Assembly (NCBI GenBank): GCA_905221605.1
Contig: CAJNDS010002726.1
Span: forward strand, 124,001 to 188,000
Reading direction: 5' to 3'
Length of the DNA: 64,000 nucleotides
Origin: Symbiodinium natans
Taxonomy: Eukaryota > Sar > Dinophyceae > Suessiales > Symbiodiniaceae
The position numbers and the translations under genes are program-made. The notes under the pieces were generated by a model. The model did no database searches. It was given only the letters and a program-made list of their open reading frames with translations, and had not been told where the DNA came from. Below, piece by piece: positions 1 through 64,000 of the stretch (the first letter of the stretch is position 1; the number at the start of each line of letters is the position of its first letter).

Positions 1-7
1 GAGCCAG

Positions 8-43
8 GTACAATCTCAGCTGGTCAACGTGCAGAAGATTGAG
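8..43 (+). CDS. VTWG gene exon 1 (first visible)
   Basis: Reads VQSQLVNVQKIE, the end of one repeat. It follows AG at 6-7. The intron opens with GC at 44. Phase 0 at both ends. The GGDS half of this repeat must lie upstream of the window. Confidence 0.8.
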
Positions 44-1995
44 GCTGCAGACAGGTTTAATTAAAGGGTCGATGGACAGTTTCAGGATGAGTCCGGGAAG
101 CCCAAGGCCACATGTCATCTCCACTGCAAAGGTGGTAGGATGGGGCCAGGCTATGCTGTTTTCTTGGGGGTCCGGGTCCCGCAAGCCAGTCGGTGGTCTT
201 GTGAACAAGGGGGTGTTGGAGAATTTCGGCAGTGATGGCAGTCTGCATTTCGAATCTCAACCCCTGCACATCAAGTCCACAACCTGCAGTCCCAACAACT
301 CACCGGCCTCACCGGCTCAAGAGCCGTGTGCACCTCGGCTCGCCGAAGAGGCTTCCCGGCTTTGAAGAACGAAGGGCGCCCTGCAGCAAGCAAAAGCCAT
401 ACTTCAAATCCGCGGATATCAGGACGTGCTTCGGATTCTGAAAGGACGCCCCACACTGCCGAAGTCCAAAGAAGCCTCATCCCTCGGCCAGCCTGTCAGG
501 TTTCGGCACCTTCACACGCCCAAATGCTTGGCCCGCATAGTTTTGAAGCCTTATAAGCCCAAAATGCTTGGCCCGGATAGTTTTGAAGCTTTATAAGGAA
601 TCTTGAATGAAAGCCCATTATCTCCCCAAGCTTGGTGGTGAAGGCCACATTGCGGGCCTTTGCGGGTATCAAGGCGGACGGTGCTGTGGTAACATGGGGC
701 GACTGGGCCTGCACTTGCTGTGCTGGTTGGTGCGTTGATGCTTATTTCGGCTTGGGGATCTTGTCCGGGGTGTGGGGGGTTCAGGTTGATCCAAGATTAC
801 CAATCTCTGCATGATCACTGTAGGGCTGACTCAGGCTCTGGCTTGTGATGTAGCTGACTTCTCTGCGTAACTCCCAAAGCTGTGTGGTGAGCAATTTAAA
901 CTTTGCTGGGTCGTGTGAGGGGTGTCGAGGTGTTTATGTCTGAGGCCTCGCAAAGCAAGCAGTGCAGTGCATACCTGCCACACGCAGACAGTAGGCCCTG
1001 TTCTGTTAAACCTTCATTCAAGCTCCGAGTCCGCCGCATTCTGAAACTCAGGCCTGAGCCTGAATGACGGCAACTAGCAAGAATGCTCAACGTTCTGCGT
1101 TGCTACAGACCCTTACTCCCTCAATCCGTAATCCCACCTTCTTAGGCGATCCCGTGTCTGGTGGAGACAGCCGCGCAGTGTGTGACAAGCTCACAGACAT
1201 CCAAGGAATTCAGAGTGCCTTTGCTTACGCTGATGCTTTGTGTTGCTGTTGTCTGCTTGGCGGTGCTGGTCTTTGTTCTATGCTATCATGGTATACTTGT
1301 GCCTGAAGAATCCCCTCGCCTCAGCCCCAAGCCCTTCTCTTACATCTGTGCACCGTGAACTGAGAATGCACTGTTGCATGGCGTATTGAGGGCAGTCATG
1401 CCATGGGCAGCTTTACATGCAGGCGGTTTTGCGCTGCCAGCTCGGGGTTTTAGTCGCGGTTTTTTGGCCCCCAATGAGCCCCAGGCACGTCTCGGGCTTT
1501 TGCAGCGCTGCGGAGCGATGGGACCGTGGTTGCATGGGGCTGGGCGAACTCAGGCGTCATGAGCCCGAGTGTCTCAAAGGGCGTACAGCTTTGGGCTAAC
1601 TGCGGCTAACTGGGCTTGATGAAGCCAGGTTTCAAGGGAGTTTGTTTTGGAACGATGTCTCTCTGTGTGTGCGTAGAAGCATCATGGTTTTCGAGACTGA
1701 GGGGCATGAGTTTGTAATTGGTTGGAGGAATGTTGGCTTTCGGCTGTCAGAAGATTCCATGAGCCCTTATTCCCCTTCCTTAGATGTCAAATACCAGATA
1801 CCACTTGCCAAATATCTGAACCGTACTAGTCAGCAGTCATCCCCATCGACTTTTTGGGTCCCACTGGGCCCTGGGTTTAAAGTCTCGATCTCTGGAGGTG
1901 CAGAATGCTTTGGAGAGGCCTAGCTATGCATGGTGAACAGAGTTTAAGGCACCAATTAAGGGGACCACGGGAGACTGGTCTTGAGCCTCAAAACG

Positions 1996-2030
<35 letters not shown>

Positions 2031-5000
2031 CTGTCTACATCGGAGGCGGGAGCAACGCTTCCGTAAGCCACCTCCTCACCGATGTGCAAGTCTCTCGGCC
2101 GGCTCACGTTGATTGCGGCAGTTCTTGTTTCGTGTTCTGCCTTTTCAAGTTTTTTAAGCCGTGGTGATGGAAGTGCAGTATCAGAATCGCGTCCTCAGGC
2201 TGCATGTGTTGGCGTAACCTCTGCATCTGAGCCACCAAAACTCCGGCCTTCCTTTGTCCTTCGCCCGAAAACCCACCACCTCTGCAATGCAACAAAAGGA
2301 GCTGCGCAGCTCCTTTGGCGCCTTTGCTGCCCTCCGGGCAGATGGCCGTGTGGCCAGGGCCTTGGCATTCTTGGCCCTTGGATGTTCCCCTTGGATGTGG
2401 CTGGATGTGGCTGGACGTAATTTTGGTTGAGGGGAAGCTTTGGACGGGGCGCTACGGCAGCCAGAGCATTTTCACTGCCTTGCTCCTGAATTTGAGTGGA
2501 GCTCAGGCTTCAGCTTCAAAGATGGGGGGTCGAGTCCCAGTTGAACTTCCATCGAAGGGCTGACTCATATTCTGTTTGTAAGAGAGCCGGTCCTCAACTC
2601 AAGCCTTTTCCTTTCAGGGGACAATGCTGCCCGGAAAATCAACATTAATCAGCTTATAAGAATTGTTAACAGCCAAGGCACGTGCAGCAGGAGTTCCCGG
2701 GTTCCTCTTCTTATTGTATTTCGCTTCCTCGGCACTGATCGTCATTATGTCAAGTACACATCAGCCCATGCCTGTGCTTCGGCCATTGGTCCGCGTGAGT
2801 CATCTCTCTCGCAAACATCATAGTTGTAGTTCTGCTCAACCTTCGATTTCCAGCATCCGCCCTTGATCAATGGCATGCACTCAACTACCAAACCATTGAC
2901 CCTAAACAGCAACAAGTCCTAAAGGGCGCCCCAAAAACCCATCAGCCGTAAACAGCACTGAGGTCACCTGGGGCTCTCCGGACTACGGCGGCGACACCGT
3001 GGACATGCAGGCCGGTGTTCGAAGGTTGCAGCATGTGGCTCAAGTCTGATAAGTGCAGAGTATCAGGATTGAGTTCATGTTTCCGGTGTTTCTCGCCGAG
3101 GGAGGTAGTAGGATTTCGGGCTTATAAGTTTCAGGGTGATGTTCAGGGTGGGGGCGGGTTGGGTTGGGGTCGACATGCTTTAGAGACTAATGCATCCTGC
3201 TTCGTAACCGACATGCTGCGCTAAGCCAGGATTGGCAACTTTCCACAAGTCCTTTTTGTGCGTCCTCACATTCTGCTCTTTGGACACTACGGTGTGGACT
3301 AGTGGATGGGCAACCCGTTATGTTTGTCAACCTACTAATGCAGACCTCCAACTAGTGATGGTAGTGTATCCCACGAGTGCATCCCACGATAGCGGGAAGT
3401 GTCGCCGGTACAGAAGGAAAACGCTTCCCGGACTGCAGCGACATGTTGCTTGCACTGACAGAATCGTACAGCACCCCAGACGGTGGGCCCCCGCTCCGGC
3501 CCCCCGGCCTCCGTTTTCTGAGGTCGTCCCTCGCCCGGAACAGTCCGGATTTCAAGCACGGAGTCTTTGCATTAGCAGCTCAAGCCGTCACGGGCTGCAA
3601 CTCTAAAACCTGGAAAACCTGAAGCCTGACCAGCCTTCAAGGCACCCCGACAGCTCAAGGCCCAGCAGTGGAAACCATTCCTATACTACCTTTACACGAG
3701 TCCCCAAACCCAAGGGTACAACCTTAGGGGTCCAAGATATGGTCCGATGAGAGTGATGCGCGTTATCTCTCTCTACAAGTGCAAGACATCGCTGGGTTCA
3801 GTGCGAAGGCATGGGCATGGATTTTCACCCTCCGGGCGATTGTTCCTACGCAGTCATTGGTGCCTTTAGCATTCATCCCTGCCTGCCAGACAAACAAAGC
3901 CCACACATTTTTGCAGGATGAGCTTGCGGATGTCGCCAAGATCCATGCATCGCACGCTGCCTTCGCGGCAATCAAGAAGGACCCAGCGCTAGAAGCACTG
4001 CAGTTGCGAGTTGCTCGCTTTATGGCCGCTTTCGCATGGAGGGACCAGACGCTGTGGGCAATGCGGGCATTTGGCATGCCGTGCAACAGGGGGCCGTCGT
4101 TCAATGTTTGTCGAGTCTTTGCCTCAGGATGGAACTGTGGTCACCTGGGGTGGCACGGACCATGGTGGCAACAGCTGCCCGATGCAGGACCGGACTGCGT
4201 TTGGACGTCCTTCCGAGATCCTGCGGATTCTCAGGATGATGGTCAAAATTCTGCAGAAGTCATGCCTTTCAGGGTTAGAGCACGAGCCCCTTGATGCGAG
4301 CGTGGATTCTGTGGCGTTCCATTGAACCAATGAGTCGGTCGTTGGCGGTGGCCTGTAGCAAGCACGCGCCTGCCAGCCATGGCATGGTAGTGGCATGGTT
4401 ATTGGCCTTACGAGGCAGGCAGACATGCATTTTCAGAGGGTCACACATTAGGGTTCGAAGTATGTCATGTGGTCTGAAGCCCATTACGTTCTGAACATGT
4501 TTTTGTTGCATGGCAGTGGGTTCCTGACCTTCCAGAAGCCACTGACCCGTCCCACCCGTCTACATAAATCGCCAACTCCTCTTTCAAGCCCGACGGCTGG
4601 CACTTGCAGGATCAGCTCGTGCAGGTTTCGGAGCGACCTGGCTGAAGGAATGTGATGTTTGTGTAGTACACTTCGTCTCTAGAAGTAGTTTAAGACGGTT
4701 TGGCCTACATGTGCCTCCGCACTTGCAATGAACCACTCTGGAGATTTTCCCTTTCGGTAGTGATAATATCTTGGGGGATGCCACCAGGACGTACCTTTAG
4801 TTTTGTGACGCATGAGCCTATCCTGTGTGTGCATGTGGGTATAAGCGGGTGGTGCGGGTGGTGCGGGTTTGTGGGGTGGCGTGCGTGTGCGTGTGCAGGT
4901 TTTTGTTCGGGGGACGGGGGGGGGGGGGGGGGCTTGCTGCGGTTCGGATAGAGCATCTACTTTGTTCCATAGTGACGCTCCATTCCGATCAGAGTTGGAG

Positions 5001-8000
5001 ATCTAACAAGGCAGGCCCTAGGCACTTATTGAGTAACAGCAGCCGTGAATTTGGCCACCTTCGGCGTAAGCGCGTGCCCAGAATCGGACAGTGTCGGACC
5101 TTGCTTCAACTCTGAAAACTAGCAAGTGAGCCCTATAAGCCGCAAACGACAAATCCAGCCTAAGGGTCTTTTGCACTGTCCGGGCATTCGCCGCCCTCCG
5201 CACTGACGGCAGCGTGGTGACCTGGGGTAGCCTGGCTTTGCGAGGAGGTTTCCGGTGGGTGTAAATACGGTTTTAGATCGGATTGAGGAAAGACTTGGGT
5301 GGATGAAAAGACCGCTGTCGGCGTCGCTATGTGTCGAGACGAGCCCAAGGCAGTCGTTTCAGGGGTGCTGCGGCTTCTTAGGCTTCTGGCATCTTGCTCT
5401 CAGCATGACCACGAGCTGTCGCGAAAGCAGAATCACCCTCAGAATCCCAAGAATCCGCCGGCTTCCGCGTTCGCTAGCCTGGTGGGCTCAACCTCACCGT
5501 TTAGTCCCCTCCCAACCACCGATTCGGCAAATTACTCTGATAGCATCCAAATATTTAGTTTACCAACCTTTGGAACCCTGTTTTTTTTGAGATCTGAGTT
5601 TCCCCACCCCATGCCAAATAAGAAGCAACTGCTGCAAGGATACCCAACCGATGGTGGAGACAGCAGCTACGTGCAGGACCCGAGCGACCCGCCCTTGATT
5701 GTTTCAGCTCGTTGGTTGGAGCACGGCTGGAAACGGAAAACATCAGCAAGCGGTGCGAGTATGCGCGAGTTATTTCACGATCATTTTCAGGGATCCTGAC
5801 ACGAAGAATGATGTCCAGTGAGACAGTGCACACCTAGAACTAGTAATCGCATCTTCAGCAAACCGCATCTTCAGCAAACACCCGGTTCATGGCGGGTGGT
5901 CTGGTTTGCAGCTGGATCTGCGCCATATGGCCGACCCGCTGGCACTAAGCACAGCAAGCGTTCAGGCCTAAGCCGGGCCTAAGCCCCCATCAAGCTACCG
6001 CGCAGGATCAGCTCCAGAACGTGCAGCACATTCAAGGCTTGGGGGCAGTTGGAAGATGATCCAAAGAGCCCCTTTAGGTTTCAAGATTTTGGCGCGAAAA
6101 CCCTTGATGTTTTGACTGCTTGATAATCCCCACGGCCTACACATTGTCAAGGGCATGATCGTGAGGTAATGTGAGGTTGTTGAGCGCAACCTTCGCCTTC
6201 AAGCGGCCTTCGCGGCTTGCCCGTAGCTTCAGCTGCAGAGCGTTTCCGCAGTGTCAGCAGCAAGACGCAGAATGTCAAGAGGGGTTTCCAGAGCCCATTG
6301 TGCAAATCGAGGTCCTAGAGGTCATTAATGTTGTCTCCTGATTAGTGTGACCCCCCCCCCCCCCCCCTCAACAAATGGCTCCCGCGCTTTAGTGTGGGGG
6401 GGGGGGGGGTGAAGGGGCGGGGGCAATTTTGGGGGGGGGGGGGGGGTCTGGCTTTATATGATTTTAAAAGGGATGAGCTCGTATGAATTTAAAAGGGATC
6501 CATATGATTTTAAAAGGGGTGAGACTGTATGAAATAAAAAGGGATCCATACGATTTTAAGAGGGGTGAGTTTATATGAATTTAAAAGGGTTTGTATGATG
6601 TTAAAAGGGATCCACATGATCTTGAAAGGGATGAGTTTAATTGAATTTAAAGGGGATCCATCTATCCCAACCAAGCCAGCCCGCAAAAGAAAATATAATT
6701 CCGGGGGAGCAAACTTTTTATATTATACGGCATTCGGGCAGCTGCTGGACTACCCCCTTTTGAAATTTGATTGCCTGGCCTCGGTACAAAAGAATTTAAT
6801 AAGTAAATCTTAGTTTTGGGGCTGGCCTGGAGACTGAAGATTTCAGGGCCTGACAACCTCAGGCTCAGTTCAGAAGCGATTTCTAGACAACAACGCCATT
6901 CAACAGCCTCGCCGAAATTTTGCATCGCCCGATTTTTTTTAACAATTCCGGGGGTCCTCCTCAAATGGATCCATCTGAATCATTTTTGGGTTTTTTTCAC
7001 CATTCCGGGGGCCCACACTAATCAGGTTGCAGGTCTTAAAGGTCCTGAACCCTATATACAAGCCCTTCAAATGTTTCAGCCCCTAAACGACCCCTGTAGA
7101 CCCGGGGCAGGTAACTTGGCCGCCTTTGCTGCCATCCGCGCGGATGGCCACGTAGTGACCTGGGGCGCCTCCACGCAAAGTCAGGGAATTCAGAGGGGGA
7201 AGTCCCATTGGAAGTCTTCTTCTGGCTTTGAGGGCCTGTCAGGGCTTGTATAGAGTTTTAGGGTCTGGGCTCAGGGTTTCAGAATCTTGGTTTTAGGGAG
7301 TTACTCGCAGGATTTGCGGTTTCTACATTGTGGGCGGAAAGCGTTTGCATCTTGGGCTCACAGAGACGACGTTTGCCTGAAAGAGGGTTTGTGTGCAGGG
7401 GAATGATGGTCAGCTTCAGACAAGAGCCAACTTGGTAACTAATGATACGTCACTGCTACATGCCTTGGATTGTACCATTGTGGGTTGGCCCTTTGCTTGA
7501 CGTTTGGGCCTTAACTTGGCAGTTGGCTGAGGCTATCCTGACTATGGCGGTGACACTTGGCAGACAGGTTTGTCCAAGTGGCATTGCGCAACAAGCTTGG
7601 CTTGACCGACTCAGGGAACTCAACATGGTTTTTCAACTGGGTGGTTTTATTGAGAAGTTACCTTATCCCACCCAAAGAGCGAGAGAGCAAGGACAGTGAG
7701 GCAGTCCAGGAACAGCTCACTGGCGTCTGCCAGCCTCTCGACTGCAATATCAGAGTTGATTGAGGGCTCCTTGGGGCATCTTGGGTTGGGGGGGGGGGGA
7801 ATTTTTCATTTGGCTTCACCCTGCCTAGGTCCGAAAGCACTTCCCATGTCCTCTGATTGGGGGGGGGGGGGGGATCCGAAGGCAATACTTGCCAAGCATT
7901 TCAGGACGTAGACAGAAGCTGTTCTTTGATTGTGCGACGCTACAAGGCTGTACACGTGTAGAGGTATTCCCTGAACTTCCTCTAAAAGTTGTACCATGTT

Positions 8001-11000
8001 GTACCCTCCAAACCGGGTCCAGGCTTGGGGGCCTGAGCTTTCTTACAGAGGGTACTTGACCTCCCCCGTAGGCAAGTTTTTCACAAACGCTTGCGAAGCC
8101 GATGCCAAGGCCCCCCTTAGACTCCTCGACCCAGCTGCTGGGGTTCGGGTGCTTTTTGAGGGTCACTCCCGCCTGCAGAGTACTCCGGCCACTTCTGAGT
8201 TGGGGCCCCGAGAACGCCTGCCCCCAGCAAAAACCTCTTGGACGCTCGAAAACCTCTACAATTTGTTTCCAAGTGGAGCGAAACCCCGAGCCTTCTCAAC
8301 GTTTCTGCTCTGACGTTCAAACGAGGATCACGGCCACGTCTCGGGCCTTTGCAGCGCTCAAGAACGATGGGGCCGTGGTGCTCCTTGCCTTCTGGTTCGG
8401 AGGGTCTTTTGGGCTTCAGGGCCTTCACGGGCTGTAATTAGAGCGGATTCGCGGTTCTCAAATGTTCGAGCTTCTGAGTGCAAGCTTGAGCTTGTTTTTT
8501 GTACTTGCTTTGGTCGGGCTGAGGAACTAGAGAAAGGTTGTGCTCCATAGATGTTCTGTATCACATGATCAGAGCACGTCCTGTGCTGCCACGTGCTACG
8601 TACATTGGGTCCAAGGTCTGTAAATAATACCTACTTTGGGCTATTTGGAGCCTTAGGGTAAGTGTATTCTGTGCATGTTCACGTTAATGTTACCTCCCAA
8701 AACACGAAAATCATTGCAAGCGAGTTGACATGTGGGGCTCCTCCAAGGACGTGGGGCCACGATGCTGAAGGTGGCAACTCGACGTGGGATGTATACCGCA
8801 GGTCTCAGAACCGGGGTTGCTTTAAGGAAGGGCGTCACGAGCGACGTGCTTCGAAGTTGAGACTTTGACATTTCCAAGACATTTGAGCTCGAAAGCTGAA
8901 AAGATTTCAGTGTCACTTCGAAATCCCAACATGTCGAGCTAGAGGTTAGAAAATACGTGAACCTAAGCCGCTCCACTGTTAAAGGTCAAACTTGAAAAAG
9001 TTTCAAACCCCTCAAAGTTCATACTTTTGAAGAGTCAAAAAACTCGAGCTCGAGCGTCTCTTCTCAAACTCAATCTCCAAACTTTCGCGCTAAAAAAAAG
9101 GTGAAAGCTGTAAGTTGGCGCTCGACCATAAGCTTGAAAGATCTGGAGAGTTTCAATTTCGAAGCTCGTTCGAAATAGAAGGTTAGAAGATTCCATGCCC
9201 GTTCGAGTTCGCGAGTTCGAGATTGTGAAGCATGACCAGTTTGCTCCGAGTTTGAGAGATTCCCCGCATTGAACGTTTCGAGTTCCAAAGTTCGAGATGT
9301 TGAAACTTTGAAAGCGAGTCACAACGCCTTTGTCGCTCCTCGCGGGCAAAAGTTTCGTTCGTTCAGCCAGTGCCATGAGTGCGTGAAGAATGTACTTCCA
9401 AGTGGATGAAAGGGGGTTTCGGGTTTAGGGTTTAGCGTTTACCTAGATCACAAACCGGGTTGCACACCCAAGTCCCAATCGAACACCCGAAGCCGTAAAC
9501 CCTCAACTCCGAACCCTATAACTCTATAACCTTAAACCCTGATGTCGGCCCCGGGGAGCTCCGCCGCTACCGATCCGCCTCGGCGGCCTGCAGATGTCAC
9601 GTCGTTGGGACTTGCTTGAGGGTTTCGTTCTGTCTCGCGTCTTTTCGTTTTCGCGTTCACGTGCTGTGTGAACCTTGTGACGCTCAAGATCTTCTTGTCA
9701 AACTTTCCACCTTTCAAACTCGTGCCGGTCGAACTTTCAGGCGAATTTCCAAATTTTTTCCTCAGTATCAAGTGTTTTGTGCTCAGGGGGTGTCAAACGT
9801 CAAAGTTTGAAGCCTGCTTCAATCTCAGAAGGTCTCAACTTTTAAACTCCTGACTGACTTTTTCCGAAAGCCGGTCCCGCGGTGTTTGCTCTCATCCGCA
9901 TGTGGTTGATCTAGAAGTGTCAAACTTTTAGAGTCCCTCTCGCTTCACACGCTCGAGCTCGGGAAATCTGTCAATCTTTCAAGCTCCGAACTTCCGAGCT
10001 CCATGTCGTTCGTCTCTTTCATTCTTCAAAGCTTCAAACTCTCAAGCTCCACAGTACCAACAGTTGTTTTCACATTCCGAACTTTCAATGGTGTTTGCAA
10101 AGAGTACTCGTGACACCTACCGCTCCCTTGCTTCGAGAATGCCAAAGATTCGGTCCTGTTAAAGTGTGGGTTTTCCTGTAAAGCGATGTTGAGTGTGTAG
10201 GTTCTGTAGGCCCCAAAAGAAACCAACTTTTGCATGAGGAAGTTGTGAGCCTAGTGGGAAGCCAAAGGCTGTGCGACTCGGAGATTCGCCACACCCAGGG
10301 TCTAATCCGGCTCCTTCAACTCTAGGGGAGTCCTCCCGAAGAAGCTGAAGTCTGCGACGAGCCAGACTGTTCCATCAGCCTGATCACGGGTGCACCCGTA
10401 TATTTTCCTTGATATACTGGTCTATTTCCTGAACAACCTTTCGATCAACGGCTTCTTGGTTCACTTTTAGACCCTGGAGTCCACGTCTTACCCATGCACG
10501 CGCCTTATAAAATACATTGGCTTTAACCGCTCGCTCGTTTATTCACGTTCTTTCGTTCACACAAAGCCCCATTGGAATCATGCACTGCGTTTATACATGT
10601 TATCGAAGGGCTTTAGCGTGTCGAGGCCCCTTCATGAGCGGAACATGACCATGTCAACCCTGTAACTATCCAGAATCTGAACATCAGCCAACCTGCTCCG
10701 ATTAAAAAGGAAGAGCCATTGAGCCCGGGTGTCGCCCAGGCGACAGCCGCTCCGTCCAGGAGCGTTTGGTTGGCGTTTGCGCTTCTCTGCTTAACCACAT
10801 GTCCTTCATGGCGGCGTTCGCAACCTTGAGGTTCCAATGGCGTCAGACGTTTCAGGATCAAGAGGTTCCTTGAGGGGATTTTTTGGGGTGACAAAGGCTC
10901 TGACAGTACCCTCCCAATGTCCCTGAAGTCCTTGAAGCTGTCCGCAAACCCGATAGCCCCACCTTTGAAGCCTCCAACCATTGCCACAAACCCCGGAATC

Positions 11001-12018
11001 CCCTAACCTACGGCTCAAACCGTAGCAGCTCAACTCGGCGAATCTCGGTGGTGCATTCAAACGCGCTTGGCCTCGGATCTCTGATCACCTTCACATCTTC
11101 TTAAAGCCATGGCTTGATTTTTCGACCTCTGTAGCCCTGCCGAGGACATCCGCGCGAGTTGCGGTGCATTTGTGGCCGTGAAGGCCGTGGCTCGGCGAGC
11201 TCCAAGTTTTTGTTGTAGGGCTGTGGTAGACTAATGGTAATTAGGTGGAAAACTTTTGGGCCTGAGGGTTCCAAGGCTTGGGGTTGAGATTTGCAGGCTC
11301 AGGTGTTGCATTCTGGTCTTTTGAGGTGCGAAGCCCTCTCTTATATACTGTATCTGTTTCTGCCGACCCTTCCGGTCGGGCTTCTGTGTTTAAGCTTGGT
11401 GCAAGCTTTTTATCTTGACCGGCTGCGGAGCCTGTAAGGTTTGGCGTGTCAGGTTCAGTCGCAGCCTGTAAGGTTTGGCGTCACAGCAACAATCGCTATC
11501 AGAGTCCCGACATCGCAGGCCTCGTATTTTTCCCACCGCAAGGATGTACAGGTTTCCAAGCCTGTCTCTCCGAAGACACGCAGTCCAGCCGAGGATGGCA
11601 CGGCCGTGACCTGGGGCCATCCCCTTTGGGGCTTCTTTGCTGCCACCGAGTTAACAGTTTCAGCTGGGGCTCATACACAGCCGCATATAGATTATCAACA
11701 CATGTTTGTGGCGTGTGTGGCCCTAACACGTTTTTGGCTTGTGCGGGCCTAGAGTGTCTCAAGGGTGCCTCAAGCGTGAAAGCGTGAAACCCTCTGAATT
11801 CCTTGTGCCCGTGGGTACGAGGTGCAAGTTTTTTGTTTGTTGGAGCTTTGAAGGGTCAAGATCTCTGGTTGCAGGGCCGTTGAAGTTTAGGATTCAGGGT
11901 TGCTGCGTTCGTTCTCCAGATTGCACAGGGCTAACATCCGAAATCCCAAGCAGAGAATTCAGTCAAGTTCCTTTCAGGTGGCGACAGCAGCGACGTGCGA
12001 GACCAGCTGGTGAACCTG
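8..12018 (+). CDS. VTWG-repeat protein gene, 21 exons, partial at both ends
   Basis: Gene span including introns. Twenty-one blocks, each preceded by AG, join in frame (987 nt, 329 codons, no stop) into about eight copies of a ~41-residue repeat. Its pattern is x-I-x-A-T-x-R-A-F-A-A-[LIV]-[KR]-x-D-G-x-V-V-T-W-G-x-P-x-x-G-G-D-S-x-x-V-Q-x-Q-L-x-x-V-Q. The repeat resembles one I recall from many dinoflagellate proteins and looks RCC1-like (blade-type); its function is unknown to me. Introns of 140-2333 nt cut almost every repeat. Donors are GC (12), GT (4), GA (3) and one ambiguous. Coding fraction is about 8%. The first exon begins mid-repeat at the window edge, so the gene starts upstream. It may continue into the exons from 14 kb onward. 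Confidence 0.85.
644..698 (+). CDS. VTWG gene exon 2
   Basis: Reads ATLRAFAGIKADGAVVTWG, continuing exon 1 so that the join gives KIE|AT. It follows AAG at 641-643. It ends one base into the Gly codon (phase 1) before a GC donor (GCGACT). This is the clearest single repeat signature at the left end. Confidence 0.9.
1146..1214 (+). CDS. VTWG gene exon 3
   Basis: With the G carried from exon 2 it reads GDPVSGGDSRAVCDKL then TDIQGIQ, the second half of a repeat. It follows CTTAG. The donor is GT at 1215 (phase 1). The intron before it starts GCGA and this exon starts GCGA, a four-base identity at the two splice sites. Confidence 0.88.
1485..1538 (+). CDS. VTWG gene exon 4
   Basis: With the carried A it reads STSRAFAALRSDGTVVAWG. 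It follows CCCAG. It ends at TGG G before GC, the same place and phase as exon 2. VAWG replaces VTWG. Confidence 0.9.
1996..2030. repeat. (AT)n microsatellite
   Basis: Near-perfect TA repeat ending about 16 bases before exon 5. Confidence 0.9.
2046..2089 (+). CDS. VTWG gene exon 5
   Basis: Reads GGSNASVSHLLTDVQ after the carried G. It matches the GGDSxxVxxxLxxVQ half of the repeat, but the usual DPxx residues before GG are missing, so either a tiny exon was missed or this repeat is shortened. It follows GGAG. The donor is GT at 2090. An (AT)n tract ends just upstream, at about 2030. Confidence 0.65.
2299..2352 (+). CDS. VTWG gene exon 6
   Basis: Reads ELRSSFGAFAALRADGRV. The spacing from VQ to AF is seven residues, as in exons 1-2. 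It follows AAAAG. A GC donor cuts between the two valines of VVTWG (phase 0). Confidence 0.85.
2963..3010 (+). CDS. VTWG gene exon 7
   Basis: Reads VTWGSPDYGGDTVDMQ and completes RV|VTWG from exon 6. It follows CTGAG. It ends after the Gln codon before GC. The same site (after VQ or MQ, phase 0) is used after exons 9 and 12. Confidence 0.9.
3917..3979 (+). CDS. VTWG gene exon 8
   Basis: Reads DELADVAKIHASHAAFAAIKK. It follows TTTTTGCAG and joins exon 7 as MQ|DEL. The donor is GA (GACCCAG). The next intron is only 148 nt. Confidence 0.9.
4128..4187 (+). CDS. VTWG gene exon 9
   Basis: Reads DGTVVTWGGTDHGGNSCPMQ and completes AAIKK|DG. It follows CCTCAG. The donor is GA (GACCGG), and the next exon also starts GA, so both junctions read CAG|GA. 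Confidence 0.9.
4610..4632 (+). CDS. VTWG gene exon 10 (23-nt microexon)
   Basis: Reads DQLVQVSE (last codon split). It follows CACTTGCAG. The donor is GC. It is needed to keep frame: exon 9 ends in phase 0 and exon 11 enters in phase 2, and the joined protein has the normal DQLxxV spacing. Confidence 0.75.
4916..4932. repeat. G17 run after GT-rich tract
   Basis: An uninterrupted G run preceded by GTGCGGGTGGTGCGGG-type sequence from about 4826. Confidence 0.85.
5165..5226 (+). CDS. VTWG gene exon 11
   Basis: Reads VFCTVRAFAALRTDGSVVTW plus G. It follows CCTAAG. It ends at TGG G, the same site as exons 2, 4 and 14, but with a GT donor (GTAGCC). Confidence 0.9.
5639..5676 (+). CDS. VTWG gene exon 12
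   Basis: With the carried G it reads GYPTDGGDSSYVQ. It follows CTGCAAG. It ends after Gln before a GA donor, as exon 9 does. Confidence 0.88.
6006..6036 (+). CDS. VTWG gene exon 13 (31 nt)
   Basis: Reads DQLQNVQHIQ plus one base. It follows CCGCGCAG. The donor is GC. The intron after it (6037-7110) holds the long C and G runs and the ATTTTAAAAGGG minisatellite. Confidence 0.88.
6351..6446. repeat. C17 / G14 / G16 homopolymer cluster
   Basis: C run at 6351-6367, G runs at 6396-6409 and 6431-6446. The facing C and G runs could pair as a hairpin. Confidence 0.85.
6455..6662 (+). repeat. ATTTTAAAAGGG minisatellite
   Basis: About nine or ten degenerate units of ~20-23 bases, consensus TATGATTTTAAAAGGGATGAG or ...GGGATCC. 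It lies directly after the G16 run. Confidence 0.8.
6698..7011 (+). repeat. ATTCCGGGGG word, three copies
   Basis: The 10-mer occurs at 6698-6707, 6945-6954 and 7002-7011. GGATCCATCT precedes it at about 6654 and 6968, suggesting remnants of one duplicated element. Confidence 0.6.
7111..7164 (+). CDS. VTWG gene exon 14
   Basis: Reads GNLAAFAAIRADGHVVTWG after the carried G. It follows GGGGCAG. It ends at TGG G before a GC donor. Confidence 0.92.
7532..7560 (+). CDS. VTWG gene exon 15
   Basis: Reads GYPDYGGDTW with the carried G. It follows GCTGAG. The 3' end is ambiguous by one base. Joining in frame to exon 16 needs intron 7560-7699 (GC...GA) or 7561-7700 (CA...AG); neither is a normal pair. 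Confidence 0.8.
7701..7732 (+). CDS. VTWG gene exon 16
   Basis: Reads AVQEQLTGVC plus CA. It gives GGDTW|AVQEQL with exon 15 and VCQ|ITATSRAF with exon 17. The donor is GC at 7733. Confidence 0.8.
8326..8379 (+). CDS. VTWG gene exon 17
   Basis: Reads ITATSRAFAALKNDGAV plus GT of the next Val codon. It follows ACGAG. The donor is GC at 8380. The VTWG part is supplied by exon 18. Confidence 0.88.
8748..8801 (+). CDS. VTWG gene exon 18
   Basis: With the carried GT it reads VTWGHDAEGGNSTWDVYR (Met-free, no stop). It follows TCCAAG. It ends AG before GT (phase 2). The match to GGNSxxxV is good, but VYR replaces VQxQ. Confidence 0.75.
8802..11134. other. 2.3-kb intron with CAAACTTTC/GAGCTCGA mosaic
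   Basis: No exon found. From about 8860 to 10060 short words such as CAAACTTTC, GAAAGTTTG, TTCAAACT, CTCGAGCTC and GTTCGAG recur irregularly on both strands. A short TTTAGGGTTTAG stretch lies at about 9425. The rest has no visible structure. Confidence 0.5.
11135..11183 (+). CDS. VTWG gene exon 19
   Basis: Reads PAEDIRASCGAFVAVK after a split Ser codon. It follows CTGTAG. The phase agrees with exon 18, but the repeat is two residues short between V and I, so a small exon in the 2.3-kb intron before it may be missed. The donor is GC. Confidence 0.6.
11594..11630 (+). CDS. VTWG gene exon 20
   Basis: Reads DGTAVTWGHPLW plus G. It follows CCGAG and completes AVK|DG. The donor is GC. The start could be 11588/11589 instead, adding A-E before DG. 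Confidence 0.82.
11978..12018 (+). CDS. VTWG gene exon 21
   Basis: With the carried G it reads GGDSSDVRDQLVNL. It follows a pyrimidine-rich CCTTTCAG. It may end at 12018 (GC donor) or 12019. It is the last strong repeat block in the window. Confidence 0.85.
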
Positions 12019-12019
12019 G

Positions 12020-14016
12020 CCATTTGAGGTTGCTGCAGCTCTGCATGCCCCGCACAAAACCTAGGAACCTGTCGTTAGCACAGGGTTCGGATATGGTCGC
12101 TGTTCGTCTGGCCCCAATCCATCCTGCGAACACCCCCAGCGTACTGTACTACATAAACAGAGGGGAGTTCATTTTCAGATTGCCAGAGGTTTTTCATTCG
12201 GTGCATGGGCAGAGCAGCAGCTCGGACCTTGGCGCGGAGTGCGCAGCTGAAGAAATTCTTTCGATCTTACAGGGTAGTCTCCAAACTCCCAAGGATTTAG
12301 GACCGCTTGCCGGAAAACAAGTAGCACGGCAGGTTAACTAGATCCTCAGCTCGTTTTTACATGGCACTTCCAAATTGGGTTTACACGCCAGAGCTTTGCA
12401 CAGCACTTATGCCTAGGGCCTAGGATCATGTAGGTTGATGCCCTGCAATGAAGTCTGACACTTAATTGTCCAGGTTCCCAATCCTGCAATGCAGCAGCGT
12501 GTTGGCATAGCTTCTTCTGCTAGATGCCGGTGGTTAGAGTGCCAGCGTTTCGGGTCATTAGGCAGGACCTTGCTCTGCAGGGATACCTTTGAGTCCATAT
12601 TGTTTGCAGTGGAGACTTGGGGCTGGTTTGAAGACTGCCCAGTACCATCTTTCTATGTCCTCGATCCATGAGCATTGCTCTGAGCAGCCAAGAAAGACAC
12701 CTAGGAGACGGAGGAGCGCATCTGCACGGAGCATCGGCTCAGAGAAGGACGTCGCAACTGATCCACTTCCTCCGCTTTCGAGCCTGGAACTTTTCAACCC
12801 GATGGCTCACGCTTCATTTCGAAACTTGTTGCCTCAGATGATTAGGCTGATTACGGTGCGGTACCTGGTCTGTGCCAAGTTCGCACATACACAGGTGTTG
12901 CGTGGATGTGGAAGCATTCCTTGCATCGACCGGACAGCCTTTCTGAGTGTTACATGTCTTTTCATGGTCGTCAATCTTGGCAGGCAGCCTAAGCCAATAC
13001 ATCCACCCAAAACGCTGTCACCTCTCGCTGAATTCGACTGCCTTGCCGTTTTGCAAAGGCAGTGGGGCAAGCAAGGTACGGCTTTTATCGGCTCTGAACT
13101 GCAGATTTCAACCCCGGGGCCCTGGGCTTGAGTTTGCATAGGCGGGGGGGGGGGGGGGGATTCGGTCGGCGCCATGTTGGCTTTGAATTGCTAGAGCGGG
13201 TTCTTTAGTTGCTACGTGCTCCGGAGGATTCGTGATCTTGATGATTTTGCTCAGTATGTCACCGCGTCTCAAGTTTCACGATGTTTGAGTTGAGGGTTGG
13301 GAGCAACTTTAAACTGCCTTTAGCAATGTGAAGCCACTAGCCGCGAGCACCCGGTTCTTTAAAAACGATACCAAGATGTCATAAAGTCTGAAGTCGCCTT
13401 GCTCCACAGAGCTTGGGACGACCTTGCGCAACACCTCGTGCACTGTGCACTGCCGTCGTTCTCCAAGCTACTGTTTCAATAGTTTTCTATCGCTTAGATC
13501 TGCATGACGCCAGTAGCTTTCATCACCCGACATTGTCAGGGAAATGATGCTCTCGAGTTGCGCGGAGTTGTGCGGAGTTGCGCTAGACAATACCATGAGC
13601 GGTGTCGTGCAACTTGCGTTTGCTTCTCTCGAGCCAGAGCACGATCTTTTCCATCCCCGGAGGTCCAAGAAGAAAAGCCAACACACAAAGTCCCAAACTG
13701 CTCCTACTTCATTTTCCTGAAGCACTACGCCAATGGCCCCATTCCTCAGGAATCCTATTTTGCTTGATGTTTCAATTAAGCTGGAGTTAAGCATCCGATT
13801 CCGAGACGCTATCTATCCACCTGCCCATCTATCGATCCATCTATACAAAATATGTATATATATATATATACATACGTAATGTATAGACACATGTTTATAG
13901 GTTGTAATTCCGGGCCCGACTATGTCTAAAGGAGCATGTGAAAAAAGGAAAGCGGCCCGCATCGCTTTGAGAACGGCGTGGGCTTTGCTCTGCTCCCGCT
14001 TTGAAGCGGGAAGCAG
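12020..14016. other. long non-coding stretch between repeat blocks
   Basis: Open frames at 11739-12341 and 12589-13131 lack splice or family support. It contains a G run (13143-13159), an (AT)n tract (13852-13871) and the hairpin at 13987. A gene boundary or G8-domain exons could hide here. Confidence 0.4.
13852..13871. repeat. (AT)n microsatellite
   Basis: TATATA run within ATCTATC-type sequence. Confidence 0.75.
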
Positions 14017-14019
14017 AGC
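13987..14019. repeat. hairpin at an exon start
   Basis: GCTCTGCTCCCGCTT faces AAGCGGGAAGCAGAGC, with one bulged A and almost no loop. Its 3' arm covers the start of the degraded repeat exon at 14017. Confidence 0.75.
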
Positions 14020-14061
14020 AACTTACAGCAACTTACCCCTCCGGGGCCTTCGCGGGCATAG
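14017..14061 (+). CDS. probable degraded VTWG-repeat exon
   Basis: With a G carried from exon 21 (if that exon ends at 12019) it reads EQLTATYPSGAFAGI, matching VQxIxATxxAFAGI. It follows AAGCAG. Its first bases are part of the 3' arm of a hairpin (13987-14019). It may end at 14061 (GC) or 14065 (GT). Similarity is weaker than for exons 1-21. Confidence 0.45.
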   Translation, partial: SNLQQLTPPGPSRA

Positions 14062-14527
14062 GCAGGTGGCGGGGCTCTATAGGGCTTTGTTTTGAGTCAT
14101 GAGGTCTGTGAATTGTAAGTTTGCCTTTAAGATGAGCTTCGCGGGCCCTGAGCCCCATGCGAAATCCCCCACCTCAAAGTGGTTGCAGCCTTTTCCTCGC
14201 GAAGCACCATGGCCTAGACAGCCATAAACCTTGGCCCTGGGGCATGAGCCGAAAGATCCCGCAATCGTCGACTTGTGGCCTATAGCTTCATTTCAGATAG
14301 TTTTTGGGGCTTAGCTTCGGTTCCGGAATAGGTCCCCCAAGTCTGGGATTTCCCCCCTCCCTTCTCCCCCCCCTCCGCCCGCCCCCCCCCCCACAAGTTC
14401 TGGTTTGAGCCTTTTACAGCCTCAAACATCCGCCCAACACCCCTCGAGCCCGTAGAAGCCGCTCTTCAAGACACCCCAACCTGAGAATGTTGACGTGTGG
14501 ATCGGGGGCCTCGCGCGTGAGCTCGAG

Positions 14528-14582
14528 CTCAACGGCCCATGGCAGCGCACGGACATGGGAACGCAGTGACAGCGGAAACGAG
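14528..14582 (+). pseudogene. possible VTWG-repeat remnant
   Basis: Reads STAHGSARTWERSDSGNE, comparable to KADGSVVTWGxPDSGGDS with several changes; a stop follows at 14586. Another frame through 14485-14568 reads NVDVWIGGLARELELNGPW, which faintly recalls animal-type heme peroxidases. I cannot decide between them. Confidence 0.25.
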
Positions 14583-15059
14583 GGGTAGAAGCCCGGGCTC
14601 GGGAGCTTTCTTCTTTCGAGTTACGGGCTCCCAGGGTGGAGCTGTACTTGGAGATGTGTCTTAAGTTTGTTGGGGGGGTTTTTAGGCGGTTGAGGCTGCG
14701 CTGTAAGTTGCTACAGCTTCTCCGCAAAGCATACACAGAGTCTGCAAAGAGTCTTGTTTCCGAGCTCGGCATCTCAACCTGTCCAAAATGACATTTCCTT
14801 CACGCCTGTCTGCCTGCATGCCCAGGCATATGACGAAGACAACGATTGCTGGAGGCCTGCTGGGGTTTCACTAGGACGAGGACTTGAGGCTTTATGGGGG
14901 TTAGTGCTTTCAGGGTGGCGCTTCGAGCAAGTATAGGGTTCCGTGACGTTCTCAGCTTTCTCCTTGGCATTGAGACGGTCGAGGGGAATCCCGAGCCCCT
15001 GTAGGCTTGAGGAGTCGGGCTTGGGTTTGACAGCCAAGAATCGAACCAGACCTGTGTGT

Positions 15060-15126
15060 AAGTATATATGTATGTACGTATGTATGTATGGATGTATGGA
15101 TGTCTGGATGTATGGATGTATGTATG
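15060..15126. repeat. TGTA/TGGA microsatellite
   Basis: Interrupted ATGTATGGATG-type tetranucleotide repeat. Confidence 0.85.
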
Positions 15127-15321
15127 GAGAAAGAGAGAGTGAGGGACTCGAAGGAGGACCCGTGGTACTGTTCGAGTGGGCTTGAGTCGGTGTTAGTTCC
15201 TGTTTGCCCGGGAAGGGGGAGCCGCAAAACATGAGTTTTACGCGGACAGACCCTGTTAAGCGCGCCCCTTGGGGCAGCCCCTTCGGGGGTTAAGTCGGTT
15301 ACGTGCTCTTGAAGGAAGGAC

Positions 15322-15325
<4 letters not shown>

Positions 15326-15361
<36 letters not shown>

Positions 15362-15370
15362 AAGAGAGAG
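15326..15370. repeat. (GA)n microsatellite
   Basis: About 16 uninterrupted AG dinucleotides, then an impure tail. Confidence 0.9.
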
Positions 15371-16732
15371 TCGATTTGTTTCTTTGTTCGCCTTCTTCCT
15401 TCCCTACTCCCACCTTTCACACTTTTCACATGCGTGCCCTTGGGGCGGTCTTCCTTCGGGGAGTGAATATTCAGCAGCCTGACAATTGCAACCCCCCAAA
15501 TATGGAAGGCTTGTGTCCTTATGCAACGCCTGACGTGAACGTTTTCTTGCCGCTAGGATCCACTGGAGTGGCAATCTGAACGAGTCTTGCCTGCAAATTG
15601 CCGGATTTGCGGCGACATGCCGTAAATCCCCAACTCTGGAAGCCGCTGGCTGTGTAAAGCTGTGTAAAGCAGCGACATAGCTTGGCCAAATCCTTGAGTC
15701 CAGCCGGCCCCGCAATCAGTAGCTCACAAGGAAAGGCTTGGCATGTATGCTGGGAAGAAAAACCAATGCCTCAAGGCATGCTTTTGAAAGCCGATACAGG
15801 ACTCGGATGCTTCTGCACTTGGCATTTGCACTTGTCAGGGGCTTCCTGTTGGGCATGTGGGGGGGGGGCTTTGTTTTGGGCACTGGGCTCACTTAAAGCT
15901 CACTTAAGGAAAGGCGCTTTGCCGGCGACGTGCCTGTTAGTGACACGAAGACGGCTTCGGACTCAGCAAGCTGCCGATGCAGTCAGGACACTGTGGTTCA
16001 GCGGGTTGGAGTCAGTGGGACGTGGCGCAGCCTTGGTGGAGCAGGGTGGTTGTGGCTTTTGGGGGTGATCTGTCCGTTGATGTTGGGCGTGGCTCCTTCC
16101 GAGACATGCTTACCACTAGATGGCTCTGCCCAGCCAAAACTCCGCTGCAAAAGCCTATATTTTGCCCCAATACGCCCAACCCACAAAACCGATTAGAATC
16201 TGGTTTCACCGAAGCAAGCCTTCTTACCCGGGCAGGTCTCCCTGCGAGCAGTGGTCGCGCGCATAGACCGATCGGCCGCTTGATCTGAGATTGTCTGTCC
16301 AGCCAAATTATTGGCCCTAAGTTGCCTGAATTCTGGCCTCCTGTGCTTAGCCAAAGCTTACTTCATGGGCCTTGGAAAGCACGGACGTCTTGCGAAGGTT
16401 CTTGAGAAGCCATTTTTGAAGACGTGTAGAACACTCCAAGCGCTTCCTGGCCCGGCCCTGGAAGTTAAACCCTGAAGGCCCTGAACCTGCCTGGCACCCA
16501 GCCCACTTCTCAACAGAAAACGTTGCACGGCCCTGATAGGCCTGGTTACGGAGTTTAGGGGTTAGGCAAGGGTTTTGCCATGCTTTGCCTAGGAGTTTAA
16601 GGTGCAATTTTTGGTTCAGGGTTTTAATGCATGTCAGGGTTTAAAGGGTTGGAAGCAGTTGAGACTCCTTTGTTCAATGAGGATGACAGTTGAGATAGGT
16701 ATTCCTTGTACCCCGCAACCGGGCAAGCCCAG

Positions 16733-16830
16733 GTCGTGTTCACGTCAGCCTACATTGACACGACTGGCGGAAGCGCTTATGGCGGGCACATGGAGATCTT
16801 CGATGTGCGCAATGCTCAGACAGCTTTCTG
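16733..16830 (+). CDS. beta-helix gene exon a (GGH block)
   Basis: A clear coding block read in phase 0 from GTC. It contains [20 protein letters not shown] and then DVRNAQTAF plus TG. It follows GCCCAG. The donor is GT at 16831; a GC alternative lies at 16841. The Y-G-G-H-M-E-I run fits the GGH segment after the G8 domain in CEMIP/TMEM2-type proteins. Confidence 0.75.
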
Positions 16831-19800
16831 GTGGTTCGGGGCGCAAGCTGACTAGCGCAGGCAGAGCTATCTACGCATACAGGCCCAGCTAACTTTTGAG
16901 AAGGGCTTGCTGGCTGTCCTCGCAATGTTGCGGGAAGTATTCGTAAGACGTAGGAACACAAAGGGCTGGCAATTCAGGCAGCTGGGAAGATGTATTCGCA
17001 CAGCCCTAGTCCAGCTCAAATGAAAGCAGCCCTGGTATCATTCCAAGTAGGTGTGTAGCTGTGCAAAGAGCCTTGCCTCTTTGTCTACCCAACTCGTATC
17101 CAGGGCACTGGGCGATCTTGCCGGCTCTTCTGTGGTCGGCGAGGTGGATATGAAGTGCTCCCATTAGCTCTCAACTCTGCCAGTTGAACTCGCATTCACA
17201 GGGTTTTGCTTCTGCTGTTCAGGGCTTACAAGAGTTAGAATTTGGAATTATTAAAGGCTTAAGGGGCAGTTGGCGTAGCCCTGATCGCACAGGTCCTTCC
17301 AATCTAAGCGCCTTGCACTGCCTTGCACCTCAGGACACCAAGCCCAAAGCCCTGCTCCAGAGCCCTAAGCCCAAGGCATTGTCAATGTGGGTTGGGGTTT
17401 TGGACTGAGGGGTTAAACCGTTTTGGTTTGCTAGGGCTAGTGGTTCAGCAACTCGGCCAGAAGGTTCCACAAGCAACGGTCCAGGATGGTGAAGGTGTTG
17501 TGGATGCCGCAACCTGAATCTCGCCACTCTCCCTACAGAGCCCAAGACAATAGAACCGGCTCGGGTCCGTCTGCTCACGGACAATACTAGCAAAAGGCCA
17601 GACATGTAGACCCTGTCCGAAGGTACACTCGCTTCCACAACCTCGGCAAGGGAGCCCTCTCAGCGGCCACGGCCTTAGAGATTTCGGAACACAGGGGCCA
17701 GGATTTAGATACAACTGACTTTATGCGCTCGTGTAGCCACACATGCCAGAACCCTACAGTAACTAAGCACCTAAGGCCTCAGGCTTGTGAAGCTTGGATG
17801 TTTTAGTCGTTTTAGGTATAATCCGAGTACTGTAGCCATCCTGAACCTTTTCCCCACTTGCATGTTCTTGGGCATCCCAAGGCCATCAACACCTAAACTC
17901 ACCAGAATCCACATCGAAGTCAGATCATCACGTTATGATGTGTCATGATGTGTCTTTGGCCCCGAGGTTTAAATTCGCCAACAGTTACCTGCTAATTACC
18001 CTCTAGCATGCCATTGACACGCAGAGGCAGTGAAGGTGACCTTCGCGTCCAGCTTCGATGCTCGCCTGCACACGCATGCCCCTGATGACGATAGGGCTTC
18101 CAGGGTATGAATGTAAAGGTATGGGTTCGTTTGTTCAGTCCCTCAAGTATCTTCGGCATAGCATCGTTCCTCGGAACTTCAACGGGTTTGGAATCGTGGT
18201 TGGGCGGTTAATCTACGACCTATGGGGTCGCAGGCACCTGGACCTTGGGGTCCAGGGCTTCTTCAAGTTCTTTTGTTATTTCTTGCCACTTTGGTTGCGT
18301 GTTATAGGTCGGCACGAGGCACCGATGATTCATTCTGCTTTCGCCCGTTGACTGATCTGTTCAGTACCTCGAGTTGCTTGGCCTAGTTTCCGGAGGGCTG
18401 TACCATGCACAGTTCGTAGTCATCAAGAAACAAGAGGGCAGAGGCTTTCAAGCCCTAGAAGCTTGTGAAATCCGAGACTTGTCAACGCCCTGGGATACTT
18501 GAGGGTGTGCAAGGGCGTTTGGGAATCTTGCAACCACAGCCCGGAAAGCCTGAAGCCACCTGGCAACCCCGAAGAAAAGGGTGCTGGAGTCATAGCTTTT
18601 GTGCTGCAAGGAGCCACCTCCCGTTTTGATCTTCCACGGGTGCTCCTGGACGTCGTCCGTGGCCGCTTCCGGCGCGTTTTGCCTTGCATGGGGACAGGTG
18701 CTAGAGAACGGTAAACATAAACTATTTCTCAGACTGATAGTCTCAAGATTCCTAGATTCGTACGCTTTAAGCCGCCTCGAACTGAGCTTGCACGAAGCGC
18801 ACGAACCGTACACTGCACGAGCCAACATTCCTTTGAAGGTTTGGGCCCGTGGGCTGCCTCGTGAGATCCCAATCGCCAGGCACAGAACCAACGCCCTGAA
18901 AGTGCCCTGTAGCATAAGGCCCCATGGCCTGATTACAGCCAATGTTCTTCTTGAGGCGCAGAGTGCCTGCACTGCGCAACGTCGCACGAAATCTGGCTGC
19001 CGATCCCTACGTGTGGAAGTGAAGGGGTCCTTCAGACACTGCAGCATGGCTGCGCGCGAATGCGAAACCTGCCACACGGGACAGTCCTCACCGTCAGTCA
19101 GCCTCATGGCGCTTGAGAGAGAGAGAGAGACGAAAACTCGATCGTTTAGGACAGTCTGCGGTTGCCAATGCTTGTGGATGGGGCTGAGGGTTGAAGACTC
19201 AGGAGATTGGTATTCAGACGGTTAGGATTCCCAACCCAGGTTAATATTCAGCATCCAAAGACACCCTAAGCTCTCTCGTTTGCCCAATGCCCAGTTCCAG
19301 CTTCATCCGAGTCTTCTGAGGTTTGCAGAGTCTTTGGCACAACAAGCAAAACCCTCGGGGAAGTCGCTCCTTCTAAAACTAGAGGGTGGGGCCCAGAATC
19401 CCCAAACGCACAGCTTCCCATGACTCCGATAAACCACCTTAGCTGTCAGACTTGGAAGAAAGAACGGGAAGCCGCGTACAATCTCTGCATGTTCTCAACT
19501 TGAAGCCTTCTGACCGCCAGGAGTACGCCCTTCACTTGGAGTCATCGAACGTCCCGGTGCTCATCACGAACAACGCTTCGCGCTTACTGTGTTGCGGTTC
19601 TTGCAGGGTGGCGGGTGGCACGAATAGGGTCGAGTGGTTCGGGATGACCCGGCTAGACCCGATTGACTCCTTGCCCATTTCTTTCTTAGCCTCGCAAAGC
19701 AACCCTGAAGCATCCTGGCATAAGCCATGGACGCATTCGGGTTGGCAGGGCAGACTCGAGGGCAGTCCTCTGGCCCAGTGCTTTTGCATGGCGGGCACTC

Positions 19801-22800
19801 TCTCTATTGATTGGCGCCGGACCCTGTACAGAAGCCATTAACAGTTGTCCTGCACCTAGTTTTGCCATGGGATGAAACAGCTCTAGGGTTCTATGTGCAA
19901 CTTTGTAGGTCTGAGCTTGCGGGTCTTAGTACTGTTACGGTTTGCGTATCAGCTTCTCAGGGTGGCATCTAAGGCGGCATCTAGATGAGATGTAGTAGGT
20001 ATGGCCGTAGCCCCTTTTCCAGCTCTCACACCCAATTGTCATTCTGAGGCTTCTTGAAAAGGATTTGTGAGGGTTCTTAAGAGGATGTGGGGAAGGGCCC
20101 CTTAGTGCTTGGAGCTTGTCCTGGAGGTCGCTGAGGACTTGTGAGGAGATCTGCGTCGTATTGCCATCCCAAACAAATTCATTGACCACTCGGCGTTTTG
20201 TTGGGGCCCAGGCGTTGAAAGTGCAGAGTTGAAGCGCGCGTTCTTTGTCTTTGGCGGTTATTCTGCAAGGCCACAAGGTTTTTGCAGCGTTTCCCTTCTC
20301 AACTCGCAACCGCCATTTGAAGTGTTGTTTGCATGGGGATGTAGTCCACGAAGCCAGAGCTCCGGAACTGACGAAAATGTGATTCCGAGCAGCATGTACA
20401 GGCCAGATGAGCGGGATGTGTGTAAAACTACCTTGGAAACCTACATCCATTGTTGCATGGTTTTGTTTCAGAGGTCGGCCTGCGTGTGTTTATGGCTCCA
20501 GGTCCTGAAACCCGTTTCATACATGGTTCTTCCAGCTCAGGTGATTGTGCAGTCCTTGAATGGCGGAATCTTCCTGCAGGAGGTCGGTGCTGAGAGTGCA
20601 GGAGGGTCAGGTAGATTCAGGTAGATGTTGCTGTTGCCGAAGAGCTTTCAATGTGCTTACGTCTTGAAGCTGGAATGCCTAACGATGATGAAGGCCGACA
20701 GGCCGCTAAACCGTGGAGAGGTCTCATTATGCACCTGAACTTTGTTGTTGGATAAAGCAGCCTGGTAACTGGTCGAAGTCTGGAACCCTAGAGTCCTAGA
20801 GGCGACAGTGCCAATAGTAATTCTTGACAACCTTTAGTAAGCCTAAAGCTTGAAGCCTCAATCCCACAACTCCAAGTCACAACCAGAAGCATCCCAAACA
20901 AAAGCATCGCGCCTTTTACTTTCTTCGGATTGTCGAGCTTCGCACCCTGAACCTCCGGCCACCAGCCGCCGCACATCTCCATTCTCTGAACTCCTACGAA
21001 CCGCAATCGAACCTCAATCCCCTCGGTTCAGGCGGTCCTGCACTCGCACCGCTCTCGCCATTGTAATTTCTCTATGATTGTCGGCATCTGTCAGAAATCA
21101 TGCAACAACTGAATGCCTATTGTCTTTCAGGATTTGTGTTTCGATCGAGACCATGGGCACTCCTAATCTGTTCAAGATTTTCTGGTGGATCTGATGATGC
21201 TGATGGTGACAACAGTGATGCTGAGAATTTGCAGTCCTTGAAGCCCTGAGTAGCAGTGATTCGGGCAAGGGGGAGGGGTCGGAGGATCGGGAGGCCAAGT
21301 GCTGTGCTTTTAGAGGCCGTTCTCATCGTAACATGCCACACCTTGGTCCAGGGCGCGGGCGTCCAGATGAAGGACAACGCCATCTTAGGCAATGCGACAA
21401 GGGAACTGCGCGGTGGGATTTCTAGGGTTTGGGGTCCCCGTACCTGCCATACCTTTTGTAGACTTGCAGGCCTTGTAAGGTTTCTCGACTCCCGATACTG
21501 ATACTCTCGTAACTCTTATGCGGGGTGCTTGCGTGCTTGCTGCCTCGAAAAGCTGAAGCCCCGTTCCCCGCACCTATCAATGCTTTGGCCATTTGTGGTT
21601 ATGCACCCTTGAGCCTGTGCTACAATCAACTGCAAGGGATTCTTTGGGGTTTTGTGGGCGTTGTAGAGTCTTCAGGCTGGGGGCGTGAGTCGGTCGTTGA
21701 GGATGCAGAAAAACGTGTTGGAAGCGGTCCCTTAGTGTCCAACAGCAAAGAACTTCGCGACACAGTGAGCTGGCAAGGTCATCTACTTCAAGCTGAAAAA
21801 AGATCGCTGAAGGGTATAGTAGCGCAGAAGATGCACGCGACAGTTGCAGGGGAATGAGACTCAACAAGATGTCGGGCAAAGCTGAAACACGACCACTCCT
21901 ACTTCTGAGGGAGTTTCTGACAGGGTTTCTGTTAAGAGGCTGTAGCCTGCGGTGCGGCATGCAAGCCAGGCGTAATGTGTTTTGTCCACTCTTTCGACTG
22001 TGTTATCCAACTACATGAGCAGAATTTCGGATTGAATTTGAGTTGTTGTTGTTGTGATCATCCCAACAAAACCCCTACTGTACAGTACTACAGCCCGGAG
22101 CTCAAGGCCCCAAAGCCGTATATCTATAATTAGAGTTCTATAGTGTGCGCATCCCGTTTGAATCGTTTCAGAGCCATCGTGTCCTGAGAGGTATCAAAAT
22201 GGCGGACACGGCACCAAGAGCGAACCCGGGCTGCGAAAGAATGTCTTCACAGGTTTGCGGGTCTCGATACTCAATAGTCTACTAGGTCTGTACAGGTTTG
22301 TACGTTCAGGTCGCAGTTCAGTTGTTTTTTTTCTCAGCCTGGCTGAGACATGTTCGTGTACGTCTTAACTTCGTTGTGATGTTGGTCAAGCCTCTCTCCG
22401 GGCCTCGGCGCCCAGGCAGTCTATACATCAGGCAGAAGTGGAGTTTGTTAACTGTTGAGTTTCCTTGACTATGTCAACCCGAACCGGCGACGGCCGAATC
22501 GAGTATGGCACGCAATGAGCGCACAAGTGTTCGCCAGCGAGCTACGAAGATTTGGGGTTGTCTTGCAGCTTCCAGAGGAGCTTTAAGCGAACGCATACGC
22601 AGTCATGAGTAAGATGTATAAATACCAATGTGTAATAGGTATGTCTGTATGTATGTATGTATGTATGTATGTATGTATGTACGTATATCTCTCAATATAT
22701 GTATATCTATAGACACACACACACACGCACGTGTGCGCCCGGCAACATAGTCGATTGTATTTAAGACATCGATCTCTCGGCAGTTGCGCAAGAGGTCGTG

Positions 22801-25800
22801 GAAGAGAAGCCTTTAGCAACGATGGGCGTTCGGAGCTCCGAGTGTGGCGCAAACGAGGCCTTCACTGCATGAACGACCCTGATCGACCTTTCAGCCCAGA
22901 AGCACCTCAGCTGCAAGCCCCGGAACTTAATTGAGCTATGTTTTGCCCAAGGATTGCCGAGGACGAGGACCAGGTCATTGCCCGGAGCTTGAGCTGGGGT
23001 CAGCATGGCTGACGCACGGTGTGCTTAAAAAGGATCTGTAAGATCTATTTGGGGAACGGGTGCCGGTTCTTGGTTACTCGGACGTTTGGGTGTGCTTGAG
23101 ATTTGTTTTTTCTGGGTCTGTAGTTTTTTGTGGGGGGTGAGACTTGAAAAAGGCCGAGAAGGTACGGAGTCGGAATTTCTCAGGCCCTACAGCCCCACAA
23201 CTCCAAGGCACAAAGAGAGACCCGAAGGTGCTTGCAGAGCAGCCCCGATACACCCTCCAAAACCCCGAAACCCTGCACCCTTAAGCCTTCTGGTCCTTGT
23301 AGCACTTAAGGTATTGAGAAGAAGTCCGAAAGTCTCGTACGGCCTACACCGAAGCCCCAAAACCAGCTAACATTTTAAGCTGCAAACGCGCGAACAGTCT
23401 TCAGGGTTGCACGGTTTGGGGCTGGCCACAATCCCTCGCAACTCCGACCTGGAGCTGAATCTCTGGGTACAGCCTTGAACCTCCTTTCAAAGAAGCTCCT
23501 AAAATCTGCAAGAGGAGTTTTCACTATCATCTCACCCATGTCATGCCCTCTCCCCCGTCCAGGTCATACAATATGCCGGCATCCGTGCCGATGTGATGTC
23601 GGGTGCCAAGCTTCTAGCAACCATGTACACCTTCATTTGGAGTTTTGGGGTCTCCATGGGGTTCTTGAACTCTTGAACCGGAGTCGGGGTGCTTTTGTTG
23701 GGTGTCCTGATTGAGTACACACCCGGACGAGACCCTGACTCCGAGTCTATCGGAGCCTGCAAGGAAGGAAGCACGTGAAGAACCCAGGCCGGTGCGCATG
23801 ATCGGCAACATCGTGTCCGGCTCCAATGACATGGGCTTCATGCATCCGGTACCTGGGCTTGGTTGTTGAGGGCAAAGTTTGCGTTGCCTTGATGACCCTT
23901 GATCCTGAAGCCCGATATGTGTCCCTTCAGCATGTGGATCCACTTTGGGAGATGCCCCAGAAAAGAACGGCACCTTCGCGGTCAAGACCACTCAGATTCA
24001 TTCAGCAATATTTAAGACCACCTTCTCTACATCTAGAGGTCCCAGCATGGGTGTCTCAACTTCAAAAAAAGTCGGAAAGGTGCGGGTCGCAGAGTGGCAC
24101 GGGCCGAATCACTTGGAGAGTAGGCTATCCTGGGAGCGCGGCTTTGCGCCGTGACTTTCAAAGAGTTGATCGTTTTTGGGGAGTTGGGCGTCGAGCATAC
24201 AGGAGACCTGAAAGATTCAAGGGCGACACGCGAGTCTAAGAAGGAACGCGCCGCGAGCAATGGGAGGGGGCCGGGAATGTTGTTTTGAATCATGTGAAAT
24301 CCGGCCGGGACCTCGATCCCAAGCAGCCAGAACTCCTGGGGCCCTAGCGATATAGCATTGGACACTCGGAAAGGCTACCTGGCCTAGCAACATGTCTGCG
24401 TGCTCTGCAATGGCGAGGAACTGCACATACAGCAGTGGGTGCACCGAAGCAAATGCCAAGCTTATAGCTATAGTCTTTATGCGAAAAACGAAACTCTTGA
24501 CATTCCGTACATGTTGCATGACATTTCTAAAACAATGCACTCCTGGGAATGCAGTGTGAGCTACTTCATGGGAGGCATACAGCACAGCATAGGTGGTGCA
24601 AGAAAGCTCCACTCAGACTCTACTGTTGATGTAAAAAAAAGTTGTTTCTGAGGTTTTGCGCTTCATTCAATCTCCGATACCACTAAGCTGGTTCCTGGGA
24701 GGGTCAGAGTTGCCACAGCTTACCCCTTTTCTCACATGTGTGTCACGTGCAATCTGCACCGATCATTGATCAGTGTCAGGATGGCATTGCAGCAACTTTC
24801 GCTTCATGTTAGTATTGCTTTCCGATGTGTCTTGTTTTGCAAACCCTTGCTGTCAGTGAACATCTGCGAATTTTAAACTGCTCTTTTCTACCCTTTGCGC
24901 ATTTTTGGCCAGGCAGAGTCCTGCCCGCCACGGGCCATCTTTAACAACGAGGCAGTGGGCACGATCACTGGAGCCGGACACCCATTGACTTTGGGGCCAT
25001 TTACGGTAGAGTGCTACGGCTTCAAGATGCTTCAAAACATGAGTTAGCGATCGCTGGTTGGCATCACTGGTTTGAATGCCGAGCTTGGTTTTGCGACTCG
25101 AGGGACGGATCCTCATCAGAATCGTTTTCTGCAAGGAGTGCTGTTAGGAACTGCAGCAGTGACGCGCGATCCGGAACCCGAATTGCCCCTTCCAGTGGCC
25201 GAACCCTTTGACCCCGAACTGTTGTTCACTTACCTGGCATGGCCGGCAACATGTAAACCCTTCCTGGGAATTTCCTTTAGCTTTCCTCCGGCCTTCCCGA
25301 TCACAGGTCAAACGCACCCCCCGAAGCCCCACCCACAACATCCCGAGCCCCGACCCGAAGCCCTGAGAGCCGCTCTGAGGTGTTCCTCCACACACAAAAG
25401 TCCGGCGTGTGCCAGACCATCAACCTGTACACGGCCTCGGTCTCGGCCTGGTGGTACAGTGCTCGGACTTTAGGGGGGTGTTTGGTGGCGTTGGTCTAGC
25501 GTTTCAGAAGTCATCGATTGAGGATTGGTGCATGTGTGCAACAGCGAAGCCAGCTCAAACGTGCTTGACAGATGCTAAAACGATCAGTTTGTGAACGCTG
25601 ATCCGGCTTCAGCGGATTTATGAATTTGGGGCCTCACACCCTATAGATCCTAATTTTGTGCTGGACCATGCTGGACCCGAAACCCAAGATCGTGTGGCAG
25701 CCTCGGGACCCCTCCACGGCAAGCCCTTTGATTTCAGGGCGCTTTACTTTCGGCGTCTGGATTCCTCAGTCTCCGCTCGAGGGCTTAAGGGTTATTTTCG

Positions 25801-26764
25801 GGGTGTGAAGCAGAAACCTTGCGAGAAGCCTTGCGAGAAGCCTTGCGGCCCAGATCTGGAAGACGGCCCATGTCGCCCTGTACCTCTCTGATGTGATCCC
25901 ACCGCAGACGATGCTGTCGAACATTGCCAGGGGCCCAACCAGAGTACCAGAGCCCTCAGCAGAGCCCTAATTATGCCCTATGCCCTATGCTTCACTGCGG
26001 GGAGGGGTGTCTTGGAGCGAGAAGCCCAGGGAAGCCAACTCGATCTTCCGAGAAGTCACTCAGAGTTGTATGTGCGTGTCTACATTCGTTGTACGTGCTG
26101 CATCGTGCTGCAGCGCCCGGCTTTGTCGACTTCAGCTCGTCGTCCTCATTGAACGACCTTCGTTCACGCACTCTTAGCCTGTTCATCTCGGAGGCCTCGA
26201 AGACTTCGACCTCCAACACCACTGCTAAACCCCCTGATCTCACTGATTGCTGGCTGAGGTGATTGCGGATTCTCACATCGGCCAGAAGCTTACCAAGAAC
26301 GATCAGTCTGCAGTGCTGAGAGCCCAAGAGGGCATTGACGGTCGCGAGCGGCTAATGCTGAGGCAGGTAGACATAACGGGCTGATTATGGCCGACTTGCT
26401 ACCATTCCGATTTTGGTTCCAGCTGCCTCGGTGGCTAAATGCAGTCGGGAAGGCGAAAGTGGAGGGTCCGAGGACAGTCTATGAAGGGGCGACTGAATGA
26501 AAGGTGTGAACGTCATGACTTACTGCAGGGTGCAAGGCCGCGTGGGGGCTGGGGATATGGAAGACTTACCTAGTCGAAACAGCCCCCCCCCCCACCCCCC
26601 CCCCATTCACTCATTCGCGCCGCCTGGCCGAAACACAAATTTGCTGTCACACCTGTCTACTTGTTCGTGTGGCACTGGGCACTGGGAGTTGTGAATCGAT
26701 GTTGCGAGATCGACAAAGAGAAGTTGAATATTTAAGCCTCGCAACCACCACCCTCCCCCTCCGA

Positions 26765-26810
<46 letters not shown>

Positions 26811-28725
26811 AAATAAAATAAGAAGAAGAGAAGCAACAAAATAGAACGCCTACCTCCATACATACTAGTACATAGTGTACCTCTTGGTACAAGCGCCCCT
26901 TTATTTATGGAGCAGACTTCTGCGCCAACTGCGAGGCATCATTCCATACATGAGCGTCGGCTCGGCGTTCAGGCCCAGTGGATAGCGTTGTGAAGTAACC
27001 GGCTCTTCGCTCCCTTGCCTCCCCGTCCCCTGACCAGGTCGAGTACAGTTCTTACTTACGTCTTACCCACTATCAGGCTTGCCTATAACGAACCGGATGA
27101 GCACTGAACACGGACTTGCCCATTCTCATCTTGATCCCAGCCAATCCTGCACCCCCTCCAAACACCAGAAAGAAGTTGAAAGCTTCTTCGATGTCTGTCC
27201 CATTCCCTGCATGCCAGGTCTTGAATGTCTTGCCTTGCAGGTCGATGTAAAGTAGCAAAAGTTTGACAACAGTGTTTTCAGTATATAAAGTCCAGAACCC
27301 TCAACTCAAAGCCGCATCCCATAAAAGTTGTGCATAGGCAGGTTCTACGAGGCCCGACGAGTGCAGACCCATCGCAGGCGCCTGTACCTGCGCAACGTCA
27401 CCTTCATTGGAACATCACCAGCCGGCACAGACTGCCAGATGCTAAGCAAGGGGTACATGAGGCTCCTCAGCCCTCAGCGGTCGGGCTTTCGTGGGCCTCC
27501 AATTCACAGCTGGCTCCTTAAGTTGGCTAGTTCTTGGCGGCGACGGAACGACTGCGACGCTACACTGCTGCACAGTTTTGACAATGGAACGTGGTTGCCC
27601 TGATGTTGAAGCGTGGTGCAACTTGTGCTGGTGGCTCGATTTGCCTAGGTGCTTGCTGAGGACGCCAATTACGAAATCCATTCGGACATAATCACTGAGC
27701 CCAGAACACCCTAGCGCGCTGATGTGGCCAACTTAAGGTCCGATCTGCTTACTGAGATATCCGTTGACCCAACCCAAGGCCCTGCAACGTGAAACATCAC
27801 ATCCCAAAGCCTGCATCTTAAAACACGACATGCAATTGACCTCGCTTAGTAAGCCCCAAACTTCAATTCCAATATTCCACTGCACCATGACATGCATCCG
27901 ACGCATCGAAAAGCCGCATAAAGTTTAAGGCGTGCTCGGGAACCAGTGTGCCTTAGCAAGTTGAGCATTGGCTTTCTTTTGGCAGGCACAAGTCTAGGTC
28001 AAATCCCAAAGCTCCAAGTCCCTCCGCCGAGGCAGCGTCTCAAACCACTGCCGAACGCAGACCCTCACGGATCCCTATGCCAATGGCTGCCACGGGGCAG
28101 AACTCAATCATCAGGGATCTCCAATATGGACTGAGTTTAAAGTTCGAAGTCAGGTTGAGGGCATCCAGTTGTTACCAGTACAGTAGGATTCTTGAAAATT
28201 GCCAGTGGATAAATTACTGGCTTGGGTCTCAGACGGGTTTAGACGTGGGAATGGAGTGGGGCGTAGCAACGGAATCGTTTCCCTCTAGTGAAGCTAGCAA
28301 ATCTTCGGGCACATCTTTTGCCCTGATGCCACGCTCAGCAAATTTGCAATTTAAGAAGTGCCTCGCACAGCCGTCAAAAGCTCAGGCACAAGCAAAGCCG
28401 TTCCACTCACAACAGCGCTATACACACACACACACAGAGACAGACAGACGGACAGACAGACAGACAGACAAGACACAGACAGGCACGCAGACACAGACAC
28501 CGACAGACGTCCGTCCGTCTGTATGTGTGTCTTTGTGTCTGTGTGTCTGTCCGTCCCTCCGTCCGTCCGTCTCTCGGTCCGTCTGTCCGTATGTGTGTTA
28601 GTCTTTGTCTGCCTGCTCAGACAGACACGCAGACACACAGACACACCCACCCCTCACCCTACACCCACCCGCACCCAACCCCCCCACAGAGACACGGAGA
28701 CACAGAGACACAGAGGCACAGAGAC

Positions 28726-28803
<78 letters not shown>

Positions 28804-31800
28804 TCCCACCCACACACACACACACACACACACAGACACGGAGGCACACAACACACACAGACAGACTCAGACACGCACACGTTCATCTCAGCAGGTTAAG
28901 GACCCAACCTAATTACTACGTACCGCAGCCTCGTGGTCCCAAGTCCCGCTCAGCCTCCGAAAATCACCAGGTACCTACACCACTGACAGATCTATCTGAT
29001 CATCTAAACCCCCTAAACTCCCTAAACTCCAAAGCCTCGACCTAACCTATACCCGATGACCTTCCCCTGCCTGAACCCTTAGGCTCTTCCATGTACACTG
29101 GAGCCGGATTCCGACGGGTCGGGCCGTGGCCCCGTAGGGCTGTCGGGTTTAAGGACTTAAGCGGCTGCTGCCTTGTAAATTATTGGGCATGGGCCTTCCG
29201 GTTTTCGACCTTTGCAGAAGTGTCAGGATTTGGAGGCTGTTAGCTCCGTTGAGTCTATCCGGGTTTAACAAAAGTTTCTACTGCTGTTTGATAGGGTCCC
29301 GGGGGCGTGTGATCCTGACGACTTTGTTCGGGTGGTTTTGGGGGGTTAACTTCAACGAGAGCAAAAGGCCTTTCTTCAGATGCAGCAGTCTATCAATGGG
29401 AAGGGTGGGAGCTGGACCCAACAAAGTTCCTTTCACTCGAGGCGGCTTTCTGAATCCTGTTATCCTGTTTCATCTAAACCAGTGATCGCCACCAGCTCTC
29501 AGAAGCCTGGCCCTTCGATGGAAAAGAGCCGATCGAAGGTTTGTGACGCCGATCCAGACGAAGAATCGCAAGACTCCGCTCGGGGGTTCTGGCTTCGGGA
29601 TTTGAGGTTCAGCGGTTTGGGTTCGGAATCTCGAGGCTCGGGCCGGAGGGCCCGGCGACTTGGTAGGTGCTGGCAGTTAGGGGCTCAGGGTGCACAGGTT
29701 AGAGTCGGTTAGAGACTTGAAACTCCTAAGAGGAATTCTGTCGAAGCCTCTGCACCTGAAAGGAGCTGCTGGACGACGAAGCCCGCTTACCAGTGTCGGC
29801 TGATGTCGCCAGCGCAGCCTTGGCTTAACTTGACGGGTCAGAGCGTTGGATGCGTTTTTGAGAGCTCCCGGAGAGGGCTCTGCTAGAGGGCTCTGTTAAG
29901 GCATTCTCCTCGGGTCATCTGGCTAAATCAGGCTTGAGGATGTGGATCCGATGCCCTGGATCCCACTCCCAAAAACAGGACGTGGCGGGGGCTCTGCGGA
30001 GCCCTTCTTTTGTTGAACGTCTTGGGCTTTGGGTATCTCGCCGTCTCTCCGCAGCATCTGATTGCAGAGATATCTAAACCACTTGAGTCCCAGATGCTAC
30101 ACCTCGAGCCTCAACGCTTGAAGAAGCTCAGCTGCCTTCTGGTGCGAGCGGTTGTTGGGGGTGGAAGAGTATAACTAGCATGATAGGGAGCATTGGAGAG
30201 CTGCCGGTTCTGGCTGTTGAGCTTGCTTCCTTCAAAAATTGCTTCAAAAAGGCTTCAAGACTCAGGGCCGTGTCGGGGGCGTGGGTTTCGGGACCGACTT
30301 CAGGAGCGAGTTGTTTGGACTCTTGGAGCCCGTCCGACAGGCAGCCCACGCTGACCCCCTGCCACCAGCCCTGGGAGAAGGCGGCTCCAAGTGAGTTGTT
30401 GGTGTTCGCCGTTTTAGAATCTTTATTGCGTTTTTTCTATGACGCTTCTTACAGTCTGATCTGTTTGGGGGGAGAATTTGTTCTGCCCCGCAATGTTTGA
30501 GGGCAGTTTGAAGTGCTTGGACATCATTTCCTGCCGGTTAAGTAGTGCAAGCTTCAACGTGGTTTATTGGGTGCTGTGCTAGCAACTGAGGGTTTAGCCT
30601 GGGCATGGATGTCGAATGGAGAGCCCTGCCCCGGCATGAGGGGTTGGAGTCCTGGATTCAGGCTTGGGGGAGAAGGGCCGACTATTCTGTAGGGGAGGGC
30701 CTCAGACCTTACAGGCATGCGAGCTCAGATCACATAAACCTTGAAACTATCGAAGTTGTAACAACGACGGACAGTTCCTCCAAAAGCCTAAGTTCCAAGC
30801 GCTCGCAGGATATCCACATGCAGAAGGGCCTAGGCTAGGGCCCCGGAGAAGGGGATTCGGGTTGGGGTTTTGGAGCTTGAGGGGGTTTAGGACCCTTCAG
30901 CGGCTTTAGGCTTGCGTTGACGGCTTGATTTGCTTGGAGACAGGACCTAGGCTTTGAGATCTTTACAGGATCTAGGCTTTGAGATCTTTGCGCTCTGCTT
31001 TAGGGCACCAGGCTTTGTAATTAAGCGGAGTGCGGTCCGGGACCTCCCAAGCCTAGGCAGAAAAAAAGAGTCGGGATTCATGGATCCGACCTTTAGATTG
31101 CAAGCTCTACGAGGAGTCCTTAAACCGTATGCAACCACAAACAGTAAATTGCCCCGCCCACTCCCACAAGATTTCGAAAACCACGGGGTCCGAGAGTGTG
31201 TCGAGTTGCGGCGGCCCTAGATGCCCTAAATCCTCATCTTCCACAATAAAGACATCCCGCAACCCAAAGCTTCAGCCTTAAAGAGTTCTGTATAAGCCTC
31301 GTATACGTCGTATACTCCATCCTGAAGCCTCCACTGAACATTGAAGACGTTACCTCCGTGTCGTTAGACTCGCACCCCGATACCCGAAGGCCTGACTTCG
31401 GCAGATTTTTAACAGGCTGGACCTACTTTGAGGATACGACCTTCGCCCACTGGAAGAGCTCTGACTGCGGCATGTCGTTGGAAGCCCAGCAGGTTTGAAA
31501 GTTTTGAGGTTCTTGACGTGTTTCTGCTAAACGACGGAGCGAAGCTTTGGAGCATTTGACGTTGGTCAGGTTGTGCATCTGGTTTTGCTCGGTTGGTAGG
31601 TTTGGGCTTTGCGGGAATGAACTTATTGACCAATCTTGCGTTTAGGGGCTGCTGCTGTGGAGGTAGAGTGGCCTTTCGGGCGGAAGAATATGTGCTTGGA
31701 GGTTGAGTCTAGGGTTCGGCTTCGGGGAAACAAGGCCCGAGTTTCTTCTTGCCGGGAGTGTAGGCACGCCACCCACAAGCTCAAAACCTTCGGATGCAGG

Positions 31801-34800
31801 CTGCTTGTGGGACTGGGAGTTTATTTCAAGCCCTTGCGGCCGACAAACCCTAAAGAAGCCAAAGAGCCATCACGAACTCCTCAACTCAACATCGTTGAGC
31901 CCTGAGGGATCGCGCGATCGCGCCGAACCTGTGGGGAGCAGAGGTGGGGGGCCTTTCGACTTTGAGACCGTGCTTTCTTTAGGGCCTTTAGTAGACCAGG
32001 AGCGACTGTACGGACGTCTTCAGGGGGCTCAGAGGTCGCAAGGGCTAACGGAGTTCCTCGCATCAGGGTTGGTAGGGCAACGCAGGCACGGCAGGTTTGC
32101 AGAGGTTCAAGCTGATGGTCCTCAAGCGGGGCTGAAGCCCGCTGCACAATTTAGCTCAAGCTTCATCCAGAGAATCAATATATGCTGGCTTTAAAGTTCA
32201 GCAGTTAGAAACATGGATTCTGAAAAGCGAGCAGCCATAAAGGGAGCTTCCGATGAGTCACAGTAGGCATGCAGTTTGAGGCCAGCAATTTGACTTGTGC
32301 TTGCATGCACGCTTGACAGTTGAGGGTTGATTGGAAGTGCAGGCCTTTGCTCAATGTGACTGTATATTATCCAGATTCACTACAGTCTCCAGCATCCGAA
32401 GCACTCGTGTCTTGCCGATCTCAAGTTCCGCAGCTCTAGCAAGATCTAGCAAGTGCTCTTCATGTATTGACATTGCTTTGCTTCCAGAGTCCTGCATTTC
32501 CAAGCGTGTTTTAACAGCCTCTCTTGCCAATGTCTGGAAGCACCGCTGGCAGTCAGGTGAATTTCCCCGCAACGTTCACTCGCACCACCTGGTACGAGGT
32601 GTGGTGGTGTTCGGAATGTCTCCTTCAACCAAGAATGTCTCTTTTCGTAAACCATTCATGCTAGTATTTCCAGCCTGAACTGTGCTGCGGGTAAAACGTG
32701 TTGGTAATGTAGATGCGAAGCTCAGAACCCTGGACCTCAAGTCACACCATGCTGTGTTTGGGACCGTCAGGGCTTTGACGTTGAGGGTGTAGGGGAACCG
32801 TGTCCGCTTGCGCAGTCTGACCCCGGCGCCCGCTTCGAATTGAGCACTGACGCACTGGACTCTGCCTGGCACCCGGGCGCAGCACTTCCCAGGCACTTTG
32901 TACAAAGCCCCAACCGTAAGCCCTCAGTCTTTGTTCCTGGTTTCACTTTCCAGCCTCATTAGCTGCGGCTTTGCTGGTTTGGTCCAAGAAGAGTCGGAAG
33001 GCAGGTGGCAAATTTTGTTTTTCCTTGGGACCTCCACGGTTGGGGCCTGGAGCTTCAGGCCTGGGGCCTTTTCAACTGAGACCGTGATATGTGGAAGTAC
33101 CGCAAATGATAAATCCTGCAGACTCCTGCGGCCCTGAACCCAGAAGAACTACACCGGTATGGCCCGGGGCCCGGGGCCTCCACATTAGGAAGGCAGATAA
33201 TCACCATGACATGGCATGCCTATTTGTTTCGTAGCAGGGTCCTCTCGGCAAGTCGAGGTCTTCCTGCAAGTCGGTTGCAGTCCAGGGCAGTCAAGCCCCT
33301 GAAGTCGCCAAGGCCTACGCGGCTCGAGCCAGCCCTTGCAAAAGCAGCGGTGGCGGCTGCATGGGCCAGGGGCCCTGGCACCCCAGAGACTTCATACTGA
33401 AGTGACTGCAAAGCGGCAACTTGGCTTCGCGGTCGGTTAAGACTCGATGCTTATAGATCTCAGCAGCCGGCGTCCAAAGGAGCTTTGAAGCACAAGTGTA
33501 GGGCTACAACCATGTCAAGGCCAGTGTCAAATGTGCATGCTAGGCGATTTCGGTGTGGAAGGTGTGCAACTTGTGTTGCTGCGGACCCTTCCGCTTGCAC
33601 ATCATACGCCTCATTGCGACTCCCATCACCGCGAAAGTTGTCCGTACTGCAGCTCATGACATCGTCACGCCTAGCGAAGGATGTCTGCGGTGACGTGGTA
33701 CTGTTGCAGCAGCTCATCCCAGTAATAACTATTAGCTGTAAGGTGAGCAGATCTGCTGCGCGGTATTTTTGATCAAACCAACACAGGTCTGGACCAGCTG
33801 CTCTTCCAAGACACTGATGGTACACTCACAGGCCGTTCACGGAAGACTTATTCCAGTGCGGCTGTTCACGCGGTTGTGGAGGAAGCTTTCAAGCTAAGTA
33901 AAGCTCGTGTCGCTTAGGCTTGTGCTGTTGGATTCCGGTCAAGGGTTGGTTTGGAAGAAACGGTCTCTGCCTCTCCTTTTCTTTTTGTGAGACCGCTGCA
34001 ATGACCAGCAAACATCAGAGATAATTCGCTGCATCTTTGCACCTCCTGGAACATGCCATTCGGCTCTCTCAATAATGGCCCTCTTCGGCAGTAGCCTAAG
34101 TAGAAGAGGCCGACTAGTAGCAGGGAGTTAGTTCAAAGGGACCATGATTTGGAGAGCTGACCATGCAGATCCTTGGATTCCTGAGGCAACGAGCAATCCA
34201 GCAATTGGCCCCTTCTTGAGAACACAGCTTGCAACCGTAGCTTGCAACACTTGGGGATCGGACTATAGAGGTCAGAGTTTGCCAAAGGTAGCACATCTAG
34301 TTTCTCTGTCTGTCGAACTATTTTGTACACGCATAAATAGCGAAATAAATAAATCAATATAATATATATATATATATACACTTAAAAACAAGGTTTTTGG
34401 GTTTGGTCACTCTAAAGTGAACTGTGCATAGGGAAGTCTATGATTCAGCGCTTCCTAGGGCCATTTGAAGATATCCGAAGTTCTGTGCTCAGGGGTCGAT
34501 GCACCAAACGCCACTGTGTTGCCTCTGACCCCGCGCACGGACATCGTGTCCAGCCCTAAGCGCGGCCTGGGCTTTGCGGATGCGATATTCGAGTCTTTGG
34601 GACACCAGATAGAGCAAAAACCAAGTGCAAACTATGTTCGGTTGAGGGTACTGGTAGGCTATACGGGGTTTCAATTTCAAGGGCCGAGTCGAATTTATAG
34701 TACACAGCCATCAAGAAGTCATCTGAAATTGCTTGCCTAAAAGCTGCAGACCGCACAACCCCAAACCCTCAGCTCTGCACCCGAGTTTGGGGCAGGTAGA

Positions 34801-37800
34801 AGCCCCAAAAGCCCCAATGAATCAAGGTTCCTAACCCAACAGACAAAAGGAGTCCGATGACCTCAAGAATCTGAAAGCCCTGCCAGAAATTTTGAATCGG
34901 AGTTCATCTTCAACCTTTGATTAAATTGATTCCTCAGACTAGAAGCGTTACTTGTATCGACTGTCTAGGTGGGCGCCCTTCTGCGAGACCCAGCTCTTCG
35001 ACGTGAATGTGGGAGTGCAGGCACCGGGGCGGGTATCCCCTTCGACTTGTACTTGTAGTGAGCTTAGGGTCATTTTCGTTTGGCTTCGGGTGGTTCGGGG
35101 TGGGTAGGATTTCCAAGTTCCCAGGACCCATCTCACCAATCCACCGAACTTCAAGGGAACTTGCCAGAACCCCAGGTCTGCGGCAATCTGACGGTGGACC
35201 TCCTGGAGATGGTGAACCTGGACCGCTTGAGCCTCAGAGACGCGGGAGCTTAGAAAACAGTTTGGGATTCCGTGGGTTTGGGCTTCAAAATCAGCATCGT
35301 GTTGGGAGTCTGGTCTTTTGCTGTCAGGTGGTGCCAAAGATATCAAGTTCGGGCCACTGGCGGGAGCCCCAGGATTTGTTTGGTCTCCTGCGCCGCTGCA
35401 TCTCACTGGTTTCGGACTTCGGGCTTTCGGATTTGCAAACCTGCTGACTCTAGTGAGTAGCGGCCGTTGTTTCGGAATACACAAGGGGTCCAAAGGGGGC
35501 CCCTGAAACCTGAAGACCGACAGGCCCTTAGAAGTCGCCCGAGTTGAGGTGCTCACGCCCGATGTGGAGGAGGCGCGCGTTCGGCCGTGTGAACGTTGTT
35601 TACCGGGCAGGGGATATCTCGAAGTTACTTCGGCATGATTATTTGGCTCTGATCTCTAAAGACTGAAAGGTTGGGAGGCACACAGACCTCTCCTTTGCCG
35701 GCGATTTGTATAGCACGCAGGGACCCGAACATGCTGTACCCATTTGTACCCTACAAATGCACCTTCGGGCGACCAGGTGCTTGTGTTACGCTCTCGGATC
35801 TTTTGAGTCCCTCGACCCGCCCAGTGGCAACGGAAGGACAACGGCTTCGAGGGCGGCGTGTTGAGCAGCGCTTCGCTCGATGAGAACTTCGGGGTTTGGT
35901 TCTAGAGGGCTCCGCCTAGTGCGGTACGGGCTGCAAGCCACAGTCTCTATGAGGTTGCTCAGCTAGCGTGACATCGGGAACTCATGCTTGCATCTCGTGT
36001 TTTCTTTTAAAGATGTCGGGCGGCAAAAACTAGCCCTACAGTGGATTCACGACAATTGACAAACATCTTCAACAACCTTGTCTCATTGCATCTGAAGGAA
36101 CAGCATCTGAAAGCTGTTCCGGGTAAAGTTTCAATTGCCCATGCAAGATAATGCAATCTTCAGTGCCCTAAATGGCCTACTTACAAGGCCAGCACCTCCT
36201 TCGGCAGATTTTTAACTCCAGTCCTCCAGCCTCATTCTTGAGAAAGCTGCAACTTGCATTGGGCCCTCCATAAGCGGAACCTCACAAGTTCCAAGCCCCC
36301 AAGCCAAAGTCCGACAGCTGAGGTGTCGGACCTTTCTACGCCTCTTGCCCCTGTGGCCACTCGCACACTATCATATCAGCCGTTGTATAGTATTCATAGG
36401 CTTCGTTGCGTGTTTGGAGTGGTGTTCGGAGTGTTCGGAGGTGGAGGGGGAGGTGAGGGTCTGTCGGCAGCTACAGGGTTTCGCGACTGCGGGTGTTGGG
36501 AGCCGTCTGACCCAGGTGATCCACAATGCATGACAGTGCATAGGTCTTGTTGACATGGTTAGCTGGTCCCTCAAGGGGGAAGCTCTATCATGTGGGTTTC
36601 CTGCTTATTGCTTGTCATTCTGGGGTCCAAAATGAGGCTTGCAGTGCTGAGAGTGCAATGTCTAGTGTAAGGTTGGGGGAGCGCGTCGTTTGCGCATCGA
36701 AGGCTAGCATCAGTGCATCCTCATCTATTGCCGTTGAACTACGTACCGAGGCCCTACGCCTGAAATTCGCCCGAAACCACAGCACAGTGACAGCTAGGCT
36801 CCACTAGACGACTCATTAGACTCACCACAGAGCACCCTCAAGCCCTAGTGAGGTTGGGACTTCTCCTTCTATCACATTTTGATCAAGCCTGCCCGGGCCC
36901 CGTTCGGCATCCCTACTGTTTATTCTTCGGTGTCACGGGCTTCTTAGGAGGTTTCATATGGCTGGGTTCATCTATGGTGGAGGTGCAGAGGTGTTTCGTG
37001 GTCTAGCTGGCAAACTGCGGAAAGTTTCTTGGCGGTTGCGACATTGTGTTTCGAGGCATGTTGGGCTTCAGCATGTTACAGCGAGGGCTTAGGGGGCTTG
37101 ACAGGCTTCCTGGAATGGGCTCTGTGGAGTTTCTTACTTTCCAAAAGCCAAAAGCATGCCATCGGCCTCTTGGTCTTCAGTGAGAAACCCTTTCTCTCGC
37201 ACCCTGCACATCCTTGTCTCCACCCCTGCCAGGACACCACCTACTACGCGGAGGTCATGTCGCTGCCAGAGAACTTCAGGTGCCTACCTCAAGCCCCATG
37301 AAGCCCCTAGACCTATTTGAGCTTCCCACCGAAGCCTGTACGCTGCGGACTCAAGGGCCTCAAAAAGTGGAGGGTGGATGAAGCCCGGCGAGCTCGATGA
37401 TCGATGCCATGATGACTCTGAACCACAGTCTCTTGTGAAGATTAGAATTAGAAGTTGGCCAAGTTTGATAGTCCCGAAGCCTCTATAGCACATGTTTAGG
37501 GTCACACTGTTGGGGGTGGCGCTGGGTGTGTTCGGCTGAGTTCTGGCGTGCAGGCTCCGATACTGGTCACCTCGCCCGGATGACGTGTGGGGCTTAGGGA
37601 CACAGGTGTGTGAGCAATTTGTTTGGCCTTTGAGGTTTACAGTGCTGAGCTCTACCTGAAAAAGTTAGGGATGGATGGCCTGAGGGTTCAGCGGTTTAGG
37701 AGGAACCCAGTTACTTCTTTCACGTAGACATTCTAATGCATGTGAGTTGTTGGCTAAAGACAGCTGCTGTGCTGGACCTGGGCTAGGCCGCTTTAATTCG

Positions 37801-40800
37801 GTGGGCGATTCCGATCACAGAGGACCTTCAACACGTTTTCAATGCTGGAGGCAACTACCTCCACCACTTGTCTGCTTTGGCTTCCAGAATCTTCCAGATG
37901 AGGTATGGGCTACTCCCCCCCCCCCCCAGGTGAAATGAGTTCACATTGCGGCAAACACCTCAGAAGGCTCTTGTACTCAGGATCCTGACACTTTTCTCCA
38001 AGGTTCTGAATCTTTTCGGGACTCTGAGCTCCGACGAGATCCGCTGGCAAGTTGCTCTACACCCTATTTTTAAGCCCAACAGGACATGCACATTAGCCTC
38101 GACATCACCGCCAGTTCCCCAACTTAGTCAATGTCAATGACTTCAAGCCTGAATTCCGTAGAACTGCTGAGGGCCAACTAGAAGCAAATAGGATATAGGG
38201 AGATGGGAGATGTTGGGTTTAAGTTTCTCGCCTCAGGTTCTTAGTTTCGCAACATTAAACGCAGCCTGCGCCGCTGAGTCTGTGCTGTTGGAGATCTTCT
38301 ATCCCGACAGTCGGGGCGTCAACGTCTTCGTGGGCGGTGCTTTGGCGACAAGGGCAAGTTAAACGCTGACGAAGTCTCCCAAGTCTCCAGTTCGAGGATT
38401 CTGGAATGCCCATTTGCTAGGCCAGCAACCAGAAACTTCCTACCTTCCAGACGTGGATGGAAGAACCGGGCACACGTACTGAAGCTACTCGGTTCTTTGC
38501 TTTCTTGATATGTTGTGTGTAGTGTCTTGTCGTTGGATGTGGGGCGCTATAGTCCCGAAAGAGAGCATCGCATCGACTAGCCGGTATATTTCTTAAGTCT
38601 TAAACGGACTACAAACCCTGAAGCCGGAACAGATCTCATCTCGACGCTGCTGGTCCAGGTGCCAAAGAGCCCGACATGGCCCTGAAATTGGCCTTGCACT
38701 GAGCAGCGATCCGTAGAACTGGCTTTGGACTTGCTTTCCAGTTATCAGGTTCGGCGAAGGGAAGCTTCTGAATGCGAGTCTGAGATACGCTTCTGCAGCG
38801 CACCGCGCATACTTATACATATATCCTCCTGTCCTAGGCTTTGCTGACCAAGTGCTGCTTTCGACTCCATGGACCCAGCTTCGACCAGGGACTCCACTTC
38901 CAAAGCCCTGAATCCCGCCTCAGCCCGTGGCCCGAAAAAATGCTTTCAGATTTCAAAGATCACCTGACGCCGCATGCAAGCCAACCATCCACAACCACAA
39001 GCCCGAAGCCCTTTGCGACGAAAGCCTCCCCCGCTCAACCATCCACTCGACTTGGGGGTGTGATTTTCGTGTTATTGAAAGAAGATCCTGAAGTTTGCAC
39101 TCCGATGCCCGTGCCTCTAACCGGACCCGACAACACCGAGGGCCGAAAGCCAACTCTCGATGACGAGCAGCCCGGGCTGTGTTGCCGTAGCTCTCGTCGG
39201 TTCCATGGGCTTTATAGGCTCTCTCCTCTTGGTCCTTATACTGTGTCATGCTTTTCCAGGTTCATCAATTGCACCATGATTCACGAGTGGAAATCCTTTC
39301 TTCAACTCTACCGGTTGGGTACTGGGTGTCCGCAGCTGATGCCCTTAACTCCCTGGAGGGTAGATATTGTTGGATTTGCTTCAGGATGCTAAAGAGCTTA
39401 AGAGTCCTCAAGCCGCAAGACTTAGCGTTGCCAGGCACGGTGCGCACGTGGTGGACGCTCAAGCGCTGCGCAGGGCGCTCGGAAAGTCAGTCGTCTTAAG
39501 AGCTTCCAAGAGAGACCCTCACGCCTCCCCCCCTCCCGTCCCCCCGCCAGAACCAGAAAACTCCACATTGAAAGCCTGTCACAAGAATCCCATGCCGAGG
39601 CTTGTACATCACCCTGCGGGGATCAACGGCAGGCTTCAATGCCGCTTCCTAAGTGGAGTGGCTCAGTGTCAGGTACGGGTGCTGAGGGTTGAGAATGTTT
39701 GAGGCGTTGGGTGTGTCCATCCTCTTCTCGTCTCAGGTCCATCGGCTAAGGAGGGGTGCAACCCCGGGTGTTCCGCGCCGCATTGAGTAGTCCTTGGACT
39801 TTGTACCTGCAAGCAAGGCTCAACGCGACCTTGTCGTCCGCCGCACACCCACAGTGAAGCTGAAGATGAACATTGAGCCTGGTCCTTGGACTGTGTTTTC
39901 CTGGTGGCCGCGTCCGGCGCAAGGTGACTTTGGCTTCGGATGTCTGAGCACTCAGGGTCCGATTTGGGATGGGCTCAAGGATCAGGGATGGGAAGCGCAG
40001 CTGGATACACAATGTTTTTCAGATTGGAATCTGATGTTGCACCCCGAAAAGATCAAACACCAACGCTTCATGCATCTGCATCTGGGCCTAGAAGCGTACA
40101 CGAAAGTTTCATGTTTTCTGGTTTCCCCTGGCTAGTGTCTCTTTTGCCTGTGTTTGCTCACTCCGGCAGGGTTCTTTTGCATGTACCAGAGACGGAACGT
40201 GTGTTTTTGCAAGAGATACACGCGTACACTGTCTTAGACCTGTGGCTTCGATGGTTCTTCAAAAGTCCTAAGCCCTATCAATCCTGATCGTTAACCCGAA
40301 TGGATCCATAAACCGGCGCATCCCGAACCCCCGGCACGATGCTGACATGGTCACTGGGGTCCAGGGACACCCTCTCCAAAACTCCTGTAAAAATAGGGGT
40401 TCTTGTAGGACTTCTGCTTTTTCCTGACACTTGCTGTTGCAACGATGGAGCTCCCCAATCCCCGAAGGCCATCAACCAGGAAAAACGATCCCTCATACCT
40501 ATACTGCATAGTTTTTTGCCGAAACCCCTAGGCCTGCATTGTTTAGAGGCCCTGAGCCCTGCATGCCAGGATCAGTATCGAGGAGTTCAATGCCGAGCAG
40601 TTCCAGACAAACCTGGCCATCCTCTTGGGGATTCCACCCGAGCGTATCGTTGCCGGCGGCTCAGGGGTTCCGGGGACAGCCTCGTGGAGTCACGGTCTCT
40701 CTTCGGCTTGAGGGGGGTGCCCAGGCTGTGCATTGACGGCGCCGGGTGTGCGTCAGGGTCCAGATCTCCCACTTTAGAAGTCCCTGAACGAACCTGCAAG

Positions 40801-43800
40801 GCCCCAAACCGATTTCTCAATGAAGCACTCAGGTGGCTGCGGTGCAGGTCCGACGTCGGCTTGCACTGGTAGACACGACGGAGGCCGAGGGGCCGGTGTT
40901 TTGGCTCCAGGGCATTCGGGTGTAAGGTCAAGTTCTTCGGTCACTCAGCCCTGCCAGCTCTGTTGGCCCCGTATAATTTTTGTGTGCATAGCGCGAGATG
41001 CAGTGACTGTGAAGTTGCTGAGGCCAGCTCTCGGCACCTGTTCTTTTCCAGCGTTTGGTGCCAAGCCTGTATAATCTGGAGTCCGTTGTGATGTTTCAGG
41101 CGGCACCATCTTTGTTGCCTGCCAGTCCTTAGATGTTAGAATCGCAGCGTTTTGAAATCGCCGCGTTTAGGGAAAGCCCGAATCGCGCGATTTGAATGGG
41201 TATGTATGAGGGTTGAGAAAGAGGCTTCAAGGAGAGCTTGAAGGGGGAAGCTAAATGATTTTTCTGGGTTCATTAAAGATCTTTCGAACAGCTCCGTTGC
41301 TTAAACCTCTCGTTATTTCCCTACCCTCGACTCCGGTTTAAGGCTGAGGGTTGAGGGTTTAGGGTTTAGAGTTTAGGATTGAGGGTTGAGGGTCGAGGGT
41401 GGAGGGTTGAGGGTTGAGGGTTATTTGGTGCTCGACCCCCCCCCCACCCTTCAGAAGAACCAGGTTCTAAACACTTATCCTAAGTCTTAAACCCATAAAC
41501 CTTGAAGGGAAAACATCAGAAATGATTTTTGCCAGGGCCTGCAAAAATCATTTCGTGCTCACCCCCCCCTCCCACCCCACCCCTACATCAGAAGGACCAG
41601 ATTCGGTACAAACCAAAAAGCACACAGTGCTCTCGGAAGTAAGTCGTTGAACATGCTACTTTTCTGGATAGATTCCTCAACCTGACTGTTCATACATGGA
41701 AAAGCCTAGCTTAGAGCCTAGAGCCTAGATTCTCAAGGCTAAACTCTCAATCCTAGCCCCTAAACCCAAAACCGTGCAAAAAAACACCCAGCTCGAACAT
41801 AAATGATACTGCCACAACGAAGACACAAGTGCCATGGATGGAGCCCTGTAAAACCTAAAGCCGACACTCCTACATGGTCGTGAAACTCAAAAGAAACCAA
41901 ATCCTGCATCTCAACGGGTTCAGCTTCGGCAGGCCTGAAGACTGTCACACGTCGCGGAAGACAGAAACCTGGAATCTGAATTGTGCTTGGATCGCTTCAA
42001 ATCGCCAACAAATCGCTGCAAATCGTAGGGCAACTTGGAAGTCAAAGGACCATGCCCACAAGTTTGCTAAGAAACCCTCATCTTAAGGCCTGTTAGCCCT
42101 AAACCCAAAAACCTTGAAGGGAAAACATCAGAAATGATTTTTGCCAGGGCCTGCAAAAATCATTTCGTGCTCACCCCCCCTCCCCCCCAACCCCACCCCC
42201 ACATCAGAAGGACCAGATTCCGTACAAACCAAAAAAGCACACAGTGCTCTCGGAAATAAGTCGTTGAACATGGTACTTTTCTAGATAAAATCCTCAACCT
42301 GATTGTTTCATACATTGAAAAGCCTAGTTTGGGTTGTGCGAGAGAGTGTTTAGCTTCCCTAAACTCTAAACTCTTACTCAAAAATACATGAAAGAAAATC
42401 TGTACTTCGCTACGTGCGAGTTTCGAGACCAATGAGGGCCTTCGAATGGCTCCGTAAACTGAATTTCCAAACAACTGAAGGCTTTCCAGCACCTCTCTGA
42501 ATCTAAATTTCCGGTTATTCAAGGCTTCCTAAAAGCGCCCCTGAACTTGAACTTCTGAAATCGTGACAAAGTCCTTGGGCCCAAGCTGGCTAAATGATTT
42601 TTCCCAAACCCGCAAAAATCATTGAACCCACTTCTCACGAGTGCTTCTTGAAAGCAGCACAAGCTGCGATTTGGCATTGGAAACCCGAATCGCACGATTT
42701 GCGTTTCCAATGGTTGAATACGACCAAATAAGAAGCGATTTGGGCCTGCGTGTTTAAATCGCAGCGATTTGATTCCGCGATTTCATCTTCTAAGTGCCAG
42801 TCCTTCAGAATGCAAGTTACATATATGTACATTATCGTTCAGGAGCTCCCTACACAGCCTCCCCGTACAGCTTAAAGACCGGCTCGGAAGGCCGACCTCG
42901 AGATGTCACAGGACTCAGACGAGCCCGATGACCCAGAAACTGGCACATTCCGGCAACTTTTCCGGGGCAGGGTTTAGACAGCCTTGTGACAGGTCTTGGA
43001 GGTCGGGCCTTGTAGCTCTTCGTTCAGGTTGTAGGATTGTACGACCTGTAGATGGCTGTTGTAGAGTGCTCAGAGTCTAGAACCTCAGGGGGGGTTTGAG
43101 GGGTTGGAGTCTTCCAAATTGCACTCCCGAACTGAAGGATTGAAATGCAGGCCGCGTCACAGCCACAAGGCCCATCTAATTACTTGTCCAATGCGTAGCA
43201 CAGAATCTCCCACGCTGAGGATGTGCCCCACTACCGGCTGCCAGACGCCAGGATCCGCTGTAGCTTCTTCATCAACACAGTTTCAGAGAGGGTGAGGGCG
43301 GCGTCGGGTTGAGGAGGCTTGTGTTTCGGCTGAAGTTTGCTACGTCCGGTTTTCGAATGCAAGCTGGGACGAGGCTTCTGCAATTGGGGTCCGGGGCTGT
43401 GCAAACAGGCAGGATACAAAGAAGGTGCATGTAGAATACTATAAACCCACGCCAAACCCTGTGGAAAGAAGCCGGCTGAACTGTAAACTATGACCCGCCG
43501 TATGCTTCCCTTGAGGTCCAATCCTTGTTAGAGCTCTTCTCCAAGTGCTAGCACTACTACTCACAAAAAATAGTGTGCATGACAGCCGGAAAGGAAGATT
43601 TGTGGCCTGGTCTTATGGCACAAGCCGGAAAGGACGTCGCCTCGCTGTGGTGTCGTCGACTGCACTGGACGTGTCTATCGAGCCTTCGCCAGATGCCGCA
43701 CGGGGCCTAACATCGTGACAATGTGATCTGGCATGTTAGAGCAAGCCGCTGGTTTCGTCGCGATGTCACGCTCAGGGTTCTGGAACGTGATTGAGCCGTC

Positions 43801-46800
43801 ACAGGTTTGCAGATCTTTGGCTGTTGGGGTTCATGACATGAAGTATATATATATATATATATACAGTTTTGGCAGGAATGTATGGTTCTGGAAGCGTAAG
43901 GTGCGGTGGCGTTTTTCCACGGGACGCATTTGTGTTTGAAGGGAAGCGGCTGAAGGTTTTGATGTGGTGCTTGGGGTTTGCCCTGATCAAACAGTTCTAC
44001 AGATATATTTACAAACACATACATTCATTGTCATATATATATATATGATATATCGCATTAATCCTGCAGACGAGGGGAGCGCAAGACGGGCCGGCTTGCA
44101 TGCAAGGAACTTATAAGGGGAATTCCAAAGGTCGAATCCTCAACGCCGAAATATCCGAATTCTGCCCCTTGTAGCCCGAAAAGTCCACCATGTTGGGCTT
44201 CCGGGAGGCACATGTAGGAATCTATGCATTATGCTGCGTAATTTATGCATGAACTTCACTGCTTGTTTAGAAGGCCTCAGCTACCAAAGCCCCCCCAACA
44301 ACATCCAACAAGAAAGGCTGCGGCGGCTTCTGGAGGAGACTCCGCGAGCACAGGCCCGGCCCGCCCCAGCTACCCAGTAGCAACTTTGTTTCATTTGTTT
44401 TGTTTTTTTTTGTATTATGTCTTTTGTAGTTTCTAAGCGTGAATGTTGCTTGATACGATTCTAACATTTTCAATGTGCTGCAGTTGTTTGTTGCTTCATC
44501 TTGGAGGGTACATCTTATGGGTGCCCTCCTTGTCCGGTGTGAGTGAGTCCGCTTCTTGGGTGACAGGTGTGATGTTGGGGTCACGAGGGTGGGTTCTTTT
44601 TAGTGGCTTGGAAACAGAGGTTGGGTCTCAAGGTAAAACTGGTGGACAAAAGACCCAGTGCTTGGATGATAGGTGTACTAGAGGAGAGAGATATGAGTTG
44701 ATATGAGAGTCAGGGTCTCAAGGTGGTAAAAGTATGATGGTGAGACTGGTGAACAAGGAACAAATGAGCCCGTCTGAAAGGGGGGAGTTTGCATCTCAAG
44801 GTTTGACAGGGAGATTTCGGAAGGTTAGACAGGCGGTTGGGGCCCTGAGTGAAAGGGGGATTCCAATGCAAGACCAAGATATGCGAGTTAGGGTCTCAAG
44901 GTGTGAGAGCGAGAGAGGTATAAGCCTGTGAATGGGAGGGAGAACTCAATTCAGTAGGGGGAAAGGGGAAGGGGTGGGCATGCTCAGAACGACCTGCACG
45001 GGCTTCAGGACTCTAGGGGGTTTTTGTGCTAACTTGGGGGTTCACGCTTCGGAGGCCAATGGCGATTTTGGTTGCATGGGTTCGTTGCAGCTTCACTGGT
45101 TGTGGATTGAGCTTAAGCCCTGTTGACAGGATCGGATGCGCTCAACGCCCAGGCGTCCGAGCTGAACCAGGCCTGACGATTTTGGTTTTCCCGAGGTAGT
45201 GCGAGTACACTTGTCTGCTTCTTGGGAGAGTTGATGGTGCATGCTACTTACGATGTCTTTTAGCTGAAATTCTGATCCGTTTGGGCTGTGAGCTGTGAGG
45301 TTGTCGATCTTGGGGTTCTATGGAGTTTGGGGAGGGTGGCATCTGTTTGGAAGTTGCCTTGCTGCGCTGCTTGGGGTTCTTGAGTCATTCGTGTCTCTTT
45401 AGGAGCTTTGGGGGGGGGGTCCGGGCGGGAGGGTTTAGGAAATAAGTGGAGTCAGGTAGTTGCCTGGCATTTGGAGGGCAATCTTTGTATTCCCACGGTT
45501 CGGGCCAGGCCAGTTGGGTGAGTGGGATGTTTACACATCTTCGCCATCAAGCCCATAATTTAGCTGGAGTAGTTCAGCAGACGCAATTGGAAATCGCAAA
45601 ATGACCACGGATTCAGGGTTGTGTGGCTGAGGGCTTCAGAGTTGCGACAGAAAAGACCCAGAGCCCAAGAAGCACATGTGCAAGCCCTACAGCGACATCC
45701 CGCTTGTTTCCTGGACCCAGCGCACCTTGAGCCCCCACAACTTGAGGCAACAAAGCTGCGCTGCGCTTGACAGTCGACTTCAATAGCAAGTCCTGAACTC
45801 CACGCACGAAGCCCCTCGAAGCCCCCAGCCCGAAGCCATCCAAGCCTTAAGCCGTACTAGTCATGTCTACACCGTCCCCCCCACGAACTGCATGAACAGC
45901 CGAGCAGTGTTCACATACTGCGTGGGTTTTTCTCTAAGTTTCAAATCGATCCAACCCAAAACGAGCCAGGTCTCCACCAACCTACAGGCCCTCGGTGGGA
46001 CGGACCTGGCATCGGCGGCCGGCGGTGAGGCTTCGTCACAAGCAGCAAGGGCAGTCGTTTGCTTTTTGATGTTTGTCGAGCAGTGTGGCACGTCAGTGGT
46101 GCATGGGAGTTCTCCGGGCGGATTCGCTTCAGACGGACTTGAGATGACGACTTGGGTTTCGCCTGCAAGTGTCTTGTAAATTGTGGGCACGGGGTCTGTG
46201 GAGTGGGGCTGCAATGGCTTGGCATCGAACTGCGCAGACCGGGCAGAGGAAGCGTGCAGGGCTCACGTGACCAATTGTGGGTTAATTGGGGTTAGTTGCA
46301 TGGGTTTTGGAGGTTTGGAGCGTGCTTGTGGGAGCATTTTGGGGTTGAGCCTTATATGCCCCATATAAACTTGCACCTGGCTCAGAGGGCCGCAGGGCTG
46401 GCAGCATGATTCTGCTACGTCTATAGGGATGTTCTGATTTTGCAGAGTAATGTTAGACCCTCTTTAGTAGGGGCCTCCCCTTTAAAGTCAATTTGGCCAA
46501 ATTATTCAGGACCCCCTGACTGTTTGCGGGGTCTCCTTTAAAGTCAAACCGTCCGGGCGCCGTAAGAAAATTCCACGTGGCGCGCCTTTAAAAAAGATAA
46601 CCGGGCATCGCTGCCCCTTTTAAACCTATCTAAACTCCTCCCTATTGAAATCATATAAGCCCCCGGGGCCGTGTAATCAGGCTCCCATCCACGCCTCAAC
46701 TGTTCGGGGGGGGGGGGGGGGGAACACACTAAAGAGGGTCCAACATTAGATGCTGCGACAGTAGAAACGAGGGCCTGCCAGCATCAGCGCACCAAAGAAA

Positions 46801-49800
46801 ATGGCGTGAAGCGGTCACAGGTGTCCATCACGGAAGTGCAGACCCCCGCAGAGCCGGACGAGGCCCACAAGTCTGGAACGTTGGGGGGTCTGGGAGTTTT
46901 TTTTTGGAACTTTTCAGCTAACTGCAGTTCGCTGCAGCTCAGGGCAGCTTTTCTTTTGCGGTCGGCAAGGCACCAGAAAGGCAGACTGAGGCATGCGACC
47001 GACTTGGCAACCCAGGCACCTGGACATTTGCTTGTCTCACTATGAACGTGCTGCCCTTTCCATTGGCACTCATGATCGAGCTGTCGCTACGCCCCCAAAC
47101 CAACTTCAAGGTAGTATCACGAACCTCAGCAATTGAAATGTTGCACAGCCAACCAGCCGAGAAACAGTCCTGACCATAACCGTAGGTTTAGCTTCAGCAC
47201 CGAATCGTGTAACCAGGAGGATGTCATGGCCCCATCATTGCCAGCGCAAGGCCAACAACGAACAGGTTCCGAGCCTGGAGGAGACGACGGAAGCTCAGGC
47301 AGAGTGGGGTCCGATAGATGGTCCTATATAGTTCTTGTTCAAGTTTGTTCCTCCTGCGAAATGAGCTGCTTCCTTTCCATTCGCTTGCAGAGGGTGTGGG
47401 AGAACGCTTTCAAGGTCACAGCACGTCATCGGGCCTAAGCGGATGCTACACATCGTATATCTGGGAGCAGCCCCAGGCTTTGCGGCTCTAATGGTGAGAA
47501 GCAGAGCTAAAGAGCGAACTTGGAGCTTTGCTTCTCTTTTTGAGTGACAAGCTTCAGGGTTCCGAGGTTGAACAACTGGCGCTCTTGGAAGTTACCCGTT
47601 TTTCTCGATTTTTCGGTAGGGCATGGTCAGACTGCACTTTTGTCGCGGCCACACACCTCTGAAAGTCCGAAGAATGATAAACATGAGAGTATCCCCCCGA
47701 AAAGCTGCACAGCAGGTCATCGACATCACCGCTGTGGCAGAGTCAACCGCCGCAGCGGAGGTGTCCGCTGAGGCAGGGATGGCACCATGAAGCGGCAGGG
47801 ATGTGCAGGACTAAAGTGTTTTTTTGTCTTCAGGGTTCACGATTCACTTGGGGGATGCGTAGGCCTGTGGGAGGAGAGCTGCTCAAAGATGAACTCACAT
47901 TCAGTCCTTCAAGCCCATCGACGATTTTCAACGCATGGGGGTGGGGTGGGGGGTGCGGGAAGCCACGCGCAACTCCCGGCGCTGAGCCTCAAGTCCTGCA
48001 CAACGTGAATCCCAGAACCGATGCCCCAAACCTCCTCCAGGACAAAAAAACAATAGCCCATGTCATATGCAATGATGTCCATGTAATGTTTTTCGTTGGG
48101 GGTCTTCACTCATCACTAGCAAGTCCCAACCACATGGGGGACACCCGGGGTCCCAGGCTTCGTGCCCCACCAACTTTGGCATCCTGGCGTCTGGGCTGCG
48201 AATTTCGTTTGGGATGTTGAGGGCCGCTGAAGCCGCCTGATGCCTGAAGGTTCACTTAAGCAAGTAGGGCTTGGGCTGTTGAGGGGCTGTTGAGGGCGAG
48301 CTCTTGCTGTTGGGAGCTGGGGCTCTGAGCTTTCGAGGCATCGAGGTTTTCGAGCACGGGGTTTAGGAAGGTATGGTTTTTTGCACATCACGGTTGCCGG
48401 CATTCCAGAAGACTCGTAATTGAACCCCCCAACTTTGTGCACCCAGGTCACGGTCGGCTTCAGCCAGGGCATCGTGTACCCCTCTGTGCCCTCCTGAGAC
48501 CATCTGAGCTCTCGACAAGCCCATGAAGCCCACGGAAGATCTGAGAGTGAAGGGCCCTAGGCCGAGGCTCTGACCATGGTTTTTGGGTGCAGGTGTTTGG
48601 CCCTTCAAACAGCAGGAGCTTTTCAGGGAGTGCCTGGTATATTGAGCAGAGGGACGGCCTGGGAACCAGCTCTGAGCCCTACTGTACGTGCTTCGTGACT
48701 TACAGAGACCACCCGAAGCCTTAATCCTCAGACCTTCTTTTATCATCTGAGCCTCGTAACGCAGACATCCACCAAACATGCCACAACGGAAGTGCGGCCT
48801 GAGCCCGCGGGGCCCTGCCTTTCTTGTAAAGCCCAATGATCATAGTCAGATTCTAGGCACCTTCGACGAGCCTGCGATTACTCATAGCAATTCGACTGTA
48901 TTTATTGTTATTTCGTTACTAAACACACATTCATGTGTTGTTTTTTGATTAATTGATGAAAAGTGTTTCACTGCATGAAATAAACCAATAATGTGATGAT
49001 GTTGATTGGAATATTTCCCGAAACATGAAAAATGCATGAAATCGTTCTGAAGAGAACGTCACCGTCGCGCCTTTCATAGCTTTCGGGCTTCAACGCGAGG
49101 CCTTTCGCTGCATTCTCTAGCGAACTCCACTGTTTCTTAGCTGTCAGATTTGTCCTTGTAGCTTCAGGGTGGTGTTAAAGTGATAGGTATAATTAGGGGT
49201 CAGGGTTGATGACTCGGACTGAGTCTAAGGCGGAGCTGGCGACAGGAAACACGGAGACGTCGCACGTGCCCCAAGATGGGGCGTCAATGGGGAAGGTTTA
49301 GAAGATAGATGTTTCTGGAGTTTTGAGTTAGGGACCGGACGCTGTGCAGATTGTGCATACCAGGTGGTATGCAGAGAACGGCAATGCAACCCAAGTATAG
49401 TGTTTCAATAGTATAATAGCTTAATAGTCATGTTAGCAAGCTGAACCCTTCCGCTCCACAAAAAGAAAGAGCACATAGGCAGTCTTGAGACGCACGCGCG
49501 CGGCCCAAGGCTTTGTGCCAATGTCGACTCGGGCTTCGAGGGCTCGATCCTCCTTTCGCCAGGGGGCCTGGAATTGGTTTTGAAGAACGAGTTCGGTCAG
49601 GAGTCATGAAATTAGGTCCATGCGAAGAATAAGCGTAGGGCCAGAATCCTAGAAACCATGGGGCTCGCACGCAGTTGCATTCCTGGAGGCACCCGCCATC
49701 ATGACTTGGCGTTTCGTTGGTTGCGTCGGCGAGTTTAATGGGGCGCTCCACCCTAAACCTCCCTCTAAATCTTAAACCCTGCAAGCCCTGCAGGCGTCAA

Positions 49801-52800
49801 CGCCCAGACTCCAAGCCTCCCAAAGCTACCCCCTTAAAGCCCTTTCGAGTCATGGTATTCCAGGGTTCCTGACCACCTTGAAGGTTTTGTTGGGGATCTC
49901 CCCACCCTCTTTGAGACAAAAACAGCTCAACTGAGCTCAAGTTCACCGATTTCCTCGTGCAGCTTCAGGTGCAACTCGGGCGTGCTGAAGGCGAACTCTG
50001 GCAGTTGTGTGCCGCGGACCTGGGCTCACAGCCTGTATTGGCTTCAGGCACTTCAGGGTTCAGAATGCTTCTGAAATCTTCTGAAGTTCAGGGATAGTTC
50101 AGGGTAGTGCATCAGGGCATCAGGGTTCTGCTGCAGGGTAGATAGCTGCCGCCTGATTTGCAAGTTCTTATACATAAGAAGGCTACCAGATTGTGATGTG
50201 GCTCCTTTACCGGGTGGCTTCGGAAATGCTTGGAGTTTGCGGGTTGGTTTGCTCTCGGCTTCTTGATGGCAGCAGTCGCCCTTGAGACCTTGAGAACTTT
50301 AAGCTCGCATGAGGCACAAGCCCCTGAAGCAACGGCGCCGCATTTGCCACCTAGAGGATCCTTCTTCAGAGGTTCTTGATGTTGGTCGATCCATGAGCCT
50401 TTGTCCCCCCCCCCTCCCCGACACTTCGGACGAGAACGCACACTATGATGTCTCGAGCCCAGATTACAATCCATGCATTATGCCACAAGACGAGGCCCAA
50501 AGGCTGCAGTGACCCTGTGGACGTTACGGCCGGGGGCCGAAGAGCGCACTTTCTCAAAGCTTAAGTCTCCCAGAATCTCAAACCGTATCAAACTCTAAAG
50601 CCAAGCCCGCTAATTTTGAGACTTGATAGGGCCGGCTTGCTATTGCAATAGACGTAAGTTCATCTACTCAGCGAAGGGGTCAGGCTACCTAGATCCTGAG
50701 TCAAGTTGACCATTCCATCCACGATACATTGCCGAAGCCGCTTTTGCTTCAATCTCCAGTATCAAGTTGTTGGCCAAATAGCGTGTTCTCTGGCGCCATT
50801 CGTTGAGCTTCGCAATGCTGCCTTGGACCTTTCTTAATCTCCTGGTGCTCTCGGCCACTGTGGATGCCGTGCGCACCCGGCAGCAGGAGGAAGAGGTGGA
50901 CTTGGGAGCACGACCCCGACCAAACCACATGTTGTACAGTCCACAGAACTTGTCCGACTTGTCCTGTTCATGATCATAGGAGACTTGCATCAAGATAACG
51001 GAGGTTTTACACTAGCAAGTAAGGGTTGCATGAGGGCTCAGCTGGCAACGTGCTGTCCCCGAGTACAGGTTAGGGGATCTTTCCTTGTCTGAGTACGGAG
51101 GCGGGGAGCCTTTTCCAAAACAACACTGGCGGATGCACTGAAGTTCCGTTGCTGGGGAGTTTCGGGCAATGCTGCACCTCCAAGTGCCATGGCTTTGCTT
51201 CAGAATACTTGTTTTGGTGTCTAGGAGATTCCACAGTAGTACGCTGGTTCTAGGGAGATCACAGCCACTGAATCCCAAAGCCTGCATTACAAAGAACTGT
51301 AAGCTTACGGTAAAGTGAGGTGCAGCGGACAGAGTGACGCACTGTACGAGGGCAAGTTCTCCCACTGCGAGGCCACAACCCCAGCCTTTAACCTCAAGTG
51401 TTGTAAAGTGTTCTAAAGTAAGCTCAGGGCTGGTCGAGCACGTGCTGATCTTCGGGTTCAGGACTTGAATCCCCGCTTGAAGCGCTTGGGTCTTGAGTTT
51501 CAGTCCAGACAACGGTAGGAGCATGAATCAAGACATTCAAGACGAACACAAGGCGCAGCAAGGCTGGAGGTTGTCAGTGCAGCGGTATGCGATGAAAGTG
51601 GCGGGTTGTCGCACATGCAGAAGACGATCAATAGTAAGGGGTCAGTTGGTATGCTGGGGATTGTTTGCTTTGGTAGTTTATGCTCTTCCTTTGGGCAAGT
51701 GACATGACAAACTGTATGAAGCCCATCTATAGAACGCTGTTATTGTTTGGCTCCCTGTTGTGTCCCTGCACTGCAAGCCAAGGTCTCTCAGTAGCGTTGA
51801 GCCAAGAGACCGCTAAACAGGCTTCGTAACGTATCTTGTCTGCGGATTGCAGAAGTTGCTTGGGTGCCAAAACATAAGGGCCCCCCCCCCCCCCCCCCCA
51901 AAAAAAAAGCAAAAAAGTAGACCCTTTGTCATTGTAAACGCATGGCGCGGCGACCCCCCCAAACAAATTTGGGGGGGCGAGGGGAACTGCCTTCAGGGCC
52001 TCAAGCCTTCAGGACCTTCAGGCCTAAAGCTTTTCAGCTAACCTTCCACGGCTGAAGCCACGGCCCTTTTACCCAGAAGCTGTTCAGGCTTCAGGCCTGA
52101 AGGTTTCCCGCTTTCCTGGGCTGAAGCCACCGCCCTTAAAACCTTAAGTTTTTAGGGTATTAAGGCCTGGAATGAACTTGTGATTATAGCGAGTACCCAA
52201 ACAAACCTACTATATAAAGCGAATCGGGCTGGCCCGTGGACTACCTATCACAAAATTTGTTGGGGGCCTCGTTTCAGAATGAAACTCAACAAGGCTTTAC
52301 ATGGAACTGGCCGGGCTTAGCTTTCTGGATTCTGCTCTTTAAGATGCCTGGAGCCCAAGGCCCTCAGGGCCTCAAGCCTTACTGCATAAGCCCTGAACCT
52401 TAAACACAAACCCTGAAACAAAACCAAAAAAAGACCATCCGGAAAAACATCAAAACAACTTATGCAATAGCGGGTCACCCCAACAAACTGGCGTCGCAGA
52501 GTAAATTTTCGAAACTTGTGATTATAGGCCTTGCATATACCAAAAGCAGTGCCACATTAGTGCCAAACACCTCAGCCCATCCATGTGACGGCGTAAGCTG
52601 AGTTTCAATCTAACAAATCCCCCCCCCCCCTCCCCCCGTCCCCCTCCCTGCACACACCCACCGAGAGAAGGGGCGAAAAGCCAGTCGAGAGAAAGCTCCG
52701 ACAGAGGGCCCCCGCATGGGATGCCAAAGCATGTCGAAGCCATGTCTTCAGTGCCCGGAGCCAACTTCGAGGTCAAAATGGGCAGACCTCAATCCGTGAG

Positions 52801-55800
52801 AAAAGACGGCACTTACTTCTGCCAGGACCGGTTGGGAGAGTCGCCCTTGGGGGGGGTGGAGATTGGCGACGTGTCGCGGGGTTGTTGAGGCTGGAGGTCT
52901 GTGGTGGCAGGCCACATGATAGCATGTCCTTTGGTACCGGGCTTTCCTGAAGTGAGCACTCCAGGGTACTAATCCAAAAGTTTAGTTTAGGCATTTTGGC
53001 TCGGAGCTACTTTCAGACGAATCGCGCTTCGGGCGCTTGGGGTTTCGGGGATGCTTTGTTTGGCCCCCTAGCCGCCCTAGCCTCCGAAACACCTCCAGAA
53101 CCGTCCAGGAGACCTGCCAGCTCACAGCAAGGACACTGGTTCAGTTCCCGGATCTGTCTTCCTGGTGGCCCTTTGGTAAACAAAAGTGCCTTGCTTATTC
53201 AATAGGCGTTCGTCTCGGCATTTTTTCAATTTTGCTTTAAGTTTGTAGTCTGAACTTCATACTAGATAACTTAGATCACTTAGACTAACTTCGTATCTCT
53301 GCACCTTTGAGAAGGAAGTCGACGCAGCAGAGATCCTATCGCACGACAACGAAGACGGTACAGGTTGTGAGAATCGGCGGGGTGTCGGCCGGATATGATT
53401 CCTGCCAGACTAGCAAAATTGTGCGCTAGATGGGAGGCCACCACAAGAGGCTGCTTGGTACCTTGGTACCTGGTCTTCTATTCACCCGAGTACACCCGAA
53501 CCATGCAAGCTTAAAATCTTCAAGCTTAGCAGCTACAGTGCTCCAGCTCTCAGCTCGCAATCTTGCTCTTCGCCGCCCTTGCAGATATGAAAAAGGAGGG
53601 CAGGCATGTAAAGGATCAGACCTTTACGGACTTCAGGGGTTGAGGATGGGCTGGTAGAGGGCTCAGGTCCGGGTGTGTGTGTGTGTGTGTGCAATTCAGC
53701 ACGCCGCGGAAACACCATGGATCCACGAGCAAAAGTAAGTGAAGGCAGAAACTGGCGGACATTGAGTCCAGTTTCGAGTCTGGATCTGCCTTGGGAGCTC
53801 CATTTTTTCACTGTTGGCAGGTGCTTCAAGCTAGCAAGGGAATCAGCCTACCGTAGCTTAGCTATTACAGCTTTACAGCAAGCCCACGCGAAAGCCGGTC
53901 TCGGGTGCCGTGTCGTAGAGCCAAAACCTTGCAAATCCTGAATGCGCGCCCCAACGACCCAACCCCAACTCACCCCCCTCCCCTCAACAACAACGTAAAA
54001 TCAGCAAAAATCATCGCGCTACTTGAAGCACCCAGGTGGGCTCCGCCACGACCTCCATCTCCCCCCAGGCAAACATGGCCTCTGGCGTGGTCTCGACACA
54101 GGACCGGCTTTCCTTTCTTCTTTTTGTGTGCACACATGGGCGTTTCAGGCCGTAGGAATTGTCCGGGAGCTTTGCTATTCTCGGGCTTGGTGTTCTTTCT
54201 CTTTGCCGGGACTGAAAACCTCCTCTTTCGTACTTCCTTGCAAGTGGTCTGCGAAGGATGCGTTGGGTTACACGGCTACAATTTTTATTTGGGATTGTTT
54301 GTTGGGATGGTTTATTGTATGGGCACTTTCTGTCACACTCTTTCAGGTTTTTGTGCTAGTTTTGCGTGTGCTCCAGAATCGTAGCTGCCCTCAAGATGTT
54401 CTTCCGTTGAAGCCCAAATTTGTAAGGACAACCTCACAAAGTTTTCGGAACCCCATAGAGAACCCACATCCCCGCCCAAGCTTTGGGCATCGTTTGGTTG
54501 TAGAAGCCTCGAAGATCCTCTTCGGACCCTCTTTGGACCCTAAGGCCGCTAAACCCTGGAAGCCTCTCTTAGATGTTTGGGGCCTCCAGGGCCCCTAATG
54601 ACCTCGAATGACCTCTATAATGGACCCCCACTGAGCAGCAGTGCTAGGCCTGCACCGATGTCAGCGCGGGTTTCACTGGCAGCTACGAGCTGTGAGCCGG
54701 GTGGTCCAGGTTGGCGAGTTCGGGTATAGGGCTTAGGGTTTCACATGGTTTTTACTTTCTGTTGGGACCTAAACAACTTCAACCAGTCAACCATTACAGA
54801 TACTCATTAGAAATCCTGCAAAATACTTCACGAGCCCGACTTTTCCAGGAAATTGGAGGCCGCAGAAAGTCCAGAAGCCCCCTGCAGCTCAACAGAATAT
54901 ACATCACATGTCATCCCGCAGGCTTGGTATTCAGACCTTTTTTCCACAACTCTATCATAACTCCCATAAATCCCAGAAATCTAACTTAAGCAATGTCCAT
55001 GCACAAGCAGTGCATTTCATTGAGCAGGTCCGAGCAGTACGCGCAGTCGGTTTCGCGAATCTGAGCAGTTCAGTGATCAAGTCGTGCTGGTCCCAATTCC
55101 ACGACAGGTACTGCAGCATGGGTGTCCTCACGTATGACGCATCGCCGCGTGCTGAGCCCATTCTTGATGTTGAGGGTATGCCTGCATCCTACAAACCTCA
55201 CTAGTAGGTGCTCGACATTCCAGGAGCTCCCAGAACACCAAGTCTGAATGACGTGAGCCTCTGCTATGAATAGCCAGTGATTGCCTAGAAGCCGTGGTCA
55301 AGATATGGTCTTGCGAATGTCCAAAAAAGCATCTTTCCAAAGGAGTCGCAAAGATCATTGCCATACATATGTATATATATATATATATAATAGTATAGTT
55401 TTGTATATGTACTTGTATTCTCTTGTTTATATTGATATCTATTCTCAGGACACACGGTTTGTTCAAAGGGGGTTGACATGACTTCATTGCATTTCCCTGT
55501 TAGCCATCGTGACCTCGTATTGGGCAGCTTTGCATGTTCGCCCAAGGCTTCGCAGGGCTTCCCTTACTCACCACCCGAAGCCACCTGGGCACTGTCTCGG
55601 AGGACCTGCAGCCCGGGCTGCAATGCCAGCCAGAGCCAGGGAAGCCCAGCGAGTGTGTGTAAGGGTTCTGAGACAGACAAGCCTTTTGTCCTTCGGGGTC
55701 CCAAAATAGGCTTTGGAATCCCCACCTGACCTAGAACATTATAGAACTGAAGCCATATATTTGCAATTGGAGTTCGGGCTGCCTCAAGCTTGGAGAGGGG

Positions 55801-58800
55801 CACAAGGTTTTGGTTATCCGCAAGTTTCAGGTTTCGGGGTTGGGGCCTCCTCGCCGTAAGCAGTCTTAGGGGCTCTTTTGGGGCTCTCGGATTCGGGGGT
55901 TAAAGATGTGCGAATGCCGAAGCCTCAAGTATAGGACCCGCAATTCAAGCTGTTCTTTGGCGACGCATCGGGGCAAACCGATCTAGACGCTGAACCCAAA
56001 CAAGTCGTAGTCATCCGAATCCACTGAACCTTGCAGCCCGTTTCTCACAATGAAGGTGTGGCCGTGACCGTGGCTGGCTCTTCAACATCGTGGAGTGTCG
56101 ACCTCAGTTTAATGTTGGAAATTGTAGTGGTTCTTCTGCCGAAAACACTGGGATTCAGTGTTGAAAGCTCGTAGGTCTGGTGTACCGCGCAACGAGCGTC
56201 AGGGCTAACTACAATTTCTGTACTGCATTGAACTCTCAAAATCCATTTCAGACACCTCGCGCGCCCCCGGAACGCACCCAGGTCCCAGTGCCGCCATGGG
56301 TTCTGGGGAGACTTCCTCGGTGCCCGAACCTTGGCGGGGTGTAGGTTTCAGGAGTGTAGGGCTTAGGGAAGTCAAGGCGTTTGCTCTTTGGGGTCTTGTT
56401 TAAGACGTTTACGGCTTTGGGTTTAAATTGTGAGTTGGTGTTTCAGGCTGTTTACAGTTCTCGGACGGAATTGCTCAGGGCCAGGTGTAGGCGGTCTCTC
56501 CGGCTGTTTGCTGACTGTTTTCAGTAGGCCTCAGTAGGCGTTTTTGTTGTTAAGAAGGGATGTTCTTGAACCCGCCCGCACTCTTCTACCTTATGTGCAT
56601 GAAGTGGACTCAAGGTGGAGCCGTCACTTGTGCTTTGCGTTTCTCGTTTGGGTTCCTTGTCTTAATTGCCGTTGTTCTTGGCGCGAGGTCTTGCGAACCC
56701 ATCAACAGCGGCTACTCTGGCACCATCCAGCTCGGGCCTCTGCGCATTGTCGCATGTTGAAGAAACAAGCGTCAGGAGCATGTCTTTAGGCATCGAGACA
56801 GCGCACAGATTTCGCTGACAGGCCCCTCAAAGCCTAGACCCAAAAGACTTGGAAGTGTCAAGGCGCCTAAACTCAAGTCCCTAGGATCAGCTGTTTCTTC
56901 GGGGTCCTCTCTGCCAACCCGGCGGGCTGCGGTGGGTCACCCAGAGCGATCTGGTCTAAACTCTAATAACTGGGATTGGGCTTGCGCTTGTTTGTTCCTG
57001 CGGCTTGGGATTACGGTAATTATCTTGTGCAGCAGGCTTTGGTGAACAAGGTCTGCCCTTTTTCTCTCCCTCTCTCTCCCGCTCTGTCCCTCCCTGTCTC
57101 CATCTCTCCCACTCTCTCGCCTTCCCGGCTTCTCGCCCTCTGCATACACATGTTGTGCAATGGTTGATGATTCAACCTTTGGCCACGTATGAGAATGGAA
57201 TGGAAAGGACAAGTTAAGTGAACTGTGCGCCTTTCCTCTAAAGATCTGTTTCGCCTCGGCCAAATTGTTGCGAGGGTCTCTGCGTGCAGGTTTGCCGAAT
57301 GTGACGTGAACAAAGCTTGTTAACAAAGCGTGTCTAGACGGAGTTCAGTTCTCTAAATTCACCGCACGTAAGCATACCATGAACCGAATGTTCCGGACAC
57401 TTTTGGCAAGACATCGCGTTTCAACTAGCATTGGATGTGTGAACAAGCTGCAAAAAGCCAAAGTGTCTGGCCACAAGCCCTACATCTCCACAATCGCTAT
57501 ACCAGCATGCATCCTGCACCTGGAACAGGTCCGAAGCAATGCGACGTTGGTGATGTGGTCAGTGTGACACTGGATGGAGCTACTCGCCACGCATGCGTGT
57601 CGCAACGAGGACTTGGTTCGAAATGGTGTGATTTGAGCCTCACGGTTCCAAACCAGCCTTAAACAGCCTTAAACTTAAAGCTTAAAGGATGCCTGGGCCC
57701 GAACAAAAAACCCCAAAACCCCAGGCCATACAGTACATGCATCCCAACCTTGAGGTAACGGGGCTCCTGACTGATTCGATGTTGGAACATGGTGACTATG
57801 TTATCAAAAGGTGCGGCATTGCGGGTTTCAGAGTTGAAGTGTTTCCATTACATGCAATTCGATGCAGTTTCTTTGCAACCGAGGGCCTAGAGATCGAGGA
57901 GCTTAATTAGGGAAATGGAGCTGTGTTTTCTTCAGACACTCTGTGTCACCCTTTGCATTCTGACTGTTGAATTGTTCTCTGGCATCGACGGCCAGTGATG
58001 GGTCGGAATCAGGGCATTTCGTGCGCAGCGGGCTTTGCGCGTTGCAACTCGTTTCTTTCATGAAAATCCTTCTCGGGTACGTAGGCCAGAGCCTGGCCGC
58101 AAGATCTTGGTTCAGGGCTGGGCGTTTGCCCGTATTTTTCTGGGTTCTGACTCCTGTGCATGCCCCTTAGCCAAGATCTTGCGTTAAATCGGAGAGTATT
58201 GTGCTAACCCAGACCCAAAACCCACGCAAAATCCAACCATGAAAGCCTCAACCCTTCCTGAACTTTTTCGGGTCTCCTGGTGAGGTCACAGCCACCCTGG
58301 CACTGGCAAGAGCCATCCAGCCTGGAGCCTCATTTTTGCAGGAAGGTGCACAGGATCCTTCACCGCGTTTCGCGTCCGGTTTAGGACTCTAAACTATGCA
58401 AAGCGCTGAGCCCAACGTGTTCCACAAGGGGCGAACTGGATGATGGGCCTTGGCTTCGTGCTCTGAAAGCTGGGACGGGCCTTGAACGTTCGCCTTCATC
58501 CCCCCCCCGTATGGTCTATCTATAGTCGTCCTCTCAGAGCCTGATACTCCAGACGCCCAGCTATCGCAGGTCTGGCTTGACAGCAACCCGCTCCTGCTCT
58601 GATGTCAACGATGCCTCGAGCTCTGGGGGAATCGACAGGGGTTTCTAGGTTTTGAGGTGGAGGGTTTGGTCTCTTTTGAGATTGTGTGTACGCAATCCAC
58701 TCCTGACGTCACACCTGACCTTTGCCTGTCAGGGCAGCTAATGGCTGCCTTGCTTCGAAAGTCCAAGTTCTAAACTCCGACGCCTTGAAAAGCAACCTGA

Positions 58801-61098
58801 GCCCTAAGCGCGACCCACTCGAAGCTTGGAGCACGAAAGCCCCCCTTAGACTCCGAGAGTCCTTTTTGAAGCTGCGCAACTACACCCGATGCTGTCCTCC
58901 CAAAGTCCCGAAGGCAAAGCTGAACCAAGAGGACAACCAGGAACCCTAAGCCCTACTCCCCCCTCAACCCGATTAACCCCTCAAAAAGCCCAAAGCCAGC
59001 GACCGAGGCCTGGGGAGCCGACCTCACGCTGAGTTGCAACCTGGGAACCCTGAGCCGGGGCACCAAGAGATTCCCATCTCCGATCGGTCACTTCCGTTCA
59101 AAATTTCTAAAGGGCTTTTGGGGGCAGACGAGCTTAGGTGGGTTTAGTGGGTTAACGGGCTGTTGCGGCCTTCTGCCCACCTCACCACCTGCCGCAGTAT
59201 TGAAACGAGGGGTTCTTACTTCTACATTGCTTGTGCCCTCGGGCCGAGAGATTGAAGATTGGGAGGTGGACCGGCAGGGGATGTTACAGGGGAACTGTCC
59301 TGAGAATTCTGGTGGTTATTCTGGTGGTTTCTAGGGCTGGGCTGGCTGTTAGAAGTTCCTGCTGAACTCCACAGTGGACGTCACAATGACCTCCTTTTGT
59401 TCTTCAGCAGACAAGCATGAAGCATTCACGGCGTCTCGAAAGAATAGGGCTCACTTTAGTGAAGGTCTTGCTCTGTAATTCCCTCATGCGGTTTTTCAGT
59501 CATTCAAGTATGCCAAAACGTGGAGCAACATGGATCAATACGTCAAGCTCAGGTTCAGATGTGACCTCGTGTCTCAAAGCCTGCTCGGCTTCTGACAGCC
59601 TCGCCACTGGGCTATGATATTATGCTGGGGGGAGGTCTTCTCTCAAGTCTTAAGCGTAATGAAGGCGTTTGAGCCCCTCTTGAAACCCTCAAAACTCCAG
59701 CCCTTGCCGTGACCCCTCTGCAGCCACACCATGAGCTCAAAACGCCCAATTGGTCCAGTCAGGCTCTCAACTTACAGAATTCTAAGGACATCACTGTGGA
59801 TGGGTCCACGCAGACTGCGCCGCCCCCGGTGAAGAGCATTTTTGTCAGAAAGAGCGAGTGCCCATTGGTATTCGGAGGCTGGTTCATTCTAAGTTCCGTG
59901 CTAGGAATCATAGAGAGCTCTGGATTGGTTTCATTCGGATGTCACGGCAGCTCAGGTCAACCCAGCAGCTACAATCGCTAGTGGAGCAGCAGAGTGGCAT
60001 TGCTGCATTCACGACACAGCGGCATTTGGTGGTAATTCCCTTTTTGTTTCGATCAAGACAACAACAGGATTGCACAGCGTGGTGCGGGTATCGCCTCATC
60101 CCTTCACATGAGTGATTGAACCCCAAAACCCTAATGTAAGAAATGCTTGGCAGGACCCCCGGGACCCCCCCCCCCCCCCCACTTTCGGGGACTGAGGGGC
60201 CTGCAAGATCACGAAGATTTTCGAGGGCGGTTTTGAGTTTGAGCGGCTTCCAAGACCTGGTTCCAACGCACAAACTCAAGTTCCATTGAAATTCAATAAT
60301 TCTGAAAAGACTGCCGCTTCCCAACCCCCCCCCCCCCCCTCAATTTCAGAAATTCTGGCACTGGATCCGGATTTCCATGTTGGGGGGGGGGGGGGGGGGA
60401 TACTGGGGGGAAGGGATTCCATGAGGCCGCAATAAACCCGAGAATTCCAAGAGGTCCCAGATCAGGTGTCACTCACTAGTTCGAACATCGCAAGGCTCGC
60501 CCGGGTAATCACGCGGGATCCCACACAAAGCGCACTTGGGGTATGCCGCTGTGGACTTGAGGATACAAGCTGGGGCATGTTTGGGTTGCATAAGATTAGA
60601 CATCTGCGCAGCTAGGTCCTGGCCAGTTCCTTCGACCCGGGCCGTTGGTGGTTTCTCAAAACTGAGAGCTGACTCAGGTACAACCGGGCTTGCAGTGAGC
60701 TGAACTCTGGCTACCAGGGCACCTACACCATGTTCTGCAACGTGCTGCCGGCGGGTTTGAGGATCGAGTGTCAAGTTCCTGGGCAGTGGATATTGATTTT
60801 GACGCTTGGGTTCGACACTCTTCTTGCCCTCTCATCCCTGAACCCAAGCCTCGTGCACCCAATGCCCAATTAAAGATGATTGTGATCAACCTACACTGGG
60901 AATTGCAAAGCGCAAGAACCAAATTGAACTCGCCCCGATGCACTGCAGCCCCCAGCTGCAACCCCAGCCATTTGCTTGAAGCCTTTCTCAAGACTCCTGC
61001 CTCGAAGCTTCTGCCAGCTGGGCGTCTTGAGTGCCGACACCTCCTTCTGTGAAGCAAAGGGCTGCTCTGACACGGCCACCGTCAATGTGTGGGCCCAA
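16733..61098 (+). CDS. G8/beta-helix (fibrocystin-L-like) multi-exon gene region
   Basis: Span including introns. About 28 short + strand blocks, most flanked by AG and GC, GT or GA and mostly compatible in phase, spell a protein whose landmarks follow the order of the CEMIP/TMEM2/PKHD1L1 family: GGH block, [63 protein letters not shown] and NLA.LLGIPP. Such proteins are extracellular or membrane-anchored beta-helices; CEMIP and TMEM2 act on hyaluronan. The G8 domain itself was not found and should lie in 12-16.7 kb. Unidentified sequence follows from 45 kb. This may be the same transcription unit as the VTWG gene. Confidence 0.6.
17104..17143 (+). CDS. beta-helix gene exon b
   Basis: Completes W and reads [13 protein letters not shown]. 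It follows ATCCAG. The donor is GT (GTGGAT). Phase fits both neighbours. The sequence is short, so support comes mainly from frame and position. Confidence 0.5.
18027..18095 (+). CDS. beta-helix gene exon c
   Basis: Reads [20 protein letters not shown] then DDR. It follows GCAGAG. The donor is GC at 18096. Phase 0 at both ends. The [10 protein letters not shown] run matches the family's sf.R.ihih segment. Confidence 0.7.
19521..19574 (+). CDS. beta-helix gene exon d
   Basis: Reads [18 protein letters not shown]. It follows CGCCAG. The donor is GC at 19575. Phase 0 at both ends. It fits the v.v.nN step of the helix. Confidence 0.7.
20541..20582 (+). CDS. beta-helix gene exon e
   Basis: Reads [14 protein letters not shown]. 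It follows AGCTCAG. The donor is GT. It joins exon d and exon f in phase 0 to give [23 protein letters not shown], close to the family pattern nNvvy.v.G.giflE.G.e. Confidence 0.72.
21352..21388 (+). CDS. beta-helix gene exon f
   Basis: Reads [12 protein letters not shown] plus G. It follows GTCCAG. The donor is GC. DNA(I/L)LG fits the N.i..Nl step. Exit phase 1 does not meet the next certain exon (entry phase 2), so at least one exon between 21.4 and 23.8 kb is missing. Confidence 0.7.
22640..22684. repeat. (TATG)n microsatellite
   Basis: About ten TATG units. Confidence 0.9.
23563..23620 (+). CDS. weak exon candidate
   Basis: Follows GTCCAG and reads [17 protein letters not shown] in phase 0. 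It looks coding but does not fit the phases of exons f and g. Possibly an intron-derived open stretch. Confidence 0.25.
23788..23848 (+). CDS. beta-helix gene exon g (GNIVSGS)
   Basis: Reads [20 protein letters not shown]. It follows AACCCAG. The donor is GT at 23849. The GN-V-(A/S)GS-x-x-x-GF motif is a family landmark. The same frame is open upstream from 23716, so the exon could start earlier. Confidence 0.78.
24913..24951 (+). CDS. beta-helix gene exon h
   Basis: Reads [13 protein letters not shown]. It follows GGCCAG. The donor is GC. It joins exon g in phase 0 as GFMHP|AESCPP, like the family's GF....C......NN. The frame continues open ([15 protein letters not shown]) if a later donor is used. 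Confidence 0.65.
25854..25925 (+). CDS. beta-helix gene exon i
   Basis: Reads [20 protein letters not shown] then LSNI. It follows GGCCCAG. The donor is GC. 72 nt, phase 0 at both ends. A 12-base unit CCTTGCGAGAAG is repeated just upstream (25818-25847). Confidence 0.72.
26770..26818. repeat. C31 run followed by A-rich run
   Basis: 31 consecutive C (26770-26800), then 13 A and AAATA sequence. The same C-then-A order recurs at 51881. Confidence 0.85.
27352..27424 (+). CDS. beta-helix gene exon j (NVTFIG)
   Basis: Reads [20 protein letters not shown], then TSPA plus G if the GC donor at 27425 is used; a GA donor at 27410 is the alternative. It follows [13 protein letters not shown] is a typical beta-helix rung. 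Confidence 0.7.
27425..31415. other. 4-kb intron with compound microsatellite
   Basis: Dominated by the CA/CAGA/GT microsatellite at 28420-28880. A possible coding fragment at 29497-29550 reads [19 protein letters not shown] in one frame, without phase support. Confidence 0.4.
28420..28880. repeat. compound CA / CAGA / GT microsatellite
   Basis: CA and CAGA repeats, then a GTCC/GTGT stretch on the same strand, then about 19 CAGA units (28727-28803) and more CA. All three frames are open through it, which produces long artificial Cys/Ser/Val or Thr/Asp/Arg frames. Confidence 0.92.
31416..31492 (+). CDS. beta-helix gene exon k (TFAHW)
   Basis: Reads [20 protein letters not shown] then LEAQQ after a split Gly. 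It follows TTTTTAACAG. The donor is GT after CAGCAG. Phase 1 entry fits exon j. One of the best coding blocks in the window. Confidence 0.82.
33798..33831 (+). CDS. beta-helix gene exon l (DTDGTLTG)
   Basis: Reads [11 protein letters not shown] plus G. It follows GACCAG; a start at 33787 is also possible. The donor is GC. D-x-D-G-(S/T)-L-T-G is a conserved landmark of fibrocystin-type proteins. Confidence 0.75.
34355..34380. repeat. (AT)n microsatellite
   Basis: Run of AT dinucleotides. Confidence 0.8.
34493..34545 (+). CDS. beta-helix gene exon m
   Basis: With the carried G it reads [18 protein letters not shown], directly extending TDGTLTG in phase. It follows GCTCAG. The donor is GT at 34546. 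Confidence 0.65.
34546..37232. other. 2.7-kb intronic stretch
   Basis: No convincing exon. In fibrocystin-like proteins more sequence is expected between the DTDGTLTG and YY..SLPENF steps, so small exons may have been missed. Confidence 0.35.
37233..37279 (+). CDS. beta-helix gene exon n
   Basis: Reads [15 protein letters not shown] plus AG. It follows CTGCCAG. The donor is GT (AG|GTGCC). Matches the family's Y.v...g.P.nfr step. Exit phase 2 does not fit the next block, so a small exon is missing. Confidence 0.75.
38265..38336 (+). CDS. beta-helix gene exon o
   Basis: Reads [20 protein letters not shown] then FVGG. It follows ACGCAG, or GCTGAG if it starts at 38279. The 3' end is uncertain. 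The I-x-Y-P...V-x-V-x-V-x-G pattern follows the Y..P.nf step in fibrocystin-like proteins. Confidence 0.7.
38337..40569. other. 2.2-kb intronic stretch
   Basis: One coding-looking fragment at 39818-39870 ([18 protein letters not shown]), not placed in phase. Otherwise no structure seen. Confidence 0.3.
40570..40643 (+). CDS. beta-helix gene exon p ([11 protein letters not shown])
   Basis: Reads [20 protein letters not shown] then IPPE plus C. It follows ATGCCAG. The donor is GT (GTATCG). NLA-x-LLGIPP-(S/E)-R is a strong fibrocystin-type landmark. Confidence 0.8.
41335..41423 (+). repeat. degenerate TTTAGGG (telomere-like) tract
   Basis: Two exact GGGTTTAGGGTTTAG units in a field of GGGTTGA and GGGTTGAGGG variants. 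TTTAGGG is the plant/dinoflagellate-type telomere unit. Internal position, so interstitial. Confidence 0.7.
41488..41710 (+). repeat. direct duplication, copy A, with stem-loop
   Basis: About 225 bases nearly identical to 42096-42327. Contains AAATGATTTTTGC (41520-41532), an 8-nt loop and the exact complement (41541-41553), then a C-rich tract and a shared 3' part ending near CATACATGGAAAAGCCTAG. Confidence 0.88.
42096..42327 (+). repeat. direct duplication, copy B, with stem-loop
   Basis: Partner of copy A. Stem at 42132-42144 and 42153-42165, identical to copy A including the CAGGGCCT loop. The copies differ by scattered substitutions and C-tract length. Confidence 0.88.
42593..42623 (+). 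repeat. third stem-loop of the AATGATTTTT type
   Basis: AATGATTTTT faces AAAAATCATT across an 11-nt loop. A half copy (AAATGATTTTT only) lies at about 41253. Confidence 0.7.
43633..43704 (+). CDS. beta-helix gene exon q
   Basis: Reads [20 protein letters not shown] then AAR plus G. The split codon (C|GA) joins exon p in phase as PPE|RRR. It follows GGAAAG. The donor is GC. V-V-S-x-x-x-L-D-V-S-I-E fits what follows LGIPP. Confidence 0.65.
43843..43862. repeat. (AT)n microsatellite
   Basis: AT run. A similar one is at 44032-44047. Confidence 0.8.
45130..45170 (+). CDS. downstream exon r
   Basis: Reads [13 protein letters not shown] after the split Gly. It follows TTGACAG. The donor is GC. 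Both phases fit the neighbours. Ala/Leu-rich and probably helical. Confidence 0.62.
46449..46747. mobile_element. MITE-like element with 20-bp terminal inverted repeats
   Basis: The left end AATGTTAGACCCTCTTTAGT (46449-46468) is the reverse complement of 46728-46747 except for one base. T precedes the left end and A follows the right, consistent with a TA target site. About 300 bases, no coding capacity. Internally CCTTTAAAGTCAA occurs twice and there is a G17 run near the right end. Its size, ends and lack of genes fit a Tc1/mariner-type miniature element. Confidence 0.75.
46821..46862 (+). CDS. downstream exon s
   Basis: Reads [14 protein letters not shown]. It follows GGTCACAG. The donor is GC. 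Phase 0 at both ends. It lies 73 nt after the MITE-like element. Confidence 0.62.
47716..47760 (+). CDS. downstream exon t
   Basis: Reads [15 protein letters not shown]. It follows CAGCAG. The donor is GT. Phase 0 at both ends. Confidence 0.58.
48447..48473 (+). CDS. downstream exon u (short)
   Basis: Reads VTVGFSQGI. It follows CACCCAG. The donor is GT. The frame is open to a stop at 48495-48497 (adding VYPSVPS), so this could instead be a last exon. Confidence 0.5.
48897..49045. other. AT-rich island
   Basis: About 150 bases far richer in A and T than the surroundings, with TTTTTTGATTAATTGATGAA and repeated ATGAAA words. No open frame. Confidence 0.6.
49969..50023 (+). CDS. downstream exon v
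   Basis: Reads [18 protein letters not shown] plus G. It follows CTTCAG. The donor is GC. Phase 0 entry, phase 1 exit. Confidence 0.62.
50685..50993 (-). CDS. minus-strand open frame, 102 codons, unidentified
   Basis: Lies inside an intron, opposite to all other coding signal. The C-terminal half ([20 protein letters not shown], then [16 protein letters not shown]) is charged and helix-like rather than random. I recognise no family. It could be part of an inserted element or chance. Confidence 0.25.
   Translation of the reverse strand: MMQVSYDHEQDKSDKFCGLYNMWFGRGRAPKSTSSSCCRVRTASTVAESTRRLRKVQGSIAKLNEWRQRTRYLANNLILEIEAKAASAMYRGWNGQLDSGSR
51881..51909. repeat. C19 run followed by A8
   Basis: Same arrangement as at 26770. 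Confidence 0.85.
51954..51977. repeat. C7/G7 hairpin
   Basis: CCCCCCC, AAACAAATTT, GGGGGGG: perfect G/C stem with a 10-nt loop. Confidence 0.7.
52013..52145 (+). repeat. two ~65-70-bp imperfect tandem units
   Basis: CAGGCCT(A/G)AAG...GGCTGAAGCCAC(G/C)GCCCTT occurs twice. Pieces of the same block recur nearby (GGGCCTCAAGCCTT at about 51996 and 52367; ACTTGTGATTATAG at about 52175 and 52515). Confidence 0.55.
52752..52781 (+). CDS. downstream exon w
   Basis: With the carried G it reads [10 protein letters not shown] plus G. It follows TCTTCAG. The donor is GC. The frame stays open to 52887 ([13 protein letters not shown] and onward), which may be a read-through alternative. Confidence 0.6.
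52988..53002 (+). other. possible dinoflagellate spliced-leader relic
   Basis: TAGGCATTTTGGCTC matches the 3' part of the dinoflagellate spliced leader (as I recall it, TAGCCATTTTGGCTC) at 14 of 15 positions; the next bases (GGAG for AAG) are less good. Such relics mark genes re-inserted from spliced mRNA. Confidence 0.3.
53680..53692. repeat. (GT)n tract
   Basis: About seven GT units. Confidence 0.7.
55370..55391. repeat. (AT)n microsatellite
   Basis: AT run within TATGTATA sequence. Confidence 0.8.
57529..57578 (+). CDS. downstream exon x
   Basis: With the carried G it reads [17 protein letters not shown]. It follows TGGAACAG. The donor is GC. It joins exon w in phase as [14 protein letters not shown]. 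The intron before it is 4.7 kb, so further exons may be missing. Confidence 0.55.
58285..58324 (+). CDS. downstream exon y
   Basis: Reads [13 protein letters not shown] plus G. It follows GGTGAG. The donor is GA (or GC at 58327). It joins exon x as VTLDG|VTATLA. Confidence 0.55.
59018..59059 (+). CDS. downstream exon z
   Basis: Reads [14 protein letters not shown] with a split first codon. It follows GGGGAG. The 3' end is uncertain (GC at 59055 or 59060). The next certain exon enters in phase 2, so the junction is unresolved. Confidence 0.5.
59060..60677. other. intronic stretch with protein-like fragments
   Basis: Fragments [14 protein letters not shown] (59509-59551) and [20 protein letters not shown] (from about 59918) look coding but do not fix the phase gap. 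G and C runs lie at 60166-60398. Confidence 0.35.
60166..60398. repeat. C, C and G homopolymer cluster
   Basis: C runs of about 15 (60166-60180) and 14 (60325-60338), and a G run of about 19 (60381-60399), all within 240 bases. Confidence 0.8.
60678..60743 (+). CDS. downstream exon aa (Cys-containing)
   Basis: Reads [20 protein letters not shown] then N plus GT. It follows GACTCAG. The donor is GC. It joins the next exon as MFCNV|ADTSFC. The C...GYxGxYxxxC layout looks extracellular. Confidence 0.72.
61032..61098 (+). CDS. downstream exon bb (Ig/PKD-like strand)
   Basis: Reads [20 protein letters not shown] then AQ. It follows CTTGAG. The donor is [12 protein letters not shown] resembles the last strand of PKD or Ig-like domains. 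Confidence 0.7.
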
Positions 61099-62178
61099 GC
61101 TCAGAGCCTACAGCCGTGTTTGGGATAGAGCGTTCTTTGACACAGACACCGACACTGATTCAGGATTCAGGGTCAAACGCTAAAGGAAGTTAAGAACCCG
61201 TTCGGTGGGTTCACGGCTTAGGTGTTCAAGTTGGGTGTTTCTCGTGGCCCTCCTTAAGAGACTGCTTGAGAAGATGTAATTATCTCTCTAAAGGTGCTAA
61301 GCCCCAGCTGCGGAGGTTCAACAGAACAAATTTGCACATCAAAAGGCTAAGAAGCAAGATCATCCAGTTGGACCTGACCTGAGCCCGTTCTGTGGAAACC
61401 GCCCATCCCAAGTTCAGAAGTACAGTGAGAAGTACTTAGCCCACTCCAGAACTACCGGTGCTTTCGTCTTGAAGCTCCCAGCGAGCTTTTTTAGCTTGCG
61501 GGTTGAGGATTGTATTAATTGAAGCGTCTAAAGCCGATAGAAAAAGACCAGGGGCCAGAAAGAAGAAAGGTTCTAAGTTCTGAAAGAATGCAAGGTCGAT
61601 GTGGGTGGGGCGACCTCGGTTGTTGCTACCGGCGCCACTCTTCTGCATGGAGGCGCGAGAGCGTGTCTCGTTTCATCACTGGCTGTCACGGGAGGAGGAA
61701 AGTTGTAGGGATGTGATAGGTCATGTGAGTGTGTGTGAGAGAGAGAGTAGTCGGTGTTTTAGGGTCCACTCAGACCCTGTTTTGGCAGCAGCTGCAGGAC
61801 GACAAGGTCTTGTCATCGCGTCGCTTGCGATGCAGGAATAGTAGGGCGGTGTTGATTGCATCTTATCATCTTCAATCAAACGTTGCATTCCGTTACATGC
61901 CATGAAACTCCAGATCTACCAGGATTGGAAGCTTCAGGCTTAGACCCCCATGGTTTGAGGATGTAAGGGAAGGGCTGTGGGCCAACCCTAAAACTGCAAC
62001 ATCGTGAATCCGACTTCAAAATTCTACAGGCCTTCTAGGCAACTCTGGACCCTCCAGGCCGCCTGAAGGCCCTCTGGCCTCTGGCAGTTCAAAATCCTTG
62101 ATCCTGGACCCTATAGATGTGTAAAACGTAATCACTTAGCTTCCGTTGAAGCCTATCACCACTGACCCCACATCCGGC

Positions 62179-62328
62179 GCGCAGAATCCATCGACCAACT
62201 CTGCGAAGAGGTCAACCCACAGCCAGCGAGCCCAGCATTCTCGGAGAGCTTAGGGAAGTTTAGACCACAGGCCTTCGCAGAAAACATGACCTCCATTCGC
62301 TCAGAGATTCTGAGATGCCCAACACGCT
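62179..62328 (+). CDS. weak exon candidate
   Basis: After GCGCAG a frame reads SIDQLCEEVNPQPASPAFSE and continues through SLGKFRPQAFAENMTSIRSE to a stop at 62329-62331. Fairly protein-like and located where an extra exon is wanted. Phase and ends are unproved. Confidence 0.3.
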
Positions 62329-63079
62329 GAAGCCATGAAGCCCGAAATGATTCATCTAGAGAGCGGTCCAGGCAATGAGAGAATGAAAAAAAGCCCCAAA
62401 CCTTGGACCTCAAAGTCCTACTTTGACGAACCCGACTTGGATGTACCATGATATACCCCTTGCCTGCCGGGCAAAGACAAGCAACGTTCTCAACAACCAC
62501 GTACACATAGGAGAACAACCACCCTGTAAGGTATACTGGCACGCTCTCCATCGATTGCGCCTTCGGCACAGCCTCGCTTGCATCGCAGACCTGCGCTGCC
62601 TCCAGCTCAGAAGAGAGAACTCCTTGAGTAGGGGCATCATCGTTTTCAATTCAAGCAGATCCATTCATTGAATGGTTTCACATGCAGGCATCATGTGGCT
62701 TTCATAGGGTCGTGTAAAGTTGACATATGCTTGTATCTGGCAGAACCACCATACAGTTCTGTTCCGGCATGGTTTGTGTGATAATCATGACCTTACCATC
62801 AAAGCCAATTCGGTGCCCCACTCTGACCTGGGAGAAGGCTCACTTGACCTGAGAACTTGAAGTTTACAAGGCTTACAACACAACACTTGCCCGTCTCCAT
62901 GTAAAGGTCAAGCCCTGCGAGCCTTGGGACTTTGTGGCGGCATCGTTGCACGGGGCCGCTTTGTCGAAGAGCCGGTTTAAGGATTCGAGCCTTCTTTTCG
63001 GTACTTGTCACTCTTGATTTTTCTGTAGCTGACACTGCGTGAACAGCAACATGAAAGGGCATGTAGGCGATCAACGCGA

Positions 63080-63085
<6 letters not shown>

Positions 63086-63116
<31 letters not shown>
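63086..63116. repeat. (GA)n microsatellite
   Basis: About 15 AG units. Confidence 0.9.
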
Positions 63117-63117
<1 letters not shown>

Positions 63118-63837
63118 TCAATTGTAGTATAACCCATCACTGGAAAACATAATGTAGGCACGTTCTAGGCTATGCTGGCAAAGAGGCGGACCACTACAGC
63201 TGCACAACACGCTTACAGCAAACACCCCGACAAGCCTCCATGCTATGAACGCCCGATTCGTTTCGGGCCCTTCAACGCCGAACACCAGACACCTGAAATT
63301 GGTCGCAGGCCTCTGGCTTGCTCCAACCCCGCGAGCAAATCTTGAGTGGCGAGTCGGGTTTTGGCCCCGGATCCACGATCGCCGCCAGGTAGACAAGACC
63401 GCCAGGTTGTTGATATCGTCTAAGAGTCTGAGAGGTCTTGGGAATTTGCTGGCGTTGATGTTTTTGTTTAAAGGTTCGGCGGGGTCAGATGTCGGCATTT
63501 TGTGGGTGTTGCGAACGTTTCGGGCTTGATTTGCGCGGGCCGCCGATGTGAATGCGTGGTGAGTTTGCCTTCGCCAGTGCTTGCGGTGTCTTGAGGATCT
63601 TTGGAGGTGTTAAGGGCTCATGTCACAGGGCTGGTCAGAATATGAGAGTTGGGAGATGTCGTGTTTTCAGGGCTAGGCCTGCAATTCTCGAATGTTGGAG
63701 ATCGTTTGGTGTGTGGCGTGTTCTGAGGTTCGTTCTGATGTGGACGGTGTGTTTTGACTGATGCTACATGATCCTACGAGTTTCTCACCAGCGTCTTGAC
63801 CCAGAAGGCCATGTCCATTCACCCTTCAGCCCCCGAG

Positions 63838-63899
63838 GTATTGGCGAGTGTGGAAACGTCAACATCGAGTACAGTGGAGATTTCACGCCCGATGCTCAG
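63838..63899 (+). CDS. downstream exon cc (candidate)
   Basis: Follows CCCGAG. In one frame it reads GIGECGNVNIEYSGDFTPDA; in the frame that fits exon bb directly it reads VLASVETSTSSTVEI. The first is more protein-like but needs an extra exon between. The gene then leaves the window. Confidence 0.4.
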
Positions 63900-64000
63900 T
63901 TTGCTAGGCGCAGACGCCTCAAGCATCCTCAAGCATGTTTGTTCCTTGGGCCCTCAGGCGGCTCAAGGCTTGATTCTATTTGACTCTGGGCTGGAAGCTC

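Follow-up and report, generated by a model that had tools for sequence, protein, structure and literature searches.

A Symbiodinium natans repeat gene, probably cut by at least 25 spliceosomal introns, and its uncut, part-split and fully split sisters

In the window analyzed here, a 64,000-nt stretch of Symbiodinium natans contig CAJNDS010002726.1, a chain of tiny exons encoding a 41-residue repeat was confirmed at positions 8–12018. With good confidence, it can be read as part of an intact, spliced nuclear gene of the Symbiodinium type, RCC1-like in its product and carrying at least 25 spliceosomal introns, most of which would have been inserted after the repeats had multiplied. The contrast among uncut, part-split, and fully split sister genes in one genome and the introns at 14 repeat positions appear to us to be new; for Symbiodinium, an expansion of RCC1 genes and introns with GC, GT, or GA donors and AG|G acceptors were known before.

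Ungapped scans located the top-scoring B halves of the repeat at 656, 5184, and 7122 (68–70, against a maximum of 34 in three shuffles) and the top-scoring A half at 1148 (61 against 30). With 18 half-bits charged per intron, the locus scored 665 under a Viterbi aligner using a cyclic 41-residue consensus, GT, GC, or GA donors, and an AG acceptor, on a path that retained some spurious exons and gaps. The same aligner gave 30–66 for nine controls, namely four window chunks from elsewhere, each read on either strand, and the locus itself read on its minus strand. An alignment with GC and GA donors allowed, suggested in the preliminary description as a check, recovered the chain, and the control scores speak against an assembly of random relics. 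A lower penalty of 8 half-bits was rejected because the chain contained spurious tiny exons, and higher penalties were adopted; re-estimation of the profile from the first path was dropped, since a spurious exon at 5859–5914 persisted.

As shown in Table 1, the final model, run at penalty 26 with AG|G enforced, comprised 22 exons and 21 introns, amounting to 1008 nt or 336 codons from base 8 (mean exon, 46 nt), with no stop, no indel, and no slip of the 41-residue register; a TGA at 12025–12027 closes the frame. The earlier description, with 21 exons in 987 nt and 20 introns, fell short by about one small exon, whereas the stop-free frame and the restoration of phase and repeat spacing at the junctions were confirmed. 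Likewise, half-repeats do occur in order on the + strand, but the exons are not plain half-repeats, as introns interrupt the unit at 14 different positions, with at most three per repeat.

Table 1. Exons of the final model and two introns of the window gene (window positions)
Feature	Peptide	Position	Strand	Remark
Exon	VQSQLVNVQKIE	8..43	+	First repeat exon within window
Exon	ATLRAFAGIKADGAVVTW	644..698	+	
Exon	gDPVSGGDSRAVCDKLTDIQGIQ	1146..1214	+	
Exon	sTSRAFAALRSDGTVVAWGWANS	1485..1553	+	
Exon	gGSNASVSHLLTDVQ	2046..2089	+	
Exon	ELRSSFGAFAALRADGRV	2299..2352	+	
Exon	VTWGSPDYGGDTVDMQ	2963..3010	+	One of two window-gene matches to acceptor-before-VTWG pattern
Exon	DELADVAKIHASHAAFAAIKK	3917..3979	+	
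Exon	DGTVVTWGGTDHGGNSCPMQ	4128..4187	+	
Exon	DQLVQVS	4610..4632	+	23 nt
Exon	eVFCTVRAFAALRTDGSVVTW	5165..5226	+	
Exon	gYPTDGGDSSYVQ	5639..5676	+	
Exon	DQLQNVQHIQ	6006..6036	+	
Intron		6037..7110	+	Contains high-copy dispersed element, 6326–7026
Exon	gNLAAFAAIRADGHVVTW	7111..7164	+	
Exon	gYPDYGG	7532..7551	+	20 nt
Exon	DSEAVQEQLTGVC	7692..7732	+	
Exon	qITATSRAFAALKNDGAV	8326..8379	+	
Exon	vTWGHDAEG	8748..8773	+	26 nt
Intron		8774..10739	+	Longest, 1966 nt; degenerate dispersed element match at about 8825–10124; short telomere-like tract inside
Exon	gDSRSVQERLVGVC	10740..10780	+	
Exon	DIRASCGAFVAVKA	11145..11186	+	
Exon	DGTAVTWGHPLW	11594..11630	+	
Terminal exon	gGDSSDVRDQLVNLAI*	11978..12027	+	

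In Symbiodinium, genes with many introns and with splice sites of this kind are nothing unusual. The 25 repeat-region introns of the window gene, 21 in the window and four upstream, carried GC (15), GT (6), or GA (4) donors, G[CTA] being demanded by the aligner. When the base after AG was left free, AG|G was found in 20/24, 21/22, 19/21, and 19/20 introns at penalties of 18, 22, 26, and 30, respectively, against a background rate of 0.275; the four misses at penalty 18 and the single one at 22 precede exons or exon starts absent from the final model. AG|G acceptors were also found in 47/48 introns of the sister loci L045–L049 and in 5/6 of L050. At donor positions that the aligner does not use, C stood at +5 in 20/25 introns (p = 4e-8 against a background of 0.267) and CT occupied +5/+6 in 12/25 (p = 2e-8 against 0.068), and a donor motif, GNNNCTNGG, was visible in the introns. 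Among 64 donor/acceptor classes compared, G-N/AG ranked first (490) and C-N/GG second (440); the latter may represent the identical introns slid by one base. The window introns show the donors and AG|G acceptor that characterize spliceosomal introns of the Symbiodiniaceae, sharing with those of Symbiodinium the GC/GA donors and the conserved G past the 3′ site (PMC4083563, PMC5177918), whereas their 46-nt mean exon contrasts with the genome-wide average of 109.5 nt tabulated for S. microadriaticum (PMC5177918).

Four further repeat exons lie upstream of the window, and the gene is therefore wider than first described. An N-terminus search gave, as the best of 227,912 places, a site 3.0 kb upstream, and the start exon likely lies upstream of the window; the full N-terminal exons were only partly resolved (profile path 58, against 42–53 in six shuffles). 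The spliced product consists of ten repeats and a short tail, and matched Pfam RCC1_2 (PF13540) in six stretches with an E value of 3e-28 and 97.2 bits, above the cut-off of 22; its 80.6 bits against PF25390 (WD40_RLD) lay below the cut-off of 150 for that family. RCC1-like repeat genes number 189 in S. minutum (PMC4083563), and for S. tridacnidorum and S. natans, RCC1 is named in a legend on their top ten domains (PMC8045281, which also reports Iso-Seq for S. natans). The window gene shares RCC1_2 repeats with these expanded genes and differs in its 41-residue unit, its ten copies, its 25 repeat-region introns, and its many uncut sisters. HERC-type E3 ubiquitin ligases are defined by a C-terminal HECT domain. 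The repeats matched the RCC1-like domain of HERC2 (PDB 4l1m) weakly in sequence (E 0.0015), but, unlike HERC2, neither the spliced window product nor the two sister ORFs scanned (L012 and L015) matched a HECT domain, the frame ending after the repeats. The N-terminal segment has a ubiquitin-like look by eye only; neither the window start peptide nor L012 and L015 gave a Pfam ubiquitin-family match at E ≤ 0.1. Searches of viral contigs confirmed no relative of the query. Among phage records, two from a single Synechococcus phage at 29% identity were rejected, and no Rfam family or tRNA was found within the window.

The same genome holds many uncut, at least one part-split (L050, with a 453-nt exon), and several fully split copies of the repeat gene. 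The sister ORFs played no part in building the window-gene model. Of 31 uncut ones, 17 share the architecture of the spliced product, with ten repeats plus a tail, and the stop of the terminal exon sits near the repeat point where these 17 end too. Together with the unused donor bases at +5/+6, this agreement supports, as the best reading, the earlier proposal of a real, intron-saturated gene invisible to ORF finders. A shredded gene beside many uncut sisters makes the family suited to watching the birth of new introns, an old question for which the ten repeats could serve as parallel recorders of insertion sites. Repeat-by-repeat orthology between the window gene and 17 sisters was rejected (diagonal −0.027, P = 0.94).

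Duplications of exon bases across the introns were more frequent than expected. In 45/73 introns, the downstream exon had as its second base the same nucleotide as the second donor position (23.0 ± 3.8 when shuffled), and exact junction repeats of at least 4 bp and at least 6 bp occurred in 35/73 (16.9 expected) and 14/73 (2.3 expected), under a duplication null that leaves the sequence context of each position unfixed. Inclusion of L050 and removal of two doubtful junctions of L045 changed the figures to 47/77 (25.0) for the second base and 14/77 (2.5) for repeats of at least 6 bp, duplications of at least 4 bp then occurring in 36/77 (18.0) across the window gene and six sisters; without L049, the former two were 37/66 (21.6) and 10/66 (1.9). 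The window gene alone gave a weak signal (at least 4 bp, 9/25 against 4.8; at least 6 bp, 3/25 against 0.5; second base, 12/25 against 7.4, P = 0.03), the six L050 introns had repeats of 1–4 bp, and L047 and L048 showed no second-base excess. Such duplications suggest that introns were gained by insertion. The protein would carry a conserved N-terminal segment ahead of its ten 41-residue repeats; the repeats would have multiplied first, and each later insertion would have struck an AG|G[C/T/A] site in the coding sequence, duplicating a few exon bases. The two copies would then act as donor and acceptor, so that splicing returns the old frame in any phase, which would explain the perfect rejoining at every junction.

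The opposite course, in which the introns are ancestral, the uncut sisters arose from spliced mRNA as processed retrocopies, and the window gene represents the old parent type, appears unlikely, albeit the most serious competitor. Rampant retroposition has been reported in dinoflagellates (PMC11453091), and the repeats of the window gene have diverged further, with a repeat-to-repeat identity of 51.0% against 51.5–83.0% (median 70%) in the 31 sister ORFs. Its repeats also share intron positions in 13 pairs against 4.2 under an any-G null (P = 0.002), because of which some introns may predate the repeats; against an [A/G]|G null (7.5 pairs, P = 0.07) the sharing is not clearly in excess. Speaking against intron loss are the scatter of the cuts over the repeat unit, the part-split sister, two L049 introns that look freshly inserted, and the single spliced-leader-like relic (3 mismatches) in 44 loci plus the window, though most sister loci came with no more than 1.5 kb of flank.

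Another alternative is a recently dead copy whose exons and splice sites persist without a product. Transcription of the window gene is a prediction, and the dispersed elements within introns and the divergence above the pooled sisters would be compatible with such decay; it seems improbable in view of 402 repeat codons free of stops, the indel-free model, intact splice motifs, a C-terminus matching the sisters, and a likely N-terminus. Moreover, differences between the repeats were mostly synonymous (71% of 636 single-base codon differences, against 24.5% expected at random). Divergence by codon position, at 0.34/0.23/0.55, likewise favors the intact gene.

Equally improbable is an origin of the introns as copies of one introner transposon family. 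An S. microadriaticum introner with 4-bp duplications and a co-opted donor has been described (PMC9860276), and the excess of junction repeats of at least 4 bp would fit it; yet terminal inverted repeats were not above the null (length 4.24 against 4.67, 25 introns), and the 25 introns shared almost no similarity beyond one 21-bp match. Genome matches to the intron DNA within the window (39–40 places scored per query) were short repeats or intron-internal dispersed elements; neither introner hallmark, terminal inverted repeats or many near-identical copies, was seen within this scope. As for the idea that permissive splice rules joined random relics into a spurious chain, the donors and AG are loose signals and low penalties add spurious exons, but the control scores, sister ORFs of identical architecture, and conserved unused donor bases render it negligible.

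Two introns of L049 consist mostly of telomere repeat and are flanked by exact exon duplications of 15 and 18 bp; they look freshly inserted. Since the spliceosome accepts GC/GT/GA donors and AG|G acceptors, an insert at AG|G[C/T/A] could become a frame-restoring intron. We tentatively suggest, as a rather doubtful extension, that any DNA inserted at such an exonic site with target duplication makes an instant intron, with telomere repeats from staggered breaks as a direct source, L049 as a fresh case, and the window gene as an older, saturated product. If the L049 introns are recent and spliced, they would exemplify a one-step route from break repair to intron and show why loose donor rules yield an intron-rich genome. 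New introns in Daphnia arose from staggered double-strand breaks and are flanked, as in L049, by directly repeated exon bases, but over 4–12 bp (PMC4202315), compared with 15 and 18 bp and a filler of telomere repeats in L049. In mammals, interstitial telomeric sequences are described as inserted at breaks, sometimes with target duplication, and as having none in human exons (PMC7215372), whereas the otherwise comparable telomere repeats of L049 lie within the coding region and, according to the gene model, constitute introns. Telomere repeats as a marker of introns were dropped, since the genome contains about 1.7 million copies of (TTTAGGG)4 (overlapping counts); they are dense also in the stretches surrounding uncut copies.

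Ungapped scans of the window with 15-residue and 23-residue half-repeat queries revealed strong matches on the + strand within its first 12 kb; the best B halves of the 41-residue repeat scored 68–70 and the best A half 61, as compared with 34 and 30, respectively, for the top of three shuffles. The exon chain was then traced by spliced Viterbi alignment to a cyclic profile of 41 residues. With each intron penalised by 18 half-bits, the chain scored 665 on a path still containing some spurious exons and gaps, whereas the nine controls, comprising the minus strand of the locus and both strands of four other chunks, gave only 30–66. This is the kind of alignment that the preliminary description had named as a check on its proposed gene, and it bore the gene out. 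With the penalty raised to 26 and a G required as the first exon base (AG|G), the chain comprised 22 exons and 21 introns, splicing to 1008 nt, or 336 codons, with no stop and no register slip. The claim of + strand half-repeats joining into one in-frame chain without a stop therefore stood, the register being kept throughout, and so did the many-exon structure, although the number of exons originally given was about one too few. While the repeat register was derived from a partly preset consensus, the repeat number, intron positions, and ends were not. Including upstream exons, the repeat codons amounted to 402, none of them a stop. A profile built from 23 sister N-termini was scanned over 227,912 six-frame places, and its top match, an upstream ATG, scored 14.7 against 9.5 for the runner-up; the N-terminal exons other than the start exon were only partially resolved. 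The window thus holds a genuine gene of a familiar type, with its exons and introns predicted from spliced alignment.

Coordinates of the window gene, its intronic repeats, and features of sister loci in genome G000 (negative positions lie upstream of the window)
Feature	Sequence	Position
Window locus	G000:C2414	124001-188000
Top N-terminus match, ATG (MHVTVVLLSGQSA)	upstream of window	-3013
Four more repeat exons (upstream DNA alignment)	upstream of window	from -1906
Spliced repeat chain	window	8-12018
TGA stop of last exon	window	12025-12027
Repeated stretch of ~50 bp	window	3681-3756
Intron holding high-copy dispersed element	window	6037-7110
High-copy dispersed element	window	6326-7026
Internal repeat array of that element	window	6456-6655
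65-bp repeat, intronic	window	8597-8665
Degenerate dispersed element, intronic	window	~8825-10124
Doubtful exon	L045	3948-4029
Telomeric introns	L049 (G000:C2101:645000-654999)	6029-6138; 6209-6410
Long exon of part-split gene	L050 (G000:C1949:435000-444999)	4178-4630
Sister match in 2066-residue open frame	G000:C480	536983
Sister match in 1400-residue open frame	G000:C22	198004
Sister match in 1259-residue open frame	G000:C480	425149
Sister match in 1073-residue open frame	G000:C1839	322673

When the base following AG was left free, it was G in 20/24, 21/22, 19/21, and 19/20 introns as the penalty was varied over four values; the background rate, taken from 777 AG sites, was 0.275. Donor bases +5 to +9 never entered the aligner and are thus independent of the model. 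Among the 25 window-gene introns, +5 was C in 20 (background 0.267), +5/+6 was CT in 12 (0.068), and G occupied +8 in 14 (0.283) and +9 in 13 (0.272). Comparison of 64 donor/acceptor classes placed G-N/AG on top (490; second, 440). The AG|G excess and the donor-base bias thus provided independent support for the predicted splicing. Taken together, the window gene and five split sisters (L045–L049) provide 73 introns whose donors show the motif G[CTA]NNCTNGG, unlike the usual GTAAGT; +5 is C in 52/73.

A protein search of the genome (759.4 Mb, 2543 contigs) gave 235 matches, 150 of 2528 candidates having been scored, and most of the matches listed sit in open frames of about 400–580 residues. 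Since this search favours uncut copies, it carries no information on the relative numbers of uncut and split genes. Four sister matches lie in much longer open frames. Removal of two unrelated L006 frames and of L042, a repeat of L021, reduced 36 frames to 33 sister ORFs, which hold 281 gapless repeats. For repeat-number counts, L019 and L037 were also left out, and the remaining 31 ORFs contained exactly ten repeats in 17 cases, nine in 11, and eight in 3, with a spacing of almost always 41. In all 17 ten-repeat sisters, which by eye include a few near-identical pairs, the final repeat is read for 26–33 residues before the frame ends. The window gene likewise shows ten repeats, plus a tail of 28, and this agreement with the sisters was not built into the model.

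Divergence from the sister consensus at first, second, and third codon positions was 34%, 23%, and 55% in the window gene and 15%, 14%, and 32% in the pooled sisters. Among 636 single-base codon differences between window-gene repeats, counted pairwise and hence non-independent, 71% were synonymous; the corresponding share was 56% inside the sisters and 24.5% under random change. Repeat-to-repeat identity was 51.0% in the window gene and 51.5% to 83.0% (median 70%) in the sisters; the presence of introns could keep repeats from being homogenised. Database searches matched Pfam RCC1_2 (E 3e-28) and, in the PDB, the HERC2 RCC1-like domain (E 0.0015), and this family membership would point to a propeller-like fold. 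No HECT domain was matched by Pfam in the spliced window product or the sister ORFs scanned, nor did the N-terminus match ubiquitin families in three proteins scanned. Lipocalin and similar Pfam matches, some above cut-off, were taken as chance on repetitive sequence.

Split sisters were sought with the pattern AGGTNACNTGGGG-N13-GGNGGNGAY, which places an acceptor directly before VTWG and in which uncut copies have T in place of A. It gave 36 exact matches and none in a backward control; two of the 36 belong to the window gene, and the other 34 are spread over 28 further contigs. In 36 loci around uncut copies, some overlapping, the split form occurred 0 times and the uncut form 237 times. Six of the 28 contigs were fetched (L045–L050), and all six contained split genes on the predicted strand, with a few small indels in their alignment paths. 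AG|G was found in 47/48 introns of L045–L049, the sole miss stemming from a doubtful L045 exon that reads telomere-like DNA, and in 5/6 of L050. The latter is part-split: a 453-nt exon covers almost four repeats with small gaps, and short exons adjoin it. As the pattern selects one intron position, position counts in split sisters are biased.

The 25 window-gene introns occupied 14 positions in the 123-nt unit, with at most three per repeat. If the ancestral unit had no more than three introns, at least 11 positions arose after repeat multiplication, a figure that sliding of introns by a few bases would reduce. Thirteen pairs shared a position. The expectation was 4.2 if a cut may precede any G (P 0.002) and 7.5 if it is confined to [A/G]|G sites (P 0.07), which host 18/25 introns as counted in this test. 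These counts fit independent insertion at proto-splice sites, though some introns could also have been inherited from pre-duplication repeats.

Insertion might leave its mark at the junctions, and exact junction repeats were counted in the same 73 introns (25 and 48) with expectation from mismatched pairs, a null that lets sequence context at each position vary. Repeats of at least 4 bp occurred in 35/73 (expected 16.9) and of at least 6 bp in 14/73 (2.3), and in 45/73 (23.0 ± 3.8) the downstream exon had the same second base as the donor. By gene, this match was found in 12/25 (window), 8/10 (L045), 8/9 (L046), and 10/11 (L049), with no excess in L047 (4/10) and L048 (3/8). Adding L050 and omitting the two junctions that flank the doubtful exon in L045 gave, for the three measures, 36/77 (18.0), 14/77 (2.5), and 47/77 (25.0); without L049, 26/66 (14.0), 10/66 (1.9), and 37/66 (21.6). 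The window gene alone gave 9/25 (4.8), 3/25 (0.5), and 12/25 (7.4, P 0.03), a weak signal such as old introns would give.

TTTAGGG or CCCTAAA tracts exceeded 20 shuffles in 48/48 introns of L045–L049, as against 5/25 in the window gene, mostly by one short match; L050 was telomere-poor, with six exact 14-mers. The 28-mer (TTTAGGG)4 matches about 1.7 million times genome-wide when overlaps are counted, and the partly overlapping stretches around uncut copies, about 102 kb in all, contain 203 tracts, so that such tracts are not peculiar to introns. The genome stretches sampled contrast sharply, some being telomere-rich and others, such as the window, nearly free; its last 51 kb hold two tracts. 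As defined in that count, 0/3552 exonic bases of L045–L049 fell in telomere tracts. Within their introns, TTTAGGG favoured the 5' half over the 3' half (58 versus 20; 58/78) and CCCTAAA the 3' half (70 versus 31; 70/101). This bias may reflect selection that disfavours TTTAG|GG acceptors and favours CTAAAC branch points. Two L049 introns, 75% and 94% telomeric, lie between exact 15-bp and 18-bp copies, respectively, of junction exon sequence, and look like fresh intron births; at least 15 bp were shared by 625/200,000 random L049 site pairs, telomere-to-telomere pairs included. Junction repeats averaged 6.3 in 11 sister introns at least half telomeric versus 3.5 in the other 37 (p 0.04), a difference driven by these two. 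These two introns and the set of uncut, part-split, and fully split genes deserve the attention of specialists.

In published reports, S. minutum averages 19.6 exons per gene, uses GC and GA donors, keeps G after the 3' site, and has 189 RCC1 genes (PMC4083563), and S. microadriaticum has GC/GT/GA donors, 21.8 exons/gene, and RCC1 enrichment (PMC5177918). Also described are an S. microadriaticum introner with inverted repeats and 4-bp duplications (PMC9860276), Daphnia neointrons originating in blunt or staggered breaks with repeats of 4–12 bp (PMC4202315), and mammalian interstitial telomeric sequences originating at breaks, with 0 in human exons (PMC7215372); a further introner study is that of Roy et al. 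(2023, as cited in the review PMC11453091). A limited search of titles and abstract openings in the open literature found no report of introns born from telomere repeats.

Window-gene introns also hold dispersed elements. The high-copy element gave 86 full or partial matches at 68–95% identity (39 scored of 1532 first-look candidates), and the degenerate element matched at roughly 67–90%. The 65-bp repeat recurs elsewhere in the genome at 90–94% identity, and the stretch of about 50 bp at 85–100% in 39 other scored places.
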